Assembly (NCBI GenBank): GCA_030737835.1
Contig: JAUJYN010000025.1
Span: 1,550,001 to 1,614,000 of the forward strand
Reading direction: 5' to 3'
DNA: 64,000 nt
Origin: Acorus gramineus
Lineage: Eukaryota > Streptophyta > Magnoliopsida > Acorales > Acoraceae
Below, piece after piece: positions 1-64,000 of this stretch. Within the stretch, counting starts at the first letter, position 1; every line of letters starts with the position of its first letter. The notes below the pieces were generated by a model, which did no database searches, was not told the DNA's origin, and worked only from the letters and a program-made list of their open reading frames with translations. A program made the translations under genes and the position numbers.

Positions 1-8
1 GACAGATA

Positions 9-730
9 GTGGAGCGGGAGTTCGAGCAGTTGACGCAGGGTTCCATGTCGATTGCTGACTACTCTACGCGCTTTACGAGGCTGTCCAGATTTGCTCTAGC
101 GTTGGTGATGGACGAGGACACGAGGTGCCGTCGATTCGAGCTCGGTCTCAGCAGCGCTATCCGGGTGCACGTCACCGCCCACGCTTTCACGAGGTACTCC
201 GACTTAGTGTCTCGGGCGAAGACCGTCGAGAGAGACCTCGGGATCCAGGTGCGGGCTCCGACCCCTTCTTCAGATCAGGGTCCTTCCGGGAGTCGGGACC
301 AGGGGCAGCGCAAGAGGAAGAGACCCCGCTTCGATCAATCAGCGGCTGCCTCTCCTCCAGCAGATGTGGTGCCAGAGTGGGATCCAGCACCCATTGCGGC
401 AGTGCCCATCCAGTCCATGCAGCCAGAGAAGCGGCGGTGCTTTCATTGTCAGCGCATCGGGCATATCAGATACCATTGCCCTGATGCTGGCCGACCCCGA
501 GTGCCACCTCAGCAGCCGCCGTTCTTGCAGCAGCAGCAGCTTCCGCGCCAGCAGCAGCAGCAGCAGCCTCAGCGCCAGCAGCAGCCAGTGCAGCCGGCGA
601 GGCGTGCCCCTGCTCCTCAGCCGTGGTTGGTCCAGGGCAGAGTTGCAACGCTTACGGCCGGGGAGGCGCAGCCTTCGGGTGTCATGGTTCGAGGTATCAT
701 CTTGTGTTCCCAGCTCTCTAGTATAAGGAT
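9..730 (+). pseudogene. gag region of element A (fossil)
   Basis: This is the C-terminal two thirds of a Ty3/gypsy Gag, which forms the virus-like particle. The start lies outside the window. Near residues 1-80 of the visible frame is a retrotransposon gag segment (EREFEQLTQGSMSIADYSTR, followed by a helical stretch). A basic run (QRKRKRPR) follows near residue 100. A CCHC zinc knuckle of the form C-x2-C-x4-H-x4-C (CFHCQRIGHIRYHC) lies at 438-479, then a glutamine- and proline-rich tail (about residues 165-195). The last recognisable piece resembles the start of a gypsy protease (ATLTAGEAQPSGVMVRGI). After about 730 the sequence is no longer gag-pol. The same segment recurs in A' near the right edge of the window. 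Confidence 0.85.
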
Positions 731-1480
731 AGGTGTGTGTGTAATTGGTGGTTATTATGCAAGTGTGTGGGGTATCTGGATGAGTGAGTGTCAAGAGCGG
801 TTGTTTGGGTTAAGGAAGCCGGGTTATAGCCGTCCTGGCAGCGAGTTTCCATCAGTAGGTACCACCGAAGCAGTCGGAGGGGTACTGAATTTGGGAGTAT
901 GCTAGGTAGGGGCTACCCGATAAGAGATTATTGAATGATGTCGCGAGCGTGGAATCGCTCTCCCCTTCGTCGGATTCGAGTAGTACAGCCCCGGCGTTAG
1001 ACAGGCTCCCAGTCAGAGGACCAGGTGAGCTACGGAGCGGGGAGAGGCAACCGGTGGACCAGAGGTAGAGAGCAGTCTAAGTCTCTCCCAAAGTCCCAAA
1101 ATGTCTCCTTTCGGGAGTGAGGGTGTGGATGAGGCGAAGACAGGTCGCTCGTGACCCAAGTTCTGACGGTCTTGTAGTGGATGTTGAAGGACATCGTTGG
1201 GTGATCATCTAGAGGTAGATGATCCGGAGGGGTTAGTGGTGTTCTTTTAAATGATGTCTTCTTCCAGTGTTCCTTTCTGGATTAAGGGGCCTTGTGAGGT
1301 CGACGTTGGAAACCGGGCTACGGTACTTCGTGTTCCTTGTTTGGTTGTCGGGGTATCCTATATCGGGATTTCATGGTGCCCTCCCAAGGTTTCTTTTCCC
1401 AGGTAAGGGATGCCAGGGAAGCATCAGATGGATGAGAGATCAAGTGCGAGTTTTGGTTAGAGGTTAAGGCCTTTTGGGCT
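731..1480 (+). repeat. LTR-like noncoding modules inside element A
   Basis: Between the gag end and the pol remnant lies about 750 bp without coding character. It shares modules with the interior of the family's LTRs: the motif around TCAGTAGGTACC, the GCGTTAGACAGGCT motif, a GGTGGACCAGAGG motif, the CCCAAA...GGGAGTGAGGGTG segment, and a module at about 1270-1405 with CCTTGTTTGGTTGTCGGGGT. The latter is repeated in the A LTR at about 3810-3935 and 4003-4125. The same block occupies the same place in A'. I infer that LTR-derived DNA was placed between gag and pol before this form multiplied. Confidence 0.7.
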
Positions 1481-2010
1481 GATTGTTTTCTGGTAAAGGC
1501 ATATCTGTGGACCCGGGTAAGACGCTTGCTATGTCGAATTGGCGTAGGCCGTCGAACCCCGCAAGGATTCGGAGCTTCCCGAGTTGGAGGGTTATTGCAG
1601 GAAGCTTGACGAGGGACTCTCGAAGATAGCTGTTCCTCTTAACCGCCTTACTCGGAAGGATGTCCGGTTCGAGTGGTCCCCTTCTTGCGAGGAGAGCTTC
1701 TTGGAGTTTTATCGGAGGCTCACCTCAGCCCCAATTCTTACCCTTCCGTCTTGGAGGGGTGGGTTCGCAGTTGGGTAAAGGTGTGTCCACGATCCTGCTC
1801 ACGTCATCCCGTTCGAGCTGCTCGTCTCTGAGCCGGACAGTCATTCGTGGAGCAGTCGATTGTGATCATGGACCGCCGCGTGAGGAGGCTCTGCACCAAG
1901 ACCGTCCAGTTGGTCGAGGTGCGATGGCAGCACCGTTCCGGTGTCAATGACACTTGGGAGCTCAAGGATGCCAGTGTGACCCATCTTTTCCCCTCCTAGA
2001 TGTTTTTGCA
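1480..2010 (+). pseudogene. pol remnant of element A (RT/RNase H junction and integrase tail)
   Basis: The first part resembles the thumb and connection of Ty3/gypsy reverse transcriptase, with the phrases VDPGKTLAM, CRKLDEGLSKIAVPLNRLTR, FEWSPSCEESF and RRLTSAPILTLPS typical of plant elements. From about 1850 the sequence resembles the end of the integrase (RRVRRLCTKTVQLVEVRWQH, then TWEL). The middle of pol is not present. It is a fossil with several breaks. The same arrangement is found in A' at about 62450-62990. Confidence 0.75.
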
Positions 2011-2030
2011 TATTTTGAGGACAAAATTTC

Positions 2031-2045
2031 CTAAGGGGGGAAGAA
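2031..2045 (+). other. Polypurine tract of element A
   Basis: CTAAGGGGGGAAGAA directly precedes the LTR start. It follows the conserved phrase TTTTGAGGACAAAATTT (about 2013-2029), which is typical of this region in plant Ty3/gypsy elements and is also seen ahead of the PPT of P and, on the minus strand, in A'. Confidence 0.9.
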
Positions 2046-2309
2046 TGTTATATATGTGTCACTTTTAGCCTGCTGGTAACCGTTGGAGCGTTCTGGCAGT
2101 TTTTCATTTTTTTTCGGTTTTCGATCGGAACCGCTAATTTTTGGACTGTTAGCTATCGTCCTGAGTTAGAGGACTCTGATTGGAAATCTAACTGCATATT
2201 TGGTGTCCTGGTGCCATTTTAGGCCTCTCACGAAAATTTCGTCGAATTCCGGTAACGTTTCTGAAATTTCACAGTTTCGGGGCGTATCCGGGTATTTTAA
2301 GTCGCACAC

Positions 2310-2319
2310 TATATAAAGG
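2310..2319 (+). promoter_or_regulatory. TATA box of the A LTR
   Basis: TATATAAAGG lies about 265 bp into the LTR. It is followed by a CT-rich leader, as usual for the start of R in plant LTRs. The transcript would start near 2340-2350. This is inferred from the motif and position only. Confidence 0.65.
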
Positions 2320-2634
2320 TGGGATCTAATTTCGAAATCACTATTCATCATCCCTACCAATTTCATTTTCTCTCTCCCCTCTCTCCTTTTCTCACTTTTG
2401 AGCCCCCTAGACCCCTCAAACCCAAAAACCTAAAGCATAGGAAGTGTAGATCGGGTCCCGATCTACACCCCGGTGCTTTCAAATCCGAATTCCGGCGAGT
2501 TTTGCCCCTCCATCCCCCCTCTCTTCTCCTCTGTTTTGGCCCATTTCGGAGGTGGGAGTAGATCCGGGCGTTGGAAGCCTTATGGGAGAGGTTTCGGTGC
2601 GCGGAGAGCAACCGGACTTCCTTTCCTCCCCTCG

Positions 2635-3460
2635 GTAAGCCTTCTTTCCCTCTTTTTCATGCATAGATGCTTGATAAGGGGGGTTTTTGGGGTTGGGTGG
2701 AGGTCGGCGGCTGTGGGTGGCCGTCGGAGGGCTGGGGTGGTGGTTGGAGGTCGGTGGGTGGTGGTAGAGGTGCTCGGGCAGGGTGGCTGGTGGCAGCAGC
2801 ACAGGTAGCAGCACAGGTGCAACAGATGGCAAGGGCGCGCGCGCGTGCGCGCGGGCGTGCGCGCGGGTGGCGCTGGGCGTGGGTGCTGGGCGCGGGTGCT
2901 GGGCGCTGGCGGGTGCAGTCGGGAGCGCAGTCGCGCGCGGGTTCGGGGTTCTGGCGCGAGCGGGGGTGCGCGCGGGTGCGCGCGGGCGTGCGCGCGAGTG
3001 TGCGCGCGCGCGGGCAGGGCACCTGGGCACTATGCCTGGGTGCTGGGCAGGGTGCCTGGGCATGCGCCTGGGCGCGGTGCTGGGGACCAGTGCGCGCGGT
3101 GCTGGGGACTAGTGCGTGCGCGTGCAGGGGCGTGCGTGCAGTGCGCGCGGGCGCGCGCAAGCGTGCGCGTGCATGCGGCATTGCGTCGGGGCGCGCGGGC
3201 AGGTGCGCGACAATGCGCCGGTGGTGTCCAGGTGTGCGGGCTGGGCTCCGTAGTGCGCCTTGGTGCGCGGGCCAGGGCTCGGCTGTGCGCCCGAGGCGGG
3301 TGGCCGTGCGTGCGGTTGCCCGGTGGGTTCGGGAGTGAGTCGGGATGCTCGGATACGCGTGCGTACGGGCCGTATGTACGTTTGTCCGAGTGTTGGGTAT
3401 TTTAGAGTATTTTTGATGTATTTATGTATTTTACTCACCGTATAAATGCCTGTCTTGCAG
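2635..3460 (+). other. Intron-like segment 1 of the A LTR
   Basis: A donor-like site (CTCG|GTAAGC) at 2635 and a pyrimidine-rich acceptor-like site (TGTCTTGCAG) ending at 3460 enclose the GC-rich block. Corresponding borders are seen in S1, U, N, V, R, T, M, X, Y and Z. In copy W the upstream and downstream flanks are joined directly, which supports real splicing at these borders. Confidence 0.65.
2825..3335 (+). repeat. GC-rich, alternating purine-pyrimidine block in the A LTR
   Basis: About 500 bp are dominated by GCGCGTGCGCGC, GGTGCTGGGC and GGGCGTGCGCG words, with very high CpG density. Long frames are open on both strands only because stops are rare here. Related blocks lie at about 5800-6290 (Q), 18460-19240 (S1), 21960-22330 (X), 23560-23770 (S2), 25380-25880 (Y), 37320-37800 (V), 46240-46900 (R), 49000-49660 (U), 52690-53240 (T), 55200-55800 (N) and 58970-59340 (M). 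Confidence 0.85.
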
Positions 3461-3496
3461 ATCTTGACGGACGGTCGCGCGACGACCCGGATTTCG
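3461..3496 (+). other. Conserved 36-nt exon-like segment of the A LTR
   Basis: This short segment begins ATCTTGACGGACGG. It lies between the acceptor-like site at 3460 and a donor-like site (GGTGAGTGGG) starting at 3497. Its counterpart is 36 nt in S1, U, N, M, R and W and 39 nt in V and X, always a multiple of three. The next acceptor-like site is CAG at 4771-4773, giving a second intron-like stretch of 3497-4773. Whether it is ever translated is unknown. Confidence 0.55.
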
Positions 3497-3809
3497 GTGA
3501 GTGGGACAATCCAACCCAGTAGTGAGGCGTTATACGCATTTGGGCGTATACCGACCTCTCCTGGGGCACCATGGATTATATTAACCTGTTGTAATGTATA
3601 TTTCATGCGAGCATGATTTAAATGTAGAATGCATGCTACCCTAGACTTGTATGTTAGGGACTTGCACCCTTAGGATATGTGTATGAGCCATGCATCATGT
3701 CCCCCTGTTCTCATGCTAGGAAGCCTTGGCCTATGCATGTGTCCTACTAGTTTATTTATTAAATTAAATGCTAGTATATGGTAAATTACATGCTTTAGAT
3801 AATATTATA

Positions 3810-4125
3810 GGGAGGGGCCTTGCGAGGTCAACATTGAGACCCGGGTTAGGGTGCTCCGTGTTCCTTGTTTGGTTGTCGGGATGTCCTGTATCGGGACCTC
3901 ATGCTGCCCTCCCAAGGTTCTTGTCCCAATAATATTACACCTCTAATTGTTAAATAATGGTTTACCCCCTTGTACGATTATTAGCATCTTAGTGAATATT
4001 ATAGGGGAGGGGCCTCGCGAGGACAGCGGTGAGACCCGGGCTAGGGTACACCGTGTTCCTTGTTTGGTTGTCGGGGTGTCCTATATCGGGAACTCACGCT
4101 GCCCTCCCAAGTTCCTTTCCCCCAC
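3810..4125 (+). repeat. Duplicated ~125-bp module inside the A LTR
   Basis: Two copies (about 3810-3935 and 4003-4125) share GGGAGGGGCCT, GAGACCCGGG, CCTTGTTTGGTTGTCGGG, ATCGGGA and GCTGCCCTCCCAAG. A third copy sits in the internal region of A at about 1270-1405. Single copies occur in S1, U, N, Q, R, T and A'. Its short inverted parts (CTTGGGAGGGC against GCCCTCCCAAG when read across copies) make it easy to find on both strands. Confidence 0.75.
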
Positions 4126-4488
4126 TGATATTACAACCTTGCTATTATTGTACACGTTTCCCCGCATCCTGGTTATGCGCCCTGGAGGAATTCTGAGGAA
4201 TTCATGACATTAGAATTGTAGAGATGTGTAGTCGGCGGATCCGAGTGGATCATATGCGTATGGATAGGCTGTTCTGTTTCCCTTCGTTGGATCCGGTAGA
4301 GACTACCCCAGCGTTAGACAGGCCTTCCTGACGGAGGGCTCCCATCAGTAGGCACCTCCTGATTTGGTTTCGGACTGTGCTGAATGTGGGAGTAGACCAA
4401 GCGGCCTACGGAGTGGAGGAGAGACTATCGGTGGACCAAGGGTGACCAACAGCCTAGTCAGTCCCAAAATCCTATGTCACCCATTGTA

Positions 4489-4608
4489 GGGTGAGGGTGA
4501 GGGTGTAGTGGGTTGGCGATGAGCGACCCACTGGAGTTGTGATTGGATGATTATCAGTCCCAAAATCCTATGTCACCCATTGAAGGGTGAGGGTGAGGGT
4601 GTAGTGGG
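4489..4608 (+). repeat. Two G-quadruplex motifs in a ~97-bp tandem duplication
   Basis: At 4489-4512 and again at 4585-4608 the plus strand reads GGG-TGA-GGG-TGA-GGG-TGTAGT-GGG, which fits the canonical four-run quadruplex pattern with short loops. Each lies in a repeat that begins GTCCCAAAATCCTATGTCACC. The motif recurs in sense orientation in most LTRs here, for example 20146-20169 (S1), and doubled in U near 50620-50725. Confidence 0.8.
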
Positions 4609-5170
4609 TTGGCGATTGAGTGACCCACTGGTTTGAGTATTTGTTACCATTTTGTGGTTGTTAATAAGAGATCGTGGATTATTAAGATCTGAATTGTGGT
4701 CAATATTGTCTGTGATGCATGGGTTGTGCTGTTCACTGAGCGTGTGGCTCACCCCTCGCATATTTTTCCCCAGTTGCCACTGAGCCGGAGCCGGAGGAGC
4801 AGTTGGAGCCGTCCGAGGGATTCCTTCAGTAGCGGAGCAGCGCTACGTTCCGCGAGTGCCAGAGGCTATCAGCATCCCTTCTTGGCTGTATGTATTTTAT
4901 TTCCGTGCTTGGCACGTGGTTGTATATATTCAGTGTATTTGTGTATATTGGCTCTCACAGGACAGATGATTGAGTATCGAGTCTGTAGTATGTTTATTTA
5001 CAGATTCAGTCTTTTGCTTCCGCATTTGGTGTATATATCATGTCAGCCTCTTTGTTGTCTATGTGTCATTCTGGTTGTTTGTGTATGATATATTATTGAC
5101 CTCCTGTGTAGATTCTGATATTATATATACACTTGCCGCGTCCCGGGGACGGCCGCCCTGGGGCGTGACA

Positions 5171-7609
5171 ACTCTAGTGTCTTGAATTCATCAGAATTCC
5201 TCCAGGGCGCATAACCAAGATGCGGGGAACATGCATTAATATAGACGGGAAAAGAAACCTTGGGAGGGCACCATGAGGTCCCGATATAGGACATCCCGAC
5301 AACCAAACAAGGAACACGGAGCACCCTATCCCGGGTTTCAATGTTGACCTTGCAAGGCCCCTTAATATTCCCTAAGGCATGCAATAATATTACCAGTTGC
5401 ATTTAATTTAACAAATTAAACTATTAGGACGCATACAAAGGCCGGGGCTTTCCTAGCATGATTACAAGGTGACAAGATGCATGGCTCTTACACAACCTAA
5501 GGGTGCAAGTCCCTAACATAATCAGTCTAGGGTAGCATGCATACTACATATCAATCATGCTTGCATGGATTACATATTAAACAGGTTAATATTAATCTAT
5601 GGTGCCCCAGGGGAGGACGGTATACGCCCAAGTGCATATAGCGCCTCCCAACTGGGTTGGATTGTCCCACTCACCGATAACCGGGTCGTCGCGCGACCGT
5701 CCGTCAAGATCTGCAAGACAGGGTAATCAACTCGGTGAGTAAAATACACAAATAACCCAAAAATACACTAAAAATACACAATACTCGGGCAAACGTACAT
5801 ACGGCCCGTACGCACGCGAGCCCGAGCACCCCAACTCATTCCCGAACCCCCCGGGCAGCCGCACGCACGGCCACCCGCACGCGCACGCACGAATGCGCAC
5901 GCACGCACGCACCCCGGCACCATCAGCGCACTGCCGCGCGCCTGCCCGCGCGCCCCGACGCACTGCCGCACGCACGCGCACGCTCGCGCGCGCACCCCGC
6001 GTTCAGCCCAGCACGCCCCCGCGCGCACTGCGCGCACACCCCAGCACACGCACGCACTGGTCCCCAGCTCTGCGCCCAAGCACATGCCCAAACGCCCTGC
6101 CCCGCACCCAGGCGCGGTGCCCAGGTGCCCTGCCCGCGCGCGCGCACCCGCGCTCGCGCCTGCACCCGCGCGCACCTGCGCACACTCCCGCGTGCACCGG
6201 CGCGCACGCACCCGCGCGCGACTGCGCGCCCGACTGCGCCCGCCTGCGCGCGCACGCGCGCAGACCGCGCCCAGCACGCGCCCAAGCCCTCTAAACCTCA
6301 TTTTCATCCTCCCCAACCCCTCACACACACCCTAACCCAACTACCAAGCATGCATGACCTCCCAACCAACCCCTTAAGCCAAAAAAATCAAGAAAAGGAG
6401 GGGAGGAGCTCACCTTGGAGGGGGAACAAAAGGGGGAGGTTCGGGGGCCCTCGACACACCCGCGACCACCTCAACCACCACCACCGCCTCTAGCTTCTCC
6501 TCAGCCTCCTCTCAGCCGAAAATCAGGGGGGGGGAGAACATGCAAAGGGAGCTTGAGGGAAGGAAAAAACAACAACACAACAACAACCCTAGCCATGATC
6601 CACCACAACTTCCTCCTCCACCTCCTCCTTCTCTTTGAGGCATTTCATCAAACACCAAGGGGGGCAAAGGAAAAGAGAAGGAGAGACCAGATTTCTGGTC
6701 GGAAGTGAGAGGGGAAGGGAGAGAGAGAGGAGATATTTATCACAAATATCTAAGGAAAATTTACTAAGTCGCCCTCCGACTAGAAATTCTGCGCAAGCTT
6801 CACTAGAACAGCCATAACTTCCCCGATACAGCTCCGAATTGCTTGATTCCAAGACTGATGGAAAGCTAAGAAGATTATCTACAACTTTCATGTTCATGGA
6901 AAGATCAGATAATCTCTCTAGCTAATCCGAAATTAGAGATAAACATGGAACAGGGCTGCTGCCAGAATTTCCATCCCCGGGGTATACTTGGAAAAATACC
7001 CATAACTTTTACTACAAGAATCCAGTTGATCTAATTCCACTTCTGTGCGAAAGCTAACTCAAAACTGGACATCTCATAGTAAACTCATATTTAAACCTCT
7101 TCATCTTGGATTTTAACAAAATCAAATCCAAACACCAAATCAGGAATACATAACTTAGGAAAAAAAATTATGTACCCAAATCTTCAAACAGAGCGCTCCA
7201 AATGACACAAACACAACAGAGAGGGCAAAAATCTCATTTTCATGCCCAAATAGTGTCTAGGGGTGACCATAAGGGGGTGGTGAGGTTAGGGTTAGGCTCA
7301 CCCTCACTCAACCACTTATTTTTGCTTTATTGGGAAGCGTGCGGAGAAGCACCACACACTCGAAAATATCTCACCCACCGAAACCCAGTTATGGCCAAAC
7401 CCGCATGTGATTCGGAACTGTATATTTTTTAAAACGTTACCGGAATTCGATGAAATTTTTATGGGCAGTACCAAACGGTACCAAAACCCATAATATGCAG
7501 TTAGATTTTCAATCAGAGTACTCCAACTCCCACAGGTAGTTAAAAAGCTAAAATTTTAGCGACTCTAATCAAAAGAAAAAAAAAGTCCCCGAATGACACA
7601 AGCATAACA
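5171..7609 (-). repeat. LTR Q, partial, minus strand
   Basis: Reading leftwards from 7609, the sequence starts TGTTATGCTTGTGTCATT and passes through U3, a leader with donor-like site near 6412, a GC-rich block, and the interior modules up to 5171, where A begins. Its outer flank at 7610-7614 is AGATC and continues directly into the Tat LTR. The copy at 32668 shows that Tat LTR sequence uninterrupted, so Q is inserted into the Tat 3' LTR. The rest of Q should lie left of the window, beyond the 5' end of A. Confidence 0.75.
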
Positions 7610-8070
7610 AGATCGTCCCCTTTCCATCGGACGGAAGAGAATTCATCAACCATCAATTCAGAGACAAAAGATATAATCCCTGATTTAGTTAATTATGGGT
7701 TGACATATATACCTAGATCTCATAGGAATTCGGTTGACATGGTCAATGATGACCTGATTTGGTGGTCTATTCAATATTAATGGGATTGAATGCCAATAAT
7801 TGTCATTTAATGCAGTATATTTAAGTGTATTAGTGAGGATAAGATAGAGTAAATACTGACTTGGTCTCCTGCTGTTAGACGGGCGTGGTTCTCCGAGTCA
7901 AGCTGGTCCATGCTAGGGCAAGTTGGCCCATAGCTTAATCGGGTAGGTCTCGAGGGGACCTGTGAACCTGCCCGTTTTGGGAAGATCCGGGTCCCGGCCT
8001 TGTTGGGTCGGGTTTGGCATGATTAACGATTCAGCTTGGAAAAGATAGTCATAAAATTGGGCTCTCACAT
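7610..8070 (-). repeat. 3' LTR of the Tat element (visible part)
   Basis: About 460 bp match 32668-33104 closely, including the stretch around GATCGTCCCCTTTCCATCGG and the GACGGGC...TGGTTCTCCG segment. On the minus strand the LTR starts TGTGAGAGCCC at 8070. Its other part is separated from this one by LTR Q and lies left of the window. Confidence 0.85.
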
Positions 8071-8085
8071 ATGCCCCCTTTTTCT
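8071..8085 (-). other. Polypurine tract of the Tat element
   Basis: On the minus strand GAAAAAGGGGGCATA immediately precedes the LTR start TGTGAGAGCC. Position and composition fit a plus-strand primer for reverse transcription. Confidence 0.8.
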
Positions 8086-8484
8086 CATTTGACTGATTGG
8101 TATTCCAGTCGAATGGGAAAAACTTGTACGAGGCGCCACGTGTTGGGTTGTAACCCTCGTCGAATCGAAATGATTCGCCTTGCTCGACGTGTATCTCTTC
8201 CGATTCGGAGGCTCACTCCACTTTGAGAGGAACGCTAGGTGGAGGCGTCGAATGTCAGTTCGGCCGAACCGAAGGGCCGTTGTTTCGAGAAGAGCGACGA
8301 ACAGTCCACGAGGTGCCTCGACCACCGTTTCGTCATCATTCGTCGTTTCATTTCAGAGACCGGCGTGGTGAATACAAAGAGACAGATTTTCTGCCTGTAA
8401 ATCAACTCAGATGGACAGGGTCGTCTTCCTCGTCGCACTCTTCTTTCTTGTTTTTGACTTTCTCTTGTTTTCATTCCCGTCGAC

Positions 8485-9758
8485 ATGGTGCAGAGAAGAC
8501 TTTCGCTACCGCGGGGGGTGACGATGAAGCTGGTGGAGGGCGGTCAGTTCGTTCGTGATGGGGCCGGCCTCCTTGCGGGGGAGGCGTATTTCTCCAACAA
8601 CCACCTGACGGTCGTCCAATTTCTGCTTCACCCCTTCATCCCAACATTTCTTTCTTTCTTCCGGTTGGCGCCGATGTAGGTCCATCCGAGCATATTCCGA
8701 GTCCTGGTCACCACCCTCTATCTAAATGAGACGCGGGGGTACGGGCTCAGGATCCACGAGGTGATGTTTTTCTACTAATTCGCTCGGTGTCCGGGGAGCT
8801 CTCAGCGGTACTACTTTGTCATGCGGGGGGACAAATACCTCATCATGCAGGGCATACCGGATCGTGACCATGGGTGGAAAGACAAGGTCACGGTGATCGG
8901 GGGGGCCTGGCAATTCCCCATTGCAGGTGTGCCCCCAATCCTGACATCATTCGGTGAACTCCGTAAGTCATCCCCTTATTGTCATTGCTTATAACTTTTG
9001 TTCGTCTTACTGATCATGTTCACGTAGGACGCCTCGACCCCACTGTTGGGATGCCAAAGTCGAGGGTTCGATTCCTAAAAGACACCATTCAGGAGGCGGT
9101 GAAGACGCTGATGTGGGACCAGGCCTTCTTCGATCTGATCAAGCTAGAGACGCTGGTCCCGGACGTGAGGGAGCTGATGGCCCGCGCGGGTGCTTGCCGA
9201 TTCCTCCCCCCTACTCATGACGAAGGTGCAAGCGGCAGCGCACCTGTCGGCGGGGAGAGCAGCAGGGTAGGCGGCCAGCTGCCTCGGATTGACGATTGCC
9301 GTGGGAAGCATCGACTCATCGCCGAAAGCGACGATGAGGACTCCTGGTCGGGTGGCGAGGAAGGCGACGTCCCTCCCATTTCAGCGGCCGGTCGAGTTTC
9401 ATCCACCGGAGCACTGGCCAAGGCGGAGGGGTCGGCCCTTCGAGCGGCCTTGGCGTTATCCGCGGTGACTGCGGAAAGGGACTCCCTGCAGCGATCTGTG
9501 ATTAGGTGGCATATGTGCGCGCTGGAGCTTGAAGGGGAAGTTCGGGCCCTCAAGGATGACCTTGACGCCGGACTTAGCCTGACCCGGGCTCGCACCTACA
9601 GGGAGGAGTGGACTGCTGCGCTCCTGACTGCTAGTTGCTCGAGGAGGATTCCCCTGGACGTCATTGATCGGGAGGAGGGCTTTGCTCCAAATGTATATTC
9701 GGAGCTTTCCCAGCGCTGCCAATATCGTCCTCGCGGCTCCCGCCGTTTTGGGTTGTGA
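8485..9758 (+). pseudogene. Antisense ORF region of the Tat element (fossil)
   Basis: This coding-like stretch runs opposite to the element's own gag-pol. Readable parts include FLLHPFIPTFLSFFRLAP, then NETRGYGLRIHEVMFFY, a tract around YYFVMRGDKYLIMQGIPD, and downstream an acidic and coiled-coil-like part (ESDDEDSWSGGEEGD, then ALALSAVTAERDSLQ, then LELEGEVRALKDDL) of 259 codons at 8979-9758. Plant Tat elements are known to carry an extra ORF in antisense between pol and the 3' LTR; its function is not established. Not intact here. A plain host gene fragment is the alternative, but the position argues for the element's own aORF. Confidence 0.65.
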
Positions 9759-10154
9759 GCGGAGATGCCGCGAAGCAAAATTTATTTATTTATTTATTAT
9801 TATTTTTGTGCATGTATCTGAATATCGTAATAGAACTTACATTTTCCTGCAATGGCTGGTGTTGTGTCTTGCTACGCCCTTGTTGGCCAATGCTTGTAAA
9901 TATAATGAGGCTTATTTGAGCCTAGTGAACTCGGGCCTGTGTCGATCGTTCGAGCCTTAGGACAGGCGAGCTTATATTGGTGGCACCATGTCGTCCCACC
10001 TTAGGGTGTTGTATGGTCGGACATGGTAGCCGTGTGGTCAGTCCCATTTGGTCGCGAGCCGTTGGAGTGGGGTCGCAGAACAAAGTGGACACATGAGTCG
10101 ACCATCTCGGGCATGAGCCGTTCGATTGGCGTAGCCGGTTGAGGTTGCCACTCG
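9759..10154. other. Noncoding 3' region of the Tat element
   Basis: There is no coding signal. It begins with a T-rich run (TTTATTTATTTATTATT) and then GC-rich sequence that grades into the tandem repeats at 10155. It contains degenerate CGGGCATGAGCCG-like words, perhaps decayed repeat units. Confidence 0.5.
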
Positions 10155-10360
10155 GGTCGGGCCACCTCAGGCGCGAGTGGTCGAGCGAGGCGGCTATAAG
10201 GATCGGACCACCTCGGGCCCGAGTGGCCAGGCGAGGCGGCTATAAGGATCTGACCGCCTCGGATGCGAGTGGCCAGGCGAGGCAGCTATAAGGATCAGAC
10301 CGCCTCGGGCACGAGTGGCCAGGCGAGGCGGCTATAAGGATCGGACTACCTCAGGCTGTG
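10155..10360 (-). repeat. 46-bp tandem repeat in the Tat 3' region
   Basis: Three complete 46-bp units start with GATC at 10201, 10247 and 10293, with a fourth, more diverged unit before (10155-10200) and a partial one after (10339-10360). Each contains GCGAGGCGGCTATAAG, GACC.CCTCGG and CGAGTGGCCAG. Tandem repeats in this part are known for Tat/Ogre-type elements and can seed satellites elsewhere in a genome. Confidence 0.9.
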
Positions 10361-10521
10361 GGATAGGGGCGTAGTTGAGGCGACTTAATCCCACCACACA
10401 CGATTAGGTTTATCATGCATAGAATTATATTTTGATAGATATTGAAAACTACTGGCCGAAATCGCAGCATTTATTCGATTAAGAAAAAAAGAGTAACAGA
10501 AACAGGGTCCATTACATTTAT

Positions 10522-11700
10522 TCATAATGTCCACTGAGGGCCCTTCGTATAAAACTTTCTTAAGTTCATAGTGTTCCAAGGGGTCAGTATGAATACCTTT
10601 CTCGGGCCGATGGTGCATAGCCGGAATGCCCCCTTGCCATAGGCTGCAACAACTTCATACGATCCCTCCCAATTGGATGCGAGTTTCCCAGTGTTTGGTT
10701 CACGTGTGTTATCAGTAACTCGTCGGAGCACCCATTTGCCGGGAGTGAATGATCGGGACCAAACCTTCTTGTTGAAATGCTGAGCTTGCCGGCACTGGTA
10801 GGTGGCGAGGCGAATCGAGGCGGCCTCTCTCGCTTCTTCCAGGAGCACGGTATTGTTTGCCAGGGACCTCGCTATTTTGGTCGGTGAGGGAAATGGAAGT
10901 ACGTAGCGTGGGCAGCCCGATTTCCGTGGGGATGACCGCTTCGGTCCTGTATGCGGGGCGAATGGCGACGCTCCAGTGGGTTTTCTCCGAGTAGTGCGAT
11001 AGGCCCACAGCACGCCCGGGAGCTCCTCCAACCATGCTCCCTTCTTTTCGTCAAGCCGCTTCTTGAGCATAGTGAAAATGGTGCGGTTGGTCACTTCGGC
11101 TTGCCCATTCCCCTGCAGGTACGCCCGCGAGGAGAAATGTTGTTGGATACCGTACTTGGCAAAGAACTCCTGCGAATCAGGGCATTTGGGAATTGAGTCC
11201 CGTTGTCTGCAACGATGACCCTGGGGGACGCCGAACCTGCATATGATTTGTCTCCACAGGAACCTCCGAACGTCGGTGTGCTTGACCATCTTGTATGCCT
11301 CGGCTTCTACCCACTTAGTGAAGTAGTCCGTCGCTAGAAGAACGTACTTCTTTCCTCCCGCTGCGGTCGGGAACGGCCCCGCAATGTCAATTCCCCATTG
11401 GGCGAATGGCCAGGGGGCGATGAGTGTGTGGAGTTCCGTCGCGGGGAGATGAACCACCGGGGAGAATTTTTGGCATTTTTCTCAGCTGCATGCGAAAGTA
11501 AGGGTGTCTTTTCTCAACGACGGCCAGTAGTACCCCTGGGTCAAGATGCGGTGTACGAGGGACCATCCGCCCGAGTGATCACCGCACGATCCTTCATGTA
11601 ACTCCTCCGTCAGGGGTTTGGCTTTGGTCACGCCGAGACATCGAAGGAAGGGGCCATCAGCGTTGCGTTGATAGAGCGCACCTTCTATGAATACGTAATT
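10522..11700 (-). pseudogene. Integrase region of the Tat element (fossil)
   Basis: Integrase inserts the cDNA into the genome. On the minus strand a zinc-binding-like HHCC region (around HSGGWSLVHRILTQGYYWPS) at about 11460-11600 precedes the catalytic core. The core shows the Tat-type phrases WGIDIAGPFPTAAGGKKYVL and ATDYFTKWVEAEAY, and later YLQGNGQAEVTNRTIF with the downstream acidic region. A C-terminal part (GKLASNWEGSYEV) reaches about 10600. It is a fossil. Confidence 0.85.
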
Positions 11701-11807
11701 GGCGGACTAGTATCGCACTTTTTGGGCTTCGGTCTGGTTAGCAGGCAGATCACCATTGCGAATATAAGCTTCGATCAGGTCCATCCAGCAAGGAAATTCC
11801 CTCTTGA

Positions 11808-12185
11808 TCATATGCACGGTGGGATCTGGCTCGATGGAGGGTCATAGAAGGACAGCCGGCATGACCCACCGGCAACCAATGGTGGTGGCTCTTGCGGCCA
11901 ACAAATCTGCTTCCTTGTTTTCCTCGCGAGGGAGGTAATTGATTTTGAAGCCGAAGAAGTCTTGGGAGAGCTAGACGGCCAGGTGCACAGATACCTGACT
12001 TGGAGTGCTTTGGCGAGTTGTAATCCATTCATGAGAGCTTCATATTCAGCGTTATTGTTTGTGGCGGGGAAGTCTAGCCAGATGGAATGCTCCAGTTGAG
12101 TGCCATCCGGAGTTCTCAACACAATGCCAGCGCCACTGCCCCCGGTGTTGGACGCTCCATCAACGAAGATAGCCCACCATTCTGT
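11808..12185 (-). pseudogene. Archaeal-type RNase H of the Tat element (fossil)
   Basis: On the minus strand the segment shows FVDGASNTGGSGAGIVL followed by the strand-helix region with LDFPATNNNAEYEALMNGLQ. VDGASN and NNxAEYEAL are hallmarks of the second, archaeal-type RNase H that plant Tat elements carry between the ordinary RNase H and integrase. Its established role is RNA removal from RNA:DNA hybrids. Confidence 0.8.
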
Positions 12186-12379
12186 AAGTTCTGGCAGGTC
12201 ATCGAGTACTGATAGGGCTCTCTACATGTCATCCTCAGGGTCGAACTCCAAGAGGAAGTCGGCCACCACCTCACCCTTCTTCACAAGCCGAGGACGTAGT
12301 CGATGTCGAATTGGGATAGCTTTAGCGCCCAGTTGGCGGTTCACCCGTAAAGGTCTGGTTTGTGCAGGAAAACCCGGAT

Positions 12380-12800
12380 AGGGTACGACGTCAGAATGAT
12401 GACAGAGTGTGGCTCGAAATAATGTTGTAATTTCATTTTTGCCACCACGAGCGCTAAGATGAGCTTTTCCATGGGCGAGTAGCGAGCCTCAGCGTCAAGA
12501 AAGGCTTTGCTTATGTAGAAGACCGAATACTACTGGTGGTGGTCCTCTCTTAATAGGGCGGCACTGACTGCTGCAGTCGATATGCCAAGGTACAGGAATA
12601 GCGTCTCGCCTTCAATTGGGACGGACAGGATCGGTGGCTGGCCTAGATGATCTTTGAGGCTTTGAAAAGCAGCTCGCTGTTCGTCCGACCACACTCCACC
12701 TTTTGCTCCTTTAATGGCCTGAAAAAATGGTCGACAGAGGTCTGATATACAAGAAATGAACCAAGATAGGGTGGCAATTCGGCCGGTGATCACCTGGACG
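12380..12800 (-). pseudogene. RT connection and classical RNase H of the Tat element (fossil)
   Basis: On the minus strand: GRIATLSWFIS, FFQAIKGAKGGVWSDEQ, AAFQSLKDHLGQPPIL, then a stretch like FLDAEARYSPMEKLILALV and FEPHSVIIL. This is the junction of reverse transcriptase and the gypsy-type RNase H. It is a fossil with breaks. Confidence 0.75.
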
Positions 12801-12953
12801 TCGTGAACGGTCGTGGGGACATGGGAATCACACAGTTCTTGAACCTTGGGAACGGTTGGCCTCTATGCCTTGCCGGTGCACGATGTGGCCCAGAAAATGT
12901 CCGGACGAAATGCCGAATGAGCATTTCGCCGGGTTGAGCTTCATGCAGTCCGC

Positions 12954-13420
12954 CTAGAGGGTGTCGAAGGCTTCAGCTCGTTGCAAGTGATCAAAGCGGT
13001 TCCTGCTTTTTACTGCCATGTCATCAATGTACACTTCCATTGTCCGGCAAATGAGGTGCTTGAATACCTTGTTCACCAAACCCTGGAAGGTTGCACCTGC
13101 ATTTTTTAGTCCGAAGGGCATCACCTTGTAGCAGTACAGCCCGTGTTTTGAGATGAACGCAGTCTTCTCCTGATCGCGCGGATGAAGGGGAATTTGGTTG
13201 TAGCCTGAATACGCGCCCCGGAACGACAAGCGCTCGTAGCCCGTAGTCTCGTCCACGAGTAGAATTATCTTGGGCAGGGGGTAGCCATCCTTGGGGAACG
13301 CCTTATTGAGGTTGATGAAGTCGATGCAAGCACACCACTTCCCCCCCTTCTTTTCTGCCAAAATGACGTTGGATATCCAATTGGGGTAACAGACTTCGCA
13401 GATGAATCCGGCTGCGAGGA
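12954..13420 (-). pseudogene. Reverse transcriptase of the Tat element, second part (fossil)
   Basis: Minus-strand phrases are CIDFINLNKAFPKDGYPLP, GAYSGYNQIPLH, EKTAFISKHGLYCYKVMPFG, and the catalytic YIDD box (13020-13031) with its VKS follow-up. The region ends at 13420 where LTR W begins. The preceding part of the same domain resumes beyond the inserted stack at 29896. The 5-bp flanks GAGGA (13416-13420) and GTGGA (29891-29895) are the target duplication. Confidence 0.9.
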
Positions 13421-13773
13421 TGTTATGCCTGTGTCATTTGGAGCCTTATTTTTCAATCGGAGTCGCTAAAATTTTGGCTTTTAGCTACCTGTGAGAGTTG
13501 GAGTGCTCTGATTGATAAAATGACTGCATATTATGGGTCTTAGTAGTGTTTGGTCCTACCCATAAAATTTTTATCAAGTTCCAATTACGTTTTAGGAAAT
13601 TATGTAGTTCTAAATCGTATCCTAGTTTTGGTCGATACTGGATTGTCAATAGGGGCGCGGAGGATTTGACCAAGTCAAATTTGACCATTGACTGGTTAAC
13701 CATTTTTGTTTAGTAGCTTGGCTAGGTTGACCAACGTCAAACCTCCCACCAAATCCCTTTTGGAGCATTAAAA

Positions 13774-13810
<37 letters not shown>

Positions 13811-14009
13811 CCTTAGGAAAAATCCATCCGACCTTTTTGGTCCCCTTTGTTTGGTTGTATAAGAAGCAGAAAAAGAAGAAGTAGAAGAAGACAAAAGGGG
13901 GTGCAAAGAAAGCCATGAAAGGCTTGAGGAGAGGCTGTTGAGGTAGTGGTAGTGGTGGTGGTGGTTGGGGTGTGTTGAGAGCCCCGCATCTCCCCATTTC
14001 CCTCCCCCT

Positions 14010-14052
14010 CTTTTGATCTCGTAGACCAGACGCGCGACGATCCAAGTATCGG
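14010..14052 (+). other. Intron-less junction in LTR W
   Basis: The leader end (CCCATTTCCCTCCCCCTC...) is followed at once by ATCTCGTAGACCAGACGCGC and, 36 nt after the junction, by a donor-like GGTGAGTGG. In Z the same two flanks are separated by 519 bp (28274-28792, minus strand) that start GTAAGG and end TTTTGCAG. W therefore lacks exactly what splicing would remove. Confidence 0.8.
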
Positions 14053-16504
14053 TGAGTGGTTCGATCCAACCTTTCGGGAAGCGTTGGATTCACGTAGTCG
14101 TGCGTCACGCATCCGTTGGGCACCCTGACTATATTACTTATTTAGATAAGTAGTATGGTCATTCTAACCCATAATATGCTAGATATTTGCATGCTAGGTT
14201 AGTATAGCTCGTATATTGCGTAGAACCCTCCTATTCTACCATATATTTGCCTATGTATTGTATTCATGTATGAATGATCATGTTTGCATGTATCTTGTGT
14301 GTTTTTATATGGGTGTATAGAATATGGCATGACTTACGTAGTCCCTTCTAGTAATACTACCCTATTATTAGTAATATCCAACATGATTAAGCCTTGGTTA
14401 ATAAACGGGCACATGCCTAATATTCCCTTGCGATAAGACTTGAGGGCGTGGTATAGTTGTTGCGCCAATGCTAATAGGGCAAACTATGACCAACTTCTAG
14501 AGATGACGAGCTCTCTCTCACCCTCTCTCTTTGTGCGAACTGAGTAAGTAGATGTGGTTCCTACTTGACTCAGGTTTGTTTTGGAATATTGGCATGCACC
14601 TGTTAGTGCGCGAGATCGCGCTTGACCCTTCCCTTTTAAGTTGGTGATATCCAACGCATGTTAGGGTATACCTTGTATGCTTGTATGCATATTATTTAGG
14701 CCATGTCTGGTTATGTATGTTGCATATATATTGTTTATGCGTTTTATCCATGTTAGGGAGTATCCCTATAATTAATTGTTATGTTATCGTGCATGTAGTT
14801 CATGTACATAACTATGATATAATTCTCCTGTAATATATATGCGCATGTTAAAACTGATTAGGCCTATCTGAAATAGGCGTGGGTATGACCTGCTGTCGGG
14901 TTGTACCTTATTAGTTAGAGCGCTAGCGATGTAATCACCCCCTTGCATCCGAGCATGCACTCGATTGGAATTTAGGAGAATTCATTATCATATCGGTTTT
15001 GTTAAGTAGGTGGTTATGGAATTAAGCTAGGCCTACCCATGTTAGGCGAGTGTGTGAACCGCCTGTTGGGTTATGCCTTAGGGCTTATCTCTGTGCGAGA
15101 GCAGAGGTGACTCCCTGCGTCTTATCGACGCATCTTTATGGGAGTTCAAGCGTATTTCGATAGCATTGGTATCGGATTACAGAGGATAGTTGATTTTTCC
15201 ATAGGGTTCGCATTGCGAACGCGAAGTCTTCCTCCCAATATCGTCGTGCACCGAACCTGCCCAGCGTCGAAGCTGTCTTGTGTAGTGCCACCACTCGTAA
15301 GTGCTACCGATGCTACTGCTGTACCCATCTAGCGGATGTACCAATCGTGAAAGGCCGATAGGTAGAGGCTACGCGGGAGAGGGCTATCGAACAATATTGC
15401 AAGCGTGGAATCATTCTCCCCTTCATCGGATCCACGTTGAAGCTGCCCGACGTTGAAGCTGTCGTGACAGAGGGCTCCTACCTATAGGTACTACCGATAC
15501 ATTCGGCAGATGTACCGATCATGGGAGTATACCAAGTAGAGGCTACTCGGGAGAGGGATATCGGATGATGAAGGGTGTAGAGAAAAAGGATTCTCCCAAC
15601 AGTCCCATGTCACCCTTAGGGGTGAGGGTGAGGGTAAGTTGAAGTCACGTCGTCACGTGACTCTTATACCCATTGAGTATACTCTGGGTATGCTACTCCT
15701 AACGCTTGAGGTATCGAAGTATATCTCTACCTCGTAGCGGATGGACTCGTTGTAATTGTTATCCAGTAACACCATGTGTTATGGTTAACCGTTGTTCCTC
15801 CCCAGGTGTCCCAAAAGCCTCCCTCCGGGGAGTGAGGGCGAGGGCGAGGTATGGTCGCGCCATCGCGTGACCTTGTCATCCTTTGGGTTTCTACCCATGT
15901 ATTTCCTTGAAAGGAAATTGCCTTAGTATTGAACTGTTGTAATGGTGTTTGGTTTCCAACCACTCACTGAGCTTGTAGCTCACCCCTCGCGTACTGTTTC
16001 TTTTACAGGGGCGGTGTTGGGCGTGGAGCTGGAGCTTCCCTGCGGCGTGGTCATGTGTGCGTGGAGTGTTCCGTCCAGCGGGTGGCGAGTGTGTCACGCC
16101 CCAGGGCGGCCGTCCCCGAGACGTGGCAATAATGAAATATCAGCTATCAATACCTGAGGTCAATAAAGACTCCAACAACAACACACAAGGTGGCAAAGCA
16201 AGGATAATGATAACTGATTGAAAAGCGGAAGCATAATATATAAACAATGTCTGTAAACCAAAAACATTATTACAGACTCGAATACACAATCATTGTCCTG
16301 TGAGAGCCAAGTCTAGACCAAATAAAATACAACATGTGCCACATGCACGATTTACAATACATAAAATGACTCTAGGACTGCTGACAGCCTCGCACTCGCC
16401 ACCCGCCGGAAGAACGCTCCACGCCCATAAGACCACGCCACAGGGAAGCTCCAACTCCACGCCCAACACTGCCCCTGAAAAGAAACAGTATGTGAGGGGT
16501 GAGC

Positions 16505-19500
16505 TGTCACGCCCAGGGCGGCCGTCCCTGAGACGTGGCAATAATAAATATCAGCTATCAATACCTGATGTCACCAACAACAATACACAACGCGGCAAAG
16601 CAAGATAATGATAACTGACTGAAAAGCGGAAGCATAATATATAACAATGTCTGTAAATCAAAAACATTATTACAGACCCGAATACACAATCAATGTCCTG
16701 TGAAAGCCAAGTCTAGACCAAAGAAAATACAACCTGTGCCACACGCACGATTTATAAAGCATAAAATGACTCTAGGAATGCTGACAGCCTCGCACACGCC
16801 ACCCGCCGGCAGAACGCCCCACACCCATAAGACCACGCCACAGGAAGCTTCTTCTCCACGTCCAACACTGCTTCTGAAAAGAAACAGTATGCGAGGGGTG
16901 AGCTACAAGCTCAGTGAGTGGCTGGAAACCAATCACCATTCTACAGTTCAATACATAATCAATTTCCCTTCAAGGAAAACATGGGTAGAAACTCATGGAT
17001 AACTGGGTCATGCGGCGGCGCGACCAACCTCACCCCCACCCTCACTCCCGGAGGGAGTCTTTTGGGACTTATGGGGAGAGACCATACCGTCGGTCAAAGA
17101 GACCCGGATTTACTAGTCTAGAGACCATACCGTCGGTCGAAGAGACCCGGATTTACTGGTCTACTCAACACTACTGGATCATCTACATCTAGATAATCGC
17201 CCAACAATGTCCTTGAACATCAATCACGAGACCGGACCCAACAACTATGGGAACGGTCGAACAACGAATGGGTCACGAGGAGACGTGTCTTCGCCTCATC
17301 CACACCCTCACTCCTGAAAGGAGACATCTTGGGACTTTGGGAAGAGACTTAGACTGCTCTACACCCCTGGTCCACCGGTAGACTCTCCCTCGCGTAGCCT
17401 CGACCTGGTATACTCCCACGATCAGTACCCTCTGAACGCGTCAGTGGTACCTACAGATGGGTGCCCTCTGTCAAGACATCTCCAACACCGGGGAGTTCCT
17501 ACATCGGATCCAACGAAGGGGAGAACGATTCCACGCTTGCAATATCATTCGTTAGTGTTATATATGTGTCACTTTTAGCCTGCTGGTAACCGTTGGAGCA
17601 TTCTGGCAGTTTTTCAACTTTTTCATTTTTCGATCGGAACCGCTAAAATTTTGAACTTTTAGCTATCATCCTGAGTTTGAGGACTCCGATTGAAAATCTA
17701 ACTGCATATTATGTGTCCTGGTGCCATTCCAAGCCACTCACGAAAATTTCATCGAATTCCGGTAACGTTTCAGAATTTCACAGTTCTGAATCGTATCCGG
17801 GTTTTGACCGAGCGGAAAGTCATTGGGAGACTTGACTTGGTCAAAGTTGACCTTTGACTTGGTCAATTGATTTTGGCTTTTAGTGTGGTTGGGTTGACTA
17901 GGGTCAAAGTGCACTTAGATCACCTAAACCTAGCCTAAACCAAGCCTAAACCTAATTAGGGCTAAGCTAAGTGTGGGTGTGAGAGTGTGTGGTGTGTGTG
18001 TGAGTATAATAAAATCCCACGACCACATTAGAGCCTCCCCTATTCATCTTCTTCTCCACTCAAGCCCTCTCTTTAATCCCCCCTTTTGATCTAGTTGAAG
18101 GGGTTGAAACCAAAAACCCTAAGAAGAGAAAAGATAGGTATTGTCCCGATCTATCTTCCGGTGGTCTCGGATTCGAGTTCCCTCTTGTGTGACCCCCTCT
18201 CATAGCCTCTTTTCTCCCCTGTTTTCAGCCCTTCCTTGGCTGAGAGGAGATCTTGGTGGTGGTGGCCTTGGAGGTGGTGTTTCGGTGCGCGAAGAGCACC
18301 CGTTCTTCCTCCTCTTTCCTTCCTCTCCTTGGGTGAGTTTCTTTCCTTCCTTTCCTTGTTTAGATGCTTGATTAGGAGGTGTTTTTGGGTATGCATGGCT
18401 TTCATGGTGGTTTTGGTGGCTGTCGGTGGCTGTTGGTGGCGGTTGGGGTGGTAGAGCCGGCTCGGGCAGTGCGGGCTCATCGGGCCTGCGCGCGCGGGCA
18501 GGCAGGCAGGCTGGCAGGCGCGCTGTCGGGCAAGCTGGCAGGGCACGCGGGCGTGCGCGCGGGTGCTGCGCACGGGGCGCAGTATGCGGGTTGAGCGGGT
18601 AGTGTGCGGGTGCTGCGCGGTGGGCGCCGTGCGGGGGCGTGTGTGCGGAGCGCTGCGCAGAGGCGCAGTGCGTGCTGTGCGCGCGGGGCCACGTGCGGGT
18701 GCTTCGCGCTGGGCGCCATGCGGGGGCGTGCGCACGGGTGCTGCGCAGGGGGCGCAGTACGCGAGTTGAGCGGGTAGTGTGCGGGTGCTGTGCGCTGGGC
18801 ACCGTGCGGGGGCGTGCGTGCGGAGCGCTGCGCCACGTGCGGGTGCTGCGCGCTGGGCACCGTGCGGGGGCGTGCGTGCGGAGCGCTGCACCACGTGCGG
18901 GTGCTGCGCGCTGGGCGCCATGCGGGGGCGTGCGCGCGGAGCGCTGCGCAGAGGCGCAGTGCGCGGTGAGGCGAGCGGGGAGTGCGTGCGGGGCACTGCG
19001 CTGGGGCGCAGTGCGGGCGGGTGTGCGCGCGAGGTGCTGCGCTGGGTCGCAGTGCGCGCGGGTGCACCCGGGGCTGGACGCACGGGCTGGGCTCGACACC
19101 GTGTCCGGGCATGCGGGCAGGGGGCTCGGCAGTGCGTCTGGGGGAGCGGGCTAGGGCGCGGCTGTGCGCCCGGGGCGGGTGGCCGTGCGTACGGCTGCCC
19201 GGGGGGGGGGGGGTTCGGGTGAGTCGGGGTGCTCGGACTCGCGTGCGTACGGGCCGTATGTACGTTTGTCCGAGTGTTGGGTATTTTTAGCGTATTTTTG
19301 TATGTATTGTGTATTTTACTCACCGAGTTGATTACCCTGTCTTGCAGATCTTGACGGACGATCACGCGATGACCCGGGTGTTGGTGAGTGGGACAACCCA
19401 ACCCAGTAGGGAGGCGCTATATGCTCTTGGGCGTATACCATCGTCCCCTGGGGCACCATAGTTTAATATTAACTTGAATAATATGTAATCTATGCAAGCA

Positions 19501-22326
19501 TGATTAGTATGTAGTATGCATGCTACCCTAGACCTTGTATGTTAGGGACTTTCACCCTTAGGATATGTGTAAGAGCCATGCATCCTGACACCTTGTTTCA
19601 TGCTAGGAAAGCCTCGACCTATGCATGTGTCCTATTAGTTTAATTTATTAAATTAAATGCGAACTTATGGTATTTTTGCATACCTTAGTAAGTATTATAA
19701 CTTGATAGTTATTATATATGTTCCCCGCATCTTGGTTATACGCCCTGGAGGAATTCTGAAGAATTCATGACATTAGTAGTCTCCCTTCTCTGGATTAAGG
19801 GGCCTTGCGAAGTCAGCGTTGAGACCCGGGCTAGGGTACTCCGTGTTCCTTGTTTGGTTGTCGGGATATCCTATATCGGGACCTCATGGTGCCCTCCCAA
19901 GGTTTCTTTTTCCAGTTAAGGAATACCGCGGATCCAAGTGGATCGTATACGTGTGGATAGGCTGTTTCTGTTCCCTTCGTTGGATCCGTATAGAGACTGC
20001 CCCAGCGTTAGACAGGCCTTCCTGACAGAGGGCTCCCATCAGTAGGCACCTCCTGATTTGGGTTCGAACTGTGCTGAATTGTGGGAGTAGACCAGGTGGC
20101 CTACGGAGTGGAGGAGAGACTATCGGTGGACCGAGGGTGATTGGAGGGTGAGGGTGAGGGTGTGGTGGGTCGGCGATGTAGCGACCCACTGGATTGTGTA
20201 GTTCCTGCCACTTTGAGGCTTTGAATAATTAATTGTGGTTAATATAAATTGTGATGCATGGGTTGTGCTATTCACTGAGCGTGTGGCTCACCCCTCGCAT
20301 ATATTTTTCTCCAGTGTTATCTGAGTTGGATCAGGAGGAGGAGCTCCCCGAGGGACCTCAGCAGTAGCGGAGCAGCGCCACATTCCGCGAGTGTTAGAGG
20401 CTATCAGCATCCCTTTTTTATTGTATGTATTGTATCCTGTGCTTGGGCACACGTTTGTATTATTTTTGGATGTTATCATTGTTTATATATTGGCTCTCAC
20501 AGGACAGTTGATTATGTATCGAGTCTGTAATATGTCTTTGAATTACAGACTCAGTCTTTTAGCTTCCGCTATCTGTGTCAGTCTTGCTTTTGCCTATGTT
20601 GTCATTTTAGCTGTTGTTTAGCGTATGTTATTGACCTCCTATATAGACTACTAATATCATATACACACTTCCCGCGTCCCGGGGACAGCCGCCCTGAGGC
20701 GTGACAGTTAGCCCTCTCCCGGGTAGCCTCTACCTGGTATACTCCCACGATCAGTACCCCTCCGACTGCATCGGTGGTACCTACGGATGGGAGCCCTCTG
20801 TCAGGACAGCTACAACCCGGCCTCTTCAACTCGGACAACATTGGGAGTGAACATTCCATGTTCGCAAAGCGAACCCCATGGAAACAACTACCACTCTGGA
20901 GGAGAAGAATATGCGAGGGGGGGGGGGGGCACACACTCAGTGAATGGCACAAACTATGCAACACAACACATATTAACCATAAAATATTTGCAGTCCCTAA
21001 ACGGGAGTAACTGAACATGCTGGTGGGTCGTAACATCGCCGACCCACCCCACCCTCACCCTCACCCTTTAGGGGGTGACATGGGCCTTTTGGGACTGACT
21101 AGACTGCTATTCACCCTTGGTCCACCGGTAGCCTCTCCCACGCTCCGTAGCTTACCTGGTATACTCCCACGATCAGCACTGTCCGATGCATCAGAGGTAC
21201 TTACAGATGGGAGCCCTCTGTCAGGACAGCTTGTCTAACACCGGGGATGTCACTACACGGATCCAACGAAAGGAAGAGAACAGCCTACCCACACGCATGC
21301 GATCCTCTTGGATCTGTCGACAACGCTTCCTAACATTTCTAATGTCATGAATTCTCAAGAATTCCTCCAGGGCGCATAACTAAGATGCGGGGAAACCTAT
21401 ATTATAACCACAAGGTTATAATATTATCTAATGTCATGCTTATAACAAAATAATCACATAATCCCATCTTGATTTAAGTAAATTAAACTAAATGGGAACA
21501 TGCATAGGTCAAGGCTTTCCTAGCATGAAACATGGTGTCAGGATGCATTTCCCTAGCATACAAGGTCTAATGTGGCATGGTTATATCATAGCAAAACATG
21601 CATAGATCAAGGCTTTTAAGTACAGGACATGGTGTCCAGGCATATACGGGCCTCTATACATGATACATGGATGTATATCCCTAGCATGCAAAATATCTAC
21701 ATATTATAGTTTAAGCATGGCTATACTACTTGTTTACACAAGTAGTATAGCTAAGATACCCCATCGATGCGCGACGCGCGACTACGCGCGTCGAGCGCAT
21801 CCCGAGAGGGGGGGGGGATTGGAATCGAACCACTCACCATATGGCCCGGGACCTCGCGCATCCCATCCGACGAGATCTGCAAGGTAGGGGCATCCAACTT
21901 GGTGAGTAACAACACAATTTACACATAGAAATCATTAGAAATACCCAATACTCGGACAAGCATGCATACGGACTCGCACGCATGCGAGCACGCACGTACG
22001 CACGCGAGTCCGAGTGCCCCGACACCTACCCGAACCCTCGGGCAGCCACACGCATGGCCCCCCGCACGCGCACGCACGAATGCGCACGCACGCACGCACC
22101 CCAGCACCCTCGACGCACTGTCGCGTGCCTGCCCGCGCGCCCAGACGCGCTGCCGCGCGCACCGCACGTCCAGCCCAGTGCGTACCCGCGCGCACTGCGC
22201 CCCCTGCGTAGCACCCTGCTCGCACGCCCCAGCACGCACACTCACGCGCGCGCGCACTGGTCCCCAGCCCCGCGCCCAGGCGCACTGCTCCGCGTGCCCG
22301 CGCGCACTCGCGCGCACTCCCGCGCG
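16505..22326 (-). repeat. LTR X, minus strand, inserted in Z and interrupted by S1
   Basis: The plus strand starts TGTCACGCCCAGGGCGG at 16505. The copy runs to 17555, is interrupted by solo LTR S1, and continues from 20712 to about 22326, where it abuts LTR Y in the GC-rich part. It resembles V (36364-40163) most. X and Y cannot be separated by a target duplication, so the border at about 22326 is a rearrangement junction and not a natural LTR end. Confidence 0.7.
17556..20706 (+). repeat. Solo LTR S1, inserted in X
   Basis: A complete 3151-bp LTR begins TGTTATATATGTG and ends GCGTGACA, flanked by identical GTTAG (17551-17555 and 20707-20711). It carries the donor-like TTGGGTGAGT near 18334, the GC-rich block with about 58-bp internal tandem units (about 18768-18960), the acceptor-like CTTGCAG near 19348, one ~125-bp module (about 19795-19915) and one quadruplex motif (20146-20169). 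It is among the youngest insertions by nesting order. Confidence 0.93.
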
Positions 22327-25300
22327 CAGTCTATACAGGAGGTCAATAATATACCCTAAACAACGTCAAAATGACAACACATACAACAATGAGACTGACA
22401 TGATATATACACAAATAGCGGAAGCTAAAAGACTGAATCTGTAATTCAAAGACATATTACAGACCCGATACATGATCAACTGTCCTGTGAGAGCCAATAT
22501 ATACAATGACATCCAAATATAATACAAACGTGTGCCCAAGCACAGAATACAATACATACAATAAAAAGGGATGCTGATAGCCTCTAACACTCGCGGAATG
22601 TGGCGCTGCTCCGCTACTGCTGGGGTCCCTCGGGGAGCTCAGTGAATAGCACACGCTGATACGACTCAGATAACACTGAAGAAAAATATATGCGAGGGGT
22701 GAGCCACACGCTCAGTGAATAGCACAACCCGTGCATCACAATTTATATCAACCACAATTAATTATTCAAGCCTCAAAGTGGCAGGAACTACACAATCCAG
22801 TGGGTCGCAACATCGCCAACCCACCACACCCTCACCCTCACCCTCCAATAGGTGACATACGATATTGGGACTTACTAGGCTGTTAATCACCCTTGGTCCA
22901 CCGATAGTCTCTCCTCCACTCCGTAGTCCGCCTGGTCTACTCCCACTTTCAACACAGTCCGTCATCAAATCAGGAGGTGCCTACTGATGGGAGCCCTCTG
23001 TCAGGACAGCTACAACCCGGCCTCTTCAACTCGGACAACATTGGGAGTGAACATTCCATGTTCGCAAAGCGAACCCCATGGAAACAACTACCACTCTGGA
23101 GGAGAACAATATGCGGGGGGGTGTGCCACACACTCAGTGAATGGCACAAACTATGCAACGCAACACATATTAACCCTAAAATAATTACAGTCCCTAAACG
23201 GGAGTAACTGTACAAGCTAGTGGGTCGTAACATCGCCGACCCACCCCACCCTCACCCTTTAGGGGGTGACATGGGCCTTTTGGGACTGACTAGACTGCTA
23301 TTCACCCTTGGTCCACCAGTAGCCTCTCCCACGCTCCGTAGCTTACCTGGTATACTCCCACGATCAGCACTGTCCGACACATCGGAGGTACCTACAGATG
23401 GGAGCCCTCTGTCAGGACAGCCTTGTCACGCGCTAGGGCGGCCGTCCCCAAGACGCAGCAATGGTATATAATATCAGCAGTCTATACAGGAGATCAATAA
23501 CATACTCTAACAATATCCGACTCAGATATCACTGGAGAAAAGAATATGCGAGGGAGAAAAGAACACCGCGCGTCCAGCCCGGCGCGTGCCCGCGCGTACT
23601 GTGCCCCTGCGCAGCACCCCGCGCGCACGCTTGCGCGCACAGCGCGCACTGCACCCCCGCGCAGCACCCCACGCGCACGCCTGCGCGTCTGCGCGTACGC
23701 CCCCAGCGGGCCCGACTGCGCGCACCAGCCCTGCCTGCGTGCGCAGACTCGCGCGCACGCGCGCCTGAGCCCTTCCCACCCCCTTCCTCAGCCCTCCCAC
23801 ACCCCTAACACACATGCATACCATGCATACTCCATTTCACACCCTAAACAAGCATCTAATCCTAGCTAGGGGAGGAGGAAAGCTTACCCAAGAGAGGAGG
23901 AACAATGGGAGGAACTCGGGTGCCCTTCGCGCACCGAATCGCCACCACCAAGACCACCACCACCAAGATCTCCCTCAGCCCTAGCAAAGGCTGAAATCAG
24001 GGGGGTTTATTAGAAGCCATAAGAGGAGGTAGACAAAGGGGAAAGCAAATCAAACACCATGGAAAGATAGATCAAGCCCTCACCTTCCTTTTTCCCTTCT
24101 ATGGCTTTTCTTTTCTTCCACTCCTACTAGATCAAAAGGAGGAATTAAAGAGAGGGGATGTGAGGGTTTGTGAGTGAGAGAGGTAGAGAGAGATGGGGAT
24201 GAAGAAGAAGGGGTGCACGCCCACTTAAGGGGCCACACACACACACACACTCACACTTAGGGTTTTTGGTCTTTTTGAGAACTTTGACTTGAGTCAACCC
24301 ATCCACACAAACAAACAAAACCAATTGACCAAGTCAAGGGTCAAACTTGACTTGGTCAAAGTCATCTTTGACTTGGTCAAGTCTCCCCATGACTTTCCGC
24401 TTGGTCAAAACCCGGATACGATTCGGAACTGTGAAATTCTGAAACGTTACCGGAATTCGATGAAATTTTCCAGAGTGGCTTGAAATGGCACCAGGACACA
24501 TAATGTGCAGTTAGATTTTCAATCGGAGTTCTCAAGCTCATGATGATAGCCAAAAGTCCAAAATTTTAGCGGTTCCGATCGAAAAAAGAAAAAGTTGAAA
24601 AACTGCCAGAAATGTCCCAATGGTGACCAGAAGGCTAAAAGTGACACATATATAACAAGCCTGTCTAACGCCGGGGATGTCACTACACGGATCCAACGAA
24701 GGGAAGAGAACAGCCTACTCACACGCATGCGATCCTCTTGGATCCGTCGACAACGCTTCCTAACATTTCTAATGTCATGAATTCTCAAGAATTCCTCCAG
24801 GGCGCATAACTAAGATGCGGGGAAACATATATTATAACCACAAGGTTATAATATTCTCTAATTCATGCTTATAACAATATAATCACGTAATCCCATCGTG
24901 ATTTAAATAAATTAAACTAAATGGGAACATGCATAGGTCAAGGCTTTCCTAGCATGAAACATGGTGTCAGGATGCATTTCCCTAGCATACAAGGTCTAAT
25001 GTGGCATGGTTATATCATAGCAAAACATGCATAGATCAAGGCTTTTAAGTACAGGACATGGTGTCCAGGCATATACGGGCCTCTATACATGATACATGGA
25101 TGTATATCCCTAGCATGCAAAATATCTACATATTAGTTTAAGCATGGCTATACTACTTGTTTACACAAGTAGTATAGCTAAGATACCCCATCGATGCGCG
25201 ACGCGCGACTACGCGCGTCGAGCGCATCCCGAGAGGGGGGGGGGGATTGGAATCGAACCACTCACCATACGGCCCGGGACCTCGCGCATCCCATCCGACG

Positions 25301-26833
25301 AGATCTGCAAGGTAGGGGCATCCAACTTGGTGAGTAACAACACAATTTACACATAGAAATCATTAGAAATACCCAATACTCGGACAAGCATGCATACGGG
25401 CTCGCACGCATGCGAGCACGCACGTACGCACGTGAGTCCGAGTGCCCCGACACCTACCCGAACCCTCGGGCAGCCACACGCATGGCCCCCCGCACGCGCA
25501 CGCACGAATGCGCACGCACGCACGCACCCCAGCACCATCGGCGCACTGCCGCGCTCCTTCCCGCGCGTCCAGCCCAGCGCGTACCCGAGCGCACTGCGCC
25601 CCCCGCGCAGCACCCTGCTCGCACGCCCCAGCACACGCACGCACACGCGCGCGCGCACTGGTCCCCAGCTCCGCGCCCAGGCGCATGCCCAGGCGCACTA
25701 CTCCGCGCGCCCGCACGCTCGCGCACGCACCCCTGCTCGGGCCACGCGCGCACCCGCGCGACCACTCCGCGAGCACCCGCGCGCTCGCGTGCATGCACCC
25801 GCGCGCGTCTGCGCGCCCGACTGCGCCTGCCAGCGCCCTCCTGCGCGCGCCTGCGCGCGCACGCGCGCAGACAACTCCCGATGCGCGCCCAGCCAACCCT
25901 AACCCCATTTTAACCCTTCCCAACCTCTCACACACACCCTAACACATCTACCCAACATGCATGACCCTCCCAACCAACCCTAAGCCATAAAAATCAAGAA
26001 AAGAAGGGGAAAGGCTCACCTTTGGAGGGGAAATGAAAGGGGAGGCTCGGGGGCCCTCGACGCACCCGCGACCACCTCAACCGCCACCACCACTACCACC
26101 ACCTCCTCAGCCTCTCCTCAGCCTCCTTCATGGCTGAAAATCAGGGGGGGAGGATCATGAGAGGGAGCTTGAGAGAGGGGAGAACAAACAACAACAACAA
26201 AACCTACCACCACTTCCTCCTCCACCATCTTCTACTCTTTGTGACATTTTCACAAACACCTAGGGGGGGCTTTGAAAAGAGAGAAGAGAGGGCCAAGATG
26301 TGGGCGTGGAAGTGAGAGGGAGAGAGAGAGAGAGAGAAGATATTTTTAGTTGCCCACATAAATATCTAAAGAGGGATGGGAAATGACCATTTCATCCCTG
26401 ACTTAGAAATTCTGCACATGCTTCACTGGAACAGCCATAACTTCCTCAATATAGCTCTGAATTGCACAATTCCAAGTCCGTTGGAAAGCTTATCTACAAC
26501 TTTCATGTTCATGCCAAGATCAAATAATCTCTCCAGCTATTCCGAAATTAGAGCTAAACATAGAACAGGGCTGCTGCCAGAATTTCCCTCCCCGGGGTAT
26601 ACTTAGAAAAATACCCATAACTTTTACTACAGGAATCCAGTTGATCTAATTCCACTTTTGTACGAAAGCTAACTCAAAACTGGACATCTCATAATAAAAT
26701 CATATTTAAACCTCTTCATCTTGGATTTTAACAAAATCAAATCCAAATACCAAATCAGGAATACATAACTTCTAGGAAAAATTTATGTACCCAAATTTTC
26801 AATCAGAGTGCTCCAAATGACACAGGCACAACA
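22327..26833 (-). repeat. LTR Y, minus strand, interrupted by S2
   Basis: The copy runs from about 22327 to 23423 and from 24663 to its end CACAACA at 26833 (TGTTGTGCC start on the minus strand), after which Z resumes with CAGTGAGTGGCTG. It contains two quadruplex strands (C-rich on plus, near 22825-22850), the GC block at 25380-25880 and a leader with CT/GA runs near 26320. The X/Y pair may be two insertions into Z very close together that later lost the DNA between them; this is inference. Confidence 0.7.
23424..24657 (-). repeat. Short-form solo LTR S2, inserted in Y
   Basis: The plus strand begins TGTCACGCGCTAGGG and ends CATATATAACA, with identical flanks AGCCT at 23419-23423 and 24658-24662. 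At 1234 bp it is much shorter than its relatives. It retains both ends, the leader with donor-like site near 23885, and part of the GC block, but little of the modular interior. Confidence 0.9.
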
Positions 26834-28273
26834 CAGTGAGTGGCTGAAAACCAATCACCATACAACAGTTCAATACATAAACAATTTCCTTTCAAGGTAA
26901 ACATGGGTGGAAACCCATGGATAACAGGGTCACGCGGCGGCGCGACCAACCTCACCCTCACCCTCACTCCCGGAGGGAGACTCTTGGGACTTTTGGAAGA
27001 GACTTAGACTACTCTACACCCTTGGTCCACCGGTAGCCCTTTCCCTGGGTAGTCACTACCTGGTATACTCCCACGATCAGTACGCTTCCGAACGCCTCGG
27101 TGGTACCTACGGATGGGAGCCCTCTGTCAGGACAGCTACAACCCGGCCCTCTTCAACACGGACGACATTGGGAGTAAACATTCCATGTTCACAAAGCAAA
27201 CCCAATGGAAAAACAACTACTCTCGATAATCACTTATCGAGATATCGAATACTACTGTACTCCCACACCGTTGCGTCGCTTGGACACAGGGGGGGTGTCA
27301 CGCCCCAACTACCGGCTTAACAATCCGATAAGATAATGAATTCTCCTGAATTCCAAACGAGTGCATCGCTCGGATGCACGGGGCGATTACATCGCTAGCG
27401 CTCTAACTAATATGGTACAACCCGACAGCGGGTCATACCCACGCCTATCCCAGATAGGCCTATCAGTTTTTAACATGCGCATATAAATATATCCAGGAGA
27501 ATTTTATATCTAGCTATGTGCATGAACCATATGCACAATCATCTAATAATTATAGGGACACTCCCTAACATGGATTTACATCATAATAAATCATACAACA
27601 TGCATACATGGTCATTAATCACATAAGCACACAAGGCCTAATTTAAACATGCGTTGGATATCACCAACTTAAGAGAAAGGGTCAAGCGCGATCTCGCGCA
27701 CTAATAGGTGCATGCCAATATGCCAAACGAACCTGAGTCGAGTAGGAAATCGCATCTACTTACTCAGTTCGTTCAGAGGGAGAGGGCGAGAGAGATCATC
27801 ATCTCATGAAGCTGGTCATAGCTTTGCCCCATTAGCATGGGCGCAAAAACTACACCACGCCCTCGAGTCTTATCGCAAGGGAATATTAGGCAGGTGCCCG
27901 TTATTAACCCAGACTTAATCATGTTCGATATTCCAATTTATATAGTGGGAGTAGTATTACAATACTACCTAAGGCATGCCATATTCTATACATCCATACA
28001 CATTTCAGGAATACATGCCCATACTAGAGGGGCGCATGCAACACAATCATACATACATGGATACAATACATGTATATAAGCCTAGCATGCAAGATATCTA
28101 ACATATTATAGTTTAAGCATGGTCATACTACTTATCTACACAAGTAGTATAGCTAGGATGCCCCATCGATGCGCGACGCACGACTACGCGCGTCGCGCGC
28201 ATCTTGGGGGGGGGGGGGATTGGATCAAACAACTCACAGATACCCGGATCATCGCGCGTCCGGTCTACGAGAT

Positions 28274-28792
28274 CTGCAAAACACAACCAATGATCCACAA
28301 TTAAAATATGGAACCTCCTATCACACATATAAGCCTACTTCATGAAGGCCCTAGCCCCTGATACTTCCATATTATCACCCAAAACACATGCAAACAACTC
28401 CTTGACACTCAACCAAGCAAAACTGCCAAACCTGCTGCAACCAGCCCTACTAATTGGTCTCCACAGCACCCAATACACTTCCAAAAATTATGAAATAAAT
28501 CATGCATATTCTTTGATATTCTGGGATCATAATCCATGAAGACATTATTAGCTAATTTTTCCTCTACAAGTCCGAAACAAACTATTTCCAGAAGCAGGTC
28601 AATTCCTACGCGAATCTGGACAGGCCATGCAAAACTGGTTCTAACTTACACCACAGATATCATAATGACCCCAAATTTCATATATAACAACTAGACACAT
28701 AGATGATCAAATCATAAGAAGACATAATCCTAAAAATATGCCTCTAAATACTATATTCACTGAGATCTTTAAGAGACAGTGAGCTGCCTTAC
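28274..28792 (-). other. Intron-like segment 1 of LTR Z (non-GC form)
   Basis: On the minus strand the segment begins GTAAGG after CCCTGTTTCG and ends GTTTTGCAG before ATCTCGTAGACC, 519 bp. Its composition is ordinary to AT-rich. The same position in V, X, Y, S1, A and others is filled mostly by the GC-rich block, and in W it is absent. Confidence 0.7.
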
Positions 28793-29895
28793 CGAAACAG
28801 GGGGAGGGAAATGGGGAGATGCGGGGTTATCGACACACCCACGACCACCTCAACCACCACCACCACTACCACCATCTCTTCAGCCTCTCCACCAGCCCTT
28901 CTTGGCTGAAAAACAGAGGAAAACATGAGGGGAGGCATGAGAGGGTTGGAGATGGAGAAGGGAAAGAAACAACAACACACACACACAAACTCACCCTAGC
29001 TAGATCATCCCTTCATACACTATTCATCTTCTCCTTCACCTTCTCCTTCCTTTGCTTCTTCCTCCTCCTTCTCCACACACAAAGAGAGGAAAAAGAGACC
29101 AAGAGAGGGAGAGAAAGAGAGATCCACGAAATGGGAGAGAGGGGGAGAGAGAGAGGGCAAAATGGTCATTTTCATGCCCAAATAGTGTTTTGGGGTGACC
29201 ATAAGGGGGTGGTGAGGTTAGGGTTAGGCTCACCCTCACTCAACCATTTATTTTTGCTTTATTGGGAAGCTTGCGGAAAAGCACAACACACTCAAAAATA
29301 TCTCACCCACCGAAACCAGTAACGGCCAAACCCGGATGCGATTCGGAACTACATATTTTTCAAAATGTTACCGGAATTCGATGAAATTTTTATGGGTAGT
29401 ACTAAACGGTACTAGGACCCATAATATACAGTTAGATTTCCAATCAGAGTGCTCTAACTCCCGCAGGTAGCTAAAAGCCAAAGTTTTAGCGGCTTTGATC
29501 GAAAAATTAAAAAGGCCCTGAATGACCCAGAAGTGACCAAGGCTTAACCGAAATGGCTCCAAATGACACAGGCATAACAGAGTGCGAGGCTGTCAGCAGT
29601 CCTAGAGTCATTTTATGTATTGATAAATCTTTCGTGTTGCACATGATGTATTTTTATTTGGATTAGACTTGGCTCTCACACGACAGCGATTGTGTATTCG
29701 AGTCTATAATACTGTTTTTGTTTACAGACTTATTGATATTTTTATGCTTCCGCATTTCAGTTAACTATCACTTATCTTTGCTTTGCCACCTTGTATGTCA
29801 TTGTTGGAGTCTTTGTTGACCTCAGGTATTGATAGCTGATATTATTATATATTGCCACATCTCGGGGACGACCGCCCTAGGGGCATGACAGTGGA

Positions 29896-30480
29896 GCCGG
29901 ACAATTTCATCGAAGATCACCTTGTTTCATTCGGGCGCAAACCGGTGCTGCTTCTGCTTCACTGGAATTGCATCACGGCACACGTTCAACTCATGGACCA
30001 CGACGGCAGGATCAATGCCGGGCATGTCGTTGTGAGACCAGGCGAACACGTCATGGTTATCCTACAAAAATGAAATCACAAGTTTCTTCTCGTCGACAGG
30101 GAGAAGGCTTCCCAATTGCACGGTCTTCTCTGGATCGTCCTCGAATAAAGGAACGATATCAACCGGCTCAAGAGTGGGCAGTTCAGGCTCGGATTCTATC
30201 AGCGCTTGAGCCCACTTTGATGGCCGGTCGGTTAGTTGCTATAAGTTCGGAGGTGCACGGGTTGCCATGGCGTAGCATTTTCGAGCCGCCACTTGATCCC
30301 CACGAATGTCGATAGTGGACCACCCGTCTCTGGTAAGTCATCGCATGACTTGATGTAGAGTGGAGGGAACTCCTTCCATCCAATGGAGCCACTCGCGACC
30401 TATGGTCGCATTGTAAGCCGAGGGTGAGTCGATCACGATGAACTCCACGCTCAAGGTTCGATCAGGGGTTTGTGACTGGG
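29896..30480 (-). pseudogene. Reverse transcriptase of the Tat element, first part, with PR-RT linker (fossil)
   Basis: The minus-strand reading includes a phrase like DVFAWSxxDMPGIDP (about 30005-30070), an RFAPERN-like phrase just before the insertion point, and linker sequence towards the protease. These are typical of the N-terminal border of Tat/Athila RT. It ends at the target duplication next to LTR W. Confidence 0.75.
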
Positions 30481-30489
30481 AGTGTTACC

Positions 30490-30640
30490 ACCCCGACTAG
30501 GGTCACCCTTCTACCATCGAATCCGATCAGCGGAGGGTTGGAATGCGTGATTTCTTCGACGTCTAGCCCCATTCGCCAATATGCATCCAGAAAAAGGACG
30601 TCTGCGCTACTACCTTCGTCGATCATAACCAATTTGTACC
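30490..30640 (-). pseudogene. Protease region of the Tat element (fossil)
   Basis: The minus strand reads GSSADVLFLDAYWRMGLD followed by PPLIGFDGRRVTLVG. The GSSAD context is the usual aspartic protease signature region in Tat elements. The domain would cleave the polyprotein. Confidence 0.65.
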
Positions 30641-30699
30641 TGGCAATTGCATATGCAGACAGTGATAACTAGGGGGTTAGTGTTAGGCAAAGATACCTG

Positions 30700-32348
30700 C
30701 TCGAGATCGTCGGCCCCGAAACTGATCAAATTGATGGTGATCTCTCGTTCATGGATTGGGTCCGCGACTGGGCGCTTCCGCGATCCAGATTGATCCTTGA
30801 GGGCTGGTTCAACATTTTCTGGGATAGGCCTTCCATGGATGGCCGCCACGATCTTGGTCGGTGTCTCTCCTGGCTTGAGTACGTCCGCCCTCCTGTTGTG
30901 TCAGGTTTGGCCATATTGGGCTGCTGTGCCACATAATGAGTGAGACGTCCATCCCGAATCAGATTCTCAATCTGCTCACGAAGACTCCTGCATTCTTCGA
31001 TGGTATGGCCGACCTCATTGTGGAACTCGCACTTGCGGGTTTGATAGCGATTCTCAACAAGGCTTCGTATCGAGAATGGGGTCCTGAAATACCCCTTATC
31101 CTTGTTTTCGAGCCAGAGCTGCCCACTGGTACGGTGAGTGAGGTCATCGTGAAATCTTTCATCCTTTGGGGGTGAGATCCAGCTGGTTTGCCTTCTCCCT
31201 TTTGCGACATCGTGGTGGACTGCTTCTTTGGCAGAGGGACATCCTTGCGGGATGGTCCGACCGTGATGACGGTAGTCGCTTTGTGGGCAGCGAACGAGAC
31301 ACCATCCTCCAAGCAAATAGATCCTTATGCACGAGAGAGCACGTCCGCCATGTTTGTAGGGGGATTCTGGACGAGGGATTCGTAGAGATGTCCGGTGGGG
31401 ATCAGGCCACCCTGGAAGGCCATCGCCACTGTCTGAGGGTCGCACGCCTTGATCTACGTCATCTCCACGCTGAAGCGTGTGAGGTAATCCCGGAGACGCT
31501 CACCCTCGGCTTGCTTCATCCCGAATAAGCTCGCCACGTCCTTCTTGGGCTTGCAATGGCAAATATAGTGGCTAATAAATGCCTCGCACAAGCCATGGAA
31601 GCTACTAATGGATCTGGCTAGGAGTTTGCGGAACCACGTCAGGGTCTGTCCTCTGAGACTCTGTGGAAAGATCTTGCATAGAAAAGCGTCATCCCCTACA
31701 TTGAGGGACATAAGCTGCTGATAATGGAAGATATGTTCGGTGGGATCCGTATTCCCTTCAAACAACTTTAATTTTGGCGGGGTGAACTTATCTGGTTTAG
31801 GAGCGCGGACGATCTCCTCCACAAATGGGGAGTTGTTGATCAGGTGCGCAGTTTGCATGACGATGTCCGCTGGGGTCCGAGGCTTCAGGTTGTGAAGGAT
31901 GCATCGGTCGACTTCCCTCATCATGTTGTCCTGCCTATCTTGCCAAACGTGATCCTCCTCTCGAGGGCGTTTGAGAGGGCGGCAGCATTAGAGGAGACTG
32001 TCGGTTGCTCCGGACGATCGCTTCCACGCGGGTTTATGTGCCCATTGGTCCGTTGGGGTCGTTAGGCACCGGGGATACGGGCCGCCGCTGGCTAGGGGGA
32101 TTCGTGTTTCCCCACTCGGCCCGAAGACGGTCGTTCTCCTCTCAGGCCACTTCGATTGTTCGGATTAACTCTTCGACCCGCCTCTCGGCAAGCTCCGCCC
32201 GGGTAAGAGCCTCATCACAGTCATGCTGCAACGCAACGACTTCGGGACTTGGCTCGACACCCTCGGTCACGCTAGGTAGGGAAGATGGATTGGCTGCAGA
32301 CGTGCTGGCTGGCACGGACGTAGGCGGGGGAGTTTTCTTGGGAGGCAT
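30700..32348 (-). pseudogene. gag region of the Tat element (fossil)
   Basis: The start methionine is taken at 32348 (MPPKKTPPPTSVPAST), shortly after the PBS. The first 70 codons end in a likely coiled coil (ALTRAELAERRVEELIR). The core follows at 31924-31454 (FTPPKLKLFEGNTDPTEHIF, then DAFLCKIFPQSLRGQTLTWF and LFGMKQAEGERLRDYL), the standard retrotransposon gag fold. A zinc-knuckle-like CEFHNEVGHTIEEC at 30990-31031 precedes the RSLREQIENLIRDGRL helix common in Tat gag. Several breaks are present. Confidence 0.85.
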
Positions 32349-32375
32349 AACGACAAGCTAGGCTTTTCGTTCGAG

Positions 32376-32392
32376 TCCCACAGACGGCGCCA
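32376..32392 (-). other. Primer binding site of the Tat element
   Basis: The minus strand reads TGGCGCCGTCTGTGGGA, three bases from the LTR end. TGGCGCCG is the usual PBS start of Tat/Athila elements. I cannot settle which tRNA primes. Confidence 0.75.
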
Positions 32393-32395
32393 AAC

Positions 32396-33104
32396 TGGAG
32401 GGGCAGAAATCTGGCTTATCGGGTTTGGGTAGACGGATTCGGCCTCTCCCGTTCTCCTCCACCCGATTGCATCGTATGCCACCGGTGAGCACACCTCGGG
32501 AGCCACCGACACAGGGAGGCGGGGGACCTGCAGAAGACCCTCCGACGCTCAAGTCAGACAGGGTGGCCAGTGAAAGAGCCTCTGTAAACAAAAATTGCAA
32601 TTACCTCTTGTGTGAGTTAGTGCCCCCTATTTATAGAGAAGTTGGGATGGTGCTAGGACTTCAGATCGTCCCCTTTCCATCGGACGGACAAGAATTCATC
32701 AACCATCAATTCAGAGACAAAAGATATCATCCCTGATTTAGTTAATTATGGGTTGACATATATACGTAGATCTTATAGGGATTCGGTTGACATAGTCAAT
32801 GATGGCCTGATTTGGTGGTCTATTCGATATTAATGGGGATTGAATGTCGATAATTGTCATTTAATGCAGTATATTTAATTGTATTAGTGAGAATACTGAC
32901 TTGGTCTCTTGCTGTTAGACGGGCATGGTTCTCCGGGTCGAGCTGGTCCGGGCTAGGGCAGGCTAGCCCATAGCTTAATCAGGTAGGTCTCGAGGGGACC
33001 TATGAACTGGCCCGTTTTGGGAAGATCCAGGTCCCGGCGTTGTCGGGTCAGGTTTGGCGTGATCAACGATTCGGCTTGGAAAAGATGGTCAGAAAATTAG
33101 GCGC
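32396..33104 (-). repeat. 5' LTR of the Tat element
   Basis: About 0.7 kb, inner border at TG 32396 (plus strand). The outer border near 33104 is judged from where similarity to the 3' LTR at 7610-8070 fades. The shared part is clearly diverged from its partner, with scattered substitutions and small length changes, suggesting an old insertion. Confidence 0.8.
32628..32637 (-). promoter_or_regulatory. TATA box of the Tat 5' LTR
   Basis: On the minus strand CTATAAATAG lies about 240 bp before the PBS, consistent with transcription entering gag. Confidence 0.65.
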
Positions 33105-33585
33105 CTGGTATATAAATTGGATATCTTAATATTTATATTTGCTTCTTAAAATTTTAAATATTGATATTAATATTTGAATTCATATATTTTAGATATGGAA
33201 TGGATATATGCTAATATTATGTTAGATAATTAATATGTCTAAATATGGAATTTATAAAAAAAACTACAAGAGCGCGCTGTTTGAATTTTAAAGATCTTAA
33301 TTAATTATATATATAAGATAATTAAATTTAAACATTATATTTATATAACATAAATAAATCATTTCATCACATATATCATATATTATTACAAATAGTCAAT
33401 TTTAAATTAATTGTTTTAGATATTCTATATCAATTAATTTCAATTAGTAAAGTCTGATCATTTGGAACATGTACATGTATTTTTTATTTTATGTTTTTAA
33501 GGGTCGGTGCTGTACGAATGCCTTGATTTGTTGATTATAAATACACTGACGAACTCATCCCATCAATTGTTGTTGCCCAAAATTT
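33105..33585. other. AT-rich sequence outside the Tat element
   Basis: About 480 bp, strongly AT-rich, with runs such as TAATATTTATATTTG and TTTAATTAATTG. No gene or known repeat recognised. It may be older intergenic DNA into which the Tat element inserted. Confidence 0.5.
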
Positions 33586-33766
33586 CCAGAAGCGCCACAT
33601 TTTTTTGGTAGAGAGAGGCCCCGTGGGGCGATTGCAATCCCAAAAGGCTGCTTTTCCACTGTTCTCAGCTGCTGGAGGCAGGATTTGAACCCACACCAAA
33701 CCATGAAATGGGGTGTGTCACTCACCACTCCGCCAAGTGGGTGAGGGACCCAGAAGCGCCACATTT
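33586..33766 (-). mobile_element. tRNA-derived SINE with 17-bp target duplication
   Basis: The direct repeat CCAGAAGCGCCACATTT stands at 33586-33602 and 33750-33766. Between them, on the minus strand, is a ~147-bp unit. It has a pol III A box (TGGCGGAGTGG, 33725-33735) and B box (GGTTCAAATCC, 33681-33691) about 33 nt apart, a tRNA-unrelated body (GGGATTGCAATCGCCCCACG), and a short 3' A run. This is the layout of a plant tRNA-derived SINE. It is too long and lacks the cloverleaf ends for a tRNA gene. I do not assign a named family. Confidence 0.88.
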
Positions 33767-34566
33767 GAATTGACACCATCGTTTGGATTTTTATTATTAA
33801 GCAAGCATGGACCCGGAAGGGGTAAGGTTGAATGTCTCACGGTCTAATTTGGCAAGAACAAGAGATTAATTAGGTTATTACGTTTAATTATTTACATTAT
33901 GAAATATATTATGTTAGGTTATTTTTATGCTTTTAAATTTCTATTTAGTTTTGGTGTTGTTCTTATGGTTTATAAACTGTATGGTTTCTATGCACAAAAT
34001 AATTTTTGGATGGAAGTCAATGGTTTTGTATGGATGATGCAAAAACCTCTGTAAATCCTAAATTGGATGGAAATGTAAAATTTTTTATGGATGGAAATCT
34101 AAGATACGATATGCCAAAAAAAAAAGTGAAAAAAAAACACTAACCTTGAACCAACATCTTCCCCTCTTCTACCTTTCTTAAAAAAAAAAACATCTTCCCC
34201 TCTTCAACTTCCATTGAACCAATAGATAAATGTCATTCACTATGTAACAATAATTGTTGGTTCGATGTGTCTCACATTTAGGAAACTAGGGCATGAACTA
34301 ATAACAATCAAAGAATTAAGTATGCTTTTGAAATATAGGGACAGTCATTTTAGCTCTTGGGCATTTCATTCAACACATGAGAGTAATAGAACATGTCCCA
34401 GTTCGACCGGCCTGTGGTCGCCAGGGAGAACCCAGTTCAACCGAGCCAGTGTCGAATGCATGCAACAAAGATTTTGTTGAGTCATCTTCATTAATGGTGA
34501 CGAGATGTTGGTCATCCTGATTCCCGACCGGGAGAACTTGACAAAAGGTCCGTCGATTACATGCAC
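33767..34566. other. Intergenic sequence, nothing recognised
   Basis: AT-rich, with A runs near 34115-34190 and a duplicated CATCTTCCCCTCTTC motif (34156 and 34190). No coding or mobile-element signature I can support. Confidence 0.5.
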
Positions 34567-35052
34567 TGTTGGATTTTTTATTGTAGTCTTGCAACTTTCA
34601 CACTTTGATTTGAAAATCTTGGATCAAGCAATGCAATTTGTAAAAGTAAATGGTGATGATATATTTTACTTAATTGATTGAGTCCATCAAATTGGATGGT
34701 CAGGATTGACTACTTAAAGATGCGTAAATCTATACAGTGTTTTAATGGGAAACACATGCTAAGTTTACACGTGTAAAGAGGGGATCCCTCTCCTTAACCC
34801 ACGTAGGGCTCACAATGAACTCGCTTTCTCACTCTCGATAAAAAAAAAAAAGGGAAATTGAGAGGAAGAGCAAATCCATCAACATAAGTGGGTCTAAGGG
34901 AGAGAAGATCACTCTTTAAGTTTAAAATCAGATTTTCAAGATTTTCAGGTATGTCTTCATGTAAACAACACTCTTTCCCACTTTAAATCTGAAGCTTCAC
35001 AGTTCTTTCAAATCTGAATTTATATTGTGTTGATCTATGGGTTTGATCCATC
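34567..35052 (+). repeat. Ty1/copia-type LTR
   Basis: It begins TGTTGGATTTTTTATTG and ends just before a primer site at 35056-35068. Length about 486 bp. The exact 3' border is uncertain (TTTGATCCA is my guess). Confidence 0.6.
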
Positions 35053-35055
35053 ATT

Positions 35056-35068
35056 TGGTATCAGAGCC
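35056..35068 (+). other. Primer binding site, initiator tRNA-Met type
   Basis: TGGTATCAGAGCC, the standard PBS of plant copia and many gypsy elements. It is followed by AT-rich leader sequence to about 35394 with no gag on this strand, so only the 5' end of this element is recognisable. Confidence 0.85.
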
Positions 35069-35394
35069 AACACATTACAATTCAGATTTGAATGGGTTAC
35101 AGATTTTGGGATTGTTTGTATAAACTAGGGTTTGGTTGGAGTTCTTTATAAACCCTTGTTTTAAGTTTGATGAAATCCATTAAGTTAGGGCTTTCCCATA
35201 ATGATTTTATTCAAATCAGATCTGAATATTGGTTTTTAATTTCTCATATTTAGTTTTGTTTAAGTGTAGATGAAACACTACATATCTCATGATCTGATTT
35301 AAGTTATAAGGTTTTGTTTAGGGCTTTCTTGACACCCGAATTGAGATTGGAATGATTTTGTGTTCAGCCCTACCAGTATTTAATGCTATACTCT

Positions 35395-35603
35395 TGTAAA
35401 TGCCCCAGGCTTACACAGCAAGAAAATGTCCGCTTTGCCCCTAAATAGGCTCACGGCTTTAAAAAGCGTCTTGGTGTGTAAGAGCTATGCTCACATATAA
35501 GCACAGACTATCTCCTCCCATTAGGCGATGTGGGACTAAACACCCTCACCCTCACCCAATCCATGGGCCTCTTGGGACTCTTGGGCCTGGGCTAGGCGTC
35601 ACA
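35395..35603 (-). repeat. Small LTR-like repeat with an snRNA-type promoter element
   Basis: On the minus strand it starts TGTGACGCC (35603) and ends TTTACA (35395), 209 bp. At 35526-35536 it carries AGTCCCACATCG, matching the plant snRNA upstream sequence element RTCCCACATCG, and about 26 nt further a TTATATG box (35494-35500), followed by sequence around AAGACGCTTTTTAAAGCCGTG. Such units are common interspersed repeats in plants. No matching 5-bp flanks were found (ACTCT and ATATT). Confidence 0.55.
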
Positions 35604-38600
35604 ATATTAGAACCAAAATATATCTTACCAATCCCATCACCAAAATAGAACAGTTCTTCATATCAAGTCTAGCAACTACTACAAGGTTCCTTCTCATTGT
35701 GGGAACAAAAAGAGTATCTTCCAACTCTAAGACACAACCAGTGTCCAAAAAAAGACTGAGCATGCCAATAGCCTCCACTCTAGTCCTCTCAGCAGTCCCC
35801 ATATATAGATAACGCTCCTCATCTTGAAGTCGACGCTGGGTTCGAAACTCTTGCAATGAACCAGAAATATGAGCACTTGCCCCAGTGTCTAGCCACCAAG
35901 TGTTGCATGGGACATCAACAAAATTGGTTTCTAGATAGACTAGGGATAAACCACTACCTTTCTTTTCAAGTCATTTTTTATAGTTCCAGCAATCTTTCTT
36001 CAAATGACCCTCTTTCTTGCAAAAGAAACAAGCCCTCATAAACTGTTTCTTTTAGGGTTTTGACTGACTGAGGCTGAACATTTAGTTGTGGCTGAGTGCG
36101 CTGAAAACCTTGGTTCTGTTTTTGTTTCTTCTTTCCAGACTTCTTGAAATGCTTCCTATTTGGTCCCCAACAAACTCCATGTGCATAATCTGCCTTGCCC
36201 GTCATCAGCCTATCCTCCTCTTGAACACAATGGGCAATTAACTCATCTACATTTCACTTCAGGGTCATTGAATTATAGTTGACCTTGAAAGTGTCAAATG
36301 CCATTGGAAGAGAGTTGACAGACTTGTACACTATATAATCATTTCCCAGATCCAATCCGAGAGTGTTGTGCCTGTGTCATTTGGAGCGCTTTGTTTGAAA
36401 AAATTGGGTACATAATTTTTTTTTTTCCTACGTTATGTATTCCTGATTTGGTATTTGGATTTGATTTTGTTAAAATCCAAGATGAAGAGGTTTAAATATG
36501 AGTTTACTATGAGATGTCCAGTTTTGAGTTAGCTTTCGTACAGAAGTGGAATTAGATCAACTGGATTCTTGTAGTAAAAGTTATGGGTATTTTTCCAAGT
36601 ATACCCCGGGGATGGAAATTCTAGCAGCAGCCCTGCTCTATGTTTAGCTCTAATTTCGGAATAGCTAGAAGGATTATTTGATCTTGGCATAAACATAAAA
36701 GTTGTAGATAATCCTCTTGGCTTTCCAATGGACTTGGAATCGTGCAATTCGGAGCTGTATCGAGGAAGTTATGGCTGTTCCAGTGAAGCTTGCGCAGAAT
36801 TTCTGGTCAAAGGGCGACTTAGTCTTTTCCCCTTAGATATTTGTGATAAATATCTCCTCTCTCTCTCTTCCCCTCTCACCCCCACGTCGACTGCATTTCT
36901 CGTCCCTCTCCCTCCCACACAAAGCCCCCCATGTGTTTGTGTTTTTGTCCCAATGAGAAGAAGAGAAGGAAGAGGTGAAGGAAGAAGAGAAGGTTGTGTT
37001 TGTGTTGTTGTTGTGTGTTCCTCTCTCTCTCAAGCCCCCTTTACATGATCTCCCCCCCCCCACTGTTTGCAGCCATGGAGGCTGAGGAGAGGCAGAGGGG
37101 TGGTGGTAGTGGTGGTGGCGGTTGAGGTGGTCGCGGGTGCGTCGAGGGCCTCCTAACCTCCCCCTTTCGTTCCCCCTCCAAGGTGAGCTCCTCCCCTTCT
37201 TTTCTTGGTTTTCTTGGCTTAAGGGGATGTTGGGAAGGTCATGCATGCTAGGTAGATGGGTTAGGGTGTGTGTGAGGGGTTGGGAAGGGTTAAAATAGGG
37301 TTAGGAGGGGCTGGGCGCTCGCTCCGCGCAGTCTACGCGCGTGCGCACGCAGGAGGGCGCTGGCAGGCGCAGTCGGGCGCGCAGAAGCGCGCGGGCGCGT
37401 GCGCGCGGGTGCGCGGGTGCGCGCAGGTGCTTGCGGGTGCAGGCGCGAGCGGGGGTGCGCGCGGGGCAGTGCGCCTGGGCATGTGCCTGGGCGCGGGGCA
37501 GGGGACCAGGGGTGCATGCGCTTGCGTGCGCGTGCTGGGGCATGAGCGGGGTGCTGCGCGAGGGCGCGGGCTGGACTGGCAGTGCGCGCGGGCGCGCGCG
37601 AGCGTGCGGCAGCGCATCTGGGCGAGCGGGTAGGCGCGCGGCAGTGCGCTGAAGGTGCTAGGGTGCGTGCGTGCGTGCGCATTCGTGCGTGCGCGTGCGG
37701 GGGGCCATGCGTGTGGCTGCCCAAGGGTTCGGGTAGGTGTCGGGGCACTCGGACTCGCGTGCGTACGTGCGTGCTCGCATGCGTGCGAGCCCGTATGCAT
37801 GCTTGTCCGAGTATGGGGTATTTCTAATGTTTTCTATGTGTAAATTGTGCTGTTTCTCACTAGTTAGATGCCCCTACCTTGCAGATCTCGTCAGATGGGA
37901 TGCGCGAGGTCCCGGGTCGTAAGGTGAGTGGTTTGATTCCAATCCCCCCCCCCTCTCTAGGGATGCGCTCGACCAGCGTAGACGCGCTTCGCGCATTGAT
38001 GGGGCCCCCTAACTAATGTTTAGATAATTTGCATGCTAGGGATATACATCCATGTATCGTGTATAGAGGCCCGTACATGTCTAGACACCATGTCCTGTAC
38101 TTGAAAGCCTTGATCTATGCATGATTAATATGATGTATCCATGCGACCTTAGACTTTGTATGCTAGGGATATGCACCCTTCTATCATGTATAGCGGCATA
38201 TGCATGCTTAGACACCAAGCCCCGAGCTATGCATGTTCCCATCTAGTTTAATCTAATTAAATCAGTATGTGAGCATGCCTTAGAGAATATTGTTACCTTG
38301 TGGTTATGATATATGTCTCCCCGCATCTTAGGGGATCATGTGAGCATATAGTTGCATGCATGCCTTAGAGAATATTATAACCTTGTTGTTATAATATATG
38401 TCTCCCCGCATCTTGGTTATGCCCCCTGGAGGAATTCTTGAGAATTCATGTCATTAGAAATGTTTGGAAGCGTTGTCGACGGATCCAAGAGGATCGCATG
38501 CGTGTGGGTAGGCTGTTCCCTTCCCTTCGTTGGATCCGTGAAGTACAGCCCCGGCGTTAGATAGACTGTCTTGATAGAGGGCTCCCATCAGTAGGTACCT

Positions 38601-40600
38601 CCTGATGTGTTTCGGACTGTGTTGAATCATGGGAGTATACCAGGCATGCTACGGAGCGGGGAGAGGCTACCGGTGGATCAAGGGTGAATAACAGTCTAGT
38701 CAGTCCCAAAAGGGCCATGTCACCCCTTTGAGGGTGAGGTGAGGGTGAGGGTGTGGTGGGTCGGTGATGTAACGACCCACTGGCTTGTGTAGTTACTCCC
38801 GTTTAGGGACTATGACTACTTTGAGGTTAATGTGAGTGTGTTGGTTGTTGTTATGCATGTGTGTGATATCTCGCTGGGCGAGTATCGAGAGTGGTTGTTT
38901 TCCATTGGGTTTCGCTTTGCGAACATGGGATCGTTCTCCCCTTCGTTTGGATCCGATGTAGGGACTCCCCGGCATTGGCTATACCTGTCAGAGGACTAGG
39001 CGGAGGCCACGAGGGTGGGAGAGGCTACCGGTGGACCAAGGGTAAGAGCGGTGAGTTGAGGAGATCGGGTTGTAGATACTACCCGGGAGAGGGTTATTGA
39101 ATGATGTCGCGAGCGTGGAATCGTTCTCCCCTTCGTTGGATCCGAGTAGTGACATCCCCGGCGTTAGACAGGCTATCCTAACAGAGGGCTCCCATCAGTA
39201 GGTACCTCCTGATGTGTTTCGGACAGTGCTGAATCGTGGGAGTATACCAGGTAAGCTACGGAGCGGGGAGAGGCTACCGGTGGACCAGGGGTGTAGAGCA
39301 GTCTAAGTCTCTCCCAAAGTCCCAAGATGTCTCCTTTCAGGAGTGAGGGTGTGGATGAGGCGAAGACGCGTCGCCTCGTGACCCATTCGTCGTTCGACCG
39401 TTCCCATAGATGTTGGGTCCGGTCTCGTGATGGATGTTGAAGGACATCGATGGGCGATTATCTAGATGTAGATGATCCAGTAGTGTTGAGTAGACCAGTA
39501 AATCCGGGTCTCTTCGACCGACGGCATGGTCTCTAGACCAGTAAATCCGGGTCTCTTTGACCGACGGTATGGTCTCTCCCCATAAGTCCCAAAAGACTCC
39601 CTCCGGGAGTGAGGGTGGGGGTGAGGTTGGTTGCGCCGCCGCGTGACCCAGTGATCATTGGGTTTCTACCCATGTTTTTCCTTGAAGAAGGGAACTGATT
39701 ATGTTTTGAACTGTAGAATGGTGATTGGTTTCCAGCCACTCACTGAGCTTGTAGCTCACCCCTCGCATACTGTTTCTTTTCAGGGGCAGTGTTGGGCGTG
39801 GAGCTGGAGCTTTCCTGTGGCGTGGTCTTATGGGCGTGGAGCGTTCTGCCGGCGGGAGGCGAGTGAGAGGCTGTCAGCATTCCTAGAGTCATTTTATGCT
39901 TTGTAAATCGTGCATGTGGCACAGGTTGTATTTTCTTTGGTCTAGACTTGGCTTCCACAGGACATTGATTGTGTATTCGGGTCTGTAATAATGTTTTTGA
40001 TTTACAGACATTGTTATTGATTATGCTTCCGCTTTTCAGTCAATTATCATTATCTTTCTTTGCTGCCTTGTGTATTGTTGTTGGAGTCTTTATTGACCTC
40101 AGGTATTGATAGCTGATATTACTATTATTATTGCCACGTCTCAGGGATGCCTGGGGCGTGACAGAGATCCTTCAGCTGATATACCAGGTCTGCTATATGT
40201 AAAATGTGTTCACGCACACTCCCTTGTCCATCAAATTTGATGGATCCCAGTTTGTCTACCAGTAAGCCAATTCGAGCCTTTGCAGAACCCGCATGTTGTC
40301 CTTGAATGATTTCCAAGAGTTCCTTTTCTGTTTCAGGTGTAGGAATTGCACCCCTGATAGTTTCACTTATGGAACCCTTAATAATCATCAAAGACATTTT
40401 ATTCGCTTTCTCCCACCTTTGATGATTGGCTCGAACTTGATTACTGGAGGTAGGAGTGGGTTGTTGTGGCTCATCTTCTCTTATGGCAATATCAAAGTCT
40501 TAGCAGCCTAAGGTAATATCAAGTTGAGATCTCTATTTGGCATAATTGGTCCCATCAAGAACCTCAATGCCAGTCAGACAACCATGGACAGCAGCAGGAT
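35604..40600 (-). pseudogene. Ty1/copia gag-protease region (fossil), split by LTR V
   Basis: The minus strand, right part (40164-40600), shows the copia gag start with FDxxxY-like LDGTNY, ANKMSLMIIKGSISETI and VYQLKDL. The left part (35604-36358) continues with LPMAFDTFKVNYNSMTL, a CCHC knuckle CFFCKKEGHLKKDC at 35989-36030, then the protease-side sequence QEFRTQRRLQDEE and LEDTLFVPTMRRNLV. The two parts are separated by solo LTR V. RT and integrase are not present in the window. It is a fossil. Confidence 0.85.
36364..40163 (+). repeat. Solo LTR V, inserted in the copia gag
   Basis: 3800 bp, starts TGTTGTGCCTGTGTC, ends GGGGCGTGACA. Flanks GAGAG (36359-36363) and GAGAT (40164-40168) match at four of five. 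It contains a donor-like AAGGTGAGC (intron-like 37183-37884, ending CTTGCAG), the GC block, a 39-nt exon-like segment and a second donor-like GGTGAGTGG. It is the longest copy, with extra interior modules (about 38880-39650). Confidence 0.9.
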
Positions 40601-41304
40601 TCATATATAGAATAGGAATATTAATACATTTAATTTTCATTCATATAAATAAATACACCTTTTTTAAAAAAAAATTGATCCTAATCTTTGTGACATTAAG
40701 TCCCTCCTTTGGGCCGAGACCTAAAGAACACAGATTCTTTTTGCGAAATCTCTTGTCTCTTAGACTAATTAACACATGAACCATAAACTCAGAAATCTTT
40801 TACTCCTTTGGGCTTAAAAAAGAATCTTCATTTATGAGACACATGTTAACCATCTATTCCCACAAAGTAGCTCACATAATTGTCTCCTTTGGGTCGATCA
40901 ATTATGTTTACTAACTTCGTGCAATATGCAATCCACAATAAATATTGATTCATACAAATGGCTAATATCAATATATCTTTTCTTCAAAATTTTAGAATCC
41001 TTGTAAGTGGTCACCTTGGTGTCCCACAAACAATGGAAATAAAAATAGTAAAGCATGGCATGTTGACCATCAATAACAATGATGGCTTAAGAACTGTTAT
41101 AAGTATATGTGTATATATATATGTATATATATATATATGTGTATTTATACACATATGTACATTCAGATGGACTATAAAACTTAATATAAGTTGCATGCAT
41201 AATCATTTCTTGCATTCAGCTCTCACAAAAAAATATTACATATATGTCAGCAGAGACTAAAGCTTTAAGAGAACTCCATATAAGTATATACTTAAAAAAA
41301 GAGT
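40601..41304 (-). other. Likely 5' leader of the copia element; AT repeats
   Basis: No coding signal. The minus strand repeats the word CCCAAAGGAG three times (about 40705, 40810 and 40890), a pattern I associate with copia leaders, but weakly. A TA/TATG microsatellite with imperfect inverted symmetry lies at 41105-41160. No LTR or PBS for the copia element is seen before P begins. Confidence 0.4.
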
Positions 41305-41527
41305 TGTAATAATTACGGTTTTCCAAGTCGTTTCTTGATTTTGTGCATTGGGTCATATTCAGATAAGGTTTTTGAGGACTTATATACAACCAATTTCAGA
41401 AGTTAAAGTATGGTTGGAATCGTTATTCTGTTAGCTTTCCAACGCTTTTTACAGATCGTGAATCAGATGAGTTTCGATCAAGTTATGTGCCAAATTATGC
41501 TGAAAGGTCGGACAGAGGAATAGCAAC

Positions 41528-43151
41528 GGCTCTGACGGGAGCCGTCGATTTTTCTTACAGATCCAACAGAAGCCGTCGATTTGGAAACAATTTCAAACCA
41601 AAATATTTCAGTTTTTAGAAGGTTTTAATGTGTATTATTGATTGATATGTTTGGGATACAGTCGGTTTTGATTTCCCCACGTGTATAAGCTTACATATAC
41701 CCCCCTCTCTCCCTCTCTCTTTTTCATTGAAAACCCTAAAATCTTCTTCTTCTTCTCTTGTTTTCGGCACCATTGTTGAGGAGCTCGGGAAGGGGTTCGA
41801 ATAGAGGGTTCTTGTGAGTATTATCCTCTGTTTATGAAGAGTTTTGATTGATAATGATTCCCTTTAGATGTCATTGTTATATGATTTCGGTTTTTAGGTT
41901 TTTCCAACAAAAAGATTAGAGTTTCTTCTTGATACTTGAAAGTTTTTGTATGATTTCGGGTCCTTATGATATAACAATGAAATCATAATGTTTTGTGATG
42001 TTTTACAAAGTTTTAGATGATGCTATTAGGCCTCGCATGTGTATTTTTGGATTTGTTGATTTCTTGAGCTTTTCTTCTTGGGTTTTCATAAATCTTGATG
42101 TAGTTTATATGATTTTCGGATCCTTATGTTATAGCTATTAAACCATGAAGTTTTCAAGGTGTTTTTCATATATTTTATGTTAAATGAATAGGATATGTAT
42201 ATATATCATACCTAGGTTTGGTTATTAAACATAGAAATCATGTTATGAGTTGTTTAAGGTCTTGTTTGACCCTTATATGCATAGATCCGAACCTATACAT
42301 GCTTTTATGATTTTTAAGAGTTTTTATCATAGATCCATGTTAGTTGTTTCTACATATAATAGATCTATGGTTTTCGAGGATTTTTGTAATATGGTTTAAT
42401 TTTTATATATATATATATTTTATGAATCCTTTTAAATCTAGGGTTTTGAATAGAGGGTATCATGCTAGGTTTAATAATATGTTATCTCTTGCGGTTTTCA
42501 AAGTATTTTTAAATGTATATTCAGATCCTTGGGTGTACCAAGAGTTTTAACGTTTCATCGATATTTTTACCATTATTCCATAAGCTAGGGTTTCGAATGG
42601 ATTTTCTTATATACGATTTTTGATCTATCTCCTAAATGTTTTGTACAGTTTACATATTATATATTGATTTTTGATAATATGAATAGATCTGAGTTTTTGA
42701 GAAGTTGAATAAGATTTAATTGGTTTTATATACGTGTTTTGTGAATCCTTATAAACTAGGGTTTTAATTGGATTTCTTACACACGATTAATCTTTGATAT
42801 TCCTTACTGACTTACATTGTTTTACGCGACTCATATATGTATGTAAATGGTAAAAGGTATTAGGTTGTCTTAACAAAAAAAAAATAGAGTTTTTGGATTG
42901 GTTTTAATTGAATTTCTCGTATGCATGATTTGATTTTTGAGATGAATTCTTTATCGTTTTCTGCCATTTTAAACGACTCGTGTATGGTTTTTCAATGATA
43001 GAATGTGTTAGGATATTTTAAATAAAAAATTAAGGTTTCATGCCTTCTGCCTCGGGACGGCTCCGTCGAGAGCCATCGGGCACGTTCTGGACGGCTCCCC
43101 GAGTAGCCGTCGGGTTTGTAAGGATGGCCCCAAGAGGAGCCGTCGAGTTTT
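41528..43151 (+). repeat. Recurring small hairpins ACGGCTC/GAGCCGT in the P LTR
   Basis: The motif ACGGCTC followed within a few bases by GAGCCGTCG occurs near 41528, and three related forms lie at about 43056-43150 (for example GACGGCT and AGCCGTC around a 7-base loop at about 43099). A diverged form is in the 3' LTR near 60468. Function unknown. Confidence 0.6.
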
Positions 43152-43518
43152 TGCAATTTTTCAGTGTGTACGGGCTCCATCAGATCCCTTACTGTTCGCG
43201 CATTTTGTGATCGATTCCTATCGTTTCAAGACTGGTTAGGTTGCCTTAAACCTTCTGGAGTTGTTTCATGTCGTTGGACCTAAGGTGAGTGGGTCTAGTC
43301 TCTTATGTAGTTTTCAAACTACCTATATGGTATATCATTCCGCATCATGGTTACTTTAAAATATACAACTGTTATTCTGGGTATGGAGTATTTGAACATG
43401 TCATCATGATAGATATGAGGTGGTTATTTTATATATGTCTCATATGATTTTGGATATTATATTATATTATATTGCATAGTGGAGCAGTTGGAGTGTGAGT
43501 AGTTGATCATGCATGCAT

Positions 43519-43620
43519 ATCATTCATCTGTGTGACCCCGTTTGCGTGACATCGTCTGCGTGACGCCGGTCTACGTGACCACGGTCCAGTGCAACCTTGT
43601 CTGCATGACCAGGCTCTAAA
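43519..43620 (+). repeat. Degenerate ~15-17-bp tandem repeat in the P LTR
   Basis: About five to six units around the word GTCTGCGTGAC (TTTGCGTGAC, GTCTGCGTGAC, GTCTACGTGAC, GTCCAGTGCAA, GTCTGCATGAC). No function assigned. Confidence 0.65.
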
Positions 43621-44154
43621 TGGAGCACCTCTTTGGCTGCGTGCCATACGGGCATGCATGTCCGTTGCATCATACGCATCATGTAGTATAGTGCTTATGA
43701 ATTTTACCGTTATTCCTATAAAGAGATGGATTATTATTTTACAAATTTAGTACGACTAACAAATGTTTTCCTTATGATGATATATTATGTTCTGCGTGAC
43801 TTAGATTCTATAACTCTGTTATTTTTAAAATTATTATTAACAGGATGCCATAGGTCCATTCACTGAGCGTGTGGTTGCTCACCGCTCCTTTTTCCCATCT
43901 TTCAGATTAAAGGCTTAGGGTGGTGGATCTCATATAATTGTGGACAAGTTCAGTTGTTCCCGATGTTTATCAAGTATTTGAGAACTTGTTTTGGATTTTA
44001 TCTTTGATAATTGATGAATAAAATATGGTGATATTTTCTTATGTTCTCTGGATAAAAGGAAAAAAAATAGAACTCTGAGATTTGAGGAAATTTAGTTAAC
44101 GCAACCGAATCTCACGCTTCAAAACGAAGTCGTGGATTCGGGGGCGTTATAGAG

Positions 44155-44166
44155 TGGTATCAGAGC
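44155..44166 (+). other. Primer binding site of element P
   Basis: TGGTATCAGAGC, three bases after the LTR end; initiator tRNA-Met type, as in Tekay/CRM chromoviruses and copia elements. Confidence 0.88.
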
Positions 44167-44643
44167 GTAGGTTCAACTCTCGGACTGTAGGTTATTGATA
44201 TATTAGTTGGCCTTTGAGGTTTAGAGTTTGATCTCAGTTAACCTAAAGGGTTTAGGTTTTGGCTACCCTGTATATAAAAATGTTTGGGTTATCTTATTTA
44301 GCCTAGAACTTTTATTTCCAGTTGCTTAAGCCCAATTGGCCTAGAAGTTCAGTGTTTGAGTTGATCAACCTAAGAAGATTAAGTTTTGCTATCCTATAGA
44401 AAAATTATTTGAGCCATTTGGTTACCCTATATTTTATTCTGGAGCCTAGGATGCCTTTTATGTCTAGTAATCCTATCGGATCTTAAGACGGCCTATAGGA
44501 GAATTTCCTTTGAAGCCTATGATAGGCTTAAAGTGTGTTAGGATGCATTGCATATAGGGTTTGCATTCTAACCGTTTGTTTTGTTATAGCAAAATTTTGG
44601 TGGAAAAAGCGCATATTGGGAGCGCACCAAAGTGGTTATGATT
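44167..44643 (+). other. Internal domain of P, first piece
   Basis: 477 bp, noncoding. It holds an imperfect duplication about 120 bp apart (around TTTGGCTACCCTGTATATAAAAAT at 44257 and TTTTGCTATCCTATAGAAAAAT at 44384, compared by shared words). It ends at TGATT, the target duplication of LTR R. Confidence 0.6.
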
Positions 44644-47563
44644 TGCCACGCCCCAGGGCGGCCGTCCCCGGGACGCGGCAAGTGTATATATGATATCAGT
44701 AACAGGAAACCAACAATATACCGCAAACAATCACTAAAACGACACACAGATAAAAGCAGGGCTGACATAATATATACACCGAGTGCGGAAGCTAAAAGAC
44801 TGAGTCTGTAGTCAAAACATACTACAGACTCGATACATAATCATAAGTCCTGTGAGAGCCAATATGTCATAAATATACACAACAAAATCCAAATATAATC
44901 CAACTAAGTGCCCAAGCACAGAACATATACATACAACAGAAAGAAGGGTGCTGATGGCCTCAAAACTCGTGGGACGCGGCGCTACCCTCTGCCGGTGTAG
45001 TCGCTCGGGAAGCTCCTCCCTCAGAGATCACTGAAAAGACAATATGCGAGGGGTGAGCCACACGCTCAGTGAATAGCACAACCCATGCATACAGTTCATA
45101 TTAACCACATTTAAGCAATTCATAAGCCACAAGTGGCATAATATCACAATCCGGGGGTTCGTTACATCGCCGAACCCCATACCCTCACCCTCACCCTCAA
45201 CAGGTGACCTAGGATGTTGGGACTTAGCGGGTTGATAATCATCCATACATAATCCTGTGGGTCGTCGCATCGCCGGCCCACCATACCCTCACCCTCACCT
45301 CTCAACAGGTGACCTAGGCTCTTGGGACTGACTAGGCTGTTGGTTACCCTTGGTCCACCGATAGTCTCTCCTCACTCCGTGGTTGTTTGGCCACTCCCAT
45401 GTTCAGCGCAGTCCTTCCAAGTCAGGAGGCGCCTACTAGTGGGAGCCCCTGCACGGGACAACCTGTCTAACGCCGAGGTAGTCTCTACACGGATCCGACG
45501 AGGGGAACAGAACAGCCTATCCATCGCATATGATCCACTCGGATCCGCTGACAGCACATCTCTACAATCCTAATGTCTTGAATTCCTCAGAATTCCACCA
45601 GCGCGCATAACCAGTATGCGGGGAACATGCATTTATTAATCATAATACAGGGGTGCAATATTATTGGGAAAGTAACCTGGGGAGGGCAACGTGAGGTCCC
45701 GATACAGGACGTCCCGACAACCAAACAAGGAACACGGAGTACCCTGACCCGGGTCTCAATGTTGACCTCGCAAGGCCCCTCCCTATAATATTGACTAAAA
45801 CATGCAATCCTCATTTATGCTAGCATTTGAATAAACGAATCAAACTAATAGGACGCATGTAGAGGTCGGGCTTTCCTAGCATGATAGCGAGGAGGCAGGA
45901 TGCATGGCTCATGCACAATCCTAAGGGTGCAAGTCCCTATCACACAATCTAGGGTGGCATGCAATTCTACACACACATCATGCATACATGGATTACATCA
46001 CGCAGTTAATACTAACTATAAGCCCCAGGGGAGGACGGTACACGCCCAAAGCATGTAGCGCCTCCCACACTGGGTTGGGTTGTCCCACTCACCGGAAATC
46101 GGGTCGACGCGCGACCGTCCGTCGAGATCTGCAAGACAGGGTATTAACTGGTAAGTATAAATCCACAATGACCCCAAAAATACATAACACACACAAATAA
46201 ACACCCAAAGATCCCAAATCAACACCCAACACCCTCGGCAACCACCGCTCGGCCACCCGACCGCCCGGGTGCACCGCCGCGCTTCAGCCCGCGCACCCCG
46301 CGCACCGCCGGACCCTCTGCCCGCCGCCTGGACACGCCGCCGCACCACCCCGGGGCTCCGCGCGTCCCCTGCGCCCAGCGCAGCAGTCCGCGCGCGCCCC
46401 GAACACCTCGCACCGGCCCGCGAGCACCCCGCGAGCACTCCGCACGCCCCCCCCCCCCCGCGCGCAGCACCTTCCCGCGCGCACCTCCGCCTCGCCGCGC
46501 CCTCCGCGCGCACTCTGCACACCCGCGCGCACTGCCTAGCACCTCGGCACCACCTCGCGCACGCCTAGCACACGGCACCACCTCGCGCACACTGCCTGTG
46601 CTGCCTGAGGCCCCCAGCTCGAGCACGCCAGCCCTGCCAGCCCGTCCCGCGCGCCCAGCACGACCAGCACTGCCAGCCCCAAACCCGCGCACACCCGCGC
46701 ACATGCCGCGCGCACGCACGCCCGCGCGCGCACGCGCGCATCCCCGCACGCGCCCAGCCTACGCGCTGCCTGGGCCGTTGCCGCCGCTGCCTGCTGCCCG
46801 GGACAGTGGCCCTGCCTGCCGAGCACCTCCAACCACCCCTCCCACTGCCGCCGACCACCTCCAACCACCTCCGACCACCCTCCGACGACCCCCACTGCCA
46901 CCGACCACCTCCCAAACACAAACCCCCCCCCTAGCAATCATCTAGACAAGAAAAAAGAGGGAAAGGAGGCTTACCGAGGGGAGGAAGAGGCGTCCGGTGG
47001 CTCTCCACGCGCCGGAACCTTTCCCAAAAGCCCTCACACGCCCCGATCTAGCTTGGCCTTCGAAATGGGCCAAAACAGAGGACGAAAAGGGGAGGTCGGG
47101 GAGGCTAGGATCGTCGGAACTCGGATTTGAAGACACCGGAGCGTAGATCGGGACCCGATCTACACTTCCCGTGCTTTAGGTTTTTTTTTTGAGGGGTGTA
47201 GGGGGCTCAAACGGAAGAAAAACGGAGGAGAGGAGAGAGAGAGAGCAAGTCGTAGGGATGATGAATAGTGAAATGATATTTTTGATTCCTTTTATATAGT
47301 GCGCGACTTAAAAACCCGGATACGCCCCGGAACTGTGAAATTTTTGCAAACGATGCCGGAATTCGATGAAATTTTCATGAGTGGCTTAAAACGGCACCAG
47401 GACACATAATATGCAGTTAGATTTTCAATCGGAGTCCTCTAGCTCAGACGATAGCTAACAGTCTGAAATTATGCGGTTCCGATCGAAAAACACTAAAAAT
47501 TTTAAAACTGCTAAAAATGCTCCAATGGTTGCCAATAGGCCAAAAAGTGACACATATATAACA
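44644..47563 (-). repeat. Solo LTR R, inserted in P
   Basis: Plus strand TGCCACGCCCC to CATATATAACA, 2920 bp, flanked by identical TGATT (44639-44643, 47564-47568). It contains a C-rich quadruplex complement twice (about 45180-45205 and 45285-45305), the ~125-bp module (about 45665-45785), a 36-nt exon-like segment near 46090-46130 and a GC block of a different flavour, richer in GCGCCGCGC and CCACC words. Confidence 0.92.
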
Positions 47564-47746
47564 TGATTTGTTTTCAGAGTGTTCCATGTGGCTGAGCATT
47601 CGCGACCTTCAAAAATGTCATTCGTGTTTAATTGGAGATGTGAAAGGCACATTAAAATTTGTGAATCTGCGAGGCGGTAAATTAATCTTATTTCTTCGTG
47701 TTAGATTGTCATTAGGGTTATTGTCGTCATAATTGCCCCTTTTACA

Positions 47747-47801
47747 TTGTACAAGTTGGACCATTTATGGTACGCGACGTAAATGAACCTAACTTGTACA
47801 A
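47747..47801 (+). repeat. Stem-loop 1 of the P internal array
   Basis: Arms TTGTACAAGTT (47747-47757) and AACTTGTACAA (47791-47801) are perfectly complementary. An inner stem CATTTA (47762-47767) with TAAATG (47780-47785) follows. Loop of 12 nt. Confidence 0.85.
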
Positions 47802-47853
47802 TTTGGATGAAAATTGTTTGTCTTGATTTGTTTTTCTTGTCATTGTTTGTATG

Positions 47854-47904
47854 GTATAAGTTGGACTACCTGTGGAATGGGACATAGGTGGGCCTGACTT
47901 ATAC
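47854..47904 (+). repeat. Stem-loop 2 of the P internal array
   Basis: Outer arms GTATAAGT (47854-47861) and ACTTATAC (47897-47904), extended by two G-T wobbles; inner arms ACCT (47868-47871) and AGGT (47886-47889). Confidence 0.85.
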
Positions 47905-47945
47905 AAATGATTGTGTGTAATTATGTATATTGTTGCTCTTGTTCG

Positions 47946-48007
47946 TACTATATAAGTTAAAACACCTATAGTGTGGGGCGTAGGTGGGCTTAACAACCTA
48001 TATAGTA
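47946..48007 (+). repeat. Stem-loop 3 of the P internal array
   Basis: Three stacked stems: TACTATATA (47946-47954) with TATATAGTA (47999-48007), GTTAA (47956-47960) with TTAAC (47990-47994), and CACCTA (47963-47968) with TAGGTG (47981-47986). Confidence 0.87.
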
Positions 48008-48049
48008 GTTGTTGTGATTTGTGAATGTCTTGTTGCCTTTGTTTGTGTG

Positions 48050-48128
48050 ATATAAGTTAATCCACTTGTGATTTTGGTCACTATGTATTAGAGTGGCGCA
48101 GCGGAAGCATTGTGGACCAAGCTTATAT
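48050..48128 (+). repeat. Stem-loop 4 of the P internal array
   Basis: Arms ATATAAG (48050-48056) with CTTATAT (48122-48128) and TCCAC (48061-48065) with GTGGA (48112-48116). The loop is larger than in the others. It is followed 20 nt later by the insertion of LTR T. Confidence 0.7.
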
Positions 48129-48192
48129 GATTGTTTTGTTGTTATGTCTGTCACGCCCCAGGGCCGCCGTCCCCGGGACGCGGCAAGTGTAT

Positions 48193-51100
48193 TGTTATAT
48201 ATGTGTCACTTTTAACCTTCTGGTAACCGTTGGGACACTTTAGCTATCACCCTGAGGTTGAGGGCTCCGATTGAAAATCTAACTGCATATTATGTGTCCT
48301 GGTGCCATTCCAAGCCACTCACGAAAGTTTCATCGAATTCCGGTAACGTTTCAGAATTTCACAGTTCTGAAGCGTATCCGGGTTTTGACCGAGCGAGAAG
48401 TCATTGGGAGACTTGACTTGGTCAAAGTGGGCCCCATGACTTGGTCAAATATGTTTGGATTTTAGTGTGGTTGGGTTGACTAGGGTCAAACCACACTTAA
48501 GCCTCCCTAATGCTAGCTTAAACCCTAATTAACCTAGGTTAGCCTAATCTAAGTGTGGGGATTATATATAAGTGAGCTAAAATATCTCCCCCACTATTCA
48601 TCATCTTCCCCAATTAGATTTCTCTCTCCCCCTCTCTCTTTTTCTTGGTTTTGATCTAGCTAGAGGGGTTAAAATCAAGAGCACAAAGAAGAGAAAGGTT
48701 AGATCTCATCCCGATCTATCCCCGGTGGTCTCGGATTCCAGTTCCCACGAGTATTGCCCCCTCTCTCACCCTCTTTTCTCCTCTGATTTCAGTTGGTTTT
48801 GGGGTTGAGGGAGATCTTGGTGGTGGTGGCCTTTGGGGAGGTGTTTTGGTGCGCGAAGAGCAACCATTCTTCCCCTTCCTTCCTTTCCTTCCTTGGGTAA
48901 GGCTTTCTTTCCTTCCTTTCTTGTTTAGATGCATGTTTAGGAGGTGATTTTGGGTGTGGGTGGCTGTGGGTGGCCGTTGGTGGCGGTCGGAGGCGGTTGG
49001 GGGCCATTGGTGGCCGTCGGGCAGGATGGCAGGGCAGGCGGGCTGGCAGGCTGGCTCGGGTAGGCAGGCGGGAAGGCTGGGCGTGCTGGGCATGTGCTGC
49101 CAGGCACGCTGGGCGCGTGCTGTCGGGCGCACTGGGCACGTGCTGCCAGGCGCGCTGGGCGCATGCTGTCGAGCGTGCTGCCAGGCGGGTGTTGGGCGCT
49201 GGGCGCCGTGCGGGCAGGGGCGTGCACGCGGAGCGCTGCGCAGGGGCGTAGGGCGTGCTGTGCGCGCGGAGAGGTGAGCGGGTGGTGTGCGGGTGCTGCG
49301 CAGGGGGCGCAGTGCGCGTAGGGCGAGCGGGGAGTGTGTGCGGGGCACTGCGCTGGGGCGTAGTGCGCGCGGGTGCACCCGAGGCTGGACGAGCGGGTGG
49401 TGCGAGCGGGTGATGCGAGCGGGTGGTGCGCGCGGGATGCGCGCGAGGCGAGGCGTTGGGGCGCAGGGCGTGCGGGTGTGCGCGCGGGTTGCTGCGCTGG
49501 GGCGCAGTGAGCGCGCGGTGCACTCGGGGGGCTCGGCAGGGTGTCCCGACGTGCGGGCTGGGCTCGGCAGTGCGCCTGGGTGCACGGGCTGGGGCGCGGC
49601 TGTGCGTCTGGGTCGGGTGGCCGCGCGTACGGCTGCCCGGGGGTTCGGGAGTGAGTCGGGGTGCTCGGGCTCGTGTGTGTACGGGCCGTATGTACGTTTG
49701 CCCGAGTGTTGTGTATTTTTAGTGTATTTTTGGGTTTATTTGTGTATTTTACTCACCGATTTGATTACCCTATCTTGCAGATCTTGACAGACGGTCGCGC
49801 GACGACCCGGCTACCGGTGAGTGGGACAATCCAACCTAGTAGGGAGGCGTACTACTCATTTGAGAGTGTATTGTCCTCCCCTGGGGCACCTTGGATTTAT
49901 ATTAGCTTGTTGTAATGTGTAATCCATGCAAGCATGATTAAAATGTAGTATGCATGCTACCCTAGACTTTGTATGTTAGGGACTTGCACCCTTAGGATAT
50001 GTGTAAGAGCCATGCATCCTGTTACCCTGTTCTCATGCTAGGAAGCCTCGGCCTATGCATGTGTCCTACTAGTTTAATTTATTAAATTAAATGCTAGCAT
50101 ATGATTATTTGCATGTCCTAGATAATATTATAGGGAGGGGCCTTGCGAGGTCAACATTGAGACCCGGGCTAGGGTACTCCGTGTTCCTTGTTTGGTTGTC
50201 GGGATGTCCTATATCGGGACCTCACGCTGCCCTCCCAAGGTTTCTTTTCCCAATAATATTATAACCCTCGTTAATTATTATTATATATGTTCCCCGCATC
50301 TTGGTTATGCGCCCTGGAGGAATTCTGAAGAATTCATGGCATTAGAGTAGTTGTGATGTGGTTGTCGGCGGATCCGAGTGGATCATATGCGTATGGATAG
50401 GCTGTTCTATTCCCTTCGTTGGATCCGTGTAGAGACTGCCTCAGCGTTAGAAAGGCTGTCCCGTGAAGGGGCTCCCATTAGTAGGCACCTCCTGATTTGG
50501 GACGGACTGTGCTGAATGTGGGAGTGGCCAAACGGCCTACGGAGTGGGGAGAGACTATCGGTGGACCAAGGGTGACCATCAGCCTAGTCAGTCCCAATAT
50601 CCTATGTCACCATATTGAGGGGTGAGGGTGAGGGTGTGGTGGGTCGGCGATGTAGCGACCCACTGGTTTGTAAGTCCCAATATCCTATGTCACCTATTGA
50701 GGGGTGAGGGTGAGGGTGTAGTGGGTTGGCGATAGCGACCCACTGGTTTTGTGTAGTTCCTGCCACTTTGGGGCTTGTATAATGAGTTTGTGGTTAATAA
50801 TATCTGGCGGTTAATATAACTGTGATGCATGGGTTGTGCTGTTCACTGAGCGTGTGGCTCACCCCTCGCATAATTATTATTCTCCAGTGTCATCTGAGTC
50901 GGATCTGGAGGAGGAGCTCCCCGAGGGACTTCATCAGTAGCGGAGTAGCGCCACGTCCCGCGAGTATCAGAGGCTATCAGCATTCCTTTTGCTTGTATGT
51001 ATTATATTCCGTGCTTGGGCACATGTTTGTATGTTATTTGGATGTCTTTGTATATATTGGCTCTCACAGGATAGTTGATTATGTATCGAGTCTGTAATAT

Positions 51101-51280
51101 ATTTTTGAGTTACAGATTCAGTCTTTTAGCTTCCGCTATTTGTGTATATATCATGTCAGCCCCTTTGTTGTCTGTGTTGAAAATTGTTGATGTTGTTATG
51201 GGTATATTATTGACTTCCTGTATTGACTGATGATATCATATATACTCTTGCTGCGTCCCGGGGACGCCCGGGGCGTGACA
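48193..51280 (+). repeat. Solo LTR U, inserted in T
   Basis: 3088 bp, TGTTATATATGTG to GGGGCGTGACA, identical flanks TGTAT (48188-48192, 51281-51285). Donor-like TTGGGTAAGG near 48897, GC block with 23-bp alternating units (TGCTGCCAGGC / TGCTGTCGGGC, about 49090-49190), acceptor-like TATCTTGCAG near 49780, and two quadruplex motifs at about 50620-50725. Confidence 0.93.
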
Positions 51281-52770
51281 TGTATACATGCTATCAGCAG
51301 TCTAAACAGGAGATCAATAACATACTCTAAACAACAACTAAAATGACAACACAGACGAAAGCAAGATTGACATGATATATACACAGATAGCGGAAGCTAA
51401 AAGACTGAGTCTGTAATTCAAAAACATACTACAGACTCAATACATGATCAACTGTCCTGTGAGAGCCAATATACACACATACATCCAAATAATATACAAC
51501 GGTGCCCAAGCACGGAAAATATATACATACAATCAAAAGAAAGGATGCTGATGGCCTCTAATACTCGCGGGACGTGGCGCTGCTCCGCTACTGATGAAGT
51601 CTCTCAGGAAGCTCCTCCTTCTGGTCCGACTCCGTGATAACTGTGGAAAAATATATATGCGAGGGGTGAGCCACACTCTCAGTGAATAGCACAACCCATG
51701 CATCACAATTTATATTAACCACAATTAAATCAAAGCCTCTAAGTGGCAGGAAATACACAACTCCAGTGGGTCGCAACATCGCCGACCCACCACACCCTCA
51801 CCCTCACCCCTCAATAGGTGACATAGGATATTGGGACTGACTAGGCTGTTAGTCACCCTTTGTCCACCGATAGTCTCTCCTCCACTCCGTAGCCGCTTGG
51901 CCTACTCCCACACTTCAGCACAGTCCGAATCCAAATCAGGAGGTACCTACTGATGGGAGCCCTCTGACGGGACGGCCTTTCTAACGCTGGGGCAGTCTCT
52001 ATACGGATCCAACGAAGGGAACAGAAACAGCCTATCCATACGCATATGATCCACTCGGATCCGCCAACACTTATCTCAACTTATAAATGTCGTGCATTCT
52101 TCAGAATTCCTCCAGGGCGCATAACTAAGATGCGGGGAAACATATATTATAATATTATCGGGAAAAGAAACCTTGGGAGGGCACCATGAGGTCCCGATAT
52201 AGGACATCCCGACAACCAAACAAGGAACACGGAGTACCCTAGCCCAGGTCTCAATGTTGACCTCGCAAGGCCCCTTATAATATTCTCTAAGGCATGCTAA
52301 AATACCATAAGTTCGCATTTAACTTAATAAATTAAACTAGTAGGACACATGCATAGGTCGAGGCTTCCTAGCATGAGAACATGGTCACATGATGCATGGC
52401 TCTTACACATATCCTAAGGGTGCAAGTCCCTAGCATACAAGGCTAGGGTGGCATGCATACTACATACTAATCATGCTTGCATAGATTACATATTAAACAA
52501 GTTAATATTAAACTATGGTGTCCCAGGGGAGGACGGTATACGCCCAAGTGCATATAGCACCTCCCTACTGGGTTGGATTGTACCACTCACCAATAACCGG
52601 GTCGTCGCGCGCCCGTCCGTCAAGATCTGCAAGACAGTATAACCAACTCGGTGAGTAAAATACACAAATATACACAAAATACACTAAAATACGCAACACT
52701 CGGACAAGCGTACATATGGCCTGTACGCACGCGAGTCCGAGCACCCCGACTCACCCGAACCCCCGGGCAG

Positions 52771-52836
<66 letters not shown>

Positions 52837-52839
52837 CCC

Positions 52840-52893
<54 letters not shown>
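52771..52893. repeat. 123-nt near-pure C tract inside LTR T
   Basis: Only two T residues interrupt the run (about 52834 and 52840). It replaces about 100 bp of ordinary GC-block sequence seen in N between the same flanks (GGGCAG on one side, CCCGGGTGCACCGCGCG on the other). S1 has a 13-G run at a nearby point (about 19203). It could be real expansion or an assembly or base-calling artefact. Confidence 0.8.
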
Positions 52894-52895
<2 letters not shown>

Positions 52896-54221
52896 GTGCA
52901 CCGCGCGCTCACTACGCCCCAGCGTAGCAACCCACGCGCACACCCGCATGCCCTGCGCCCCAGCGCAGTACCCCCCGCGCACCCCCAGCTCGCCTCACCG
53001 CGCGCGCACAGCATGCCTGCGCCTCTGCGCAGCGCTCCGCGCGCACGCCCCCGCACGGCCCCCTGCGCGCAGCACCCGCACGCGGCCCCGCGCGCACAGC
53101 ACGCACTGCGCCTCTGCGCAGCGCCCCGTGCGCACGCCCCCGCACGGCGCCCAGCGCGCAGCACCCGCACACTCCTGCTCCACCCGCACGCACGCCCGCG
53201 CGCACGCGCGCGTGCCCTACCAGCCTACTCTGCCAGCCCTGCCTGCCAGCCCGCCTGCCTGCGCTGCCTGCGCTGCCAGCCTACCCGAGCCAACCTACCA
53301 CCTCCCCGACGGCCACCAATGGCCTCCAACCGCCACCAGCCGCCACCAACAGCCATTCATACCCCAAAAACACTTCCTAACATACATCTAAACAAGAAAT
53401 GGAAGGAAAGAAAGCTTACCCTAGGAGAGGAAGAGAAGGGGAGGAAGAACGGGTGCTCTTCGCGCACCGAAACACCGCCTCCGCGACTACCACCACCGAG
53501 ATCTCCAACTCCGCCTAAGAGGGCTGAAATCAGAGGAGAAAAGAGGGTAAGAGAAGGGGTCACACATGTGGGAACTCGAATCCGAGACCACCGGAAGGTA
53601 GATCGGGTTCTTACCTATCCTTTCTCTTCTTAGGGTTTTTGATTTCCACCACTAGAACTAGGTCAAAAGGGGGGATTAAAGAGAGGGAGAGAGAGAGAAA
53701 TTTTGGAGAAGATGATGAATAGGAGGGCTTTTGTAGTCGTGGGATTTGTTTATACTCACACCCACACCACACACACTCACACCACTTAACTTAGGGCTAA
53801 TTAATTAGGTTTAGGCTAGGTTTAGTGAGGTTTAAGTGCACTTTGACTTGGGTCAACCCATCCACACTAGAAAACAAAGGGGGTTGACCAAGTCATGGGC
53901 CCACATTTGACCAAGTCAAGTCTCCCAATGACTTCTCGCTCGGTCAAAACCCGGATACGCTTCAGAACTGTGAAATTCTGAAACGTTACCGGAATTCGAT
54001 GAAATTTTTGTGAGTGGCTTGGAATGACACCAGGACACATAATATGCAGTTAGATTTTCAATCGGAGTCCTCAAACTCAGGATGATAGCTAACAGTCCAA
54101 AATTTTAGCGGTTCCGATCGAAAAACGAAAAAAACTGAAAAACTGCCAGAATGGTCCAATGGTTACCAGAAGGCAAAAAATGGCACATATTTAACAATGT
54201 TAATGTATGATTGTTTGCTTG

Positions 54222-54268
54222 ATATAAGTTGAAGCTTCAATGCAGAGCATTGGTGGTTTGACTTATAT
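54222..54268 (+). repeat. Stem-loop 5 of the P internal array
   Basis: Outer arms ATATAAGT (54222-54229) and ACTTATAT (54261-54268); inner arms CAATGC (54238-54243) and GCATTG (54247-54252) with a 3-nt loop. Confidence 0.87.
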
Positions 54269-54288
54269 ATTAGTTGTTTCTTTGTGAT

Positions 54289-54309
54289 GTATAAGTAGGC
54301 TACTTATAC
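54289..54309 (+). repeat. Stem-loop 6 of the P internal array
   Basis: GTATAAGTAG (54289-54298), one G, then CTACTTATAC (54300-54309): a perfect inverted repeat of 10-bp arms. As RNA it would be a 9-bp stem with a GGC loop. Confidence 0.87.
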
Positions 54310-54337
54310 CATTGTTTGTTGTGCATTGGGTGGTATG

Positions 54338-57300
54338 TGTTATATATGTGTTACTTTTAACCTTCTGGTAACCATTGGGACATTCTGGCAGTTTTTCGAG
54401 TTTTTTCATTTTTCAATCGGAACCGCAAAAATCTTGGACTGTTAGCTATCGTCCTGAGTTTGAGGACTCCGATTGAAAATCTAACTGCATATTATGTGTC
54501 CTGGTGCCATTCCAAGCCGCTCATGAAAATTTCATCGAATTCCGGTAACGTTTCAGAATTTCACAGTTCCGAAGCGTATCCGGGTTTTGACCGAGCGAGA
54601 AGTCATTGGGAGACTTGACTTGATCAAAGTGGGGCCCATGACTTGGTCAAATGTTTTTGGCTTTTAGTGTGGTTGGGTTGACTAGGGTCAAACCACACTT
54701 AAGCCTCCCTAATGCTAGCTTAAACCCTAATTAACCTAGCTTAGCCTAATCTAATTGTGGGGATTATATATAAGTGAGCTAAAATATCTCCCCACTATTC
54801 ATCATCTTCCCCAATTGATTTTCTCTCTCCCCCTCTCTCTTTTTCTTTGTTTTCAGCTAGCTAGAGTGCTTGAAACCAAGAACCCAAAGAAGAGAAAGGT
54901 TAGATCTTGTCCCGATCTACCTTCCGGTGGTCTCGGATTCGAGTTCCCACTTGTTCGACCCCCCTCTAACACCCCCTTTTCTCCTCTGATTTCAGCCCCT
55001 CTTGGGCTAGGTAGAGATCTTGGTGGAGGAGGTCTTTGGGGAGGTGTTTCGGTGCGCGAAGAGCTCCCGGTCCCCTTCCCTTCCTTTCCTCTCCTAGGGT
55101 AAGCCTATTTCCTTCCTTTTCTTGCTTAGATGCATGTTAGGAGGGTGGTTTTGAGTGCTGGTGGCTGTTGGAGGCCATTGGTGGCCGGTGAGGGGTGGTA
55201 GGGTTGCTCGGGCAGGGTGGTAGGTTGGCTCGGGTAGGCTGGCAGCGCAGGCAGGCAGCGCAGGCAGGCAGGGCAGGCAGGCTGGCTGGCGCAGGGCTGG
55301 GCGCTGTCGGGCGTGCGCACGGGAGTGCGCCCGGGTGGAGCAGGGGTGTTCGGGTGCTGCGCGAGGCGCAGTGCTTACCGTGCGCGCGGGGCCGCGTGCG
55401 GGTGCTGCGCGCAGGGGGCCGAGCGGGGAGTGTGTGCGGGGCACTGCGCTGGGGCGCAGTGCGGGCGAGTGCGCGTGCGGGGCGCTGCGCTGGGGCGCAG
55501 TGCGCACGGGTGCACCCGGGGCTGGACGAGCGGGTGGTGGGAGCTGGTGGTGCGCGCGGGGTGCGCGCGGGATGCTGCAATGGGGCGCTGGGCATGCGGG
55601 TGTGCGCGCGGGTTGCTGCGCTGGGGCGCAGTGAGCGCGCGGTGCACCCGGGGAGTTTCGGCAGGGTGTCCGGGCGTGCAGGCTGGGCTCGGCAGTGCGC
55701 CTGGGTGCGCGGGCTGGGGCGTGGCTGTGCGCCTGGATCGGGTGGCCGTGCGTACGGCTGCCCGGGGTTCGGGATTGAGTCGGGGTGCTCGGACTCGCGT
55801 GCGTACAGGCCGTATGTACGCTTGTTCGAGTGTTGTGTATTTTGATGTATTTTTGGATTTATTTGTGTATTTTACTCACGGATTTGATTACCCTATTTTG
55901 CAGATCCTGACGGACGGTCGCGCGACGACCCAGTCTTTGGTGAGTGGGACAACCCAACCCAGTTGGGAGGCGCTATATGCACTTGGGCGTATACCGTCCT
56001 CCCCTGGGGCACCATAGTTAATATTAACTGATTAATATGTAATCTGTGCAAGCATGATTAATGTGTAGAATGCATGCCACCCTAGACTTGTATGTTAGGG
56101 ACTTGCACCCTTAGGATATGTGTAAGAGCCGTGCTTCCTGTCACCTTGTTATCATGCTAGGAAAGCCTCGACCTATGCATGCGTCCTATTAGTTTGATTT
56201 ATTAAATTAAATGCATACTTATGATATTTTTAGCATGCCTTGGGGAATATTAAGGGGGCCTTGCGAGGTCAACATTGAGACCCGGGCTAGGGTACTCCGT
56301 GTTCCTTGTTTGGTTGTCGGGATGTCCTATATCGGGACCTCAGGTTGCCCTCTCTTTTCCTCATAATTATCTTATATATTCCCCGCATCTTGGTTATGCG
56401 CGCTGGAGGAATTCTGAAGAATTCAAGACATTAGAGTTGTTGTGTTGTGTTGTCGGCGAATCCGAGTGGATCATATGCGTATGGATAGGCTGTTCTATTC
56501 CCTTCGTTGGATCCGTGTAGAGACTACCCCGGCGTTAGAAAGGCTGTACCGTGGAGGGGCTCCTATCAGTAGGCACCTCCTGATTTGGGACGAACTGTGC
56601 TGAATGTAGGAGTGGCCAAGCGGCCTACGGAGTGGGGAGAGACTATCGGTGGACCAAGGGTGACCAACAGCCTAGTCAGTCCCAATATCCTATGTCACCA
56701 TATTGAGGGGTGAGGGTGAGGGTGTGGTGGGTCGGTGATGTATCGATCCACTGGTTTGTAAGTCCCAATATCCTATGTCACCTATTGAGGGGTGAGGGTG
56801 TAGTGGGTTGGCGATAGCGACCCACTGGTTTTGTGTAGTTCCTGCCACTTTGAGGCTTGTGTAATGAGATTGTGGTTAATATAACTTTGATGCATGGGTT
56901 GTGCTGTTCACTGAGTGTGTGGCTCACCCCTCGCATAATATTTTTTTCTCCAGTGTCATTTTAGTCGGATCTGGAGGAGGAGCTCCCCGAGGGACTGCAC
57001 CAGTAGCGGAGTAGCGCCACGTCCCGCGAGTATCAGAGGCTATCAGCATCCCTTTTGATTATATGTATTATATTCCGTGCTTGGGCACGCATTTGTATTC
57101 CATTCGGATGTATGTGTATATATTGGCTCTCACAGGACAATTGATTATGTATCGAGTCTGTAATATGTCCTTGAGTTACAGATTCCGTCTTTTAGCTTCC
57201 GCTTTTTGTGTATATATTATGTCAGCCCCTTTGTTGTCTGTGTTGAAATTGTTGACGTTGTAAGAGTATGTTATTGACTTCCTGTATTGACTGCTGGTAT

Positions 57301-57344
57301 CATATATACACTTGCCGCGTCCCGGGGACCCCCGGGGCGTGACA
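54338..57344 (+). repeat. Solo LTR N, inserted in P
   Basis: 3007 bp, TGTTATATATGTG to GGGGCGTGACA, identical flanks GTATG (54333-54337, 57345-57349). Donor-like AGGGTAAGCC near 55096, GC block 55200-55800, acceptor-like TTTTGCAG near 55904, one ~125-bp module (about 56255-56350) and quadruplex motif near 56708. Confidence 0.93.
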
Positions 57345-57462
57345 GTATGAGTCGGACGCATGAGCCAATTCATACTATCATTGTTTGAATTATTGTTTTG
57401 TTGCCATTGGATATCATATGTCCTTTATTTTGTGTTCTCCCTTGAATTTTGAGGACAAAATT

Positions 57463-60222
57463 TGTCACGCCCCAAGGTGGCCGTCCCCGATACGTGGCAA
57501 ATATATATAATATCAGCAGTCCATACACGAGATCAATAAAAGACTCTACACAACATCAAAGGTAATAACGCAATTAACAAGGTAGCTGACATAATATATA
57601 TACATATAGCGGAAGCTTAAACGACTAAGTCTGTAATTCAAAGACATATTACAGACCAGAATACATAATCAACTGTCCTGTGAGAGCCAATATAAAACAA
57701 AGACATCAACATACAAGTACTGTGCCCAAGCACGAGTAACAATACATACAAGGAAAAAGGGGGATGCTGATGGCCTCTCACTCGCAAGACCCAAAACGCG
57801 AACGCTGCTCCGCTACTGGTGCTACGCCTCGGGGAGCTCCTCCTTCAGATCCGACTCAGCGACAACTGGAGGAAAAGTATGCGAGGGGTGAGCCACACGC
57901 TCAGTGAATGGTACAATACACGCAACACAACTCATATTAACCTTTAAAATCATTAAAGTCCCTAAGATGGGAGTAACTGCACAAATTGGTGGGTCGTAGC
58001 GACGCCGACCCACCACACCCTCACCCTCACCCTTTAGAGGTGACATAGGACTTTTGGGAGAGATTAGACTGCTCTACACCCTTGGTCCACCGGTAGCCCT
58101 TTCCCCGGGTAGCCTCTACCTGGTATACTCCCACGATCAGTACGTTCCCGAATGCATCGGTAGTACCTACGGATGGGAGCCCTCTGTCAGGACAGCTTTT
58201 CCAACGCCGGGTAGTTCCTACACGGATCCAACGAAGGGGAGAAAACAATCTACACTCGCGGATACGATCCTCTTGGATCCGTCGACACCGGTTACTAAAC
58301 ACCGATAAGGTAACGAATTCTCAAGAATTCCCTCCAGGGTGCATAACTCAGATGCGGGGAAAAACATATTATTCATAGTGACAATTGCCAAGTATGACCC
58401 CCATAAGTGGTCATACACTTGCCTAAACTCATTAGGCAAGATTTAAGGCTTAACTTAAGCATATAACATGGATAATAAATATAAGGAATTCATCATGGAA
58501 GCATTTAAATAATATAATAACAAGGTTATAATATTTTCTAAGGCATGCTTACACTTATGCTTTTCATAGATAGCTAAGGGTATACTTAGGCAAGGTCGGG
58601 GTGCATGTAGGAATCAAATGTTATCCTAACATGGGACATGATGCATGAACAAGCATTGGTCCTACACATGATACTAGGATGTATAACCCTAACATGTTAG
58701 GTCTAACATGACATGGATGCAACCTAGCAAGCCCAATAATAACATATACATGCAAATATGGTTAATATGCAGATATGATGCCCCATGGGAAGGGCAATGC
58801 ACGTCTACGTGCATCGAACGCCTCCCAACTGGGTTGGATCGACCCACTCACCGCAACCCGGGTCATTGCGTGACCGTTCGCCAAGATCTGCAAGACAAGG
58901 GCATTCAATATGGTGAGTATAGCTACACAAAAACACTTAAAATTAACTAGAAATGCCTAAGGCATAGACATGCATGCATACGGGCCCACACGCATGCAAG
59001 CACGCACGTATGCACGCGTGTCCGAGTGCCCCAACATCCACCCGCGCCCTCAGGCTGCCACACGCGTGGCACCGCATTCGTACGCACGCACAAGCACGCG
59101 CGCACGTGCCCCCGCACCCCCTGGCGCACTACAGTGCCCCCAGATGCGCTGCAGCGTGCGCGCGCACGCTTGCCCGCACCTGCGCGCACTGCACATCCCG
59201 ACCGCGCGCACTTGCGCGCACTGCGCACCCGTGCCAGCGCCCCGTGCGCGCCTGCTAACACGCCCGACTGCGCGCGCCAGCAACCCTCTACAAGCGCTTC
59301 TGCGCGCGCACGCGCGCGGATAGCTCTACGCGCGTGCCCAGACCTCTCCCATCCTCTCCACTGCCATAGCATGCATGACCACCCTAACGGCCCTAACAAC
59401 CATTAAAACAAAGATAAGGGAGGAGGAGAGCTAACCAAAGGAGGGGAAAGAAAAGGGGAGGTATTCGGGTGCTCTTGGCGCACCAAAACCACCGCAACCG
59501 CCACCACCAACACCACTACCTCCTCAGCCACTCCACAAGCCTTACTTGGCTGAAACTCAGGGGCAAAGGGAGCATGAGAGGGAGCCTAAGAGAAGGGAAT
59601 CAACAACCACAACTACAACACACATACACACACACAGAAACACACACCTTTGTGTGCCCCTTCTCATTCACTACTCCTCCTCTTGTGCTTCTTTTTCTTC
59701 AAATCAGCACACACACAAAACAGAGAGGGATAGGGAGGCGTGAGAGGGAGTGAAAGAGAGAGAGAGGGAGCAAAAATGTTCCAATGGGGGGGGGTGATGA
59801 GAAGGGAAAAAAAGTGGAGGTAAAGACAACCTAAAACCACCCTCTAATACCAAAAGTAACCAAAGGATTTCTTAACTCTTAAGCAAGGGGGGGGGGTAAG
59901 GTTACCCAAGGTGACCATAACCACCAAAATATCCCAACACTATTCCACCAAACAAACCAGTAACGACCGAAACCCGGATACGGTTTGGAACTGCATAATT
60001 TTTAAAATGTTACTGGAATTCAATGAAATTTTTATGGGTAGTATTAAATGATATTAGGATTCATAATATGCAGTTAGATTTCAAATCGGAGTACTCGAAC
60101 TCACTCAAATAGCTAAAAGTCCAAAATTTTAGCAACTCCGATCGAAAAAAAAGAAAAATTGAAAAATGGCCAGAAATGACCCAAATGTGACCAATAGGCT
60201 AAAAAGTGACGCATATATAACA
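57463..60222 (-). repeat. Solo LTR M, inserted just upstream of the P polypurine tract
   Basis: Plus strand TGTCACGCCCCAAGG to CATATATAACA, 2760 bp, identical flanks AAATT (57458-57462, 60223-60227). It splits the conserved GAGGACAAAATT phrase from the PPT of P. Its GC block (58970-59340) is shorter, and its leader has GA/CA-rich runs near 59625-59770. Confidence 0.93.
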
Positions 60223-60230
60223 AAATTCCT

Positions 60231-60243
60231 TTAAGGGGGAAAG
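60231..60243 (+). other. Polypurine tract of element P
   Basis: TTAAGGGGGAAAG directly before the 3' LTR start at about 60246. Confidence 0.8.
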
Positions 60244-60245
60244 TA

Positions 60246-60626
60246 CGTAACGACTGTGGTTTTCCTAGTCGTTTCTTGAATTTGGTCATTGGATCATATT
60301 CCTATAAGGTTTTGGAGAATTTTTATACCTTCAACTTCTGAAGTTAAGGTATGGTTAGAATCGTTATCTGTTAGCTTTCCAACGCTTTTTACGGATCGTG
60401 AATCAGATGAGTATCGATCACATTATGGGCCTAATTCTGCCGAGAGGTCAGACAGAGGAATGGTGATGGCTCCAAGGGGAGCCGTAGATTTTCCAACGGA
60501 TCCAACAGAAGCCATCGTTTTCAAACCCAAATATTTCTGTTTTTAGAAGGTTTTAATGTGTATTATTAATTGGTATGTTTGGAATACAGTCGGTTTTGAT
60601 TTCCCCATGTGTATAAAGCTAATATA

Positions 60627-60664
<38 letters not shown>

Positions 60665-61275
60665 TTTTCATTGAGAACCCTAAAACCCCAAAATCTTCTT
60701 CTTCTTCTTCTCTTGTTTTCGGCACCATTGTTGAGGAGCTCGGGAAAGGGTTCAAAGAGAGGTTTCTTGTGAGTATTATCCTCTATTTATGAAGAGTTTT
60801 GATTGATAATGATTCATTTTAGATGTCATTGTTATATGATTTCATTTTTAGGTTTTTCCAACAAAAAGATAGGATTTTCTTCTTGACACTTGAAATTTTT
60901 TGCAAGATTTTGGGTTCTTATGATATAACAACGAAATCATAATGTGATGTTTTACAAAGTTTTAGATGATGCTATTAGGCCTCGCATGTGTATTTTTGGA
61001 TTTGTTGATATCTTGATGTAGTTTATATGATTTTCGGATCCTTATGTTATAGCTATGAAACCATGAAGTTTTCAAGGTGTTTTTCATATCTTTTATGTTA
61101 AATGAATAGGATATGTATATATATCGTACCTAGGTTTGGTTATGAAACATTGAAATCATGTTATGATGTGTTTAAGGTCTTGTTTCACCCTTATATGCAT
61201 AGATCTGAACCTATACATGCTTTTATGATTATTTTTAAGAGTTTTTATCATAGATCCATGTTAGTTGTTTCTACA
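60246..61275 (+). repeat. 3' LTR of element P, first part
   Basis: About 1 kb closely similar to 41305-42355 of the 5' LTR, with a longer CT run near 60632-60662. It is interrupted at 61276 by A'; the remainder lies beyond the window. Confidence 0.87.
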
Positions 61276-62402
61276 TGTCACGACCAGGGCAGCCGTCCCC
61301 GGGACGCGGCAAGTGTATATATGATATCAGAATCTACACAGGAGGTCAATAATATATCATACACAACAACTAGAATGACACACATGCAACAAAGGGGCTG
61401 ACATGATATATACACCAAATGCGGAAGCAAAAGACTGAATCTGTAAATAAACATTCTACAGACTCGATACTCAATCATATGTCCTGTGAGAGCCAATATA
61501 CACAAATACAACTGAACATATACAAACACGTGCCAAGCACGGAAATCAAATACATACAGTCAAGAAGGGATGCTGATAACCTCTGGCACTCGCGGAACGT
61601 GGCGCTGCTCCGCTACTGAAGGAATCCCTCGGAAAGCTCCAACTGCTGCTCTGGCTCCAGCTCAGACTCAGTGGCAACTGGGGAAAAACATATGCGAGGG
61701 GTGAGCCACACGCTCAGTGAACAACACAACCCATGCATCACAGACAATATTTACCACAATTCCATTATTTATCCAGCCTCTTAAGTGACATAACAACATA
61801 CTCCAGTGGTTCGTACTTCACCGAACCACCACACCCTCACCCTCACCCATCAATGGGTGACCTAGGCTATTGGGACTGATAATCATCCATAAACAAATCC
61901 AGCAGGTCGCTCATCGCCAACCCACTGCACCCTCACCCTCACCCTACCACGGGTGACATAGGATTTTGGGACTGACTAGGCTGTTGGTCACCCTTGGTCC
62001 ACCGATAGTCTCTCCTCCACTCTGTAGGCCGCTTGGTCTCCACCCACAACTTCAGCACAGTCCGTCACAATCATCGGGAAGCGCCTACTGATGTGGGTCC
62101 TCCGAAGGACGGCCTTTCTAACGCTGGGGCAGCCTCTACCGGATCCAACGAAGGGAAACAGAATAGCCTATCCATACGCATATGATCAGTCTCTACCGGA
62201 ATTCGATGAAATTTTCGTGAGAGGCCTAAAATGGCACCAGGACACCAAATATGCAGTTAGATTTTCAGTCGGAGTCCTCTAACTCAGGACGATAGCTAAC
62301 AGTCTAAAAATTAGCGGTACCGATCGAAAATCGAAAAAAAATGAAAAACTGCCAGAATGCTCCAACGGTTACCAGCAGGTTAAAAGTGACACAAATATAA
62401 CA
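61276..62402 (-). repeat. Short-form 3' LTR of A'
   Basis: Plus strand TGTCACGACCAGGGC to CAAATATAACA. It keeps both ends and two C-rich quadruplex complements (about 61830-61850 and 61930-61955), but lacks the GC-rich block and leader region found in full-length copies. Confidence 0.85.
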
Positions 62403-62449
62403 TTCTTCCCCCCTTAGGAAATTTTGTCCTCAAAATATGCAAAAACATC

Positions 62450-62990
62450 TAAGAGGGGAAAAGATGCGGATACGCGTCACACCTGGCATCCTTGAGCTCC
62501 CAAGTGTCCTCGACACCGGAACGGTGCTGCCATCGCACCTCGACCAACTGGACGGTCTTGGTGCAGAGCCTCCTCATGCGGCGGTCCATGATCTCAATCG
62601 ACTGCTCCACGAATGACTGTTCGGCTCAGAGACGAGCGGCTCGAACGGGATGACGTGAGCAGGATCGCGGACGCACCTTTACCCAACTGCGAACCCACCA
62701 CTCCAAGATGGAGAGGTAAGAATTGGCGCTGAGGTGAGCCTCTGATAAAACTCCAGGAAGCTCTCCTCGCAAGAAGGGGGGACCACTCGAACCGGACATC
62801 CTTCCGAGTAAGGCGGTTAAGAGGAACAACTATCTTCGAGAGTCCCTCGTCAAGCTTCCTACAATAACCTGCTAAACTCGGGAAGCTCCGAATCCCTGCG
62901 GGGTTCGACGGCCTACGCCAATTCGACATAGCAAGCGTCTTACCCGGGTCCACAGATATGCCTTTACCAGAAAACAATCGGCCCAAAAGG
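62450..62990 (-). pseudogene. pol remnant of A' (fossil)
   Basis: Minus-strand phrases GKGISVDPGKTLAMSNWRRP, YCRKLDEGLSKIVVPLNRLT and FEWSP, then the integrase-tail-like region near 62540-62600. Same parts and limits as in A. Confidence 0.75.
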
Positions 62991-62999
62991 CCTTAACCT

Positions 63000-63700
63000 C
63001 TAACCAAAACTCACACTTGATCTCTCATCCATCTGATGGTTCCATGGCATCCCTTACCTAGGAAAAGAAACCTCGGGAGGGCACCATGAAATCCCGATAT
63101 AGGATACCCCGACAACCAAACAAGGAACACGAAGTACCCTAGCCCGGGTTCCAACGCCGACCTCACAAGGTCCCTTAATCCAGAAAGGAACACTGGAAGA
63201 AGACATCATTTAAAAGAACACCACTAACCCCTCCGGATGATCTACCTCTAGATGATCACCCAACGATGTCCTTCAACATCCACTACAAGACCGGACCCAA
63301 CATCATTGGGAATGGTCCAACAGAACTTGGGTCACGAGCGACCCGTCTTCGCCTCATCCACACCCTCACTCCAAAAAGGAGACATTTTGGGACTTTGGGA
63401 GAGACTTAGACTGCTCTCTACCCCTGGTCCACCGGTAGCCTCTCCCCGCTCCGTAGCTCGCCTGGTCCTCTGACCGGGAGCCTGTCTAACGTCGGGGCTG
63501 TACTACGCGGATCCAACGAAGGGGAGAGCGATTCCACGCTCGCGACACCATTCAATAATCTCTTACCGGGTAGCCCGTACCTAGCATACTCCCAAATTCA
63601 GTACCCCTCCGACTGCATCGGTGGTACCTACTGATGGGAACTCGCTGCCAGGACGGCTATAACCCGGCTTCCTTAACCCAAACAACCGCTCTTGATACTC
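63000..63700 (-). repeat. LTR-like noncoding modules inside A'
   Basis: Mirror of 731-1480. Includes the CCTTGTTTGGTTGTCGGGG module (about 63050-63175), the GGTGGACCAGGGG and TCAGTAGGTACC words. No coding signal. Confidence 0.7.
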
Positions 63701-64000
63701 ACTCATCCAGATACCCCACACACTTGCATAATAACCATCAACTACACACACACCTATCCTTATACTAGAGAGCTGGGAAACAAGATGATACCTCGAACCA
63801 TGACACCCGAAGGCTGCACCTCCTCGGCCGTAAGCGCTGCAACTCTACCCTGGACCAACCGCGGCTGAGGAGCAGGGGCACGCCTCGCCGGCTGCACTGG
63901 CTGCTGCTGACACTGAGGCTGCTGCTGGCGCGGAAGCTGCTGCTGTAAGAACTGCGGCTGCTGAGGTGGCACTCGGGGTCGGCCAGCATCAGGGCAATGG
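63700..64000 (-). pseudogene. gag tail of A' (fossil)
   Basis: Minus-strand glutamine-rich stretch (PPQQPQFLQQQLPRQQQP), then ARRAPAPQPRLVQGRVAAL and EEVQPSGVMVRGI, matching the gag tail of A. The zinc knuckle would lie just beyond the window edge. Confidence 0.8.

Follow-up and report, generated by a model that had tools for sequence, protein, structure and literature searches.

Among plant retrotransposons, the described elements closest to the one analysed here are the LARDs (such as Sukkula of barley), which are already stated, in the accessible parts of their descriptions, to specify conserved RNA structures. The element that we call P, found in a 64,000-nucleotide stretch of Acorus gramineus DNA (hereafter the window), is like them non-autonomous: its LTRs are long, it has a primer-binding site (PBS) and a polypurine tract (PPT), and its internal domain is non-coding but similar from copy to copy. 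It is smaller (LTR 2.8 kb, internal domain ~1.3 kb) than Sukkula, which has an LTR of ~4.4 kb and an internal domain of ~3.5 kb, and these same dimensions set it apart from the TRIMs, with their short LTRs and almost no internal domain. What P has, and what we did not find in the accessible parts of the LARD literature, is a tandem array of apparently paralogous hairpins with compensating stems.

Other systems resemble P in single respects. BARE2, of the superfamily Copia, keeps pol and is like P unable to make Gag. As far as the available text of its description goes, VLPs take up this gag-less parasite of BARE1, whose signals for dimerisation and packaging are conserved but which, unlike P, has no duplicated-hairpin array (PMC3735527). 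Retand and Ogre, which are plant Ty3/gypsy elements, resemble P in having tandem units ahead of the 3' LTR (PMC11963269, PMC7004042, both in their accessible parts), although unlike P they are mostly protein-coding. About half of recently active Retand elements carry such arrays, of unknown function, between pol and the 3' LTR, and the accessible main text makes no mention of a hairpin, stem or secondary structure (PMC11963269), whereas the array of P consists of hairpins. Finally, the ssPurine loop of MMTV, a stem-loop with a purine-rich loop, is described in the available text as a site where Gag binds and packaging is directed (PMC8096270). The retrovirus is autonomous and has one such structure, at its 5' end, whereas in P several units, as candidate Gag-binding sites, lie in the 3' half.

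Structure of element P

P is a genuine LTR element, whose copy in the window has been broken up by solo LTRs with target-site duplications (TSDs; Table 1). Its 5' LTR and the start of its 3' LTR (60258-61276) share 85% identity over 1069 bp on the same strand, and 33 of the 39 best matches listed elsewhere for an LTR-end query stop at query positions 295-304 (44144-44153). Both PBS and PPT are present, the second LTR of this copy being interrupted. We take the PBS to be of the initiator tRNA-Met type, and the style of PBS and PPT suggests a Ty3/gypsy affiliation, P being without pol. The initial annotation had placed the array in an element without proteins, and we too found none that is recognisable: the longest stop-to-stop frame is 71-147 aa in each of five copies and four frames from two copies gave no Pfam match at E<=0.01.

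The same annotation saw one interrupting element ("T/U") in the array, where there is instead a solo LTR (48149-54196) with a second one nested in it, and more solo LTRs lie on either side. Just 5' of the PPT, the AAATT flanks of the last of these are at 57458-57462 and 60223-60227. The inverted 3-kb stretches of the region at first resembled the arms of one foldback element, a reading dropped because their 5-bp TSDs identify them as separate solo LTRs.

Table 1. Features of P, of its hairpins and of the solo LTRs inserted in it (window positions; z, folding z-score)
Feature	Position	Strand	Remarks
5' LTR of P	41306..44151	+	end uncertain by ~2 nt
P internal domain, 5' piece	44152..44643	+	holds one TSD copy TGATT; continuous with array in other copies
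Primer-binding site TGGTATCAGAGC	44155..44166	+	adjoins P LTR end
Solo LTR in P	44644..47563	-	TSD TGATT
Stem-loop 1 (SL1)	47746..47802	+	outer stem 14 bp, inner stem 8 bp; z -6.12
Stem-loop 2 (SL2)	47854..47904	+	outer stem 11 bp, inner stem 9 bp; z -6.51
Stem-loop 3 (SL3)	47946..48007	+	z -1.45 in window copy
Stem-loop 4 (SL4)	48050..48128	+	z -2.20
Solo LTR in P	48149..54196	-	imperfect TSD ATGTC/ATGTT; splits array between SL4 and SL5
Nested solo LTR within 48149..54196	~48193-51280	+	TSD TGTAT
Stem-loop 5 (SL5)	54222..54268	+	z -5.34
Stem-loop 6 (SL6)	54289..54309	+	9-bp stem; z -1.53
Stem-loop 7 (SL7), left part	54329..54337	+	seam fold, 12-bp outer stem
Solo LTR splitting SL7	54338..57344	+	TSD GTATG
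Stem-loop 7 (SL7), right part	57350..57379	+	seam fold across solo LTR 54338-57344
Solo LTR just 5' of P PPT	57463..60222	-	TSD AAATT
Polypurine tract of P	60228..60245	+	then 3' LTR of P, ~60246-61276, interrupted thereafter

The hairpin array in the window and in other copies

All six stem-loops of the initial annotation were found, in the places and with the arms that it described, but six is not the total: there is one more hairpin, SL7, whose two parts are separated by an inserted solo LTR. SL6 may alternatively pair with SL7, as in the predicted fold of the subfamily P1 rows, and the right arm of SL3 in the window copy has a 3-nt insertion absent from all 39 other alignment rows shown. 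Counting exact Watson-Crick arms of at least 8 bp with 3-65 nt between them, 47740-48148 and 54202-54337 together hold five hairpins (SL1, SL2, SL3, SL5 and SL6; not SL4), a number reached by none of 2000 dinucleotide shuffles (mean 0.41, maximum 4). Taken singly, SL1, SL2 and SL5 are strong and the other three of the six, with z near -1.5 to -2.2, unremarkable. The stretch 47740-48148 as a whole folds with z -2.1 on the plus and -3.7 on the minus strand, so that the fold score itself does not single out the sense strand. In Rfam, 40000-61500 gave eight matches at E<=1, all below the gathering threshold. A 17-base hairpin pattern had nine exact matches in viral contigs (L001-L009), treated as chance.

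A genome search with P internal DNA, in which the best 40 of 146 candidates were scored, yielded 39 copies besides the window, at 87-92% identity; with the best 40 candidates scored in each such search, P copy numbers are lower bounds. Four internal pieces (A, 44149-44643; B, 47569-48148; C, 54202-54337; D, 57350-57462) occur in this order, inside ~1.5 kb, at 37 of the 39 loci and at 10 of 18 more, i.e. at 47 of 57 other genomic loci, which makes the array intrinsic to P. Beside these pieces there is also a match to the PPT/LTR start of the window copy at 13/39 and 6/18 loci, and LTR end, internal pieces and LTR start are all found in order in only part of the other copies. A few copies are without part of a hairpin, and some rows end early.

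Across the aligned copies (57 loci other than the window, leaving out L065, L069, L071, L076 and L078, in which piece B is missing or short), the hairpins keep the same register and no row shown resembles an empty site. Both points argue against the idea that each hairpin came from its own insertion of a small foldback element or MITE into P, a reading that the TA-rich ends of the units, like terminal inverted repeats, might invite. Since SL1 and SL2 moreover align without gaps through stem and loop, as tandem duplicates do, we disfavour this reading and hold it to be extremely improbable.

Duplicated units and their loops

Arms that differ between units yet match within each had been seen as the mark of selection, but they are in part what every inverted repeat has; the informative part of that observation lies in the alignable duplicates SL1 and SL2. 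Their 20 homologous pairs, compared over 53 rows, include four at which almost every row has one Watson-Crick pair in SL1 and another in SL2 (CG/TA, CG/TA, TA/CG and TA/CG) and two more that differ via G-U, none being broken as the common state, and in simulation twelve random substitutions left all 20 pairs intact in 96 of 200000 trials. Between the duplicates the loop is more alike (identity 0.815) than the stems (0.677), a contrast based on eight positions. The commonest loops (GUAUGGGA in SL1, GAAUGGGA in SL2 and AGUGUGGGG in SL3) are purine-rich, have no self-complementarity by eye and share a motif, ..UGGGR, common to these three of the seven units only. The initial annotation thought of a packaging or dimerisation signal as a possible role; judged by such sequences, Gag binding would fit better than loop-loop dimerisation.

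Probable selection on base pairing

Significant covariation among P copies, the check proposed beforehand, did not appear: in an R-scape-like test of 47 copies (L025, L026, L066, L067, L068 and the window left out), none of 136 pairs was significant, and 33 of 156944 other column pairs passed the cut-off. We judge the power of this test to be low, the copies being close. Subfamilies P1 and P2 were compared on a pair structure drawn from P1 alone, without covariation bonus. Their majority states differ at 20 of the 136 pairs, 14 of which are still paired (7 of 7 in SL1-SL3), the fixed differences that break pairs lying in SL4, SL5 and SL7. Pairs survive a larger share of the fixed changes than of the mutations seen in one copy, both in SL1-5 (10:3, kept to broken, vs 30:54; p=0.006) and in all hairpins (14:6 vs 32:62; p=0.003).

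The kind of mismatch bears on whether the hairpins act as RNA or as DNA, i.e. as cruciforms or protein-binding palindromes (in integration or replication, for instance). For SL1-5 and SL7 together, a strand-blind arm alignment has ~16.0 G-U vs 6.2 A-C in each copy, and fixed P1/P2 single changes from Watson-Crick pairs comprise 8 G-U, 1 A-C and 1 other (hand tally), both of which speak against DNA. In its favour, the two main pieces of the array fold no worse on the minus strand than on the plus strand, as judged by z-scores, and the G-U/A-C excess among four clades is not significant (6:2 vs 19:13, p=0.35, in a set enlarged by 12 loci to 64 copies plus the window, partial copies L083 and L084 left out). 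Singleton changes are without strand preference (25 G-U, 27 A-C). On balance, action as DNA seems very unlikely.

The tree-based contrast of internal and terminal changes (L067 and L068 left out) was weak, with p=0.03 for all hairpins, 0.21 for SL1-3 and 0.14 for SL1-5, and p 0.13-0.36 for G-U:A-C, and we suspect poor tip resolution behind it. Small-clade changes in SL1-SL3 leave both states paired in 10 cases and not in 6 (hand tally), some breaking pairs. Columns that differ between P1 and P2 are least frequent among paired ones (27/272), against 18/130 when unpaired within hairpins, 28/164 in spacers and 32/166 in the upstream stretch. Relative to within-subfamily variation, however, the upstream stretch has a lower ratio (3.27) than paired columns (3.58), so that plain conservation gives no clear signal. 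Overall, conservation is no higher in unpaired hairpin columns than in paired ones.

Could the array be a diverged tandem repeat, of a type common towards the 3' end in plant LTR elements, functionless, with inverted repeats in its units by chance and arms that match through recent duplication and template switching? Of the four pairs at which SL1 and SL2 show a double difference, three fall within a run of four neighbours, as from one switch event, and template switching between arms, which could be another source of double changes, counts against our best explanation. The negative R-scape-like test and the Retand arrays noted above (PMC11963269, in its accessible part) point the same way. 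Against this reading, arm copying does not produce fixed changes that leave G-U pairs, and subfamily-fixed changes keep pairs more than single-copy ones; we find it somewhat unlikely. The initial proposal of selection on RNA structure draws partial support from pair-keeping in unit duplicates and in subfamily-fixed changes, and the R-scape-like, tree and strand tests were negative or weak. The pairing looks to be under selection, and the tendency of the two strands of a stem to change together suggests a folded RNA as what evolution kept; we regard this step, by itself, as probable.

A possible role in packaging

Our best explanation (probability about 0.37) is that duplicated hairpins have been kept paired in a LARD-like RNA and are read by the Gag of a partner. 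The array would be the core of the non-coding internal domain, in which tandem duplication of one ancestral RNA hairpin gave rise to some seven units, lying between the PBS region and the PPT. Selection on the genomic RNA of active copies would maintain paired stems and, in the first three units, the purine-rich loops. The nucleocapsid part of Gag from a protein-coding partner element would then meet these loops on the folded units, several units giving higher avidity, and the protein-less RNA would be packaged and reverse-transcribed in trans. Precedents are the MMTV purine loop (PMC8096270) and the packaging of gag-less BARE2 (PMC3735527) described above. Given selection, we put the Gag step at even odds. 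The stronger version of this idea, a multivalent recognition array in which paralogous hairpins with freely exchanged paired stems and one conserved purine loop support an avidity-based parasitism of Gag, is rather unlikely.

The position of the array, from the middle of the internal domain to near the PPT, is in the 3' half of P, and counts against the Gag-packaging reading because retroviral packaging signals are usually at the 5' end. It would suit a folded RNA selected for another role, such as shielding the 3' part of an RNA that is not translated, regulating polyadenylation or export from the nucleus, serving as a compact length spacer, or avoiding or supplying small RNAs. As the loop motif is confined to three of the seven units, the hairpin fold itself could be what counts, and one of the Rfam matches is miRNA-like (mir-7371, minus strand of SL1), at a sub-threshold 29 bits vs a gathering score of 62.6. 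Such roles nevertheless leave the similar purine loops of SL1, SL2 and SL3 unexplained, and we consider them unlikely. As for the putative partner, of 42 chromodomain matches, four were inspected on their 3' side, and none had a P-like LTR or array there. Locus L083, with three frames in the sense direction of its P copy, was set aside, these frames being presumably of Ty1/copia-type reverse transcriptase/RNase H (judged by motifs) and hence an insertion.

Significance

To our knowledge, little is known of the means by which helper elements in plants recognise LTR elements that make no proteins. Duplicated hairpins that have a loop in common are a small, testable candidate recognition element for such a helper, and the comparison of unit duplicates within one element offers a route to RNA selection where genome copies are too alike for standard covariation tests.

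Element P and the solo LTRs nested in it

The initial annotation was right about P, a LARD-like LTR element without recognisable proteins, whose LTRs, PBS, internal pieces and PPT are recovered once the solo LTRs are removed, and an array of hairpins takes up a large part of the internal domain's 3' half. Around this array, P is host to five LTRs of ~3 kb each, mutually related in sequence and revealed by their border 5-bp repeats as insertions in another element, and 44644-60222 is a dense nest of LTR-only remnants in a single P copy, one LTR inside another. One solo LTR contains ~125 nearly pure C (about 52770-52893), possibly real low complexity or an assembly artefact. A gag-like ORF at 9-905 (PF03732, E 4.4e-6) is separated by ~1.1 kb, in which no ORF of at least 150 aa is listed, from an LTR starting at 2046 behind a PPT; the two may belong to a member of the solo-LTR family that has gag but lacks pol there.

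Features of P and of the solo LTRs inserted in it
Feature	Position	Detail
P 5' LTR	41306-44151	
P PBS	at 44155	TGGTATCAGAGC
P internal pieces	44152-44643, 47569-48148, 54202-54337, 57350-57462	
Solo LTR in P	44644-47563	TSD TGATT
Solo LTR in P	48149-54196	TSD ATGTC/ATGTT, imperfect
Solo LTR nested inside the 48149-54196 LTR	about 48193-51280	TSD TGTAT
Solo LTR in P	54338-57344	TSD GTATG
Solo LTR in P	57463-60222	TSD AAATT
P PPT	60228-60245	
P 3' LTR		first kilobase 85% identical to P 5' LTR

Copies elsewhere in the genome

When the same genome (398.6 Mb, 137 contigs) was searched with 47740-48150, the best 40 of 146 candidates scored were the window and 39 others (87-92%), and a query with the 5' internal piece mapped 18 more loci. 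The order of the four internal pieces (A to D) is preserved in 37/39 and 10/18 of these loci, respectively, with matches to the window's PPT/LTR start alongside in 13/39 and 6/18. Since the pieces recur in order across other copies, the array belongs intrinsically to P. The first alignment held 52 usable copies plus the window, and 64 plus the window with 12 added copies. Subfamily P1 (18 rows including the window, support 1.0) is separated in the tree from all remaining rows, which comprise P2 (40 rows, our own grouping), a four-copy clade (weak support, 0.46), one pair and one lone copy. In most P2 copies the match to piece D is confined to its last two thirds, and the region of the last hairpin (SL7) therefore differs.

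Several other features were seen in these copies. In the window copy, the 5' internal piece carries an imperfect ~110-nt duplication (71%), and its fold (44160-44643) scores z -3.3 on the - strand and -1.1 on the + strand against shuffles; in many P2 copies, a ~70-nt block adjoining the PBS occurs 2-3 times at ~150-nt spacing (e.g. L035 142-457 and L078 139-605, oriented coordinates). Locus L085 (G000:C56:656300-659300) is 92.7% identical to 59207-60637, spanning the junction of solo LTR and P 3' end (100% over 60228-60500), which may reflect a duplicated segment or gene conversion. In L083, broken frames at 1603-2999 with, by eye, the look of Ty1/copia reverse transcriptase/RNase H are a putative insertion cutting that copy's array.

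Hairpins and compensatory change

The array has five hairpins whose arms match exactly over at least 8 bp, where 0.41 would be expected, and none of 2000 shuffles had as many. Folded singly, SL1, SL2 and SL5 are exceptional (z -6.12, -6.51 and -5.34), SL3, SL4 and SL6 are not (z -1.45, -2.20 and -1.53), and closing the target site of the 54338-57344 solo LTR yields the seventh, SL7.

In the initial annotation the matched arm changes looked like selection on RNA structure, with significant covariation among P copies as the proposed support. An R-scape-like test (random placement of column changes on the tree, G-test, average-product correction; 47 copies, 60 simulations) found 0/136 pairs significant, which formally goes against the claim, and 33/156944 other column pairs exceeded the cut-off. 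Our reading of this negative result is that the copies are too close and the subfamily split dominates. Comparing changes on internal branches of the tree with those on terminal ones gave a weak result. Columns differing between P1 and P2 number 27/272 paired, 18/130 unpaired hairpin, 28/164 spacer and 32/166 upstream, and plain conservation gives no clear signal, since ratios to within-subfamily variation are 3.58, 3.93, 5.28 and 3.27, respectively.

Comparisons of how pairs change favour retained pairing. SL1 and SL2 align without gaps and share 20 homologous pairs (53 rows). At four of these the two units have distinct Watson-Crick pairs in almost every row, two others differ via G-U, and at no pair is the broken form the usual one. 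Simulations used twelve random substitutions, near the average by which the two stems differ within one copy (about 32% over 40 positions); all 20 pairs survived in 96/200000 trials and at least four kept doubles arose in 433/200000. Among 136 pairs of a structure derived from P1 only, with the covariation bonus off, 116 are the same in P1 and P2 and 20 differ, 14 of which remain paired (nine via one change, five via two) and six are unpaired (one in SL4, two in SL5 and three in SL7). Each of the seven changed pairs in SL1-SL3 remains paired. Relative to single-copy variants, presumed mostly post-insertion decay, kept:broken ratios by hand tally are 10:3 vs 30:54 in SL1-SL5 (p=0.006) and 14:6 vs 32:62 in all hairpins (p=0.003) for P1/P2 fixed changes, and 15:9 vs 30:54 (p=0.018) and 21:14 vs 32:62 (p=0.007) across four clades with no direction assumed, counts that take sites and clades as independent, which holds only roughly. 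If pairing gains are scored as kept, p falls to 0.0007 and 0.00004; we prefer the stricter figures. Some pairs do break, the small clades showing 10 both-paired changes in SL1-SL3 and six that are not (hand tally).

Changes from Watson-Crick pairs also bear on the strand. Counts of G-U, A-C and other are 25, 27 and 41 for single-copy changes, 24, 13 and 15 for shared (multi-copy) ones and 8, 1 and 1 for P1/P2 fixed ones (tallied from the list), and this preference for G-U over A-C in shared and fixed changes points to sense RNA. When the arms were aligned blind to strand, G-U came to about 16.0 and A-C to 6.2 per copy; the four-clade strand test (6:2 vs 19:13, G-U:A-C) is not significant, and the folding z-score is better for the - strand than for the + strand. 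That the hairpins act as DNA, not RNA, is very improbable.

A possible role for the array

Signs of protein production were looked for in P copies and none was found, so packaging and copying of P RNA must depend on proteins supplied by another element; no protein-coding partner was found at the 4 chromodomain loci examined (of 42). The 8-nt loop is commonest as GUAUGGGA in SL1 (50/65 rows) and as GAAUGGGA in SL2 (52/65 rows), and the matching stretch in SL3 is AGUGUGGGG (54/65 rows). SL1/SL2 identity is higher in the loop (0.815) than in the stems (0.677), a contrast that is suggestive, no more, as it concerns eight positions only. Recognition by an RNA-binding protein, for which the partner's Gag would be the natural candidate, could leave behind a series of hairpins with altered but generally paired stems, the first three (SL1-SL3) sharing a similar purine loop. 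We give this Gag mechanism a probability of roughly 0.37, and regard as unlikely its extension to a multivalent array of duplicated hairpins showing one purine loop motif to the partner's Gag (parasitism via avidity), both estimates being lowered by the small number of loop positions and by unpaired columns overall being no more conserved. Selection on the folded RNA for a role other than Gag binding seems unlikely. Kissing-loop dimerisation appears less likely because the loops are not self-complementary (by eye).

Two known systems offer possible parallels to Gag binding. In MMTV, Gag binds a purine loop that serves as a packaging site (PMC8096270), and the purine loops of SL1-SL3 may be comparable; the RNA of gag-less BARE2 is packaged, in line with its conserved signals (PMC3735527), and P, likewise without a recognisable Gag of its own, may be analogous. 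LARDs, which P resembles, have been described as encoding RNA structures that are conserved. Retand elements, as summarised in PMC11963269, carry tandem repeats of unknown function near the 3' LTR in about half of recently active elements. Among the matches listed, titles and abstract starts revealed no comparable hairpin array.
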